Source of the DNA: an uncultured Pelagibacteraceae bacterium
GTDB taxonomy: Bacteria > Pseudomonadota > Alphaproteobacteria > Pelagibacterales > Pelagibacteraceae
DNA length: 48,823 nt
NCBI GenBank assembly: GCA_902627745.1
Contig: CACOKG010000005.1
Coordinates: 1 to 48,823, forward strand
Direction of reading: 5' to 3'
The notes under the pieces are model-generated. The model did no database searches. It was not told where the DNA came from and saw nothing but the letters and a program-made list of their open reading frames with translations. A program made the position numbers and the translations under genes. Positions 1-48,823 of this stretch are shown in pieces. Each line of letters starts with the position of its first letter. Within the stretch, counting starts at the first letter, position 1.

Positions 1-318
1 CACAGAATTGTCGGATATTTTGAAGAAGAAGCTGTCATAAGTTATACTGAATACCTTCATGAATTGGAAAGTGGGGCAATACCTGACGAACCTGCACCAG
101 AGGTTGCAATAAATTATTGGAACCTTCCATTACACGCAACTTTAAAAGATGTGGTTAGAGTTATAAGAGATGATGAGGCCGGACATAGAGATGTTAATCA
201 TAATTTTGCAAATGTAATTGACAACAGAATTAATTCTAAAAAATATAATGAGGAAAAAGAAAGTGCCTCACAAAAAGAAAATACTTCTGATAAAGAAAAA
301 ACTTTCTCTAACAAATAA
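1..318 (+). CDS. aox: Alternative oxidase, C-terminal fragment (5' truncated by window edge)
   Basis: Frame 1 is open from base 1 ([25 protein letters not shown]...); [12 protein letters not shown] di-iron motif typical of alternative oxidase. Confidence 0.85.
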
Positions 319-329
319 ACATAACTATT

Positions 330-770
330 ATGGAAAATAAATTAAATATTCTATGGGCATCAATGTCTGGTACAGCTGAAAACGTAGCCAATACTCTTAA
401 TGAAAAAGCAAAATCAATGGGTTTTGATACAAATCAATTGGAGTTAAACCAAGTAACTATGAACGATCTTTTAAGTATGAAAAAAGTTGCAATAGTTACT
501 TCAACTACCGGTGAAGGTGATTTACCTACAAATGGGGAAGATTTTTGGGATGATTTAAAAAACTCAAATGAAAATTTTAAAGATTTAAAATATAGTGTTT
601 GTGCACTTGGAGATAGTTCTCATGATATTTTTTGTGGGGCAGGAAAAAAAGTAGATGAAAAATTAACACAATTAGGTGCTCAAAAGATACTAGATAGACA
701 AGATTGTGATGGCTCAGATGAGGGCTCTGATGCTTGGGGAAATAATTTCTTAGAAAAAATTAAAAACTAA
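330..770 (+). CDS. Flavodoxin-domain protein
   Basis: 146 aa; SMSGTAENVA FMN phosphate loop, TSTTGEGDLP and ALGDSSHDIFCGAGK motifs. Confidence 0.85.
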   Translation: MENKLNILWASMSGTAENVANTLNEKAKSMGFDTNQLELNQVTMNDLLSMKKVAIVTSTTGEGDLPTNGEDFWDDLKNSNENFKDLKYSVCALGDSSHDIFCGAGKKVDEKLTQLGAQKILDRQDCDGSDEGSDAWGNNFLEKIKN

Positions 771-771
771 A

Positions 772-1233
772 ATGTTTAGTAAACGTAAAACACTTAAGGT
801 CCTAAGTGCATCTTTGATTTCGTTAATTCTTTTTCCTTATAAATATCTGTACGCAGCTGCAAAAAAAATTATAAATCCAAAGCTTACAAATGAGCAAAAA
901 GATATAATGTTTAACGAGGGTACTGAAAGACCCTTTACTAGCTCATTACTTGATGAAAAAAGAGTTGGCTTTTACCATTGTGCAAATTGTGGAGCAAAAT
1001 TATTTGCTTCTACTGCGAAATTTGATAGTGGCACAGGTTGGCCATCATTTTCAGAAGCTTTACCTGGAGCATTTAAAACTAAAATAGATTATTCATTCGG
1101 TATGAAAAGAATTGAATATCATTGTGCAAATTGTGGTGTACATCATGGGCATGTCTTTGATGATGGACCATCATCTACAGGTAAAAGATTTTGTAATAAT
1201 GGTCTATGCTTGATTTTTAAACCAGAAAATTAA
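772..1233 (+). CDS. msrB: Peptide methionine sulfoxide reductase MsrB with N-terminal signal/TM segment
   Basis: FYHCANCG...FDSGTGWPSF...EYHCANCGVHHGHVFDDGP...GKRFCNNG; hydrophobic N-terminus. Confidence 0.88.
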   Translation: MFSKRKTLKVLSASLISLILFPYKYLYAAAKKIINPKLTNEQKDIMFNEGTERPFTSSLLDEKRVGFYHCANCGAKLFASTAKFDSGTGWPSFSEALPGAFKTKIDYSFGMKRIEYHCANCGVHHGHVFDDGPSSTGKRFCNNGLCLIFKPEN

Positions 1234-2516
1234 TTTGAAAATCCGTATTTTCTAAGTCTGACATCACCGGTTCTAGCATGAGCTTCCATACCTTCGTATC
1301 TTGATATTCTAGCACAAGCAGCACCAACTGATTTTGTAGATTCTTTAGTCATTCTTTGAAAACTTAGAGTTTTTATAAATTTTCCAACGAATAATCCTCC
1401 AGTGTATCGACCAGCTCCTTTTGTTGGTAAAATATGATTTGTTCCAGAACATTTATCACCATAAGCAACAGTTGTTTCTTCGCCAATAAATAATGAACCA
1501 TAATTTTTTAATCTTTTATGAAACCAATCAAGATTTTTTGTTTGAACCTCTAAATGTTCAGGAGCATATTCATCACTAATTGTTGCCATTTCTTCGTCTG
1601 TATCACATAGAATTACTTCACCATAATCTCTCCAAGCTGCCTCAGCACTTTTTCTAGGTAACTCTGGTAATTCAGCGATTAACTCTGGAACTCTTTTTAT
1701 GACTTCGTCTGCTACTCTTTTGCTAGTAGTGTACAACCAAGCTGGAGAATTATATCCATGTTCTGCCTGTCCAACTAAATCTACTGCAACCATCTCCGCA
1801 TCAGCCTCATTATCAGCTATCACTGCTATTTCAGTTGGTCCTGCAAATAAATCAATACCAACTTTGCCAAATAAAATTCTTTTAGCTTCTGCTACAAACT
1901 GATTTCCAGGTCCTACTAAAATATCTGCTGGTGGATTTTTAAATAAACCATTTGTCATTGCTGCAATTCCTGGAACACCCCCTAAATTTAAAATTACATC
2001 TGCACCACATAAATTAGCTGTATAAATAATTGCTGGATGTGCGCCGATACCTTCTTTTGGAGGACTACAAGCAATAATGTTTTTTACTCCTGCAACTTTT
2101 GCAGTTGTAACGCTCATGACAGCTGAAGCAATATGGGCATATCTTCCGCCTGGTATATAACAACCAGCTGTGTTTACAGGAATTAATTTTTGACCTGCAT
2201 AGAGACCTGGCGATAATTCAACTTCAAAATCTTGGCCATAATTTTTTAACTGAGCTTCAGCGAATTTCTTTACTCTTTCATGAGAAAACTGAATATCATC
2301 TTTTGTTTTTTGATCTAATTCTTTATTTATTTGTTCAATTCTTTCCTTTGAAACAACTATTTCACCATCGTACTTATCAAATTTTTTCGTTAAATTTATA
2401 CAAGCTTCTTCTTTTGAAACTTCAATTTCTTTTAACAATCCCTTTACGATTTCATTTGTTTTACTATCGTCAGTTGAAGGGGTTTTTGGTGATTTTTTTA
2501 AGTATGTTATTGCCAT
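1230..2516 (-). CDS. Histidinol dehydrogenase family protein (possibly HpsN-like sulfopropanediol dehydrogenase rather than HisD)
   Basis: 428 aa HisD-family motifs (VPGGRYAHIASAVMSV, ILVGPGNQFVAEAKR, GPTEIAVIAD, EHLEV); neighbourhood is sulfonate/amine-like, not his operon. Confidence 0.85.
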   Translation of the reverse strand: MAITYLKKSPKTPSTDDSKTNEIVKGLLKEIEVSKEEACINLTKKFDKYDGEIVVSKERIEQINKELDQKTKDDIQFSHERVKKFAEAQLKNYGQDFEVELSPGLYAGQKLIPVNTAGCYIPGGRYAHIASAVMSVTTAKVAGVKNIIACSPPKEGIGAHPAIIYTANLCGADVILNLGGVPGIAAMTNGLFKNPPADILVGPGNQFVAEAKRILFGKVGIDLFAGPTEIAVIADNEADAEMVAVDLVGQAEHGYNSPAWLYTTSKRVADEVIKRVPELIAELPELPRKSAEAAWRDYGEVILCDTDEEMATISDEYAPEHLEVQTKNLDWFHKRLKNYGSLFIGEETTVAYGDKCSGTNHILPTKGAGRYTGGLFVGKFIKTLSFQRMTKESTKSVGAACARISRYEGMEAHARTGDVRLRKYGFSN

Positions 2517-2567
2517 AAATTTTTTGTGATTATTTAAAGCATATTAGATTTTTTTTCAATGAAACAA

Positions 2568-3479
2568 TTAATCTAAAGCAACAACAGCTGCTGCAATTGA
2601 CGCTAATCTTGCAGGAGCTTCATCAGAACGACTTGTAATTACCACTGGAACTTTACCTCCAACAACAACACCTGCTGCACAGGCTCCACAAAAATAAATT
2701 AGCATTTTTACTAATCCATTACCTGTTTCGACGCTTGGAACTAATAACACATCAGCCATACCAGCAACACTATTTTGTATGCCTTTTATAGTTGCAGATT
2801 TTTTTGAGATACTATTATCAAATGCAAGAGGACCAAAAACATCAGCATTCAAATTTTCTTTTTTGGCTAAGTTAGTTAATTCCTCAGCTTCTTTAGAGCT
2901 TGGAACACTATCTAAAACTTCCTCAGTAGCAGATAATATTGCTACCTTGGGTCTTTCAATTCCAATTCTATTGGAAAAATTAATAACATTTTTCAGAATA
3001 TGTAATTTTGTTTTTACATTAGGTAAAACATTCAATGCTCCATCGGTAATTATTAAAGGCTTATCCTCTTTTCCTAAAGTCATATGCCAAATATGACTCA
3101 ATCTTGTTTTTCCTAATAAATTATATTCTCTTTTCAAAACTTCTTTCATAAGAACGTCAGTATGGATATGGCCTTTAACAATAATTCTTATCTTTTGTTC
3201 ACTTGCTAGTTTTGCAGCAATAGTTGCTGTATTATTTTCAACAGGCTCATGAATTATCTCATAATTTGAGATATCCCATTTTAAATCTTGAGCGCACTTA
3301 TTTATTTCTTTTTCATCACCAATAAAAATTGGCTCAATTAGATTTTCTTTAACGGCATCTTGCACTGATTGCATAGGCAAAGGTTTTCCCGCATTAACAA
3401 TACCAGCTTTAATACCTTTTTTTTTGTGAGCAACATTAAGTAAGTTATCAGGACAAATAATTTCTTTATTGGAAAGCAT
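2568..3479 (-). CDS. Phosphate acetyl/butyryltransferase family protein
   Basis: 303 aa; VKGHIHTDVLMKEVL, GPLAFDNSIS, ADVLLVPSVETGNGLVKMLIYF, VPVVITSRSDE motifs. Confidence 0.85.
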   Translation of the reverse strand: MLSNKEIICPDNLLNVAHKKKGIKAGIVNAGKPLPMQSVQDAVKENLIEPIFIGDEKEINKCAQDLKWDISNYEIIHEPVENNTATIAAKLASEQKIRIIVKGHIHTDVLMKEVLKREYNLLGKTRLSHIWHMTLGKEDKPLIITDGALNVLPNVKTKLHILKNVINFSNRIGIERPKVAILSATEEVLDSVPSSKEAEELTNLAKKENLNADVFGPLAFDNSISKKSATIKGIQNSVAGMADVLLVPSVETGNGLVKMLIYFCGACAAGVVVGGKVPVVITSRSDEAPARLASIAAAVVALD

Positions 3480-3481
3480 GG

Positions 3482-4501
3482 TTATTTTTTTAAATCTACT
3501 AAATCTTTTTGAATAATTTTTGACAATTTGATTTCTTTTTTTAAGTTCATTCTAAACCTTTTATCTTTATTTTGACCCGGATACATTATTTCTTTTACTC
3601 CTTTAATCTTAGGTAACCTTTTAATTGTTTTAATATTACCCTTAATTCTTGAATTATAATTTTTGACAAATAAGTTTGTTTTAAATGTGATAAATAAATG
3701 TCCAATATTTTGTGGACCTGAAAAATCATCAAAAGGATCTTTAACTTTACCTGCATGATTTCCTCCAGTTAAAACACCACTTAAAATATCTACCATCCAC
3801 GCTAAACCTGAACCTCTAAATCCTGCAATAGGTAATTGAACTCCATGAAGTGCTTTTTTGGCATCCGTAGTTGGTTTACCAGATTTATCTAATGCTACAC
3901 CTTCAGGTATCTTTTGATTATTTCTAGCCGCAAATCTAATTTTTCCTCTATTAATCTTTGCAATAGCTGTATCTAATATAAAGGGGACCTTTGCTCCAGT
4001 TGGAGAACCAAAACATATAGGATTTGTTCCAAACAAACTTTTTTTAGCACCATAAGGTGCGATTGCAGGCGGTGCATTGGTATAAATCATAGTGATTAAA
4101 TTTTTTTTGACTGCTTGCTCAGCGTAGTAACCAGATAATCCATAGTGACCACTATTTTTTACTGCAACCAAACCGATACCTGTTTTTTTGGCACATTCGA
4201 TTGCTTTTCTAATCGCGAAATCTGCTGCAACAAAGCCAATACTATTATCTGCATCAATATGAGCAATCGATTGAGATATCTTTTTTACTTTTATTCTAGG
4301 TTTTGGATTGATAACTTTTTTAGATAATCTTTCACAATACATTCTTAATCTAGAAAGACCATGACCATAAGCACCAACTAATTCGGCATTAATCAAAGCG
4401 TTTGCTGAAATAACAGCATGAGGATTGCTTAATCCATGATTTTTAAAAATTTTAATGATTTCTTTTTTAAGATTTTCTGTTTTCAAATTAACCTTTTCCA
4501 C
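3482..4501 (-). CDS. Ldh2/MDH-type (malate/L-lactate/sulfolactate) NAD(P)-dependent dehydrogenase
   Basis: 339 aa; GAYGHGLSRLRMYCERL, NSGHYGLSGYYAEQAV, TNAPPAIAPYGAKKSLFGTNPICFG typical of Ldh2 family. Confidence 0.85.
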   Translation of the reverse strand: MEKVNLKTENLKKEIIKIFKNHGLSNPHAVISANALINAELVGAYGHGLSRLRMYCERLSKKVINPKPRIKVKKISQSIAHIDADNSIGFVAADFAIRKAIECAKKTGIGLVAVKNSGHYGLSGYYAEQAVKKNLITMIYTNAPPAIAPYGAKKSLFGTNPICFGSPTGAKVPFILDTAIAKINRGKIRFAARNNQKIPEGVALDKSGKPTTDAKKALHGVQLPIAGFRGSGLAWMVDILSGVLTGGNHAGKVKDPFDDFSGPQNIGHLFITFKTNLFVKNYNSRIKGNIKTIKRLPKIKGVKEIMYPGQNKDKRFRMNLKKEIKLSKIIQKDLVDLKK

Positions 4502-6413
4502 GCCATGGAATTGTTTTGTCTATTATTTTTCTCAAAGTGACATCAAATAATAAACCCAGCATTCCCATTATAAATATAGTGATCCAAATAACTTCGTATT
4601 GAAAATATTTTTTAGCAACGTTTTCAACAAATCCTATACCGGTTGTTCCAGCTAAAAACTCTGCTGCAACTAAAGTTCCCCAACACATTCCTACTGCAAC
4701 TCTTATTCCAGTTAGTATTTCTGGTAAAGAATTTGGAAAAATTACATATCTCAATATTTGTTTTTTGGATGCACCGAGTGAGTGAGCTGCATGAATTTTC
4801 GATAATTGGGTGCCAGAGGCACCAGCTCTTGCAGAAATAATCATAATTGATAATGAGACCATAAATAACAAGAAAACTTTCCCAGTATTATCAATTCCTA
4901 AAACTGAAATGATTAAAGGAGCCCAAGCTAGAGGAGGAACAGGTCTATAAAGCTCAATTAACGGATCAAAGAAACCTTTGGCAAATCTATTTAATCCCAT
5001 AAATAATCCAAGCGGCACACCAATTAATATTCCAAATACTAATCCTAAAAATACTCTTAAAAAAGAATCCCAGATATGACCATAAGGCACTGGCACTTTA
5101 AATAATTTAAAGTCCCCTGTAACTAATTTTAAAACTTGGCCTTTAAAATTTTGTTTAACAACTCCATCTTGAGTATGAACTGGGTATTCACCGGGTAGAA
5201 TATCAGCAATCCAGTCTGGTAAAATAAAACCAATCATTTTACTTACATCAACCAGTTCTACCCATAGAAGAGGAATTTCTTTATAACCTACACTAGGTTT
5301 AAGCATAAGCATGAACTTATCAAATGTATCTGACGGCTTAGGTAGCCATCTACCGGATCCTTGTTCTGAACAGCTTGGTCCACTTGCAACAATGGTACCT
5401 GCTGGGAATAAAAATATATCTACAAATCTCAATCCACCTTGAGATTCTTTTTGTGCAACATCAAAATTAATAATTGCATTTTGCATTTCATTTAGTGCAT
5501 TTGGAGGATATATACTTGCAAATTCTATTCGTCGTGCAATTTTAACAATATCTTTGGCGTAAGTTGAAGCTACTTCTTGAGTATCATCTAAATTTTTACG
5601 ATAAGCTTTGATCTCATCTTTGAGCTCTTTTATTTTGTCTTTAAATTGTGGATTATGATTTCTTAACTTAAAAAATTCATCACTAATAATTTGTAATTCT
5701 TTTGCAGCAGCATCAAATTTTAAACCTCTTTTTGTCTCCGGAACCAAAGGTACCTCGATAGTATTTTCTATTGAACCAGTTCCAGACTGGACCTTTATAA
5801 TTCCCCAATCTCCTTGTTCACTAACTGCCTTAAGTCTTTCATTAGCTTCTTGTTCCGTTTCAAAAGGATATTCAGGTTTTCTAAAATTTTCAGTTAATAA
5901 GTTAATCTTACCAGTGATGTCATTTATTTTAGATTTCGTCTCATTTTCAATTAAATCTTCATTAGTTAATAAAGGAATTAGTTGAATAGTTTTGTTGATA
6001 AATTCTGTAAGATCTGTTTTTTGTTGTAAGTTAAGATCTTCAGAAAATTTGATTTCATTTAAAGTTGCTTTAAGATTTTTATTTTCTTTTTTAATTTGAG
6101 CAGTACTTTTAAATTCTCTTTCCTCAATTGGAAATTGATATTTTAAACCCAATAAAGAGTCGTTAACTTTTGCTACTTGGCAAAGTTCATTAGCCGATTT
6201 TGGGTAAAAACCTTTTGCAATATCCCAAGAATAGTAAAGCCATATTAATAGTAGAAAGCTACTTCCTACTATAATCCAGTGAGTACCACCTCTTGCTCTT
6301 TCAGGATTTCCAAATACAGCATCAACCTTTTCAGTTTTGATTAATCTTCTTCCGTAGAGAATACAACCAATAACAGCAAAAAAAATTAAAAAGGTGACTA
6401 TTTGAGTTAACAT
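4488..6413 (-). CDS. TauC/SsuC-type ABC permease with ~400-residue N-terminal extension
   Basis: 641 aa; C-terminal BPD permease (GLFMGLNRFAKGFFDPLIELYRPVPPLAWAPL...; AAHSLGASKKQILRYVIFPNSLPEILTGIR); N-terminal 2 TM plus charged coiled-coil-like region. Confidence 0.88.
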   Translation of the reverse strand: MLTQIVTFLIFFAVIGCILYGRRLIKTEKVDAVFGNPERARGGTHWIIVGSSFLLLIWLYYSWDIAKGFYPKSANELCQVAKVNDSLLGLKYQFPIEEREFKSTAQIKKENKNLKATLNEIKFSEDLNLQQKTDLTEFINKTIQLIPLLTNEDLIENETKSKINDITGKINLLTENFRKPEYPFETEQEANERLKAVSEQGDWGIIKVQSGTGSIENTIEVPLVPETKRGLKFDAAAKELQIISDEFFKLRNHNPQFKDKIKELKDEIKAYRKNLDDTQEVASTYAKDIVKIARRIEFASIYPPNALNEMQNAIINFDVAQKESQGGLRFVDIFLFPAGTIVASGPSCSEQGSGRWLPKPSDTFDKFMLMLKPSVGYKEIPLLWVELVDVSKMIGFILPDWIADILPGEYPVHTQDGVVKQNFKGQVLKLVTGDFKLFKVPVPYGHIWDSFLRVFLGLVFGILIGVPLGLFMGLNRFAKGFFDPLIELYRPVPPLAWAPLIISVLGIDNTGKVFLLFMVSLSIMIISARAGASGTQLSKIHAAHSLGASKKQILRYVIFPNSLPEILTGIRVAVGMCWGTLVAAEFLAGTTGIGFVENVAKKYFQYEVIWITIFIMGMLGLLFDVTLRKIIDKTIPWRGKG

Positions 6414-7211
6414 TTAATTTTCTTTCCCCATAATTTCTTCTTCCATATTCCAAATCATCTCTAATATTTCTTCTCGTTTTTCAGAAAAGTCCTTATTCTT
6501 TTTAATTTCTCTTAGATCTTCCTTTAGTCCCATTGAAGCAAATGGAAGATTGTATTCTTTATGAATTCGACCGGGTCGAGGTGCCATTACATATAGTCTC
6601 TCACCTAGCAATAAAGCTTCCTCAACTGAGTGAGTAATTAAGATAATAGTTTTTCCTGTTTCTTTCCAAATCTTTAAAACCAAAGACTGCATTTTTTCTC
6701 TAGTTAATGCATCAAGTGCTCCTAGGGGTTCATCCATTAAAATTAGATCAGGATCATTAATTAAACATCTTGCAAGCGCTACTCTTTGCTGCATACCACC
6801 AGAAAGTTGATAGGTTGGGGTATTACCAAAACCTTTTAAGCCAACTATTTCTAACCATTCATCAACTTTTTTTTGAGTTTCAATGGGATCCTTTTTTTTC
6901 ATTCTTAATCCAAAGTTGACATTTTCAGCAACTGTTAACCATTCAAACAAAGCACCTTGTTGAAAAACCATTCCTCTTTCAACGCCAGGCCCATCTATTT
7001 CTTTTTCATTTAAAGTAATACTTCCAGAAGTTGGTCTTATAAATCCTGCGGTGATATTCAATAAAGTTGTTTTTCCACAACCTGAGGGACCAAGCACTGT
7101 TAAGAGCTCACCTTTTTTGAGAGTAAAGTTTAAATCTTTCAAAGCGTGAACAGTTTCTCCTTTAGGAGTTTTGAAAATCATATTAAGATTTTGAGAAACT
7201 AGATCACTCAT
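6414..7211 (-). CDS. TauB/SsuB-type ABC transporter ATPase
   Basis: Walker A GPSGCGKTTLLN, signature LSGGMQQRVALAR, Walker B LILMDEP. Confidence 0.92.
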   Translation of the reverse strand: MSDLVSQNLNMIFKTPKGETVHALKDLNFTLKKGELLTVLGPSGCGKTTLLNITAGFIRPTSGSITLNEKEIDGPGVERGMVFQQGALFEWLTVAENVNFGLRMKKKDPIETQKKVDEWLEIVGLKGFGNTPTYQLSGGMQQRVALARCLINDPDLILMDEPLGALDALTREKMQSLVLKIWKETGKTIILITHSVEEALLLGERLYVMAPRPGRIHKEYNLPFASMGLKEDLREIKKNKDFSEKREEILEMIWNMEEEIMGKEN

Positions 7212-7243
7212 TTGCTCACTTTATATTAGAGTTTATAATAAAA

Positions 7244-7281
7244 AAATAGGCACCAATTTAATAAAAAATTGGCGCCTATTT
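7244..7281 (-). terminator. Terminator-like hairpin between tauA-type and tauB-type genes
   Basis: Arms 7244-7259 AAATAGGCACCAATTT and 7266-7281 AAATTGGCGCCTATTT (16 bp, one G.U on the minus transcript) followed on minus strand by a T run. Confidence 0.8.
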
Positions 7282-7301
7282 AAATTTTAATTACCTTTAG
7301 A

Positions 7302-8243
7302 TTATAAAGGTAAGAAACTTGTATCTACGTTTCCTCTTGGTGTTCCCATTCCTTTTAGGAATGCATCAAGATTTCCACTTTCCATTGAACTTTTTGTTTC
7401 TTCTGGAGTAAGAAATTTGAAACCACTTAAAGTTTCTTTCATGTCAGGAATTTTCATCTCTGAAGCTTTTGACATTGAATTCATATCGCTTTTTCCAGCT
7501 CTATATCTTGCATTAGCTTCATGAGTTACCTCGATGAAAGTTCTTAACATTCCTGGGTTTTCCTTCATAAACTTTGTAGTTACAGAAGTAATATCAATCC
7601 CTAGGATACCTGCATCTCTAGCTTCTTGAACCGTAAGTAATCTAGATCCAACTGCAGTAGCAGCTTTAATAGAATTACCACCAAATAAACATGCCATTAC
7701 AACATCACCACTTACTAATGCAGCAGCACCTTCTTCAGGGTCCATTTGAATGATATCCATTTTTTTTCTATCCGCTCCAACAACTTTCATACTTTCATCA
7801 AAAACGTATTCTGCCATTGTTCCAAGTGGAACAGCAACTTTTTTACCTTCTAACTCGGTTGCATTGGCTTTTGTAATTCCAGATGCATTAGAAGTAACAC
7901 AAGTTGTTCCTCCCATTCCGTATTCCATAGCAATATCAACTAACTTGATAGGTGCTTTAGATTTTACAGCGTTAATAAATGGAACTAAACCTTGAGAATA
8001 AGAGATATCAATATCTCCTGCTAACATCGCATCGGTCATAGCACCACCATTAGTAAAGTTTGTCCACTTTACAGGAACACCTAGAGCTTTTGCGAAGTTT
8101 TTCTTCATCATGTCTTCTAGATTTGGACTTGGCCACTCTAAGAAGTAAGCAACCCTAACTTCATTAGCTGCTGAATTTGCAACAGATATTGAAAGATTAA
8201 GAGCTACAAAACATCCAAGAATAAAACTAATTATTTTTTTCAT
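7302..8243 (-). CDS. TauA-type periplasmic substrate-binding protein (taurine/sulfonate-like)
   Basis: 313 aa; signal peptide, VRVAYFLEWPSPN, DISYSQGLVPF, adjacent tauB/tauC-type genes. Confidence 0.85.
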   Translation of the reverse strand: MKKIISFILGCFVALNLSISVANSAANEVRVAYFLEWPSPNLEDMMKKNFAKALGVPVKWTNFTNGGAMTDAMLAGDIDISYSQGLVPFINAVKSKAPIKLVDIAMEYGMGGTTCVTSNASGITKANATELEGKKVAVPLGTMAEYVFDESMKVVGADRKKMDIIQMDPEEGAAALVSGDVVMACLFGGNSIKAATAVGSRLLTVQEARDAGILGIDITSVTTKFMKENPGMLRTFIEVTHEANARYRAGKSDMNSMSKASEMKIPDMKETLSGFKFLTPEETKSSMESGNLDAFLKGMGTPRGNVDTSFLPL

Positions 8244-8330
8244 TTATGCCTCTTCATTGTTTATTTATATGTTTCAATTTTAAGATTAATTTGACCTATA
8301 TGTAAAACAAAAAAATGATTATTAAAGTTA

Positions 8331-8347
8331 CACAACTCTTAGTTGTG
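8331..8347. promoter_or_regulatory. Perfect inverted repeat CACAACT-CTT-AGTTGTG in divergent intergenic region; candidate operator
   Basis: 7-bp arms with 3-bp spacer between divergent binding-protein and aminotransferase genes. Confidence 0.45.
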
Positions 8348-8418
8348 ACAATTATTTTGGTGGTTAATTTCACTTAATTAGTCTATGGATTTAACTATTA
8401 AACATTTAAAATTAAATA

Positions 8419-9765
8419 ATGAGCTCAGAAAAAAGAACCTCTGTACCTAATTCACTCAATGAACATTGGATGCCTTTTACATCCAATAAGGATTTTAAGG
8501 AAAATCCAAAATTAATAGTTGAGGCTAAGGGTGTCTATTTAAAAAATCATCATGGTAAAACACAAATAGATGCTAGTTCTGGATTATTTTGTAATCCCTT
8601 AGGTCACGGAAGAAAAGAAATTATTGAGGCAATAACAAATCAATTAAATACTTTGGATTATTGTCAACCATTTCAACAAGGATTTGGTGGTTCATTCGAG
8701 CTAGCTACTAGAATTTCAAAACATACTCCAGGAAATTTAAATAAAATTTTTTATACGATATGTGGATCTACTGCAGTTGAAACTGCAATAAAAATTAGCA
8801 TTGCTTATCATAAAGCAAGAGGTGAAGGACAAAGATTTAGATTTGTAGGAAGAGAGCGTGCTTATCACGGAATGAATATAGGAGCAACATCAGTGGGTGG
8901 AATGATTAATAATGTCAAAGCATATGCAAGTGTGCTTATGCCAGGCGTTGTTCATATGAGACATACACATTTAGATGAACATAAGTTTATATCAGGTCAA
9001 CCTGAGACAGGCGCTGAGATTGCAAATGACCTTGAGAGAATTTGTACTAATTTTGGTTCTGAAAATATAGCAGCTTGCATTGTTGAACCTATTGCTGGCT
9101 CAACAGGAACCTTAGTTCCACCAGTTGGGTATTTACAAAGACTAAGAGAACTTTGTGATAAACATAATATTTTGTTAATCTTTGATGAAGTTATTACTGG
9201 TTGGGGAAGAACAGGGTCGGCTTTTGGAGCACAAGAGTTTGGAGTAACTCCAGATATAATGACGATGGCGAAAGCAACAACTAATGGAATTGTTCCATTT
9301 GGTGTTGTTGCCTGTAAGGAAGAAATTTATGATGCGGTGATGGATAATTCTCCAAAAGGTGCAATAGAATTATTTCACGGATATACTTATTCAGGTATTC
9401 CAGTTTCAGTTGCTGCAGCATTAGCTGTGCAGGATATTTTTGAAAAGGATGATATTTTTAATAGAGCAAAAGAACTTGCCCCGTATTTTCAAGAAGGATT
9501 ATTTTCACTAAAAGATATTGATGTAGTTGACAATATAAGAGGCTATGGAATGATGGGTGGTATTGATATCAAAATGGATGGAAGACCTGGAAAAGCAGGT
9601 TTGGCTACTTTTAAACATTGCTATGATGCTGGGGTAAATTTCAAAGCTACAGGTGATTGTTTAATTATAGCACCAATGTTTATTTGTGAAAAAAAACATA
9701 TTGATGAAATAATTGATAAACTTAGAACTGGAATTACCAATTACGCAAAAAGTAAAAAGAACTAA
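8419..9765 (+). CDS. Omega-amino acid/beta-alanine/taurine--pyruvate aminotransferase family (class III PLP)
   Basis: LNEHWMPFTSNKDF start, PLP motif IFDEVITGWGRTGS, ATTNGIVPFG Lys region. Confidence 0.88.
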   Translation: MSSEKRTSVPNSLNEHWMPFTSNKDFKENPKLIVEAKGVYLKNHHGKTQIDASSGLFCNPLGHGRKEIIEAITNQLNTLDYCQPFQQGFGGSFELATRISKHTPGNLNKIFYTICGSTAVETAIKISIAYHKARGEGQRFRFVGRERAYHGMNIGATSVGGMINNVKAYASVLMPGVVHMRHTHLDEHKFISGQPETGAEIANDLERICTNFGSENIAACIVEPIAGSTGTLVPPVGYLQRLRELCDKHNILLIFDEVITGWGRTGSAFGAQEFGVTPDIMTMAKATTNGIVPFGVVACKEEIYDAVMDNSPKGAIELFHGYTYSGIPVSVAAALAVQDIFEKDDIFNRAKELAPYFQEGLFSLKDIDVVDNIRGYGMMGGIDIKMDGRPGKAGLATFKHCYDAGVNFKATGDCLIIAPMFICEKKHIDEIIDKLRTGITNYAKSKKN

Positions 9766-9774
9766 ATTTCGTCA

Positions 9775-10893
9775 ATGAAAATTGGTGTACCTAAAGAAAT
9801 CAAACCTCAAGAAAATAGAATTGGTCTAACTCCTGAGAGTGTAAAAACTCTTGTCTCAGAAGGCCACGAAGTTTTTGTAGAAAATAATGGTGGTTTTGAA
9901 GCTGGTTTTGACAATGACCAATATAAAAAAGCTGGCGCAAAGATAGTGGAACAAGCTTCAGATATTTTTAATGATGCTGAAATAATTGTCAAAGTTAAAG
10001 AACCTCAAAAAGTCGAGGTCGAAATGATTAGAGAAAATCAAATTGTTTATACTTATCTTCACTTAGCTGCAGCAAAAGAATTAACTGAGGGTTTAGTAAA
10101 AACAAAAAGTATAAATATTGCTTATGAAACTGTAACAGATGATAATGGTCGACTTCCATTGCTCGCCCCTATGAGTGCAGTAGCAGGTCGTATGTCAGTC
10201 CAAGCTGGAGCACATTGTTTAGAAAAAAATCAAAAGGGCAGAGGGATATTACTTGGAGGAGCTCCTGGTGGAGAGCCGGCTAATGTTTTGATTTTAGGTG
10301 GAGGAGTTGTTGGCGAGAATGCAGCAACTATAGCAACTGGAATGAGAGCAAAAGTTCATATTGTAGATAAATCCGAGGCAAGATTGAACCAATTAGTTAA
10401 AATATTTGGAGATAAAATAATTCCAGAACAAAGTGACAAAATAGATTTAAAAAATTTAGTTTCTGAGGCGGATCTAATAGTAGGTGGTGTTTTAATTCCT
10501 GGAGCAGAAGCACCAAAATTGGTAACTAAAGATATGCTTAAACTTATGAAAAGAGGTTCGGTTATTGTTGATGTTGCAATTGACCAGGGCGGATGTGTAG
10601 AGACAAGTAAACCTACAACCTTTGGAGACCCAACTTTTATAGTCGATGATGTTATTCATTATTGTGTAGCAAATATGCCTGGTGGAGTCCCAAGAACTTC
10701 AACTTTTGCATTAAATAAAGCAACTCTTCCTTATTTAGTTAAATTAGCTAACAAAGGTTATCAGAAAGCTTTAGGTGAAGATAAAAACTTTTTAGCAGGA
10801 TTGAATGTTCATAAGGGTCATGTAACCTATAAAGCGGTTGCAGATGTTTTTGGACATGAATATGTTAATCCAGGAGAAGCAATCAGAAATTAA
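9775..10893 (+). CDS. ald: Alanine dehydrogenase
   Basis: MKIGVPKEIKPQENRIGLTPESV; LHLAAAKELT; VLILGGGVVGENAATIA; MPGGVPRTSTFALNKATLPY. Confidence 0.94.
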   Translation: MKIGVPKEIKPQENRIGLTPESVKTLVSEGHEVFVENNGGFEAGFDNDQYKKAGAKIVEQASDIFNDAEIIVKVKEPQKVEVEMIRENQIVYTYLHLAAAKELTEGLVKTKSINIAYETVTDDNGRLPLLAPMSAVAGRMSVQAGAHCLEKNQKGRGILLGGAPGGEPANVLILGGGVVGENAATIATGMRAKVHIVDKSEARLNQLVKIFGDKIIPEQSDKIDLKNLVSEADLIVGGVLIPGAEAPKLVTKDMLKLMKRGSVIVDVAIDQGGCVETSKPTTFGDPTFIVDDVIHYCVANMPGGVPRTSTFALNKATLPYLVKLANKGYQKALGEDKNFLAGLNVHKGHVTYKAVADVFGHEYVNPGEAIRN

Positions 10894-10897
10894 TTAA

Positions 10898-13342
10898 ATG
10901 GAAAAAAAACTTCCAAGTAGCACCAAAGTTGTTGTGATAGGAGGTGGAGTGGTAGGTTGCTCTGTTGCTTATCATTTAGCTAAATTTGGATGGAAAGACA
11001 CAGTTCTCTTAGAGAGAGATCAATTAACATCAGGCACAACTTGGCATGCAGCAGGACTTGTTAGTCAATTAGGTCCTTCAGCAGCAATTACTAAAATTAG
11101 AAAATACACATTAGATTTATATAAAGAGCTTGAGAAAAAAGTTGATCATTCAGCTGGATTAAGATTAAACGGCGCTCTTTCAATAGCGGAAACAAAAGGT
11201 AGATGGCAAGAACTACAAAGACAAGCAACAACAGCTCAGCTTTATGATGTTGATGTAAGAATTTTAGATAAAAATCAAATTAAAAAAGATTATCCAATTG
11301 TAAATACCGAAAATGTTATTGGTGGAATTTTAATGCCAGGTGATGGTGCAGCTGATCCCTCAGGAGTAACTCACATGTTAGCTAAAGCAGCAAGACAAGA
11401 GGGTGCACAAATTTTTGAGAAGTCACCGGTTGAGGAAGTTTTGACTAAAGATGGAAAAATTTCTGGTGTAAAAGTAAATGGTCAAAAAATTGATTGTGAA
11501 TATATTGTTTTAGCCTCAGGAATGTGGTCAAGACAAATAGGGGAAAAAGCTGGAGTAAGTATACCGCTTTATCCAGCGGAGCATTTTTATATAATAACAG
11601 AGCCAATAGAAAATTTATCAAAAACTTTACCAGTAGTGAGAGATTTTGATAACAGAACATATATTAAAGAAGATGCTGGAAAGATACTTGTTGGTATATT
11701 TGAAGGAAATTCAATTCCTGCCTGGGATAAAACAAACAAAGTTCCAGAAGATTTTTCTTTTGGTGAATTTCAAGAAAATTTTGAGCATTTTGAGCCCTAT
11801 TTAGCATCAGCTATTAAAAGATTTCCAGTTTTAGAAAAGGCAGGAATTAGAAAATTTTTTTCAGGTCCAGAATCTTTTACGCCTGATACAAATACATTAT
11901 TAGGAGAAGTGCCAGAGATCAAAAATTTTTTTGTATGCTGTGGTTTAAATAGTATTGGAATTGGTAGTGGTGGTGGTGTTGGAAAAGTAACAGCAGAATG
12001 GTTGATGACAGGTCATATTAATGAGGATATTTTTTGTTATGATATTAAAAGATTTCAAAAATTTCATTCGGAACTAGGATTTATAAAAAAAAGAATTACC
12101 GAGTCGTTAGGTGACTTATATGGAATGCACTGGCCATTTAAGCAACATAAGACCTCAAGAAATATTAAAATACTTCCTTATCATGATGAATTAAAAAGTT
12201 TTGGGGCATGCTTTGGGGTTTCAGGTGGTTATGAAAGACCAATGTGGTTTGCCCTTGATGGTGAAATTTCAAGCTATAAATATAGTTATAATTATCAAAA
12301 TTGGTATCCATCCGCAGAGTACGAGACGAGTAATACAATAAAAAATGTAGGTTTATTTGATCTTACACCTTTTTCAAAATTTGAAGTTAAGTCAGAAATG
12401 GCACACCAAGAATTACAAAAAATTTGCTCGGCTAATATTAAAAAAGAAATTGGAAAATGTACTTATACACATATGCTAAATACTGACGGGGGTATTGAGA
12501 CCGACCTGACAGTAGTTTGTATTGATGATAATCATTTTAGAATTATTAGTTCAGCAGCAACAAGAGAAAGAGATAAGTTTCATATTAGAAAGCACCTTTC
12601 AGATAATATTGATTTAATAGATGTAACTGATGATTATTGTGTTTTAGGTTTGTTTGGGCCGAAAAGTCGAGAACTAATGAAAACTTTAAGTGATGATAAT
12701 TTTGATAATGAAGAATTTAAATTTGGGACTGCAAAATATATTAAGATTAATGGAATAAATATTTGGGCACAAAGATTGTCTTATGTTGGTGAATTAGGTT
12801 ACGAATTATATGTAAAATTTAATCAGTCAAAAAAAATTTATGAATCAATAATTGCAAAGGGCAAGGATTTTAATCTATCTAATTGTGGCATGCATGCCAT
12901 GGATATTATGAGAATGGAAAGTGGATTTTTACACTGGGGTCATGATATCTCACCTGAAGAAAACCAGTATCAAGCTGGTTTATCTTTTACAATTAGCTAT
13001 AACAAAAAAATAGATTTTGTTGGTAAAAAAGCATTAGAGAAAATAAAAAATAATAAAATTAAAAGTAGATTTGCAATGTTTACACTTAAAGAAAGTAAAC
13101 CAGGAGAACCATTATTGCTTCATGATGAACCAATTTACATGGAGGATGAAATTATAGGAAGATCAACTTCTGGAAACTATTCATTCAATTTTAAAAAAAA
13201 TTTAGTTTTCGGATATATTAAAAATGATTTTACAGATGAGGAACTAAACTCTAAAAATTTATTTATCGAAGTTGAGAAAAAAAAATATCCCATATTATTT
13301 CAATTAAAGCCCCTAAAACGAACAGATTTTAAAAATTCCTGA
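10898..13342 (+). CDS. Dimethylglycine/sarcosine dehydrogenase-like FAD oxidoreductase with C-terminal GcvT domain
   Basis: 814 aa; VVVIGGGVVGCSVAYHLAKFG, GTTWHAAGLVSQLG, C-terminal GcvT-like YVGELGYELYV. Confidence 0.88.
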   Translation: MEKKLPSSTKVVVIGGGVVGCSVAYHLAKFGWKDTVLLERDQLTSGTTWHAAGLVSQLGPSAAITKIRKYTLDLYKELEKKVDHSAGLRLNGALSIAETKGRWQELQRQATTAQLYDVDVRILDKNQIKKDYPIVNTENVIGGILMPGDGAADPSGVTHMLAKAARQEGAQIFEKSPVEEVLTKDGKISGVKVNGQKIDCEYIVLASGMWSRQIGEKAGVSIPLYPAEHFYIITEPIENLSKTLPVVRDFDNRTYIKEDAGKILVGIFEGNSIPAWDKTNKVPEDFSFGEFQENFEHFEPYLASAIKRFPVLEKAGIRKFFSGPESFTPDTNTLLGEVPEIKNFFVCCGLNSIGIGSGGGVGKVTAEWLMTGHINEDIFCYDIKRFQKFHSELGFIKKRITESLGDLYGMHWPFKQHKTSRNIKILPYHDELKSFGACFGVSGGYERPMWFALDGEISSYKYSYNYQNWYPSAEYETSNTIKNVGLFDLTPFSKFEVKSEMAHQELQKICSANIKKEIGKCTYTHMLNTDGGIETDLTVVCIDDNHFRIISSAATRERDKFHIRKHLSDNIDLIDVTDDYCVLGLFGPKSRELMKTLSDDNFDNEEFKFGTAKYIKINGINIWAQRLSYVGELGYELYVKFNQSKKIYESIIAKGKDFNLSNCGMHAMDIMRMESGFLHWGHDISPEENQYQAGLSFTISYNKKIDFVGKKALEKIKNNKIKSRFAMFTLKESKPGEPLLLHDEPIYMEDEIIGRSTSGNYSFNFKKNLVFGYIKNDFTDEELNSKNLFIEVEKKKYPILFQLKPLKRTDFKNS

Positions 13343-14191
13343 TTAAGATTGATTTCTTAAAATGTAAATAAAAAGGAATCCAGTTATATACATTATTAAT
13401 GCATAAGCAGCAGTGGGTATTACGTATGTAACATCATTAAAAATTTGTGTTGCAACAAACACAGCTAAAGTTCCATTTTGTAGCCCACATTCTAAGGAAA
13501 TACATTTTTTTTGAGCAGTGGCAGTTACAAAACTTTGAGCTATAAAATATGCTAAAGTCATCATTGATACATTTAAAATTAAAACAGCTATTCCAGCTTG
13601 AGCAAGATATGAGAAAATATTTTCTCTTTCTTCAATCCAAATAGCAGCAAAGACAATTAAAAATAAAAATCCGGTAATTTTGTTTACTATATTTATTTTA
13701 GATGAAATAAAATTATCTGCTAATTTTCTTATAATCATACCTATGATAACTGGCACAGTTACGACTAATGCCATTTTTAATGCAATGCCTGTCATGCTTA
13801 TATTTTTAGAAATATCATCAACCCCCATTAAATTTGCAGAAGTAAAGACGATGAAGGGTACAGAAATAATACTTATTAAACTACCAACTGCTGTTAAAGA
13901 AATTGATAGTGCAACATCACCATTTGCAAATTTTGTTAAAACATTGGAGGTTACTCCTCCAGGGGCAGCAGCAATAATCATCAAACCTAAAGCTATTTCA
14001 ATTGGCAACCTTAAAACTAAAACTATGATATATGCAACTATTGGTAAAAGAATTAATTGACAAATAATTCCTATAGAAAAATCTTTTGGAGATGTAATTA
14101 CTCTTTTGAAGTCTGCTAAAGTTAAACCAAGTCCAAGTCCTAACATTATCAAAGCTAATGCAATTGGTGCAATAGACGTTACTATATCCAT
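13343..14191 (-). CDS. Bile acid:sodium symporter (BASS) family transporter
   Basis: 282 aa polytopic; AAAPGGVTSNVLTKFANGDVALSISLTAVGSL and ECGLQNGTLAVFVA motifs. Confidence 0.88.
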   Translation of the reverse strand: MDIVTSIAPIALALIMLGLGLGLTLADFKRVITSPKDFSIGIICQLILLPIVAYIIVLVLRLPIEIALGLMIIAAAPGGVTSNVLTKFANGDVALSISLTAVGSLISIISVPFIVFTSANLMGVDDISKNISMTGIALKMALVVTVPVIIGMIIRKLADNFISSKINIVNKITGFLFLIVFAAIWIEERENIFSYLAQAGIAVLILNVSMMTLAYFIAQSFVTATAQKKCISLECGLQNGTLAVFVATQIFNDVTYVIPTAAYALIMYITGFLFIYILRNQS

Positions 14192-14240
14192 AATTTTCCC
14201 CCAAAAAAAAATATGTTACTTTTTAACAAAAATATTAATT

Positions 14241-15209
14241 TTATGAAATAGTAATAAGGTTGAGTATTTTACGCAAAAATTTTGCTTTATTTTTAAATAT
14301 TTCTCTTTGATAGGGTAAAACCGCCTTTGTATTAAAACCAGTAAGAACATATTGCTTTTTTTCATTCAACTTAATGAAATTATTTTTCATTAGATATTTA
14401 CATTTTCTTATAACTGTTGCTCTAGGAATAGTGGTCATATCTGATATTGACATAGCACTAACCCCAGACTCTGATCCCTTACCTTCAATTAAACCTTTAT
14501 TGAAATTTACATAATCTGGAGTTAAAGATTCAACATTTGTACTTTTATAGTTAAAAGCCTGATTCATAGCAATAGTCCCCCAGATATGAAAAGTAGCAAC
14601 ATCTTCGAACATATCATGATAACCTATTACTATTGGGATCTGCATTCGATAAAACCATCTCCAGCAAATACTAAAGTTTTTTTTTATAGTATTTTCAATC
14701 ATCTTATAATCTAGTTTTTTTGAATAAATTTTTTCATTATTCAAAACCTCAGATATTAAGTGTATATATTTTGAAGATGATCTTACTTGTCTCTCGGGTT
14801 TAATTTGAGGGAATACCGAACGATCAATTATAATTTGTTTTTTTTGTCTTTTTAAAACACCTAATTTTTCTAGCTCTAAAACTTTTCGTCTTATAGTCTC
14901 TTTTGGCAATTGGAGTTTTTCACAAAGCTCAGTTATGCTAAATTTATCTATTTGAAGATTTGATTTGGAATAAAATTGATCAAAGGTATATTGGATATTC
15001 ATTTGATCATAAAACTGCAAAGTCTTTTCAACTAAAGAAATGATAATTAAGTATTTATAATGATCTTTAAACGCTGAATAGGTATTGTTCATCCAGTTCC
15101 ATTGGTGAACAATCCAATCTCGACCAAGCTGATCGTAATTAGCCATCATCTGATCATAAACCTGATCATCACTTAGAACTTTTGAGAAATCGATTTGTCG
15201 TAGGCTCAT
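14241..15209 (-). CDS. Transcriptional regulator with two winged-helix-like segments
   Basis: Start reassigned to MSLRQIDF at 15209 (322 aa); ITELCEKLQLPKETIRRKVLELEKLGVLKRQ and ISDMTTIPRATVIRKCKYLMKNNFIKL. Confidence 0.75.
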   Translation of the reverse strand: MSLRQIDFSKVLSDDQVYDQMMANYDQLGRDWIVHQWNWMNNTYSAFKDHYKYLIIISLVEKTLQFYDQMNIQYTFDQFYSKSNLQIDKFSITELCEKLQLPKETIRRKVLELEKLGVLKRQKKQIIIDRSVFPQIKPERQVRSSSKYIHLISEVLNNEKIYSKKLDYKMIENTIKKNFSICWRWFYRMQIPIVIGYHDMFEDVATFHIWGTIAMNQAFNYKSTNVESLTPDYVNFNKGLIEGKGSESGVSAMSISDMTTIPRATVIRKCKYLMKNNFIKLNEKKQYVLTGFNTKAVLPYQREIFKNKAKFLRKILNLITIS

Positions 15210-15224
15210 AATAATTAAAAGGTG

Positions 15225-15253
15225 ATAAGAAACCCAAAATGAACAGGTGTCAA
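15225..15253 (-). promoter_or_regulatory. Predicted sigma70-type promoter of the wHTH regulator
   Basis: Minus strand TTGACA (15253-15248), 17-bp spacer, TCTTAT (15230-15225), 15 nt upstream of ATG at 15209. Confidence 0.6.
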
Positions 15254-15276
15254 CAAAAAATTGACCCAAAATGAAC
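15232..15276. repeat. Two perfect 13-bp direct repeats ACCCAAAATGAAC
   Basis: Copies at 15232-15244 and 15264-15276, 32 bp apart start to start. Confidence 0.85.
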
Positions 15277-15321
15277 TTTAGGAAAATTGTTCGACTAACA
15301 TTTTGATGTATTAATTCTACT

Positions 15322-15543
15322 ATGAATAATAAAGGCTTTGCAGAGACACATACTAACATCGAGACCCCAAATGATGTTGATGTTGCTGAAAAGCCTTTAA
15401 AAACATTAAAGAAGAGAGTTGATATAAACATACTAAAGTCAAAGCTAGAAGAAACAGAGGCCAAGGAGCTCAAAAAAAATATTTTTATTTTATCGTTACT
15501 GATAATTGGCGTGGGATCTTTTGGGATTTATCTTTCTTTGTAA
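15322..15543 (+). CDS. Small protein with C-terminal TM helix (73 aa)
   Basis: Hydrophilic N-terminus, C-terminal NIFILSLLIIGVGSFGIYLSL; similar layout to ORF 15584-15790. Confidence 0.6.
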   Translation: MNNKGFAETHTNIETPNDVDVAEKPLKTLKKRVDINILKSKLEETEAKELKKNIFILSLLIIGVGSFGIYLSL

Positions 15544-15583
15544 CAAATTTGCAAAAATCAATTATACGTGATTAAATAAGATT

Positions 15584-15790
15584 ATGAAAAATTCAGGTAT
15601 TAACGTCAAAGAAAAGCTTATAGCGAGATACCTTGAAAAAGATCCACCATCAACTCACTCAAAAAGTAGCAACATAAATGTTCTTCTTAATAGAATAGCG
15701 GTAAATAAAAAAAATGAAAACAGAAGAAAATTATATTTTTCAGCAGCCGCTTCTACAGGGTTGATTTTATTTGGACTTATCATTTTCTAG
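15584..15790 (+). CDS. Small protein with C-terminal TM helix (68 aa)
   Basis: Hydrophilic N-terminus, C-terminal LYFSAAASTGLILFGLIIF; tandem with ORF 15322-15543. Confidence 0.6.
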   Translation: MKNSGINVKEKLIARYLEKDPPSTHSKSSNINVLLNRIAVNKKNENRRKLYFSAAASTGLILFGLIIF

Positions 15791-15883
15791 GTAAATATTA
15801 GTTAATTTTCCTTAAATTTATAATTTCTGCTCGATTAATAAATATTGAATCAAATTATTAAACTATTATAAATCTCATCAAAT

Positions 15884-15960
15884 GGCGGGGTAGCTCAGTT
15901 GGTTAGAGCGCGGGACTCATAAGCCCGAGGTCAGTGGTTCGATCCCACTTCCCGCTACCA
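15884..15960 (+). tRNA. tRNA-Met(CAT), CCA encoded
   Basis: GGCGGGGTAGCTCAGTTGGTTAGAGC...CTCATAA...GGTTCGATCCCACTTCCCGCTACCA cloverleaf; CAT anticodon (isotype could also be Ile-lysidine type). Confidence 0.93.
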
Positions 15961-15966
15961 AAAAAA

Positions 15967-17004
15967 CTAAATTTTTAACCATCTTTTATTTTTAAGTGTC
16001 CAACTTACAACTTGATCTATTCTTTCTTCAATAGAGACTTTAGGTTTCCAACCTAACTTTTTCATAAGATTTCCATCTAGTGCATATCTTAAATCATGAC
16101 CAGGTCTACTCGAATGAAAGTCCACCATTTTATATTTTAATTTTTTGCCAACTGATTTTGCTATTAGTTTAGCTAATTGTAGATTATCTAATTCTACAGG
16201 ACCAACTAAATTAAATTTTGGACACTTAGCTCCACCGTAATCATTCTTAATTTTTTTTACTATTTTATTTCGATTTTTTATTAAAAATAGACAACCATCA
16301 GCAACGTCAGAAGCATGAATATAATGTCTGCTTCCAGCTTTAGTTTTTTTTTTATTACTATGAATTTCCACTGATAAACTATCTCTTGCACTTATAATAC
16401 ATTTAGGAATAAATTTTTCAGGGTGTTGTCTTTCACCGAAAACATTCATTGTGTGAGTAATAAATATTGGCATATGATAACTATTTTCAAAAGCTACAGC
16501 TAATTCTTCACCACCCGCTTTGGTTGCACTATAAGGATTAGTAGAATTGTATCTTTCTCTTTCTTTATATTTTACTTTATTTGGTGCTGGACCAAAAACT
16601 TCATCAGTACTAAAATATACAAATAGTTCTAAATTTTTAGATTTTCTTGCAAAATTTAATATGTTGCAGGTTGCAACTACATTGTCGTATACAAATGTTA
16701 AAGGATCAGTAATTGATCTATCAACATGACTAGATGCCGCCATGTGTAAAATGAAATTAAATTTTCCTAAGTCAGCTGCCAACATATCATTTACCTCTGC
16801 TCGAAGATCATGATGAACAACTCTAAGTCGTCTTTTGTCTTTCTCAGAAATCTCACTCATCATATCAGAGATTCGATTTAAATTTCCTGAGTAGTCTAAC
16901 CTATCCAAAGAGACAATTTCCCAATCAGTATGATTTAGGATATGTTTAATAGTGTGATGGGCAATAAATCCAGCACCACCAGTAATTAAAACTCTTTTTT
17001 TCAT
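15967..17004 (-). CDS. dTDP-glucose 4,6-dehydratase-like NAD-dependent epimerase/dehydratase
   Basis: VLITGGAGFIAHHTIKHIL; STDEVFG; NPYSATKAGGEELA. Confidence 0.88.
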   Translation of the reverse strand: MKKRVLITGGAGFIAHHTIKHILNHTDWEIVSLDRLDYSGNLNRISDMMSEISEKDKRRLRVVHHDLRAEVNDMLAADLGKFNFILHMAASSHVDRSITDPLTFVYDNVVATCNILNFARKSKNLELFVYFSTDEVFGPAPNKVKYKERERYNSTNPYSATKAGGEELAVAFENSYHMPIFITHTMNVFGERQHPEKFIPKCIISARDSLSVEIHSNKKKTKAGSRHYIHASDVADGCLFLIKNRNKIVKKIKNDYGGAKCPKFNLVGPVELDNLQLAKLIAKSVGKKLKYKMVDFHSSRPGHDLRYALDGNLMKKLGWKPKVSIEERIDQVVSWTLKNKRWLKI

Positions 17005-17057
17005 ATATAATACAACTATAATATTTTTAAAACGGCAACAATATATAAATATTCATA

Positions 17058-17894
17058 ATGGACTTAACAATTGTAATTGTCTCATTTAAAAGTGGAGACA
17101 TACTACACAGATGTATAAAATCAATAGATAAAAGGTATCCAATATTAGTTATTGAAAATTCTATAGATAATAAACTTAAGTTAGAGCTTGAGGAAAAATA
17201 TCAAAATGTTAATTGTATTTTACCAAAAAATAACTTGGGTTATGGAGGTGGAAATAATCTAGGATTATCAAGAGTAAAAACAAATTATGCTCTTATTCTT
17301 AATCCTGATGTAATTTTAAAAAAAGACTCAATTGAAAATTTTTTTAAATCAGCAAATAAAAACCCTGAATTTGGAATTATAGCTCCAGTGTCTCTAAACG
17401 AAAAGTACACTAATTTTAATCACGATAAAGATATTAATGTCAAAGAAGTTGAAAATGTTAAAGGATTTGCGATGTTTTTTAATATGAAAAATTTAGAAAA
17501 ATCTCATTTTTTTGACGAAAATTTTTTTCTATATTTAGAGGAGATGGATTTATGTAAAAGAGTGAGATTAATGAATATAAAGATATTTATTGATCCTTTT
17601 ATAAAAGTTGAACATTTTGGGGGAACTTCTCACGAGTCAAAGATAAACAAACCCATGGAATTATCAAGAAATTGGCACTGGATGTGGTCAACATTTTATT
17701 TTGAAAAAAAACATAATGGATATTTAAATGCGTTAATAAAAATTTTTCCTAAGTTTTTTTCATCATTATTTAAATTTATTTTTCACTTAATTACTTTTAA
17801 CAAAGATAAGAGTGATATATATAAACATAGACTTTTAGGTATTATTAATTCTGTTTTATTAAAAAAATCATGGTATAGACCATCGTTAAAATAA
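17058..17894 (+). CDS. Glycosyltransferase family 2 (rhamnosyltransferase-like)
   Basis: LTIVIVSFKSGDILHRCIKSI; NNLGYGGGNNLG; LILNPDV. Confidence 0.85.
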   Translation: MDLTIVIVSFKSGDILHRCIKSIDKRYPILVIENSIDNKLKLELEEKYQNVNCILPKNNLGYGGGNNLGLSRVKTNYALILNPDVILKKDSIENFFKSANKNPEFGIIAPVSLNEKYTNFNHDKDINVKEVENVKGFAMFFNMKNLEKSHFFDENFFLYLEEMDLCKRVRLMNIKIFIDPFIKVEHFGGTSHESKINKPMELSRNWHWMWSTFYFEKKHNGYLNALIKIFPKFFSSLFKFIFHLITFNKDKSDIYKHRLLGIINSVLLKKSWYRPSLK

Positions 17895-17923
17895 TGAATA
17901 ATTCGATATAATATTAACCAATC

Positions 17924-18817
17924 ATGAATAAAGATAAAAAAATTCTTGTCACTGGAGGGGCAGGATTTGTAGGTTCAAATTTAATTAAATTATTTCTTAA
18001 TAAAACAAATTATAAGATTGTTAGTATTGATAATTACACTTCTGGAAATAAATTAAACCATATCAAGAATTCAAGGGTAAAATATATCAAGGGGAACACT
18101 TCGAATATCTCAAAATTAGTTAAAAATCCAAATCAAATAAAAACAGTTTTTCATTTTGGTGAATTCGCAAGAATATATCAAAGCTTTTTAAAAATGAATA
18201 GCTGTATTGAGTCAAATTCAATTGGAACAAATGCAGTATTTAATTTTTGTTTAAAACATAATATTAAACTTGTTTATTCTGCAACTTCTGCCTCATTAGG
18301 TAATAAGGGAAAAGATAAAAATTTATCACCATACGCTTTTACAAAAGCAAAAAATTTAGAATTGCTCGAAAATTTAAAAAAATGGTTTAATTTTAAATAT
18401 GAAGTTATTTATTTTTATAATGTTTATGGACCTAACCAAATTTGCAAAGGAGAAATGTCTACTGTAATAGGAATATTTGAAGATCATTATAAAAAAAGAA
18501 AATCTTTGCCAGTAGTTAAACCAGGCACACAAACAAGAAGATTCACTCACATAAAAGACACTATAGAAGTTTGCTATATAGCTTGGAAAAAAAATTTATG
18601 CAGACATTATAGTATAACAAGTAAAAAATCATACTCCATTTTAGAAGTTGCGAAAATGTTTGACTCAAAAATTAAATTTTTACCCAAGAGACCTGGTGAA
18701 AGATATGCATCAGCTCTGACTAAAATTAATCTAACAAATAAAATTTATAAGTATTATGGAAAAATAATGTTGAAAGATTACATAAAAAATTTTTTAAAAA
18801 AAAATAATAATTTTTAG
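17924..18817 (+). CDS. NAD-dependent epimerase/dehydratase
   Basis: KILVTGGAGFVGSNLIKLFL; SPYAFTKAKNLE; FYNVYGPNQ. Confidence 0.85.
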   Translation: MNKDKKILVTGGAGFVGSNLIKLFLNKTNYKIVSIDNYTSGNKLNHIKNSRVKYIKGNTSNISKLVKNPNQIKTVFHFGEFARIYQSFLKMNSCIESNSIGTNAVFNFCLKHNIKLVYSATSASLGNKGKDKNLSPYAFTKAKNLELLENLKKWFNFKYEVIYFYNVYGPNQICKGEMSTVIGIFEDHYKKRKSLPVVKPGTQTRRFTHIKDTIEVCYIAWKKNLCRHYSITSKKSYSILEVAKMFDSKIKFLPKRPGERYASALTKINLTNKIYKYYGKIMLKDYIKNFLKKNNNF

Positions 18818-19491
18818 AATAATTTTTGAAATTCTTTCAGGTCAACTACCCTTAAGTATTTCACATAGTTTTTATAATAATCTTTAAATTTTAAATCTTT
18901 GATATTTTTTTCTAATTTTAGAATAGATGAATTTCTTTTTTTTTTGATAACCCCAATTCCTTGATCGATTTTACATGTGTATATTTCTAAGTATTCATTT
19001 TGTCTCAAATCTACTATTGCTTTCCATACATCACCATTCCAAGACATTCTATATCTCGGAACAGCTTGTTTACTCAAACTATCAGGCATACAATCATGTA
19101 CCAAAACTATACCTTCGTCTTTGAGACAATTAATTGAATTTAAAATATCTTTTTTAACTTGATTGTAGGTATGTAAACCGTCTATAAAAATGATATCAAA
19201 TTTATTTTTATTTTCCCTAAAAAACTCATCACTTGTTTTTCTAATATTTCCCCCACTTATAGGATCAACACCCGTCTTATTTTTTATTCTAACTTTTGAA
19301 AATAATTGATCTTGGTCACAACCTATTTCTAGATAGTCTGAATATTTATATTTATTTATTAAATAATCAATCAGATCCCATCGAAAATAATTTGGTGGAA
19401 AATTATATTCAAGTTTACCTTTAAAATTTTCAACGAAAAGGTTGTAATAGATTTTATTAAATATTTTAGAAATTTTATTTAATCTTTCCAT
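18814..19491 (-). CDS. Class I SAM-dependent methyltransferase
   Basis: YLEIGCDQDQLFSKV; FDIIFIDGLHTYNQVKKDI; GGIVLVHDCMP-like segment. Confidence 0.75.
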   Translation of the reverse strand: MERLNKISKIFNKIYYNLFVENFKGKLEYNFPPNYFRWDLIDYLINKYKYSDYLEIGCDQDQLFSKVRIKNKTGVDPISGGNIRKTSDEFFRENKNKFDIIFIDGLHTYNQVKKDILNSINCLKDEGIVLVHDCMPDSLSKQAVPRYRMSWNGDVWKAIVDLRQNEYLEIYTCKIDQGIGVIKKKRNSSILKLEKNIKDLKFKDYYKNYVKYLRVVDLKEFQKLF

Positions 19492-19493
19492 TT

Positions 19494-20021
19494 TTAATGT
19501 CCTGGAAAATCAATTAAGTTTTCAACTTTATAACCTTTTTTTTCTAATTTGTCCGTACCATTGAGATCAAACAAATTAATAACAAAAATAAAAGCAGCAA
19601 CTTTTCCTTTTGAAACTTCAACTAACTTAGCTGCTGCCTCTGCAGTCCCCCCAGTTGCAATTAAATCATCAATAATTAACACTTTATCATTTTCATCAAT
19701 AGAATCTTTATGCACCTCTATTGTTGCAGTACCATACTCGAGTTCAAAATCTATTGAGTGAACATCAGCTGGTAATTTATTTTTCTTTCTAAGCATCACA
19801 AATGGTTTTTTTAATATATATGAAACAGCAGAGGCAAAGACAAAACCTCTTGACTCAATAGCTGCAATTTTATCAAATTTTACTTTTTTACTCCTCTCAA
19901 CTATTTGATTTATTGTTTCAGAAAATGCTTTTTCATTTTTAATTAATGTTGTTATATCTCGAAATAATATCCCTTTTTTTGGATAATCTGGAATTGATCT
20001 AATAAAATCTTTTAAATTCAT
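19494..20021 (-). CDS. apt: Adenine phosphoribosyltransferase
   Basis: IPDYPKKGILFRDIT; IESRGFVFA; VLIIDDLIATGGTAEAAAKL. Confidence 0.94.
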   Translation of the reverse strand: MNLKDFIRSIPDYPKKGILFRDITTLIKNEKAFSETINQIVERSKKVKFDKIAAIESRGFVFASAVSYILKKPFVMLRKKNKLPADVHSIDFELEYGTATIEVHKDSIDENDKVLIIDDLIATGGTAEAAAKLVEVSKGKVAAFIFVINLFDLNGTDKLEKKGYKVENLIDFPGH

Positions 20022-20062
20022 AAGACTAAATTATATATAAATAATTAATTAAAAATTTTTAT

Positions 20063-20935
20063 ATGACAATAAATAAATTAGCAATCATTGGTGGAAGTGG
20101 TTTATATGATATTGAGGAATTTAAAAATCGAGAGTTAGTTGATTTACAAACTCCCTGGGGAAAACCCTCAGATCAAATTTTAAAGACAAAATATAAAAAT
20201 AAAGAGGTTTATTTTTTACCGAGACACGGAAGGGGGCATTTTATTTCACCTTCAAAAATAAATTTTCGAGCTAATATTGATGCATTAAAGCAATTAGGTG
20301 TTTCCGACATAGTTTCTGTATCAGCTGTTGGATCTTTAAAAGAAGACCTACCACCAGGTAAATTTGTAATTGTTGATCAATTTATAGATAGAACTTTTGC
20401 AAGGAACAAAACATTTTTTGATGAGGAAATCATTGCCCATGTTTCTATGGCTCATCCAACATCAAATGGTCTTATGAATGCGTGTGAGGAAGCTATTAAA
20501 AAAGAAAAAATAGAATATCAAAGAGGTGGAACTTATGTAGTTATGGAAGGTCCACAATTTTCAACTTTAGCTGAGTCCAATCTTTACAGATCATGGAAAG
20601 CTGATGTGATTGGTATGACAAATATGCCAGAAGCTAAATTAGCTAGAGAAGCAGAAATTAGGTATGCATCTGTTTCAATGGTAACTGATTATGATTGTTG
20701 GCATCCAGATCATGAAAATGTGGATGTGCAACAAGTAATAAAAGTTCTTTTAGGAAATGCTGCAAAAGCAAAAAATATGATTAAAAATTTGATAGAAAAT
20801 TTTGAAAATCATATTGATCCTAAAGATCCAACAAACAATTGCTTGGATGTTGCTATTATTACTTCACCTGAAAAACGAACTAAAAAAACTATAGATAAAC
20901 TTAAAACAGTTGCTGGTAGAGTTTTAAATAAATGA
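20063..20935 (+). CDS. mtnP: S-methyl-5'-thioadenosine phosphorylase
   Basis: LAIIGGSGLYDIE; FLPRHGRGH; GGTYVVMEGPQFST; VIGMTNMPEAKLAREAEI. Confidence 0.93.
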   Translation: MTINKLAIIGGSGLYDIEEFKNRELVDLQTPWGKPSDQILKTKYKNKEVYFLPRHGRGHFISPSKINFRANIDALKQLGVSDIVSVSAVGSLKEDLPPGKFVIVDQFIDRTFARNKTFFDEEIIAHVSMAHPTSNGLMNACEEAIKKEKIEYQRGGTYVVMEGPQFSTLAESNLYRSWKADVIGMTNMPEAKLAREAEIRYASVSMVTDYDCWHPDHENVDVQQVIKVLLGNAAKAKNMIKNLIENFENHIDPKDPTNNCLDVAIITSPEKRTKKTIDKLKTVAGRVLNK

Positions 20936-22002
20936 GAATAGAAGGAAAAGAGTATCGTACTATTTGGTTTGAAAATAATGTTGTAAAAATCATTGATCAA
21001 ACAAAACTTCCACATCAATTTATCATAAAGGATCTAAAGACAGTTAAAGATGCAATTAATGCTATAAAAATAATGGAGGTAAGAGGGGCACCTTTGATAG
21101 GTGCTACAGCAGCTTATGGATTAGTTTTGGCAATTATTGAAAATAATGATCAATCATTTTTGAAAAAATCTGCAGATGAATTAATTAGCTCAAGACCTAC
21201 AGCAATAAATTTAAAATGGGCTGTTGATAGAATGATGAATAAATTATCAGGTTTAAATAGTGATAAAATTTTAGAAATAGCTCTTAATGAAGCAAAAGAT
21301 ATATGTGAAGAAGATATTAAATTTTGTGAAAATATAGGATTAAATGGTCTTAAAATAATAGAGGAAATTTATAATAAAAAAAAAGATACAGTTAATATAT
21401 TAACTCACTGTAATGCAGGTTGGCTTGCAACAATAAATTGGGGGACCGCAACTTCTCCAATCTATCATGCACACAAAAAAGGAATTCCTGTTCATGTATG
21501 GGCAGATGAAACTAGACCAAGAAATCAAGGAGCAAATCTTACTTCTTATGAATTAAATCAAGAAGGAATTAAGAACACAATCATTGCAGATAATACAGGT
21601 GGAATTTTGATGCAAAGAGGAGAGGTTGATATGTGTATTGTTGGAACAGACAGAACTCTTGCCAATGGAGATGTTTGTAATAAAGTTGGAACTTATCTAA
21701 AAGCCCTAGCAGCTCATGATAACAAAATTCCTTTTTATGTTGCACTACCAAGCTCAACAATTGACTGGAATATAAAAGATCATAAAGATATTCCAATTGA
21801 GGAGAGAAATTCAGAGGAATTATCTCATGTGGAAGGTTTAGATGAAAAAGGAAATGTAAAGAAAATACAAATTTATCCAAAAAAAAGTAAAGCTATGAAT
21901 TTGGCTTTTGATGTAACTCCAGCAAAATATGTTACAAGATTAATTACCGAAAAAGGCATATGTGAAGCATCAGAAAAAGGACTAAAAGAATTATTTAAAT
22001 GA
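20932..22002 (+). CDS. mtnA: Methylthioribose-1-phosphate isomerase
   Basis: VRGAPLIGATAAYGL; LTHCNAGWLAT; VWADETRPRNQGANLTSYEL; GTDRTLANGDVCNKVGTY. Confidence 0.94.
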   Translation: MRIEGKEYRTIWFENNVVKIIDQTKLPHQFIIKDLKTVKDAINAIKIMEVRGAPLIGATAAYGLVLAIIENNDQSFLKKSADELISSRPTAINLKWAVDRMMNKLSGLNSDKILEIALNEAKDICEEDIKFCENIGLNGLKIIEEIYNKKKDTVNILTHCNAGWLATINWGTATSPIYHAHKKGIPVHVWADETRPRNQGANLTSYELNQEGIKNTIIADNTGGILMQRGEVDMCIVGTDRTLANGDVCNKVGTYLKALAAHDNKIPFYVALPSSTIDWNIKDHKDIPIEERNSEELSHVEGLDEKGNVKKIQIYPKKSKAMNLAFDVTPAKYVTRLITEKGICEASEKGLKELFK

Positions 22003-22655
22003 AGAATTTAGACCAAAGAAATCAAATTATTGAGTATTCTCTAAAATTGAACTCTACAAATCTTTCACCGCTACGATCAGGAAATATATCTTTGAGAGCA
22101 GAACAAGATAATATTCAAGGTTATTTAATTACTCCATCAGGAAAAAAATATGAAACATTAAAGCCAGAAGATATTGTTTTTATGGATTTAAATGAAGAAG
22201 CAGAAAAAAACGACTCAGTGAACAAACCCTCCTCCGAATGGAGATTTCATAAAGATATTTATGTTAATAAAAAAGATGCCCAAGCAATTGTTCATGCACA
22301 TTCTCCACACGCAACAGCTGTATCTTCACACGGAAAATCTATACCTCCTTTTCATTACATGATTGCTCTTGCAGGAGGAGAAGACATTAAATGTGCTGAA
22401 TACGCTACTTTTGGGACAAAAGAACTTTCACAAAATGTAATTAAAGCTTTAGAAAATAGAAGTGCTTGTTTGATGTCTAATCACGGACAGGTTGCTTTTG
22501 GAAAAAATTTAGAGCAAGCATTTGAACTAGCACAAGAGATAGAAAATATTTGTCATCAATACACTATTGCACTAAAGTTAGGAGAGCCAAAGATTCTTTC
22601 ATTAGAGGAAATGAAAGAAGTTTTGGAAAAAGCTAAAGATTATAAAAAAGGGTAA
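21999..22655 (+). CDS. Class II aldolase (fuculose-1-phosphate aldolase-like); candidate 5-methylthioribulose-1-phosphate aldolase
   Basis: SGNISLR; VHAHSPHATA; LMSNHGQVAFGK; ATGA overlap with mtnA. Confidence 0.88.
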   Translation: MKNLDQRNQIIEYSLKLNSTNLSPLRSGNISLRAEQDNIQGYLITPSGKKYETLKPEDIVFMDLNEEAEKNDSVNKPSSEWRFHKDIYVNKKDAQAIVHAHSPHATAVSSHGKSIPPFHYMIALAGGEDIKCAEYATFGTKELSQNVIKALENRSACLMSNHGQVAFGKNLEQAFELAQEIENICHQYTIALKLGEPKILSLEEMKEVLEKAKDYKKG

Positions 22656-22656
22656 T

Positions 22657-23697
22657 ATGATAAAAGTAGGGGAGCACATTACTTTAGATATTATTGGTAC
22701 TGATAAAGAATATGATCCATCGGTTTATGAAAGAGTTATTAAACAGATTGCTAAAGTAGCTAAAGTTACAATCTTAAATATTTCAAAATATAAGTTTGAA
22801 CCGCAGGGCTTTACAATTCTTGCATTATTAGCTGAAAGTCATATCAGTTTTCATACATTTCCTGAGAAAGGAATTATAAGTTTTGACTTCTTTACTTGTG
22901 GAAAAATCAGTCCATCAGTAGCGATTGATATTGTTAAAAAAGAATTTAAGCACAAAAGAATTGTAAAAAAAGAGTTTAATAGAGATACGAGATCTCTTTA
23001 TCAAGATATTTACAGCTCCCCAGGTTTACAAAAATCATATGTTGTAAATGAAGTTTTGGAAGATTTTAAATCAAAGGTGGGTCAACACATCGAAATTTTA
23101 GAGTTAGAACAATTCGGTAAATCATTATTTATTGATGGTGAAATTCAAGTAGCTGAGTCTGATGAACATTTATACAGCTCAACATTTGTGGGTGCAGGGT
23201 TGAAGTTAAATAAAAACAATGAAAGAGCTGCAATCATTGGTGGTGGCGATGGTGGCGTTGCTAGAGAATGCATATCTAAAAAATTTAATTTTATCGATTG
23301 GTATGAGCTTGATCCTGAGGTAGTTGAAGTTTGTAATAAACATTTAGGTGACATTGGAAAAAAAGCTACAGAGAAAAATTCAGTTAAATGTGTTTGGGGA
23401 GATGCGTTTCATAGTATTAAATCAGTAAAAGACGATACATACGATCATATCTTTGTAGATTTAAATGATGATCAGTTTTGTATAGATTTGGCTGCAAAGA
23501 ATATGGACTCTTTAGTAAGAATATTAAAACCAAAGGGTGTGATCACAGCACAAGTTGGCAGCCAAGATAAAAAACCTCTTCAAGTTGAAAATTGGATGAA
23601 TGTTTTTCATCATCATTTTGGAAATACCAAATTATCTAGGGTTTATGTACCCAGTTTTGATTGTTCTTGGAATTTCTCTTCTTCAATAAATCATTAG
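22657..23697 (+). CDS. S-adenosylmethionine decarboxylase (SpeD) fused to aminopropyltransferase (SpeE/spermine synthase-like)
   Basis: N-terminus LLAESHISFHTFPE...FDFFTCG (candidate S61/H66/C81); C-terminus AAIIGGGDGGVARE SAM motif. Confidence 0.9.
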   Translation: MIKVGEHITLDIIGTDKEYDPSVYERVIKQIAKVAKVTILNISKYKFEPQGFTILALLAESHISFHTFPEKGIISFDFFTCGKISPSVAIDIVKKEFKHKRIVKKEFNRDTRSLYQDIYSSPGLQKSYVVNEVLEDFKSKVGQHIEILELEQFGKSLFIDGEIQVAESDEHLYSSTFVGAGLKLNKNNERAAIIGGGDGGVARECISKKFNFIDWYELDPEVVEVCNKHLGDIGKKATEKNSVKCVWGDAFHSIKSVKDDTYDHIFVDLNDDQFCIDLAAKNMDSLVRILKPKGVITAQVGSQDKKPLQVENWMNVFHHHFGNTKLSRVYVPSFDCSWNFSSSINH

Positions 23698-23754
23698 TTT
23701 TTTCTTTTTAAAGTCTCTGATTTGTGAAATAATATTTTTTTATTAAAGGAGAGA

Positions 23755-24585
23755 ATGATGAATATATTTAAAAAAACTATTTTTTCAGTTTTATTTTCAT
23801 TGTTAATTATTGGAAACGTCAATGCTGATAAAATTAAAATTGGAACAGAAGGTGCTTATCCTCCATGGAATTCTAAAGATGCATCAGGTAAATTAATCGG
23901 ATTTGAAGTCGAATTAGCTTACACACTTTGCAGATATATTGGACAACAATGTGAGATTGTTGAACAAGATTGGGATGGAATGATACCAGCTTTAATTATG
24001 AGAAAATTTGATGCAATTATGGCAGGTATGTCTATTACTGCAGAAAGACAAAAAGCTATTAATTTTTCACAAGGTTATGCAGATGAAGTTGCATCTTTAG
24101 CAGTTATGAAAGGTTCTGACCTTGAAGGTATGAATACTCCAGAGGGAATCAATCTTACTCTAGGTGGTTCAGGTGTTAAAAAAACTTTAAAAACTTTAAC
24201 GGGTGCACTTGCTGGTAAAACTGTTTGTACACAAACAGCAACTATTCACCAAAACTTTTTAGAATCTGGTGATGTGGGAAAAATAAATCTAAGAACTTAC
24301 AAAACTCAAGATGAAGTCAACTTAGACTTAGCATCAGGAAGATGTGATGTTGCATTAGCAGCTGCAGTTGCATTTACAGATTATGCTGAAAAATCTGGCA
24401 AACCAGTTGTTCTTGTTGGTCCAACTTTTTCAGGTGGAGCATTTGGTAATGGTGTTGGAGTTGGAATTAGAAAAGACGACACTGAATTATTAAAAGCATT
24501 TAACAAAGCAATCGAGAAGGCTAGAAAAAACGGAGACATTAGTAGAATAGCTACTAAATGGTTTGGTTTTGATGCCTCTATGTAA
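23755..24585 (+). CDS. Amino-acid ABC transporter substrate-binding protein (polar/basic amino acid type)
   Basis: Signal peptide; KIGTEGAYPPWNSKDASGKLIGFEVELA; QDWDGMIPALIMRKFDAIMAGMSIT; AAAGGAGA SD upstream. Confidence 0.9.
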   Translation: MMNIFKKTIFSVLFSLLIIGNVNADKIKIGTEGAYPPWNSKDASGKLIGFEVELAYTLCRYIGQQCEIVEQDWDGMIPALIMRKFDAIMAGMSITAERQKAINFSQGYADEVASLAVMKGSDLEGMNTPEGINLTLGGSGVKKTLKTLTGALAGKTVCTQTATIHQNFLESGDVGKINLRTYKTQDEVNLDLASGRCDVALAAAVAFTDYAEKSGKPVVLVGPTFSGGAFGNGVGVGIRKDDTELLKAFNKAIEKARKNGDISRIATKWFGFDASM

Positions 24586-24597
24586 TTAATTTTAGAT

Positions 24598-24624
24598 TTG
24601 GCGACTATAATGTATAGTCGCCAA
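24598..24624 (+). terminator. Perfect 12-bp hairpin between SBP and permease genes
   Basis: TTGGCGACTATA-ATG-TATAGTCGCCAA; no strong U tract, so attenuator/3' stabiliser also possible. Confidence 0.75.
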
Positions 24625-24629
24625 TCTAT

Positions 24630-25322
24630 ATGGAACTTCTAGCATTTGGAGATACTGGTTGGGGTGACGAATTATTTCGTGCCACTCTAATGACTATAGC
24701 TGTTTCAATTACAGCAATGATTATAGGTTTTCTTTTTGCGTTAATCTTTACTCCATTAAAATTATCTAAAAATAAATTTTTAAATTTCATAGCTAATTCT
24801 TACACAACTATAATAAGAGGTGTTCCAGAATTATTAATAATTTATCTTTTCTTTTTTGGTGGAACTGGTGCAGTTATGTTTGTTGCATCAATATTTGGTT
24901 ATAATGAATACATTGAAATTAATGCATTTTTCACAGGTGCATTTGCAATTGGAATAATTTCCGGTGCTTATTCAACTGAAGTTTTTAGGGGAGCAATCCA
25001 ATCAATTGAAAGAGGCCAGTTCGAAGCTGCCAATGTATTAGGATTAAATAAATTTGGAAAATTTTTTAAAATTATTTTACCTCAAACATTAAGATTAGCT
25101 ATTCCAAATCTGAGTAATGTTTGGCAGATAACTCTAAAAGACACTTCTCTTATTTCAGTCACAGGTTTAGTTGAAATCATGAGGCAATCTTATATTGCTG
25201 CTGGATCAACGAGGGATCCATTATTCTTTTATTCATTTGCTGCAGTTTTGTATTTACTACTTACTTTTGTGAGCATGAAATTAATTAATAGATTAGAAGT
25301 TAAATACAGCAGGGGGTACTAA
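24630..25322 (+). CDS. Amino-acid ABC transporter permease (HisQ-type)
   Basis: RGVPELLIIYLFFFG; GAYSTEVFRGAIQSIERGQFEAANVLGL. Confidence 0.92.
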   Translation: MELLAFGDTGWGDELFRATLMTIAVSITAMIIGFLFALIFTPLKLSKNKFLNFIANSYTTIIRGVPELLIIYLFFFGGTGAVMFVASIFGYNEYIEINAFFTGAFAIGIISGAYSTEVFRGAIQSIERGQFEAANVLGLNKFGKFFKIILPQTLRLAIPNLSNVWQITLKDTSLISVTGLVEIMRQSYIAAGSTRDPLFFYSFAAVLYLLLTFVSMKLINRLEVKYSRGY

Positions 25323-25996
25323 TGGATCTTGAATTAATGATTAATAGTTTCCCAAAGTTACTTAATGCTGCTGTAATAACTTTAAAACTTCTTTCAGTTT
25401 CTTTGATAATTGGATTATTCATTGGCTTATTTTTTGCAATTCTTAGATTAAATAAAAATATATTCATCAATAGATTTGCTTATGGATATTCGTATGTTTT
25501 TAGAGGTACACCACTTTTAGTACAGATATTCATTATTTATTTTGGATTAGGTCAGATTGAATATTTAAGATCGACAGTTTTATGGGTAATTTTAAAAGAA
25601 CCATATTGGTGTGCAATCATTGCTTTTGCTCTAAATACGGGTGCTTATACTTCAGAGATATTGAGATCAGCATTTCAAACCATTAAACCTGGAATAATAG
25701 AGGCAGGTAAAAGTTTGGGCATCCCAAACAAAGTAATCTTTTATAAAATTCAAATTCCTATCGCTATCAGACAATCTTTACCAGCTTATGGAAATGAAAT
25801 TATTCTTATGATGAAAGGAACTTCTTTAGCTAGTACAGTGACCATAATGGACCTTACAGGTGTTGCAAAATATATAATTTCAACAACTTTTAAACCAATT
25901 GAGGTATTTATTGTTGCTGGTGGTATTTATCTATTTATGACCTTTATAATCCATAATATGATTAAGTTTTTAGAAAAGAAATACAGATTTAATTAA
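25322..25996 (+). CDS. Amino-acid ABC transporter permease (HisM-type)
   Basis: FRGTPLLVQIFIIYFG; TGAYTSEILRSAFQTIKPGIIEAGKSLG. Confidence 0.92.
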   Translation: MDLELMINSFPKLLNAAVITLKLLSVSLIIGLFIGLFFAILRLNKNIFINRFAYGYSYVFRGTPLLVQIFIIYFGLGQIEYLRSTVLWVILKEPYWCAIIAFALNTGAYTSEILRSAFQTIKPGIIEAGKSLGIPNKVIFYKIQIPIAIRQSLPAYGNEIILMMKGTSLASTVTIMDLTGVAKYIISTTFKPIEVFIVAGGIYLFMTFIIHNMIKFLEKKYRFN

Positions 25997-27144
25997 AGCA
26001 CAACTAAATCAATTTTTTGCTTACCAAGTCTTTCATTACCTTGCTCAGTGACTAAATAAGTCTCACCTAGGTTCATTGCTAATTGATTTTCTGAGTCCAT
26101 TAAAATCATATGCATAAAAAAAATATTTCCAGGCTCAATCACATATGGATTTCCGGTATATAACATTGGCCAATCCATCCAATTTGGAGCAAAAGTAGTA
26201 CCCAAAGAATATCCACATGCATTCATTCTTGCTTTATTAAAACCAAGATTATCAAAAGTTTTTGCGTGAATATCAAAAACCTCTCCAATTTTATTTCCAG
26301 GTTTTAGTTTATTTTCGCAATTCTTTAACGCTTCAACACACGCCTCATGCATTTTATGATGTTTAGGATCTGCTTTACCTATAGGAATTGTTCTAAACAT
26401 TGCTGAATGGTAATGTCTATAAGTACCAGCCCATTCTATAGTTAATTGATCTTGATCATTTAAAATTTGTTTTTCTGATTGATAACGGCAAAGAAGAGCA
26501 TTTTTTCCTGAACCAATAATAAATTCATTTGCAGGATAATCTCCGCCTCCTTCAAATATAACTTTATTCATTTCAGCTAGAATCTTAGACTCATTCACAC
26601 CTGCTTTGGCATATTTCCAAACTTCATCCAAAGCTTGATCAGCTAGTTCTGCAGCTTTTTTTACATAAACAATTTCCTCTTTGGATTTCACTACTCTTAA
26701 CTTTGTTATTAAGTCTGATTTATCTTCAACAGAACAATAATTTTCTAGAGACTTATTAAGCCTCAATGTATTTTTTCCGGTTAATCCATAAGCATCATAC
26801 TCAACTCCTAATTTTTTTCCTTTGAGATTTAGCTCATCCAAAATAACTTTAAGATCATCGGTTGGGTTTGATCCATCTTTATCAACCCAAATTCTTATAT
26901 CTTTAATATTGGATGTATTTTGTGCTTGTCTTAAATCTGGAGCTCTAGTCAGTAATATTGTGTTTCCTTTTTTATCTAAAATTAATGTTTGAAAAAAAAC
27001 ATATCCGAATGTGTCATAACCAGTTAACCAATACATAGACTCTTGTCTAAACATTAATAAAGCATCTATGTTTTGATCTTTCATGGAGTCTAAAATTTTG
27101 GATTTTCTAGTTCTGAATTCTTCTTTTGAAAAATGAAGTCCCAT
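25993..27144 (-). CDS. M24 family metallopeptidase (Xaa-Pro dipeptidase/creatinase/DoeA-like)
   Basis: 383 aa; LRVVKSKEEIVYVKKAAELAD; RMNACGYSLGTTFAPNWMDWPMLY; PGNIFFMHMILMD. Confidence 0.85.
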   Translation of the reverse strand: MGLHFSKEEFRTRKSKILDSMKDQNIDALLMFRQESMYWLTGYDTFGYVFFQTLILDKKGNTILLTRAPDLRQAQNTSNIKDIRIWVDKDGSNPTDDLKVILDELNLKGKKLGVEYDAYGLTGKNTLRLNKSLENYCSVEDKSDLITKLRVVKSKEEIVYVKKAAELADQALDEVWKYAKAGVNESKILAEMNKVIFEGGGDYPANEFIIGSGKNALLCRYQSEKQILNDQDQLTIEWAGTYRHYHSAMFRTIPIGKADPKHHKMHEACVEALKNCENKLKPGNKIGEVFDIHAKTFDNLGFNKARMNACGYSLGTTFAPNWMDWPMLYTGNPYVIEPGNIFFMHMILMDSENQLAMNLGETYLVTEQGNERLGKQKIDLVVL

Positions 27145-27151
27145 TAATGAT

Positions 27152-27541
27152 TTAATAATTGGTGTATTCTTTTATTTCTTTGATAGTTGATCCAGTGTGA
27201 TTGTTAATCTCTAATTTAATTTTTGCTCGATCATCATTTAGAAAATGAACATCTCTTGAAAGCTTAATAAATTTTTCTCCAAAATCTTTTTCTTTTTCAC
27301 ATTGTCTTTTATCATCTTCAATAACCCAAAGTTTTGAATTAATTTCTTTTAGAGATTGATAAAGATTATTTAACTTGTCATCAGTTTTGATATTTTTTTC
27401 TAACTGCTCTTTTAAAATAGAGTGTTCATTAGTAATAAATTGTAACTTTTCAGTATCTTTTATCTTTTCTTTTTTGATCTCCAAAATTGAAATTTTATCT
27501 AAAAGTTCTCCTATTGAAATCTCTACTATAATTTTATTCAT
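27152..27541 (-). CDS. Small coiled-coil protein (DUF6165-like), adjacent to GT9
   Basis: ISIGELLDKISILEIKKEKI...HSILKEQL...LNDDRAKIKLEIN. Confidence 0.65.
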   Translation of the reverse strand: MNKIIVEISIGELLDKISILEIKKEKIKDTEKLQFITNEHSILKEQLEKNIKTDDKLNNLYQSLKEINSKLWVIEDDKRQCEKEKDFGEKFIKLSRDVHFLNDDRAKIKLEINNHTGSTIKEIKEYTNY

Positions 27542-27573
27542 AAAATTTTATACTATGCTATCTTGTTATAAAT

Positions 27574-28515
27574 ATGTCTAATATTTTAATAATCAAACAT
27601 GGATCATTAGGAGATATATCTCAAGCGAGTGGTGCTATTCAAGATATATCTGAAAATCATAAAAGTAATCAAATACATATTTTAACAACCAAACCTTACT
27701 TCGATTTATTTAAAAAAAATCCATTTGTTAATAATGTGATCTTAGACAAAAGACTTCCAAGATATAACCTTATCTACCTATATTTTCTTATGCGCGAATT
27801 GAAAAAACATAACTTTTCAAAAGTTTTTGATTTACAAAATTCATCGAGAACTAATTTCTATAAAAATATTCTTTTTCCAAAATCAAGTAAAGAAGTATGG
27901 TCTAGTTCAGTCACAACTTTGCCTAAAGATAAGAATAAAGATGAATTTGATAAAAACTCTGTTCTTGAAAGGTTCGACTATCAATTAAAGGAATCTGGCT
28001 TAAATACCAATAATACTTTGAAACCAAATTTTAATTGGGCCGCAACAGATATCAGCGAAATCAGAAATTTTTATAAAATAACAAAATATATTTTATTATT
28101 TCCTTTTTGTTCACCTCATTTAACAATTAAAAAATGGCCTTATTATAATAAACTAATTGAATTAATATCGAGTAAATATGGTGAAGAATATATAGTTATT
28201 ACAGCTCCTGGCCCAACTGAGATTGGTGAAGCAAAAAATATTAATGCATTAGCTGTTCTGGATAATGGTAGGGCGCTAGATATCTCTCAACTTACTGCTT
28301 TGATTAGAGATAGTTCATTTGTTGTTGCAAATGATACTGGTCCTGCGCACATAGCAGCTCATGTTGGAGCTAAAGGTCTTACATTATTTGGCAGACATAC
28401 AACAGCTTACAAAGTGAGTATTGAAAGAGAAAACTTTAAACCAATTGAAGTTACAGATCTAAAAAATTTAAGTGCTGAAAGAGTTTTTGAAAGATTATCT
28501 AATTCTTTATCCTAG
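27574..28515 (+). CDS. Glycosyltransferase family 9 (heptosyltransferase-like)
   Basis: ILIIKHGSLGDISQASGAIQDI; FVVANDTGPAHIAAHVGAKGLTLFG. Confidence 0.88.
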   Translation: MSNILIIKHGSLGDISQASGAIQDISENHKSNQIHILTTKPYFDLFKKNPFVNNVILDKRLPRYNLIYLYFLMRELKKHNFSKVFDLQNSSRTNFYKNILFPKSSKEVWSSSVTTLPKDKNKDEFDKNSVLERFDYQLKESGLNTNNTLKPNFNWAATDISEIRNFYKITKYILLFPFCSPHLTIKKWPYYNKLIELISSKYGEEYIVITAPGPTEIGEAKNINALAVLDNGRALDISQLTALIRDSSFVVANDTGPAHIAAHVGAKGLTLFGRHTTAYKVSIERENFKPIEVTDLKNLSAERVFERLSNSLS

Positions 28516-29578
28516 TTTTTTCAATTATTCTTAAAATCACTGGTACGATAAAGAGAATAAATAACAATCTTATAATATGATGAAAAGCAACAAAATCTGG
28601 CTCAAGGTCAAAAGCTATTGCTATTACTGCAACCTCATAAATACCCCCGGGGCAAAATGATAAGATTAATGATAAAAAATTATTATCTACAAAAAATGTT
28701 GCAACATATGCTGCAATAAGACCTAACAAAACTAAAAGTATGGTTGCAACTAATCCATGAAAAGAGTTATTTGCCACCTCTTTAAATGTTTTATTTGCAA
28801 ACCTGCATCCAACAGAAGCTCCTAAAATTAATAAACAAAAATTTATTGATGCATTAGGTAACTTGTATGACGCGATGTCAGATATTTGTAAAACCCCACT
28901 CGCTACTAGTGTTCCAGACAACAGTGCAGCTGGAACTTTAAATTTATCAAAAAAAAATATGAACACTAACGAAACAATAATTAATATAATTAATTCCCAA
29001 TGGTTTTGAGACATGTAATCAAATTTTTCTAATTCCAAAGCTTCAGCTGGGTAAAGACTAACTATAATAAAAGGGAATAAAGTTATTATAATTATCAATC
29101 GAATTAAATGAGCTGTAGCTACTTGAGATAAATCTGATTTTTCATATTCTGCTAAAATCATTAAAGGTCCTAAAGCACCAGGAGCTGCGGAAAATATTGA
29201 TGTTTTTTCATTATAGTCAGAAAATTTTTGTAAATATTTAGAAACAATTAGAATGCTTATCACAATATAAAAAAACATAATTATTGTTGTCCAAATCCAA
29301 TTTACCATTTGATTAAGTAAATTTTGGTCTATGTAGTTTCCAATGTGTAAACCTAAAATAATTAATATTGAGCTAAGTGCCAATCTAGGCATTATTATTT
29401 GGAAACCTTTTAAAGCAATCAAAGAAGTTGCTATCATTGGACCGATCATCCAGGCTAGAGGAATTTTAAAGAAATCAGCAACAATCGCACTTGGAATAGA
29501 AATTATAATTACAATAAAAAATTTTTTGGAGAATAGTTGACTTAAACTTTCTCGGTTAAAGGGAATTATATTCTGCAT
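28499..29578 (-). CDS. AbrB family membrane protein (putative transporter)
   Basis: 359 aa; IPLAWMIGPMIA; SAAPGALGPLMILAE; FCPGGIYEVAVIAIAF. Confidence 0.85.
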   Translation of the reverse strand: MQNIIPFNRESLSQLFSKKFFIVIIISIPSAIVADFFKIPLAWMIGPMIATSLIALKGFQIIMPRLALSSILIILGLHIGNYIDQNLLNQMVNWIWTTIIMFFYIVISILIVSKYLQKFSDYNEKTSIFSAAPGALGPLMILAEYEKSDLSQVATAHLIRLIIIITLFPFIIVSLYPAEALELEKFDYMSQNHWELIILIIVSLVFIFFFDKFKVPAALLSGTLVASGVLQISDIASYKLPNASINFCLLILGASVGCRFANKTFKEVANNSFHGLVATILLVLLGLIAAYVATFFVDNNFLSLILSFCPGGIYEVAVIAIAFDLEPDFVAFHHIIRLLFILFIVPVILRIIEKTRIKN

Positions 29579-29605
29579 TTGCTATGTCTTCGCTTGCTTT
29601 GCTTG

Positions 29606-29634
29606 TTGACTATATTACAAAAAGTATGTTTAAT
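29606..29634 (+). promoter_or_regulatory. Predicted sigma70-type promoter of tctC
   Basis: TTGACT-N17-TTTAAT, 34 nt upstream of ATG at 29668. Confidence 0.6.
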
Positions 29635-29667
29635 CTGTCTAATTAACTATAACAACGAGAGGAAATA

Positions 29668-30648
29668 ATGAAACTAATTAAATCTTTTTTTTCAGTTTTA
29701 TTCTCTGCCGCTCTTTTATTATCAACAACTACAGTCAACTCAATTGCAATTGATAAAATACACTTCGTAATTGGTGGTGGTGCTGGTGGTGGTTGGGATG
29801 GAACTGCTAGAGGTACTGGAGAAGCTTTAACAAAAGCTGGATTTTTAAAAAGCGCATCATTTGAAAACATGTCAGGTGGTGGTGGTGGTAAAGCACTTGC
29901 ATATATGATTAATACTAAGCCAGAAAATACAATCTTAGTACAATCAACACCATTAGTTTTAAGATCAATTACAAGACACAAAGGTTATGTCAGTGGAAGT
30001 GGAACTTTATCTTATAAAGATGTTGTGCCAATTGCTGGAGTAATTGGTGATTATGGCGCTATTGCAGTTGCAAAAGACTCACCTTACAAAAACTTCAAAG
30101 ATGTTGTTGATGCATACAAAGCAAACCCAAGTTCAATTAAAATGGCTGGTGGATCTGTTAGAGGAAGTATGGACCATCTAATTGGTGCTCTAGCATTTCA
30201 AGCTGCTGGTGCAGATCCTAATGCTGTAGCTTACATCCCTTATGATGCAGGTGGAAAAGCATTAGCTGGACTTTTATCTGGAGAAACTCAAATTATTTCT
30301 ACAGGTTTGGGTGAACTTATGGGAGCAAGAGACCAAGTAAGAATTATTGGTATTACTGCACCTGATAGGGTTGGTGATGCACCTGATGCACCTACACTTA
30401 AAGAACAAGGATATGATGTGCAATTCGTTAATTGGAGAGGTTTTTTTGGTCCTCCAGGCATGAGTAGCAAAGATAAAAAAGCTATTGCTAAAATGTTAGG
30501 TGATGTCCAAAAAACTCCTGAGTGGGAAGCTGTAAGAGCAAGAAATGCTTGGGTAAATATTTATAACCCAGACAAAAAGTTTGTTAAGTTTTTAAAGACT
30601 CAAACAAAAGAAATGACAGCTCTTATGAAAAAACTAGGAGTTATTTAA
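29668..30648 (+). CDS. tctC: Tripartite tricarboxylate transporter substrate-binding protein (TctC family)
   Basis: IHFVIGGGAGGGWDGTAR; GGSVRGSMDHLIGALAFQAAG; followed by TctB and TctA. Confidence 0.9.
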   Translation: MKLIKSFFSVLFSAALLLSTTTVNSIAIDKIHFVIGGGAGGGWDGTARGTGEALTKAGFLKSASFENMSGGGGGKALAYMINTKPENTILVQSTPLVLRSITRHKGYVSGSGTLSYKDVVPIAGVIGDYGAIAVAKDSPYKNFKDVVDAYKANPSSIKMAGGSVRGSMDHLIGALAFQAAGADPNAVAYIPYDAGGKALAGLLSGETQIISTGLGELMGARDQVRIIGITAPDRVGDAPDAPTLKEQGYDVQFVNWRGFFGPPGMSSKDKKAIAKMLGDVQKTPEWEAVRARNAWVNIYNPDKKFVKFLKTQTKEMTALMKKLGVI

Positions 30649-30668
30649 TCCTCTGGGTTAATTAATTT

Positions 30669-30718
30669 AAAGAGCAGTGAATATAAATACGACAAAAATT
30701 ATATCACTGCTCTTTTTT
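30669..30718 (+). terminator. Terminator-like hairpin overlapping the tctB start codon
   Basis: AAAGAGCAGTGA (30669-30680) / TCACTGCTCTTT (30704-30715) followed by T run; GTG start at 30677 lies in the 5' arm. Confidence 0.75.
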
Positions 30719-31147
30719 ATTTTCTCAGCATTTTATTTATATACAGCTTATCAAATTCAAGTTTTTGCTTTCGATGAAAACGCACCATTTAATGCAAGAA
30801 CATTTCCAATCTATTTAGGATATTCCGGTTTATTTTTTTCTGGTTTAAAATTAATCTTACCAGATCCAGATACTATAAAAATTGAACATAGAACATTAGA
30901 ATATAAAAAAACGGCATTATTAATTGTTATTGCAATTATCTACGGAGCAACAATTTTAAAAGTGGGTTACTTTTTAACTACATCTTTGTTTTTATTTGCT
31001 TCCTATTACTTTTTAGGTGAGAGAAGGTGGGTCTTAATGTTTTTACTTTCTTTTCCATTTGTGGCTGCTTTTATGTATTTACTTCATGGAGTTCTTGAAA
31101 TTTATTTAAGGGATCCTTTTTTAAAATCCATTGGAGTAATGGGATGA
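30677..31147 (+). CDS. tctB: Tripartite tricarboxylate transporter small membrane subunit (TctB family), GTG start
   Basis: 156 aa, 4 predicted TMs between tctC and tctA. Confidence 0.85.
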   Translation: MNINTTKIISLLFFIFSAFYLYTAYQIQVFAFDENAPFNARTFPIYLGYSGLFFSGLKLILPDPDTIKIEHRTLEYKKTALLIVIAIIYGATILKVGYFLTTSLFLFASYYFLGERRWVLMFLLSFPFVAAFMYLLHGVLEIYLRDPFLKSIGVMG

Positions 31148-32646
31148 TTGAGGGAATATTAGTTGGTTTAGCTACAGCTTTATCATTTAAAAACATCTTT
31201 ATGGTTATGATCGGCTGTTTTTTTGGAACAATTATTGGGATGTTGCCTGGTTTAGGACCAATGACAGCCATAGCTTTAATGATACCAATTACTTATGGCT
31301 TTGATCCTGCAACTGGATTGATTTTAATGGCTGGGGTTTATTATGGAGCGGTATTTGGTGGCTCAACTTCTTCAATTTTATTAAATGCTCCTGGAGTTCC
31401 AGGAACAGTTGCAACCTCTTTTGATGGATACCCAATGGCACAACAAGGTAAAGCCGGTAAAGCACTTGCTATAGCTGCTTGGAGTTCTTTTGCTGGCGGA
31501 ACTTTGTCAGCAATCTATTTATTGTTTATGGCTCCAAGTTTATCAAAAGTAAGTTTATCTTTTAGATCGCCAGATTATTTCGCATTAATGATCTTAGGCT
31601 TAACGGCGATAGCAGCTTTTTCATCTAAAGGACAATTCTTAAAGGCGATGATGATGGTGGTATTGGGGTTAATGCTCGCATCTGTTGGGCAAGACTCTTT
31701 ATCAGATATTACAAGATTTACTTTTGATAATATGAATTTAACAGATGGAATTAGCTTTGTCTTAGTAGTTATGTCAACATTTGCTATGAGCGAAGCCTTA
31801 ACAATCATATTAAAGCGAAATGATCCAACAGCAGCAGCAAAGCAAGTCTCTTTAACCGAGCTTGGATCAATAAAAATCAACAAAGAGGAGCGGGGTAAAA
31901 TGTATAGAACAATTCCAAGATCCTCAGTTATTGGTTTCTTGATTGGAGTATTGCCTGGTGCTGGTGCAACTATTGCATCATTTTTAGCTTATGGAATGGA
32001 AAGAAATTTAGTTAAGGATGAAGAAAAAGAAAAGTTTGGAAAAGGAAGTGTAAATGGATTATCAGCACCTGAAACAGCAAATAATGCAGCATGCTCAGGT
32101 TCTTTTGTGCCGATGTTAACTTTAGGTATACCTGGTAGTGGAACAACAGCAGTGATGCTAGGAGCACTTTTGGGCTTTGGTATTCAGCCAGGACCAAGAC
32201 TTTACATGACTAATCCTGAAATTTTTTGGTCAGTTATAATGTCGATGTATATTGGAATGGTTATCTTGTTGATTTTAAACTTACCATTAATTCCTTATAT
32301 CGCCAGGATTCTAGCGGTTCCAAAAAATTATCTAATTCCATTGATATTATTTTTTTCAATTACAGGAATTTATGTAATGTCATTTAATAATTTTGACATT
32401 TATTTAATGATTGGCATAGCAGTTGTTGCAACATTTTTACGACTTTATGATTTTCCCATGCCGCCTTTAATACTAGCTTTTGTTCTTGGTGGATTGATGG
32501 AGGAGAATCTAAGAAGATCATTACTTCTAAGTAATGGATCTTGGGAGTTTTTATGGGACAGAACTCTTACGATTTGTATATTGATTACAACAATTCTAAT
32601 TGTTCTTTGGCATATCTATAAAACTTTTACAAAAAATAAATCTTAA
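31144..32646 (+). CDS. tctA: Tripartite tricarboxylate transporter large membrane subunit (TctA family)
   Basis: GTIIGMLPGLGPMTAIALMIP; YYGAVFGGSTSSILLNAPG; GVLPGAGATIASFLAYG. Confidence 0.95.
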   Translation: MIEGILVGLATALSFKNIFMVMIGCFFGTIIGMLPGLGPMTAIALMIPITYGFDPATGLILMAGVYYGAVFGGSTSSILLNAPGVPGTVATSFDGYPMAQQGKAGKALAIAAWSSFAGGTLSAIYLLFMAPSLSKVSLSFRSPDYFALMILGLTAIAAFSSKGQFLKAMMMVVLGLMLASVGQDSLSDITRFTFDNMNLTDGISFVLVVMSTFAMSEALTIILKRNDPTAAAKQVSLTELGSIKINKEERGKMYRTIPRSSVIGFLIGVLPGAGATIASFLAYGMERNLVKDEEKEKFGKGSVNGLSAPETANNAACSGSFVPMLTLGIPGSGTTAVMLGALLGFGIQPGPRLYMTNPEIFWSVIMSMYIGMVILLILNLPLIPYIARILAVPKNYLIPLILFFSITGIYVMSFNNFDIYLMIGIAVVATFLRLYDFPMPPLILAFVLGGLMEENLRRSLLLSNGSWEFLWDRTLTICILITTILIVLWHIYKTFTKNKS

Positions 32647-33725
32647 ATTAAAATTTTTTTATATTGTTCAATAGCATTGGACCAATCAAATTTAGATGAT
32701 AGTTCTTTTGCATTTTTACCAAAATGTAAGTATTTTTTATTTTCAATCATTGAGTTTAATGATGAATAAATATCATCTAGATTGTTTCCATCGCATATTA
32801 AACCAGTTTTATCATGTTGAATTGCATCTGCAGCACCACCATCGGCTCCACCTAAAGAAGGAACTCCGTATTGGGCGGCTTCTATATAAGCTATTCCAAA
32901 ACCCTCAACTGAACTTTTATGCTTTACAGATGGCATCACAAATATATTTGATTTTGCCACTAAAGCGTTTTTAAGACCATCCGTTATTTCTTTAAAAAAC
33001 ATTACTTGTCCACTTAAGTCGAGTTCTTTGACTAAATCTTTTAAATTTTGCTCTTCATCTCCATAGCCAACACAAATGTAAACAATATTTGGATAAATTT
33101 GTTTTAAGTTTCTTACAGCCATTAACACTTTTTCATGATTTTTTCTTTTATCAAATCTCGAAACTGTAATTAAACGTGGTGATTTTGTTTTAAGTAAGCT
33201 TTCAACTTTATTTAATGATGTCTTATTTAATTCTTGAGCTGGGTTAATTCCTGGATTTATTACAATAATTTTTTCTTGTTCTACACCATTTTCAACTGCT
33301 AAGTTTTTTGTAAATTCAGAATTTGCTATTATTTTTTCTACACTATTTAAAACTTTATTTATTCTTTTATTTAAAGAGCTACCTTTAGGATGATTAATTT
33401 CTTTTCCATGGATTAAACAATACTTTTTTTTATCAGTCTTAATCAATTCTAAACTCTTCCAATGATCAGCTATAATGCCTTGAACTTTATTTTCTTTAAC
33501 ATATTCATTAATTAATTGCGCTTTTCTTATTTTTCTTAAAAACTTAATTCCACCAACTCTTTCTATTGAGAAATTTTCATTTTTATCAAATTGGTTATGA
33601 TTTTCGTAGTAATCCGCAAAAACCTTTGTCATAAAGTTTTTTGACATTTCTTTGGCTAGTCCCCACATTAAATTTTGCATACCACCCACCTCTGGTGGAA
33701 AAGATCTAGTGACAATCAAATACAT
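32643..33725 (-). CDS. Glycosyltransferase family 4
   Basis: FPPEVGGMQNLMWGLAKEM; RLITVSRFDKRKNHEKVL; VEGFGIAYIEAAQYGVPSLGG. Confidence 0.92.
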   Translation of the reverse strand: MYLIVTRSFPPEVGGMQNLMWGLAKEMSKNFMTKVFADYYENHNQFDKNENFSIERVGGIKFLRKIRKAQLINEYVKENKVQGIIADHWKSLELIKTDKKKYCLIHGKEINHPKGSSLNKRINKVLNSVEKIIANSEFTKNLAVENGVEQEKIIVINPGINPAQELNKTSLNKVESLLKTKSPRLITVSRFDKRKNHEKVLMAVRNLKQIYPNIVYICVGYGDEEQNLKDLVKELDLSGQVMFFKEITDGLKNALVAKSNIFVMPSVKHKSSVEGFGIAYIEAAQYGVPSLGGADGGAADAIQHDKTGLICDGNNLDDIYSSLNSMIENKKYLHFGKNAKELSSKFDWSNAIEQYKKILI

Positions 33726-34279
33726 TAATTAGTTTTCCACTTAATGCTACATCCAGCACTAGGAATTTGGCTTTCAGGTCCTTTGCCAGTTTCAGCAATT
33801 TGTTTCATGGCTATTAATAAATCACTATCACCATTTCTTACAGGAACTAATTTTTTTAATTCTCTTAACCTTCCTCTGTATTGAAGTTCTAAATTCTTGT
33901 TATACCCAAAGAAATCTGGAGTACATACGGCATCATAAGTTCTTGCTATCTCTTGTGTTTCATCAACTAAATAGGGGAAATCAAATTGATTTTTTTTGGC
34001 AAATTCAATCATATTTTCAAATGAGTCTTCAGGATAATTTTCTGCATCATTGGCACAAATTGCTACAGAACTAATTCCTATATCTTTTAATTTTTTTGTC
34101 TCTTCAGCAATATCTTTTGTAACTGCTTTGACGTATGGACAATGATTACAAATAAACATGATTAATGTTCCATTTTCACCTTTAACATCTTCTAAAGATA
34201 AAATTTTATTATCAGTTGATTTAAGCTTAAAGTCATGGGCCTTTTGACCAAAATCACATATTGGAGTTTGTATTGGCAT
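33725..34279 (-). CDS. Thioredoxin-fold redoxin/AhpC-TSA family protein
   Basis: 184 aa; LIMFICNHCPYVKAV; FPYLVDETQEIARTYDAVCTPDFFGYN. Confidence 0.85.
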   Translation of the reverse strand: MPIQTPICDFGQKAHDFKLKSTDNKILSLEDVKGENGTLIMFICNHCPYVKAVTKDIAEETKKLKDIGISSVAICANDAENYPEDSFENMIEFAKKNQFDFPYLVDETQEIARTYDAVCTPDFFGYNKNLELQYRGRLRELKKLVPVRNGDSDLLIAMKQIAETGKGPESQIPSAGCSIKWKTN

Positions 34280-34299
34280 AATGTAATAATATATAAATT

Positions 34300-34812
34300 A
34301 TGTTTTACGATTTAAAAGATAAAAAACCAAAAAACTCTGGCGAAAATTGGGTAGCACCTAATGCAGTAATTATAGGTGATGTTACTTTAGAAAAAAATAC
34401 AAGTGTTTGGTTTAGTGCTACTTTAAGAGGAGATATTGAAAATATTCACATAGGCGAGGGATCAAATGTTCAAGATGGTTGTGTACTCCACACAGATCCT
34501 GGATGTCCTTTGAAAGTTGGAAAAGATGTAACCATTGGACATTTAGTTATGTTACATGGCTGTACGATAGGGGATAATAGCTTGATTGGAATTGGCGCGG
34601 TCATTCTTAACAAAGCTAAAATAGGAAAAAATTGTATTATTGGAGCTAAAGCTTTAATAACCGAGAATAAAGTAATACCAGATAATTCCCTAGTGGTTGG
34701 TTCTCCAGGTAAAGTTGTAAGGGAAGTCACAGAAGAGGAAAAGCAAGCAGTTTGGGAGAATACTAAACATTATCAAGATAATTGGAAAAAGTATTCTAAA
34801 TCAATTTTTTGA
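34300..34812 (+). CDS. Gamma-carbonic anhydrase-like hexapeptide protein
   Basis: WVAPNAVIIGDVTLEKNTSVWFSATLRGD; GHLVMLHGCTIGDNSLIGIGAV. Confidence 0.92.
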   Translation: MFYDLKDKKPKNSGENWVAPNAVIIGDVTLEKNTSVWFSATLRGDIENIHIGEGSNVQDGCVLHTDPGCPLKVGKDVTIGHLVMLHGCTIGDNSLIGIGAVILNKAKIGKNCIIGAKALITENKVIPDNSLVVGSPGKVVREVTEEEKQAVWENTKHYQDNWKKYSKSIF

Positions 34813-34849
34813 AGTACCATTGTCTCTCTATTAGTTATAATATTAATTA

Positions 34850-36214
34850 TTGAAAAAATTATTACTTAATAAAATTGGAAGAAGACAATTTCTAAAAACA
34901 TCTTTATCCGGATTAGCTTTTGCAGCATTCCCAAGCATTTCTTTTTCACAATCAAATCCTGAAGTAGTTGTTATTGGTGCAGGATCATCAGGTTTAGCTG
35001 CTACAGCTGAATTAATGAGAAGAGGCATATCCGTTCTTTGTATCGAAGGTATGAATAGAATAGGTGGCAGATGTTATACTGATATAACTTCTTTCAACGG
35101 CCTACCAGCAGATCATGGTGCACATTGGCTTCATGCTAAAAAAGGTAATGAACTATATAAATTTGGCAGAGAAAATAAAGATAAATTTAAAATTTATAAC
35201 GAACCTTCTACATCAGTTGTTTACGATGGAAAAAGTAAAGTAAGTGGAAGTACTTTTTGGAGAGTATATAAAGTAATAAAAGAAATTTATGGCGAAGGCG
35301 GTATAGATGAGCCATTACTAAATAAAATCCCTGAAAAAATTAAAAAAAATCCTTGGTTTGATACTGCTCATGCAGCAATTAATGCTAGAGACTTTGATAA
35401 TCTTTCTATAGCTGACGACAGTTTAAATTATGAAGATAATTATTGGGAAAGTGGAAATGCATTTTGCAGAGAAGGGTATGGTACATTGTTAGCGTATTAT
35501 AGAAAAGATGTACCTGTAAAACTAAATACAATCGTAAGTGAAATTAAATGGGGTGGAAAAGGTGTACAAATTGAAACTAACAAAGGAACAATAAAAGCTA
35601 AAGCATGTATAGTAACTACATCTGTTGGTGTTCTCAGAGCAGAAAAAATAAAATTTTCACCAAAATTACATCCTAGAAAATATGAGGCTTTTGAAGGAAT
35701 TACTATGGGGCCATCTAATCGAGTTATAATAGAATTAAAAAAAAAATTTGTAAGCAAATTTAAGAAAGATACTAATTTTTATTCTAAAATTAATAGTAAC
35801 GGTGCAAAATCACCAGAAGGGATTGGTTATGGTTTATTAAAAATGGGTGGAACTAATTTATGTCTTTTTGCTCTTAATGGAGAGTTTTCAAGAAGTTTAG
35901 AAAATGAAGGTAGCGAAGCAATGATAGATTTTGTTATTAACCAACTTAAATCAAATTTTGGTTCAAAGTTTTATGATAAATATTTTGTTAAAGCCGTAGC
36001 AACAGGTTGGAATAAAAATCCATTCACTCTAGGTGCTTACTCTGGCGCGGTACCAGGTAAAGCAAATCTAAGACCCAGATTAAAAAGGCCTGTAGGAGAA
36101 AGAATTTTCTTTGCTGGAGAAGCTACTGCTAGTGCCTATGGAACTGTTCATGGTGCTAATAGGAGTGGAATAAGAGCCGCTACTGATGTTTTTATTTCAG
36201 ATGCATTAGATTAG
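34850..36214 (+). CDS. Tat-exported flavin amine oxidase (monoamine oxidase-like), TTG start
   Basis: Tat motif GRRQFLKTSLSGLAFAAF; VVVIGAGSSGLAATAELMRRG; GRCYTD; RIFFAGEATAS. Confidence 0.9.
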   Translation: MKKLLLNKIGRRQFLKTSLSGLAFAAFPSISFSQSNPEVVVIGAGSSGLAATAELMRRGISVLCIEGMNRIGGRCYTDITSFNGLPADHGAHWLHAKKGNELYKFGRENKDKFKIYNEPSTSVVYDGKSKVSGSTFWRVYKVIKEIYGEGGIDEPLLNKIPEKIKKNPWFDTAHAAINARDFDNLSIADDSLNYEDNYWESGNAFCREGYGTLLAYYRKDVPVKLNTIVSEIKWGGKGVQIETNKGTIKAKACIVTTSVGVLRAEKIKFSPKLHPRKYEAFEGITMGPSNRVIIELKKKFVSKFKKDTNFYSKINSNGAKSPEGIGYGLLKMGGTNLCLFALNGEFSRSLENEGSEAMIDFVINQLKSNFGSKFYDKYFVKAVATGWNKNPFTLGAYSGAVPGKANLRPRLKRPVGERIFFAGEATASAYGTVHGANRSGIRAATDVFISDALD

Positions 36215-36237
36215 ATTTAGGAACTAACCAAACATTA

Positions 36238-36540
36238 TTATAATACTTTCTCAAAGCCCTCAAAATTTGGTGCACCTAAGTATAAATCTTTATGTTTTCC
36301 AGCATCTTTGTGAGCAAGTCTAAATGCTTCTGATTTTGTCCAATTCCAAAAATCTTCTTTTGAATTCCATATACTATGAGATGCATATAAGGTATGATCA
36401 TCTTTTTCCTCACCTCTAACTAAATTAAAATTTTTAAAACCTGGCACTTCTTCTAAATGAGTCTCTCTGTTTTTCCAGACATTCTCAAACTCCGTCTCTT
36501 TACCTTTTACGATCTTAAACCTATTCATTGCAATAAACAT
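36238..36540 (-). CDS. Antibiotic biosynthesis monooxygenase (ABM)/heme oxygenase-like domain protein
   Basis: 100 aa; FIAMNRFKIVKGKETEFENVWKNRETHLEEVPGF; YASHSIWNSKEDFWNW. Confidence 0.85.
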   Translation of the reverse strand: MFIAMNRFKIVKGKETEFENVWKNRETHLEEVPGFKNFNLVRGEEKDDHTLYASHSIWNSKEDFWNWTKSEAFRLAHKDAGKHKDLYLGAPNFEGFEKVL

Positions 36541-36547
36541 ATTCCTC

Positions 36548-36664
36548 CTAAATTTTGCCTATACCAAAAAAAGCACCCGCAATTATTATTAACCAAATTA
36601 TTCCTTTTATTAAAAAAAAAGAAAAACCACCTACTAATAAATACTTTTTAATTTTTTTTTTCAC
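36548..36664 (-). CDS. 38-aa small membrane protein (GTG start), not in supplied ORF track
   Basis: Manual translation MKKKIKKYLLVGGFSFFLIKGIIWLIIIAGAFFGIGKI*; stop overlaps AGGAGG upstream of the ABM gene. Confidence 0.6.
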   Translation of the reverse strand: MKKKIKKYLLVGGFSFFLIKGIIWLIIIAGAFFGIGKI

Positions 36665-36739
36665 AAATTAGAATCTACCAATTAAAAAACATGTATCGAT
36701 GCGATATTTAGACTTATATTAGATATTCAATAACTTTGT

Positions 36740-37339
36740 TTATGGAACTAGCCAAGCATTTTTGCTATTTTCAAAATCAAATTTTGCTCTTCTATGTCCT
36801 TTTGCAGCAAGATAAAGCCATTCAACAGATTTTATTTTACATTTTATTACTGTAAAATTCTTGTAACCTTCTTCACTTTGTTCCATAGAATAATCAAAAT
36901 CCTCTAATTTAGATATCATTCCAGATGTTGGTTTATCTGAGTTAGTTCCTGGAGGGCTATCAGTTAAATAGCATCTTCTGCTTATATGCTGGGTTTTTTT
37001 CCATGAAGCTTCTGTTGTAGAATTTTGATTATTAACTTCACACTCAACTTTTACTCTTAATTGTATCTTTTCTTCTTTATCGTAAAAAACTAGAGAAGCT
37101 CTTTTATTTTTCTTAAGAATTTCTACTTTTGGTGATCTTAAATCAGTATGAAATTGTAATAGATTGTTTGCTCTATCTGATTTTCTAAGAACAACAATTC
37201 TTCCATCTACCTCATCTTGATGGGTACAAATAAAGACAGGAATTCTAAAAGGAGAAGCTCTATTAGTCACAGCATCATCGAGCATAGACCAATACTTATT
37301 TTGAATTTCCTCGAAATTTTCATAGTATGCTGGCTGCAT
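36740..37339 (-). CDS. Pyridoxamine 5'-phosphate oxidase-family FMN-binding protein
   Basis: 199 aa; GRIVVLRKSD...LQFHTDLRSPKVEILKKNKRASLVFYDKEEKIQLRV. Confidence 0.85.
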   Translation of the reverse strand: MQPAYYENFEEIQNKYWSMLDDAVTNRASPFRIPVFICTHQDEVDGRIVVLRKSDRANNLLQFHTDLRSPKVEILKKNKRASLVFYDKEEKIQLRVKVECEVNNQNSTTEASWKKTQHISRRCYLTDSPPGTNSDKPTSGMISKLEDFDYSMEQSEEGYKNFTVIKCKIKSVEWLYLAAKGHRRAKFDFENSKNAWLVP

Positions 37340-37342
37340 ACA

Positions 37343-38212
37343 TTACTTTCTAAATCTTTTAATTAAGCTTGAAGTATCCCAACGATTTCCACCTATACCT
37401 TGTACTTCTCCATAAAATTTATCAACTAATTCCGTAACAGGTAACAGTGAACCATTATTTTTAGCCTCATCCATTGCAATCTTTAAATCTTTTCTCATCC
37501 AATCAACAGCAAAACCAAAATCAAACTTATCATCAATCATTGTTTTATATCTATTTTCCATTTGCCAAGATTGTGCAGCACCTTTTGAAATTACCTCAAT
37601 AACATCCTCCATGTTTAAACCGGCTTTCATTCCAAAATTTATACCTTCTGATAATCCTTGAACTAATCCAGCTATACAAATCTGGTTCACCATTTTAGCT
37701 AATTGTCCAGAGCCAGCGTTACCAAGTAACTTCATTTTTTTACTGTAACAATCAACTTTATCTTTTGCTTTATCAAAGTCAGCTTGATCGCCACCGATCA
37801 TAACTGTTAATGCACCATTTTCTGCTCCAGCTTGTCCACCAGATACAGGAGCATCTAATGCGCCAAATCCATTTTTCTTTGCGTAATCATAAATCTCTCT
37901 TGCAATTGTTGCTGATGCTGTAGTGTTATCAATATAGACTGCACCCTTTTTAATTGTTTTGAAAGCTCCCTTATCACCAAAAGTTACCTCTCTTAAGTCA
38001 TTATCATTTCCAACACAGGTAAAAATATATTCAGCATCTTTAGCTGCATCTGCTGGAGTTTCAGCCATTTTACCCTTGTATTCTCCGATCCATTTTTCTG
38101 CTTTTGATTTTGTACGATTAAAAACAGTTACATTGTGACCGCCTTTTGATATATATCCTGCCATTGGATAGCCCATTACACCAAGACCTATGAAAGCAAC
38201 ATTACAGCTCAT
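37343..38212 (-). CDS. 3-hydroxyisobutyrate dehydrogenase/tartronate semialdehyde reductase family protein
   Basis: VAFIGLGVMGYPMAGYI; DAPVSGGQAGAENGALTVMIGG; GSGQLAKMVNQI. Confidence 0.92.
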   Translation of the reverse strand: MSCNVAFIGLGVMGYPMAGYISKGGHNVTVFNRTKSKAEKWIGEYKGKMAETPADAAKDAEYIFTCVGNDNDLREVTFGDKGAFKTIKKGAVYIDNTTASATIAREIYDYAKKNGFGALDAPVSGGQAGAENGALTVMIGGDQADFDKAKDKVDCYSKKMKLLGNAGSGQLAKMVNQICIAGLVQGLSEGINFGMKAGLNMEDVIEVISKGAAQSWQMENRYKTMIDDKFDFGFAVDWMRKDLKIAMDEAKNNGSLLPVTELVDKFYGEVQGIGGNRWDTSSLIKRFRK

Positions 38213-38220
38213 AATTTTTT

Positions 38221-39429
38221 ATGTTTAAAAGTTTAAGTTTAAAAGTAATTATATTTGGATTTATCTTTACATTTTTTTCTAGTTTTGGACAGAGTTTTTT
38301 TCTTGGTTTATTTAATTCAAGTATTAGAGAAACACTCTCAATAACCCATGGACAATTTGGCTCAATTTATGCTTCTGCAACATTATTAAGTAGCTTTCTT
38401 TTAATTTGGGTTGGTAAAAAAATTGATGACATAAATATTTTTAGATTTGCATTATATGTAATTCTTTTGTTAGCTTTTTCTTGTTTTTTATTTTCAAAAA
38501 TTTCATCAATAGTGTTTTTATTCATTGCTGTTTTTTTAATGAGGTTTTCTGGTCAAGGATTAATGTCTCATACAGCAACCACAACGATTTCAAGGTTTTT
38601 TACTAAATCAAGAGGTAAAGCTCTAAGTATATGTTGGTTTGGATTATCAACTGCAGAATTTATTTTACCAGTTTTAATAGTTTATTTACTTACTTTAACT
38701 GCGTGGCAAAACATTTGGTTATCTATTTCCATACTAATACTATTTTTTTTACCACTTATTTCTTTTGCGTTAATCAAAAATTTGAACTTTGATTCAAGAG
38801 AAGATGTAAATGATCAAAATTTTGTTGAAAAAGAAATTAAAAATTGGACACGTGTTGAGGTTTTAAAAGATTATAGATTTTATATAGTTTGTTTGAATAT
38901 GTTAGCAATGCCTTGGATTGCTACCGGTGTATTTGTTTATCAATCATACATTACAGAGTCAAAAGAGTGGGGTGAATTTGTTATAGCACAATCATTTATG
39001 GCTTATTCTGTCTTATCAGTCATTACTTTATTAGGCTCTGGTTTTTTAATTGATAAATTTACCAGCAGAAAATTATTGATCTTTATGAATATACCTTTGT
39101 TAATTTCAATGTTGGTTTTGTTTTATTTAGATATTTCTATTTCTGCTTTTATATTCCTAGGTTTAATTGGAATCTCAAATGGGCTTGCCAATGTCCTTGG
39201 GTCTTCGACTTGGGCTGAGATTTATGGCGTAAAATATATTGGATCAATAAAAGCATTAACAACAGCATTAATGGTATTTTCTACTGCTTTTGGCACTGCT
39301 TTATTTGGATTATTAATTGACAAAGGCTTTAGTATTGAACAAATAGCAGTGATTTCATTTGTATATATTTTCTTGTCTTTAATTGCTCTGTTCTTGGTTA
39401 GAAATAGGTTAAATCCTGAATATATCTAA
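38221..39429 (+). CDS. Major facilitator superfamily transporter
   Basis: 402 aa, ~12 hydrophobic segments; FGQSFFLGLFNSSIRETLSITHGQFGSIY. Confidence 0.88.
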   Translation: MFKSLSLKVIIFGFIFTFFSSFGQSFFLGLFNSSIRETLSITHGQFGSIYASATLLSSFLLIWVGKKIDDINIFRFALYVILLLAFSCFLFSKISSIVFLFIAVFLMRFSGQGLMSHTATTTISRFFTKSRGKALSICWFGLSTAEFILPVLIVYLLTLTAWQNIWLSISILILFFLPLISFALIKNLNFDSREDVNDQNFVEKEIKNWTRVEVLKDYRFYIVCLNMLAMPWIATGVFVYQSYITESKEWGEFVIAQSFMAYSVLSVITLLGSGFLIDKFTSRKLLIFMNIPLLISMLVLFYLDISISAFIFLGLIGISNGLANVLGSSTWAEIYGVKYIGSIKALTTALMVFSTAFGTALFGLLIDKGFSIEQIAVISFVYIFLSLIALFLVRNRLNPEYI

Positions 39430-39471
39430 ATAATCCTTGCTTTTTTTAATAACAGCTTATAGATAACCGGC

Positions 39472-39999
39472 ATGGCAAGAGTAACTGTTGAAGATTGTAT
39501 TGATAAAGTAGATAGTCCCTATGAATTAGTTTTGGTTGCAAAAGAAAGAGCAACTCAGCTCAATACTGGGATAGAACCAACCTTAGATCGTGACAATGAC
39601 AAAAATACAGTTATTGCATTAAGAGAAATAGCTGAAGAAAATATTAAGGTAGATGATTTAACTGAAAGCGCTGTCTATAAATTAAGAAAACATGTAGAAC
39701 AAATTGACGATGGTGCTGAAGCTGATGAGGATGTTGGTGATGATTTTGAAAGCTTATATAAAGGTGAGATCTCGAAAAGTGGAACACCTATTCTACCATC
39801 TAAAAGAGCACGAAAAGCACCTGAAAAAATTCAAGTTTCTAAAGATGATTTAGCAGAATTATCTGAAACTGCTCAGCCAGATGTGCCAGAAGCTCCTGTA
39901 TCAGAAGACACTGAAGCAGAACAGGGAGATGTTTCTTTGGATCAAGTCTCTGAAAGTGAAGATCAAGCAGCAGACGATACTGATACTTCTAATTCTTAA
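39472..39999 (+). CDS. rpoZ: RNA polymerase omega subunit with acidic C-terminal extension
   Basis: [33 protein letters not shown]...[11 protein letters not shown]; long D/E/P/S-rich tail. Confidence 0.92.
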
Positions 40000-40005
40000 A
40001 GTTTA

Positions 40006-41151
40006 TTAATTACAAAATTCCTTTATTATTTTTTGTCGGTGTTCATCTAGATCAGGTATGTCACCTCTTGTTTTTTCATCTTTATAAGAAGACATTTTAA
40101 TTGGATTTCCAGCTAATTTAAAATCACCAACAACCTTATGAAATGCTTTAACAATCATATTTCTTGATTCTACTTGAGGGTTCTCAACTGCTTCCTTAAT
40201 ATTAAATATTGGTCCACATGGAATTTTATCTTTTTCCATTTCATTAACCCATTCGCTTGTTTTTTTAGAAGACAGTTTATCTTCTAAAATTTTTTTAAGT
40301 TCATCCATATTTTTTGCTCTAGATGAATTATCTGAAAATTTTGGATCTTTAATTACCTCCGGGATTTGAAGAAGATTACAAAGTTTTTCAAACAATTTAT
40401 CATTTCCTGCAGCAATTATTATGTAGCTATCTTGAGTTTTAAAAGCTTCAAATGGAGCAATCGATGGATGTCTTGATCCCATCGGCTTTGGAATTTCGTT
40501 GTTTGAGAGGTATCTAGCTATAGCGTTTTCTAAAATAGCAATTTGACAATCAAGCATCGAAACATCTATGAACATTCCCTTTCCAGTTTTTTGTCTATCA
40601 TATAAGGCAGCATTAATTCCGATTGCAGTAAAAAGCCCAGCAGTGATGTCTCCAATTGATGTTCCAACTCTCGTTGGTTCGGAATTAGGTTGGCCAGTAA
40701 CACTCATTAAACCACCCATGCCCTGAACTACCATATCATAAGCTGGTAATTCTTTGAGAGGACCTGTTTGACCAAACCCTGAGGCAGAAGCATAAATCAG
40801 TTTAGGATATTTTTTATTAACATCTTTCCATCCATATCCCCATTTTTCTAAAGTTCCTGGTTTAAAATTTTCAACTAAAATATCTGCTTTAGATAAGATT
40901 TTTTCAAATATCTTTTTATCCTCATTATTTTTTAGATTTAGTGCAATACTTTCTTTTCCTCTATTTAAAGACATAAAATAAGCTGAGTAATCTTTAATAA
41001 ATGGTCCAAATTTTCTTGAGTCATCTCCTATTTCGGGTGCTTCGACTTTAATTACTCTTGCACCTAAATCTGATAATATCATGGTGCAGTAAGGACCCAC
41101 TAATACCCTTGTTAAATCAATTACCAGTAGATTTTTTAGAGGTCCATCCAT
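40006..41151 (-). CDS. CaiB/BaiF family CoA transferase
   Basis: LLVIDLTRVLVGPYCTMILSDLGARVIKVEAPEIGDDSR; ILVENFKPGTLEKWG; FVDVSMLDCQIA-type. Confidence 0.93.
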   Translation of the reverse strand: MDGPLKNLLVIDLTRVLVGPYCTMILSDLGARVIKVEAPEIGDDSRKFGPFIKDYSAYFMSLNRGKESIALNLKNNEDKKIFEKILSKADILVENFKPGTLEKWGYGWKDVNKKYPKLIYASASGFGQTGPLKELPAYDMVVQGMGGLMSVTGQPNSEPTRVGTSIGDITAGLFTAIGINAALYDRQKTGKGMFIDVSMLDCQIAILENAIARYLSNNEIPKPMGSRHPSIAPFEAFKTQDSYIIIAAGNDKLFEKLCNLLQIPEVIKDPKFSDNSSRAKNMDELKKILEDKLSSKKTSEWVNEMEKDKIPCGPIFNIKEAVENPQVESRNMIVKAFHKVVGDFKLAGNPIKMSSYKDEKTRGDIPDLDEHRQKIIKEFCN

Positions 41152-41182
41152 ATTTTTTTAACTAACTTGAGTTTTTGTCGAC

Positions 41183-41211
41183 TTGACTCTTATTAATAAG
41201 TTCACTTTAAT
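41183..41211 (+). promoter_or_regulatory. Predicted sigma70-type promoter of dctP
   Basis: TTGACT-N17-TTTAAT, same hexamers and spacing as tctC promoter. Confidence 0.6.
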
Positions 41212-41245
41212 TGAATTATAAAAAATAACAATAGAGGGAAAAATA

Positions 41246-42256
41246 ATGTTAAAAAAATTATCTTTATATTTAACTTCATTAGTTTTTGTTTTTACTACTA
41301 TTGGTTCTGCTTATGCGGTTACGTTAAAAGCAAGCCACCAATGGCCTGGTACTCCAAGAGCTGATGGATCTTTTGATCCACGTCATGAAATGGTTCAAAT
41401 CATTGCTGACGAGGTTAAAAAAGCAAATGTTGGAATAGATATTAGAATTTATCCAGCTAAATCATTATATAAACCGAAAGAGCAGTGGAAACCGATGACA
41501 ACTGGTCAATTAGATATTTCCGCTTTCCCATTAGCGTATGCTTCTAAATTCCATCCAGAATTTGATGCAACTTTAATGCCAGGAACAGTAAAAAATCATG
41601 ATCATGCATTAAGATTTAACAAAGGTCCAATGATGACTGAAATTAAAAAAATCATTAATGACGCTGGTGTTGTAGTTTTATCTGATGCTTGGTTAGGTGG
41701 TGGTTTTGCTTCAAAAACAAAATGTATTAAAAATCCTAGCGACGCAAAAGGACAAGTGATGAGAGCTGCTGGTAAAGCATTTAACCAAATGCTAGAAGCT
41801 GCAGGAGCAGGTATACAAAGTATGCCATCATCTGAAATTTATACTGGTTTACAAACAGGTGTATTAACAGGCGCTAATACTAGTTCAGGAAGTTTTGTGA
41901 GTTACAAAATTTATGAACAGGTTTCATGCGCAACACCTCCAGGAAAATTTGGATTATGGTTTATGTATGAGCCAATTCTGATGTCTAAAAAGTCTTTTGA
42001 TGCTTTAAATTCTAAGCAACAAAAAGCTTTGATGAAAGCAGGAAAAGTTGCTGAAAAATACATGACAGCTCAGGTTGAAAACTTAGATAAAAAGTTTGAA
42101 GAAGCTTATAAAGCTGCAGGTGTTAAATTAGTATACATGAATGAAAAAGATCATGCTGCGTGGGTAGAGATTGCAAAAAAATCATCTCACAAGGCATTTG
42201 CTGATAAAGTTCCAGGTGGCGATAAGCTTATGGAAATGGCTTTAGCAGTTAAATAA
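41246..42256 (+). CDS. dctP: TRAP transporter substrate-binding protein (DctP family)
   Basis: Signal peptide; VTLKASHQWPGTP; GQVMRAAGKAFNQMLEAAGA; followed by DctQ/DctM. Confidence 0.9.
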   Translation: MLKKLSLYLTSLVFVFTTIGSAYAVTLKASHQWPGTPRADGSFDPRHEMVQIIADEVKKANVGIDIRIYPAKSLYKPKEQWKPMTTGQLDISAFPLAYASKFHPEFDATLMPGTVKNHDHALRFNKGPMMTEIKKIINDAGVVVLSDAWLGGGFASKTKCIKNPSDAKGQVMRAAGKAFNQMLEAAGAGIQSMPSSEIYTGLQTGVLTGANTSSGSFVSYKIYEQVSCATPPGKFGLWFMYEPILMSKKSFDALNSKQQKALMKAGKVAEKYMTAQVENLDKKFEEAYKAAGVKLVYMNEKDHAAWVEIAKKSSHKAFADKVPGGDKLMEMALAVK

Positions 42257-42270
42257 AATAATATATAAAG

Positions 42271-42306
42271 AACCCCTATTTATTCTTATTAAATAGGGGT
42301 TTTTTT
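42271..42306 (+). terminator. Intrinsic terminator-like hairpin between dctP and dctQ
   Basis: AACCCCTATTTA (42271-42282)-7 nt-TAAATAGGGGTT (42290-42301) then T run reaching the dctQ ATG at 42307. Confidence 0.9.
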
Positions 42307-42801
42307 ATGAAAAAAAAATATCTTAAATTTTGTGATTTTATAGCAAAAGCGTGTGGTGCTTTTGCAGTATTAGCTTTACTTCTATCTATCCTAGTTATTG
42401 TGGAGTTAGTTTTTGAAAGATATTTTTTTCAAAGAGCAATTACATGGCAAACGGAACTTGTAACTATGTTGCTAGTTGCATCAACTTTTATAGGAAGTGT
42501 ATATGTACTAAGTGAAAAAGCCCATGTTAGTATGGAATGGATTTATGATTTCTTATCTAAAAAAAATATAATTCGCTTAAAAATTTTTACTTCCTTATTA
42601 AGCTTATTATTTTTCTTAATTTTATTTTATTTTGGATTTTTAATGGTAGAGGAAGCCTTTACAAAAAATTATTCAACTGGCACAGTTTGGGATCCACCAT
42701 TATGGATACCATACTCTTCAATGGCTTTAGGTGCCATACTAATGATTTTTCAATATATAGCTGAAATTATAAAACTCACTGACGATAAGGATTATAATTA
42801 A
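42307..42801 (+). CDS. dctQ: TRAP transporter small permease (DctQ family)
   Basis: 164 aa, 4 TM; TWQTELVTMLLVASTFIGSVYVLSEKAHVSM. Confidence 0.9.
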   Translation: MKKKYLKFCDFIAKACGAFAVLALLLSILVIVELVFERYFFQRAITWQTELVTMLLVASTFIGSVYVLSEKAHVSMEWIYDFLSKKNIIRLKIFTSLLSLLFFLILFYFGFLMVEEAFTKNYSTGTVWDPPLWIPYSSMALGAILMIFQYIAEIIKLTDDKDYN

Positions 42802-44132
42802 TGGACCCATTAATAATAGCTTTAATCGTAGCAGTTTTTACCTTACTAGTCCTTTTTTCTGGAATCCCAATTGCTTTTGGTTTGAGTTTTGTATCAATAG
42901 TTCTCCTAGTATCATTTGAAGGTTTTCAAATGCTTGATGTTTTTGCGGAAACATTCTTTGCTGGATTAAATTCATTTGTTTTACTCTCAATTCCAATGTT
43001 TATTTTGATGGGAATGGCTGTTGCCAATTCTCCTGCAGGTAAAGATTTATATACAGGATTAGATAGATGGCTTTGGAGAGTTCCGGGTGGACTGGTTATT
43101 TCAAATATAGGAGCATGCTCAATATTTGCTGCATTAAGTGGATCAAGTCCTGCAACTTGTGCAGCCATTGGAACTATGGGAATACCCGAAATGAGAAAAA
43201 GAGGGTATTCAGATCAAATAGCTACAGGAACTATCGCAGCTGGTGGAACATTAGGAGTTTTAATTCCCCCAAGTATTGTCTTAATTGTTTATGGAATTGC
43301 AACCGGAACATCAATTGGAAGATTATTTTTATGTGGATTAGTACCAGGTTTCATGTTGGCAGGCATGTTTGCAATTTGGGCACTTATACATAGTTATTTT
43401 ATAGATAAAGATGCTGCAAAGGCTTTAAGAAACAGGGTAAAACCAACATTAAAAGAAAAACTTGAAGTATTACCAAGAATTCTTCCATTCCTTGCTATTA
43501 TTGTTGGGGTTTTATATGTTTTATATGGAGGGGTCGCAACTCCATCTGAGGCATCAGGGGTTGGTGCATTCTTAGTTTTTGTCTTGATAGCTGTTGTTTA
43601 TAAAATTTACCAGCCAAAAAAGATTTGGAACATTGTTAAAGTATCAATGAAGGAAAGTGTAATGATAATGTTTATTATTGCAGCCTCTTATCTTTTTGCA
43701 TTTACTCTTTCACAACTTTACGTAACTCAGTCTTTAGCTCAAAGTATGGTTGAGTTAAGTTCAAATAAGTGGGTTGTATTTATATTAATTAATATATTTC
43801 TTTTAATCGCTGGTTTCTTTTTACCTCCTGTTGCTGTGATTGTTATGACCTCTGCAATTTTGTTGCCCGTAATAACAACTTTAGGATTTGATCCTTATTG
43901 GTTTGCAATCGTATTTACTATCAATATGGAAATAGGATTGATAACTCCTCCTGTAGGATTAAATCTTTATATTATAAAGGGCATTACCCCAGATGTGAGT
44001 TTGTCTGAAATTTTAAAAGGTTCTATTCCTTTCATGATAATTATGGCATTGGCTATTTTAATTCTATGTATTTTTCCTGAAATTGTTACATGGTTACCTG
44101 ATAAAATCATGGGTAAAGCACTTGGATACTAA
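42801..44132 (+). CDS. dctM: TRAP transporter large permease (DctM family)
   Basis: SIPMFILMGMAVANSPAGKDLY; GGTLGVLIPPSIVLIVYG; LITPPVGLNLYIIKG. Confidence 0.94.
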   Translation: MDPLIIALIVAVFTLLVLFSGIPIAFGLSFVSIVLLVSFEGFQMLDVFAETFFAGLNSFVLLSIPMFILMGMAVANSPAGKDLYTGLDRWLWRVPGGLVISNIGACSIFAALSGSSPATCAAIGTMGIPEMRKRGYSDQIATGTIAAGGTLGVLIPPSIVLIVYGIATGTSIGRLFLCGLVPGFMLAGMFAIWALIHSYFIDKDAAKALRNRVKPTLKEKLEVLPRILPFLAIIVGVLYVLYGGVATPSEASGVGAFLVFVLIAVVYKIYQPKKIWNIVKVSMKESVMIMFIIAASYLFAFTLSQLYVTQSLAQSMVELSSNKWVVFILINIFLLIAGFFLPPVAVIVMTSAILLPVITTLGFDPYWFAIVFTINMEIGLITPPVGLNLYIIKGITPDVSLSEILKGSIPFMIIMALAILILCIFPEIVTWLPDKIMGKALGY

Positions 44133-45126
44133 AGAAAAAATTAACAGAAAAGTTTCAGTTGCACCAATGATGGATTGTACCGATAGGCACGATCGTTTTT
44201 TTTTAAGATTAATGAGCAAAAATGTAATGCTTTATACCGAGATGGTCGCTACAAAATCTGCAATTCATGGTGATAGAAATAAAATTTTATCATTTAGCCC
44301 AGAAGAAAAACCCTTAGCTTTACAGGTCGGCGGCTCTAATAAAAGAGAATTAGCAGAGGTTGCAAAAATTGCAGAGGACATAGGTTATGATGAAATAAAT
44401 ATTAATCTTGGTTGTCCAAGTAAAAAGGTTCAAAAAAATAAGTTTGGTGCATGTCTTATGAAAGAACCTGATTTAGTAGCAGAATGTATAAACTCAATGG
44501 TAAATTCTTGTAAAATACCAGTTACTGCTAAAACAAGAATAGGATTTGATCAAACAGAAAATTTTGATTACTTGCATAATTTTATATCAAAAATGAATTC
44601 TGCTGGATGCAATACTATTATTTTACATGCTCGAAAAGCTATACTTTCTGGATTGTCTCCAAAACAAAACTTAAATATTCCCAAATTAAATTACCAAATG
44701 GTTTACGATATAAAAAATAAAAATCCAAATTTAGAAATAATAATTAATGGGGGTATTTCTAAAATAGAAGAAATAAATAATCATTTAAAAAAATGTGATG
44801 GAGTAATGATTGGGAGATCTATATACCAAAATCCATATTCATTAGTAGAAATTGAAAAGGAAATATTTAAAACAAAAAATAACCCAACAAGAGAACAGGT
44901 TGTTGAAAAATTATTAGACTATTTAAAAAAAGAAGTAAATCTTGGAACTAAAGTAAACCATATAATGAGACATACGGTCGGTCTTTATCACGGTCAAGTT
45001 GGATCAAAAGATTGGAAAAGATATCTTAGCGACAATATGATGGCTCGTGACTCTGATTTTCAAAAAACAAAACACATAATGACAATCGTTCAAAATAATG
45101 AAAAAGCCAATCAAGCAAACTCGTAA
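44122..45126 (+). CDS. dusA: tRNA-dihydrouridine synthase (DusA-like); TTG start at 44122 preferred over ORF-track ATG at 44083
   Basis: VSVAPMMDCTDRHDRFFLRLM; LQVGGSNKRELAEVAKI; INLGCPSKKVQ; IMRHTVGLYHGQVGSKDWKRYL. Confidence 0.9.
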   Translation: MDTKEKINRKVSVAPMMDCTDRHDRFFLRLMSKNVMLYTEMVATKSAIHGDRNKILSFSPEEKPLALQVGGSNKRELAEVAKIAEDIGYDEININLGCPSKKVQKNKFGACLMKEPDLVAECINSMVNSCKIPVTAKTRIGFDQTENFDYLHNFISKMNSAGCNTIILHARKAILSGLSPKQNLNIPKLNYQMVYDIKNKNPNLEIIINGGISKIEEINNHLKKCDGVMIGRSIYQNPYSLVEIEKEIFKTKNNPTREQVVEKLLDYLKKEVNLGTKVNHIMRHTVGLYHGQVGSKDWKRYLSDNMMARDSDFQKTKHIMTIVQNNEKANQANS

Positions 45127-45962
45127 TGGAAATTTTAAATTTTAGTGAAATGTTTAACCTTTTGATCGTCTTAGGCATAGCTGCTGCAGTGGCAGGTTTT
45201 ATGGCCGGTTTACTGGGTGTTGGTGGTGGTATTATTATGGTTCCAGCCTTATATTATGCGTTTACTGTATTAGATTTTGATATTGTTACTAGAATGCATT
45301 TATCCGTTGGTACTTCATTAGCAATAATAATCCCCACATCAATTATATCGACAAAAACTCACATGGAATACGATGCAGTAGATTTTAAGATGGTAAAATC
45401 TTTTGGAATTTTTATCTTGATCGGTGTTATTGCTGGAACTTTTTTAGCTGTAAATCTAAAAACACCTGCTCTTGTTTTATTTTTTTCAATTTTTGCATTT
45501 ATGGTAGGGCTTTTTTTTATTTTCTTAAGAGAGAAACTTGTCGATAATCCAAAAAAAATATCTGATTTTATTAAAAATACCTCTGGGGTTATAATTGGAT
45601 TTATATCTGTGCCTCTAGGAATAGGCGGTGGTTCATTGATGGTGCCTTTTATGAGAACATTTGGTTATGATATAAGAAAATCTATTGGCACAGCTGCTGC
45701 GGTTGGATTTTTAATTGCTATAACTGGCACAACTACCATGATAATGGGGGGCAAAATCATCGATAATGTTAACACTCCTTATAGTTTGGGTTACATAAAC
45801 TTACTTGGTTTCATAGTTTTTGTTCCTGTAACAATGATAATGGCAAGACTGGGTGCAAAAGCTGTTTACAAGATTGATAAAAAACTATTGAGTAAAATAT
45901 TCGGAACTTTTTTAATATTGGTATCTATAAGATCTTTTCTTGAATATCTGTCGATTAACTAA
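45126..45962 (+). CDS. TauE/SafE family membrane transporter (putative sulfite/anion exporter)
   Basis: AGFMAGLLGVGGGIIMVPALYY; GFISVPLGIGGGSLMVPFM repeat. Confidence 0.9.
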   Translation: MEILNFSEMFNLLIVLGIAAAVAGFMAGLLGVGGGIIMVPALYYAFTVLDFDIVTRMHLSVGTSLAIIIPTSIISTKTHMEYDAVDFKMVKSFGIFILIGVIAGTFLAVNLKTPALVLFFSIFAFMVGLFFIFLREKLVDNPKKISDFIKNTSGVIIGFISVPLGIGGGSLMVPFMRTFGYDIRKSIGTAAAVGFLIAITGTTTMIMGGKIIDNVNTPYSLGYINLLGFIVFVPVTMIMARLGAKAVYKIDKKLLSKIFGTFLILVSIRSFLEYLSIN

Positions 45963-45971
45963 AACCCTTAT

Positions 45972-46175
45972 CTATTGATTAGTTCCCCATTTTACTCTAT
46001 TCCAAACCCTTTCATGAAAATAGTAAAAGAAAAGTGGAATAATTGAACCAAACCCCAGTATACTTGCTCCTTTAAATGTGCCTGTGAATATATATCCAAA
46101 TATCATCCAATATATAAAAATTAACAACCTCCAGGAAAATGTTTTTGCAACCGATCTAATTTTTTTATCTGCCAT
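45972..46175 (-). CDS. DUF2061 family small membrane protein
   Basis: 67 aa; SVAKTFSWRLLIFIYWMIFGYIFTG...YYFHERVWNRVKWG. Confidence 0.8.
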   Translation of the reverse strand: MADKKIRSVAKTFSWRLLIFIYWMIFGYIFTGTFKGASILGFGSIIPLFFYYFHERVWNRVKWGTNQ

Positions 46176-46327
46176 ATTGATATTTTATATAGGAAATTAG
46201 ATAAAGAATGAATATTAAATATTCATTAAAATAGAATATTATAAAAAACTTAAGTATTCGGATCTTATTTGAAATTGGGACAATTTTTATATTTAGATAT
46301 TTTAGTTTATAATTTATTAAATAAATA

Positions 46328-46978
46328 ATGAGAGAAATTATCAAAAGTGTTAAACAAAAACTTGTAGCTAAATATTTAAAAGATAGCTCCATAGAAAACT
46401 ACTCAAAGAAAGCTAAAAAATTTAAACCGAGAATAAAAGCAAGAATTAGGAAAAATAAACAACTTATAGGTAAAAATATTGGTAATTTTTTTGATTGGAT
46501 TAAAGGTGCAGAGTTAGTTGAATTAAAAGAGTGTAATACTAAAGAAGATCCTGTAAGGCCAGAACTTAATAATAATTTCAGAAGAAGTTTTGGAAGAAAA
46601 ATTTTCGGAGTGAAGTATAAAGGAGAAATTCACGCAGTAATGTGTTTTGCTTATACTAATGAAATACCAAAGTCAGTAGAGGAGCTAGATATTATGAGTC
46701 AAGATGCTCACTTACAAAGTACCTTGAGAGGACAGAATGTAGGAAAAATTGCAATTGCCTATACGGTTTGGTCGAAAAAAAAGGGTGGTGGTAAATTAAT
46801 TGTCAAAGAGGTATTTAACAAAATAAAAAAATCAAATCATCTTAATAGATTAGTTACTTTGTCTCCTTTAACAGACATGGCTTATAAATTTCATATAAAA
46901 AATGGCGCTAAGTTAATTAATGTAAATGAAACAACTCAAAATTTTGAATATAAAGTTATAAAGAGTAAAAAGTACTAA
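46328..46978 (+). CDS. Hypothetical protein, possible GNAT-fold acyltransferase
   Basis: 216 aa ORF; RLVTLSPLTDMAYKFHIKNGAKLINV resembles a GNAT C-terminal half. Confidence 0.6.
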   Translation: MREIIKSVKQKLVAKYLKDSSIENYSKKAKKFKPRIKARIRKNKQLIGKNIGNFFDWIKGAELVELKECNTKEDPVRPELNNNFRRSFGRKIFGVKYKGEIHAVMCFAYTNEIPKSVEELDIMSQDAHLQSTLRGQNVGKIAIAYTVWSKKKGGGKLIVKEVFNKIKKSNHLNRLVTLSPLTDMAYKFHIKNGAKLINVNETTQNFEYKVIKSKKY

Positions 46979-46985
46979 AAAAAAA

Positions 46986-47060
46986 GGGTGGCTTCAGTCT
47001 CCCTCTACCACCCATAATTAATAATTATTTGATTCTTCTAACGAATCAAAATATTTTTTT
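46986..47060 (+). terminator. Two-hairpin structure ending in an intrinsic terminator
   Basis: GGGTGG(46986-46991)/CCACCC(47008-47013), then TTTGATTC-TTCTAAC-GAATCAAA (47028-47050) followed by ATATTTTTTT. Confidence 0.65.
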
Positions 47061-47152
47061 TAAAAAAGGATATATAATTGTGCACGTATAAATTGAAATG
47101 AATAAGAAATCTCAATTTAAACACATGGTTTATATTTAAAATAATTCAAATA

Positions 47153-48235
47153 ATGTTACCTTTTAAAATGGCTTTAAAAAAAAGGGATAATAATAAATCT
47201 AAAGGTCAAAATAATAAAAAGGGTAAATTTGATATGAACCCATTTGATTTCATTGAACAAAGTAAAAATAAATTAGAGAATTTTTATAAAAAACTCCAAA
47301 AAGAAAGAGCAACTAGTAAAAAAAGATCGGAAAAGCAAAGAATTATTAATGATAAAAGAGAGCTAGAGGTACAAAAAAAACAAGCTCAAAGAGAAAAGGA
47401 AGAGAAAATAAAAGAGGAAAAAAAACAAATTCTTGAACAAAGAAGACTGATTATTGAAAATGAAAAGCAAATTAAAAAAAATGAGGAAAAAAGAAAAAAG
47501 CTCGAAGCTAAAAGAATATTCATTGAAGAACAAAAAATTAAAGATGAGGAAGCTAGAAAAATAAGAGAGGATGCTAGAAAGATTAGAGAGGAAGAGCTTA
47601 GATTGAGAATGCTAGAGAGACAAAGGGTTCGAGAAGAAAAGATAAAAGCAAAAGAACAAGCTTTAAAAGAAAAGGAAATAAAAGCACAACAATTAAGAGA
47701 GGAAAGAGAGAGAGAGAGACAAGAACAGATTAGATTTAATGAAATTGAGAGACAAAAAAGATTAGAGGAGGAGCAAAGAACACGAGAAGCAGCTAAAAAA
47801 TTAAAATATGAAGAAGAAAAACTGAAAGAGTCAGAATTAAGATTAAAAGAGATCGAAAATGAGAGACAAAAAGAGATAGAAAGACAAATCTTAAAAGAAC
47901 AAGCTGAACAAAGAGTTAAAGAAGAAGAATTAAGACTTAAAGAAGAAAAAATAAAAGCCGAGGAAGAAGAGAGATATGCCCGACAAAAAGAAGAATATGA
48001 AAGAGCAGAGGAACTAAGAAAAGAAGCTGAGGAACAAAAAAGAATAGAAGAAGAAAAAGAACGAGAAACTAAACAAAAATTAGAGGAAGAACAAAGAATT
48101 CAAGAGGAACAGAGAAGATTGAGAGAGTGGGAAGAAAAATTTGATTTAGAGCAAAAAAAGAAGGAAGAAGAATTAATTAAAAAATTTTATAATGACAATT
48201 CTTCAAATAAAAATGAAAGTGAAGATAAAGAATGA
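47153..48235 (+). CDS. Highly charged E/K/R-rich predicted single-helix/coiled-coil protein
   Basis: 360 aa continuous ORF (possible start 47168); dominated by E, K, R, Q. Confidence 0.7.
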   Translation: MLPFKMALKKRDNNKSKGQNNKKGKFDMNPFDFIEQSKNKLENFYKKLQKERATSKKRSEKQRIINDKRELEVQKKQAQREKEEKIKEEKKQILEQRRLIIENEKQIKKNEEKRKKLEAKRIFIEEQKIKDEEARKIREDARKIREEELRLRMLERQRVREEKIKAKEQALKEKEIKAQQLREERERERQEQIRFNEIERQKRLEEEQRTREAAKKLKYEEEKLKESELRLKEIENERQKEIERQILKEQAEQRVKEEELRLKEEKIKAEEEERYARQKEEYERAEELRKEAEEQKRIEEEKERETKQKLEEEQRIQEEQRRLREWEEKFDLEQKKKEEELIKKFYNDNSSNKNESEDKE

Positions 48236-48239
48236 CTAG

Positions 48240-48823
48240 TTAAATTTTTTGGTCGTATTCACCAATTTTACCTGTTTTTTGAAGCAAAGAATCTATAAAC
48301 TTGAATATTTTTAACTTTCTATCGTTAGATGTAGGACTTTCTGTTACAATTACCAATGAAGGTTTATTAGAGGAGGCTCTAATCAAACCCCATGAGCCAT
48401 CTTTAAACGAAAATCTCACTCCATTTACTGTCAAAATTTCATCAATTTCCTGGCTATCTATTTTAATTTTATCATTTTTAATTTTTTCAATATCTTTTAC
48501 AATTTTATCGACTAAAGCATATTTTTCCTCATCCTTACAATATGGAGCCATAGTAGGTGTTTGAAATGTTTTTGGAATTTCTTTAACGATTTCACCCATT
48601 TTTTTATTCTGATTATCTAGTAAATGACAAACTTGGATCGCCGAATTGATACCATCGTCATATCCATAACCTAAAGGTTGATTGAAAAAAAAATGTCCAC
48701 TTTTTTCAAATCCAGCTAAGGCGTTTTCATTGTTAACTTTTCTTTTTATATGTGAATGGCCAGTTTTCCAATAAATTGTTTTACATTTATTAGAATTTAA
48801 TAACTTATCATTTGCATATAATC
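48240..48823 (-). CDS. Phosphomannomutase/phosphoglucomutase, C-terminal fragment (5' truncated by window edge)
   Basis: Frame stays open to window end: KTGHSHIKRKVNNENALAGFEKSGHFFF...GYDDGINSAIQ typical of PMM/PGM; C-terminal VRFSFKDGSWGLIRASSNKP. Confidence 0.88.
   Translation of the reverse strand, partial: LYANDKLLNSNKCKTIYWKTGHSHIKRKVNNENALAGFEKSGHFFFNQPLGYGYDDGINSAIQVCHLLDNQNKKMGEIVKEIPKTFQTPTMAPYCKDEEKYALVDKIVKDIEKIKNDKIKIDSQEIDEILTVNGVRFSFKDGSWGLIRASSNKPSLVIVTESPTSNDRKLKIFKFIDSLLQKTGKIGEYDQKI

Follow-up and report, generated by a model that had tools for sequence, protein, structure and literature searches.

The locus at 22657-23697 raises the question of what is made by a protein in which an AdoMet decarboxylase (AdoMetDC) and an aminopropyltransferase (APT) are joined, and whether its products extend beyond spermidine. 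The window, the whole stretch of 48,823 nucleotides analysed here, comes from a Pelagibacter (SAR11) genome that is incomplete (679 kb, 61% complete). Few cells in the ocean are as abundant as SAR11, which draw part of their nitrogen from polyamines, and a single enzyme that both decarboxylates AdoMet and makes tri- and tetraamines is of importance for that reason. An AdoMetDC-APT fusion of Ca. Pelagibacter ubique was reportedly described by Green et al. in 2011.

The preliminary description placed a SpeD and an aminopropyltransferase in one reading frame and named S61, H66 and C81 as class 1b SpeD residues, both of which are borne out by the following features.

22657..23697, + strand: speD-speE fusion (AdoMetDC class 1b plus aminopropyltransferase), 346 aa, stop included, ORF uninterrupted
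22675..22983, + strand: AdoMet decarboxylase domain PF02675, residues 7-109, 97.9 bits (cut-off 25), E 5e-28
23011..23157, + strand: Spermine_synt_N domain PF17284, residues 119-167, above the Pfam gathering threshold
23164..23673, + strand: Spermine_synth domain PF01564, residues 170-339, Pfam E 5e-23, above gathering
22834..22839, + strand: E60-S61 codons, the autocleavage site predicted from sequence, at which S61 would become pyruvoyl; invariant in 120 distinct orthologs
22852..22854, + strand: H66 codon (class 1b processing and catalysis His), invariant in 120 orthologs
22897..22899, + strand: C81 codon (class 1b catalytic Cys), invariant in 120 orthologs
23152..23166, + strand: AESDE motif, residues 166-170, with D169 and E170 invariant and E167 variable
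23239..23256, + strand: GGGDGG, residues 195-200, the published motif 2 (Asp, and Gly two downstream)
23305..23313, + strand: E217-L-D219, the published motif 3 (Glu)
23458..23472, + strand: DLNDD, residues 268-272, in which D268 aligns with the catalytic Asp173 of human spermidine synthase
23650..23670, + strand: PSFDCSW, residues 332-338, with F334 where human spermidine synthase has Tyr241

The SpeD half also passes TIGR03330, the model for B. subtilis-type class 1b AdoMetDC (100.4 bits, cut-off 75.65). Residues E60, S61, H66, C81, D169, E170, Y173 and S174 are invariant across 120 distinct SAR11 orthologs, as are D198, G200, L218, D268-D272 and P332-F334. The transferase half is divergent, since its scores fall far under the cut-offs of the speE equivalogs TIGR00417 (101 against 249.6) and PRK00811 (124 against 260). 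Relative to ordinary SpeE, DSxDP is changed to DLNDD, YHE to YSS and PTYxxG to PSFxxxW, and the protein ends 15 residues past the start of the PSF motif, with the usual C-terminal segment of about 40 aa missing. The strings QVAESDEHLY and VDLNDDQF are present as first described, but the ERDE-type and DSxDP motifs that they were thought to replace are modified instead, because D169-E170 of ERDE, Y173 (which aligns with Tyr79 of human spermidine synthase) and the catalytic Asp D268 are kept and invariant. GGGDGG (motif 2) and ELD (motif 3) match the motif pattern of spermine makers (PMC11107197).

The fusion is near-universal in the Pelagibacteraceae. It is present in 41 of the 44 near-complete genomes of the genus, orthologs with 91-99% identity are found in Pelagibacteraceae single cells, and all but one of the other genera of the family carry it, with identity down to 61%; the sister family within the order gives at best a weak match. 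The Pelagibacter fusions are monophyletic (support 99/98), and in each of 11 genomes the fusion is the sole Spermine_synth match above the Pfam cut-off. Comparison of the fusion DNA with E. coli genomes gave no match. Independent fusions occur in other Alphaproteobacteria and Pseudomonadota (L161, L162, L163, L165, L185, L187, L194, L210), in which the C-terminal segment is kept and the transferase is only 20-26% identical to that of the window. Two complete single-contig genomes of 1,308,759 and 1,456,888 bp, which we take to be those of HTCC1062 and HTCC7211, encode orthologs that are 85% and 89% identical, respectively, and ungapped over 346 aa (presumably WP_011282223 and WP_008544956). 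Both have the architecture, the length of 346 aa and all the active-site residues of the window protein.

The HTCC1062 and HTCC7211 fusions have been assayed. They yield spermidine in E. coli delta-speD, such that the AdoMetDC domain is active, they yield spermine and thermospermine in similar amounts in delta-speE and delta-speG E. coli, and they convert diaminopropane to norspermidine (PMC11107197); a 2011 characterisation of the SAR11 fusion is also cited in PMC8437039. The window gene is this already known SAR11 fusion, with activities published for its orthologs, and by analogy with these close relatives the window protein would have the same AdoMetDC activity and product range. The suggestion that products go beyond spermidine was thus correct by way of the 85-89% identical orthologs (spermine, thermospermine and norspermidine), though already published (PMC11107197). 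Overexpression in a foreign host may overstate the tetraamine output of the orthologs.

A fusion of SpeD to an ordinary spermidine synthase that yields no relevant product but spermidine would be in keeping with the single aminopropyltransferase of the genome and with the retained catalytic Asp, Tyr and DE motif, and the tree test neither rejects nor demonstrates a nesting of the long-branched SAR11 transferase with alphaproteobacterial SpeE (p-AU 0.28). We regard it as very unlikely, however, given the spermine and thermospermine produced by the 85-89% identical orthologs (PMC11107197), the scores far under the speE equivalog cut-offs, the changes at DSxDP, YHE and PTYxxG, and the loss of the C-terminal segment. 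Still more improbable is a drift of the AdoMetDC domain to arginine or ornithine decarboxylase activity; neofunctionalised SpeDs of this kind are known in pelagiphages (PMC9992855), but delta-speD cells regain spermidine when given the HTCC1062 or the HTCC7211 fusion, and the SpeD part of the window protein is 86% identical to its counterparts in both.

The fusion is the last gene of an operon with mtnP, mtnA and an aldolase gene, next to a divergently transcribed apt.

20063..20935, + strand: mtnP, an MTA phosphorylase gene that opens the operon, product MTA-consuming (PRK08931, 447 bits, cut-off 437)
20932..22002, + strand: mtnA, methylthioribose-1-phosphate isomerase (TIGR00512, 422 bits, cut-off 279), with a 4-nt overlap with mtnP
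21999..22655, + strand: class II aldolase, predicted to have a DHAP-shunt-type role, with a 4-nt overlap with mtnA and its stop 1 nt before the fusion ATG
19494..20021, - strand: apt, adenine phosphoribosyltransferase, divergent neighbour, adenine salvage

The same order of mtnP, mtnA, aldolase and fusion is found in 83 of about 100 loci, and most of the others are cut by contig ends. The three-gene module is missing from four loci (L137, L148, L155 and the HTCC1062-type L143). At the last of these, the place of the module is taken by a gene for a 174-aa relative of MTA/SAH nucleosidases, which scores below curated cut-offs (L143:7320-7844). MTA disposal beside the fusion is therefore swapped between mtnP-mtnA-aldolase (window 20063-22655 and HTCC7211-type) and a nucleosidase-like gene (HTCC1062-type), so that in these types, judging by gene content, MTA removal appears to be retained next to the MTA-producing enzyme by either of two routes. 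No acireductone dioxygenase (mtnD) was found in 11 genomes; classical methionine salvage is therefore absent, and methylthioribose-1-phosphate likely goes to a route resembling the DHAP shunt (described in PMC12632272), a role and substrate that we infer for the aldolase. We also note that polar amino acid ABC transporter genes, encoding a periplasmic binding protein related to Lys/Arg/Orn binders and two permeases, begin 57 nt downstream of the fusion (window 23755-25996). Nearly every orthologous locus of the genus has them, those of HTCC1062 and HTCC7211 included, and they are absent from some other genera.

The reading that we favour, with a probability of roughly 93%, is that the window encodes the SAR11 AdoMetDC-APT fusion, a self-processing maker of tri- and tetraamines that is the only aminopropyltransferase of the cell and whose MTA is removed by the same operon. 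The proenzyme would cut itself between E60 and S61, after which the 60-residue beta chain would remain bound and the alpha chain, with S61 converted to pyruvoyl and the entire transferase attached, would decarboxylate AdoMet. Conservation of the E60|S61 site implies that cleavage leaves the pyruvoyl chain joined to the transferase, as had been proposed. Using dcAdoMet, the attached transferase would make spermidine from putrescine, go on to form spermine and thermospermine from the spermidine, and convert diaminopropane, if present, to norspermidine. MtnP would split the MTA by-product into adenine, recycled by Apt, and methylthioribose-1-phosphate, which would pass by way of MtnA to the class II aldolase in a DHAP-shunt-like manner. 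The AdoMetDC domain would dimerise in place of the absent C-terminal segment.

Whole-cell data and a reversibility proposal for SAR11 SpeE (PMC8437039), together with the import of polyamines by SAR11 via PotABCD, raise a different possibility, namely that in the cell the enzyme chiefly runs backwards or scrambles polyamines broadly, breaking down imported spermidine and norspermidine. This is unlikely, as the fused AdoMetDC and the MTA-removing operon drive the reaction forward, biosynthetic activity has been shown directly for the orthologs, and SpeE is irreversible elsewhere, as PMC8437039 itself remarks.

The preliminary description had approached the relationship of the SAR11 fusion to spermine synthases through two motifs and through architecture. 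AESD is rejected as a link to human spermine synthase: position 167 is E in just 31 of the 120 SAR11 orthologs (A in 69, S in 15), and the likeness is not functional evidence because the assayed makers of spermine and thermospermine have ATNDE (HTCC1062) and AATDE (HTCC7211) where the window has AESDE. Nor is D-L-x specific to spermine synthase, as it is also present in the thermospermine-type enzymes of Thermus, Pyrobaculum and Medicago and in several other fusions. The architectural resemblance stands. An AlphaFold model built from a mixed alignment to which viral fusions and viral SpeD and SpeE rows contributed (pLDDT 84, pTM 0.65, against a poor pLDDT of 48 with just 30 near-identical SAR11 rows) has human spermine synthase (3c6k/3c6m) as its best full-length PDB matches over about 350-370 columns, with a domain orientation that differs (rmsd 8.4-8.9). 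Human and animal spermine synthases (3c6k) share with the SAR11 protein an AdoMetDC-like domain followed by an aminopropyltransferase, a DL motif and a short C-terminus; 15-18 residues follow PS(F/Y)xxxW in SAR11 and human spermine synthase, compared with at least 55 in all other transferases of the compared set whose C-terminus is known. The human enzyme differs, however, in that its transferase is only 23% identical, its N-terminal domain has lost AdoMetDC activity, and the second Asp is lacking (DLTA rather than DLND).

The real traits in common are therefore the two-domain architecture and the missing C-terminal dimerisation segment. The C-terminal domain contributes to dimer formation in human spermidine synthase (PMC12812037) and the dimer of spermine synthase is formed by the N-terminal domain (PMC11203672); as the C-terminal segment is missing in SAR11 as in human spermine synthase, the AdoMetDC domain has probably taken over dimerisation in the SAR11 fusion. 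Animal spermine synthase is concluded to derive from a bacterial AdoMetDC-spermine synthase fusion (PMC12803844), an origin on which the SAR11 fusion bears because both lack this segment; Pelagibacter is not mentioned in the text of that paper. The fusions of a delta-proteobacterium (MBW2649524) and a Krumholzibacteria member (MCK4773364), put forward as the kind from which the animal enzyme arose, resemble that of SAR11 in combining an active class 1b AdoMetDC with a spermine-making transferase, but produce spermine 60- to 10,000-fold over thermospermine, whereas SAR11 makes both (PMC12803844). Thermospermine-type enzymes (Thermus 1uir, Pyrobaculum 7xif, Medicago 6bq2) share with SAR11 the DL(T/A/N)D motif and PSF, PGF or PSY where PTY is usual, but have Glu in GGGEG and keep the C-terminal segment.

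Trees of the transferase domain do not fix the ancestry of the SAR11 transferase, because branches are very long and its placement shifts with taxon sampling. SAR11 and human spermine synthase lie on branches of about 3 or more changes per site; a joint clade of SAR11 and animal spermine synthase is not rejected (p-AU 0.20 and 0.34) but is not robustly recovered, and a nesting with thermospermine types is likewise not rejected (0.37 and 0.22). Dropping the viral row L234 shifts SAR11 to the thermospermine side. This row (L234:1408-2382, on a 230-kb IMG/VR contig) is an unfused aminopropyltransferase whose motifs, AESDEH, DLTEP and VPSFEAFW, lie between the SAR11/human spermine synthase and ordinary types.

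The window gene is known; phage-borne copies of the fusion are a new lead and are worth follow-up. Querying viral sequences with the host protein gave no matches, as its seed patterns were too specific; querying IMG/VR with the SpeD half instead brought out seven fusion-encoding contigs, which come from seven metagenomes and are pelagimyophage-like, closely related to Mosig.

L222:6773-7816: phage fusion copy
L223:2807-3850: phage fusion copy
L224:4758-5801: phage fusion copy
L225:563-1606: phage fusion copy
L226:463-1500: phage fusion copy
L227:1780-2817: phage fusion copy
L228:2-958: phage fusion copy, cut by the contig end

These proteins are 345-347 aa long; their identity is 59-60% to the window protein and reaches 63% to those of other SAR11. 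Wherever the contig reaches far enough, nrdA and nrdB are the immediate neighbours on either side of the gene, which in L222 and L224 shares 8 nt with nrdB; upstream of this locus is a DNA primase, and downstream of it a RuvC-like resolvase. The L222 primase and nrdB products are 87-88% identical to those of Pelagibacter phage Mosig EXVC030M, although in Mosig and HTVC008M other genes occupy the nrdA-nrdB slot. The phage copies keep S61, H66, C81, D169, Y173, D198, D268, D271 and PSFDC/W338, and dN/dS values of 0.12-0.31 between them indicate purifying selection. They group in a single clade (100/100) that falls not within the genus Pelagibacter (99/98) but among the genera of the Pelagibacteraceae, showing that the exchange is old. 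None of the GenBank phages in INPHARED has the fusion. A survey of viral polyamine genes reports separate speD/speE pairs and pelagiphage SpeD homologs that have become arginine decarboxylases (PMC9992855); the words 'fusion' and 'fused' are absent from its main text, and provisionally no earlier description of a phage-borne fusion was found in the main texts of the open literature.

A plausible scenario, which we consider probable, is that T4-like pelagiphages related to Mosig EXVC030M possess a functional copy of the SAR11 fusion, housed between nrdA and nrdB in a slot for exchangeable cargo, and that during infection of SAR11 cells it serves them to convert host putrescine to spermidine and spermine/thermospermine. 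If so, the whole step from diamine to tetraamine is a single phage gene, and SAR11 tetraamine synthesis would be placed under phage control beside ribonucleotide reductase.

Among the 80 nearest nrdB neighbours, 67 hold a member of the Mosig_00196/gp151 family in the slot and 13 hold neither. This family (Mosig_00196, HTVC008M gp151), the usual filler of the pelagimyophage nrdA-nrdB slot, has no Pfam match, and inspection by eye suggests that on two other IMG/VR contigs it also sits immediately downstream of an unfused speD-speE pair. The loci for this observation are as follows.

L229:5201-5845
L230:5361-6008
L232:2239-2886
L233:2239-2877

A different SpeD-SpeE fusion, 425 aa long and with canonical spermidine-synthase motifs, is present on a 107-kb IMG/VR contig (L231:1066-2340).
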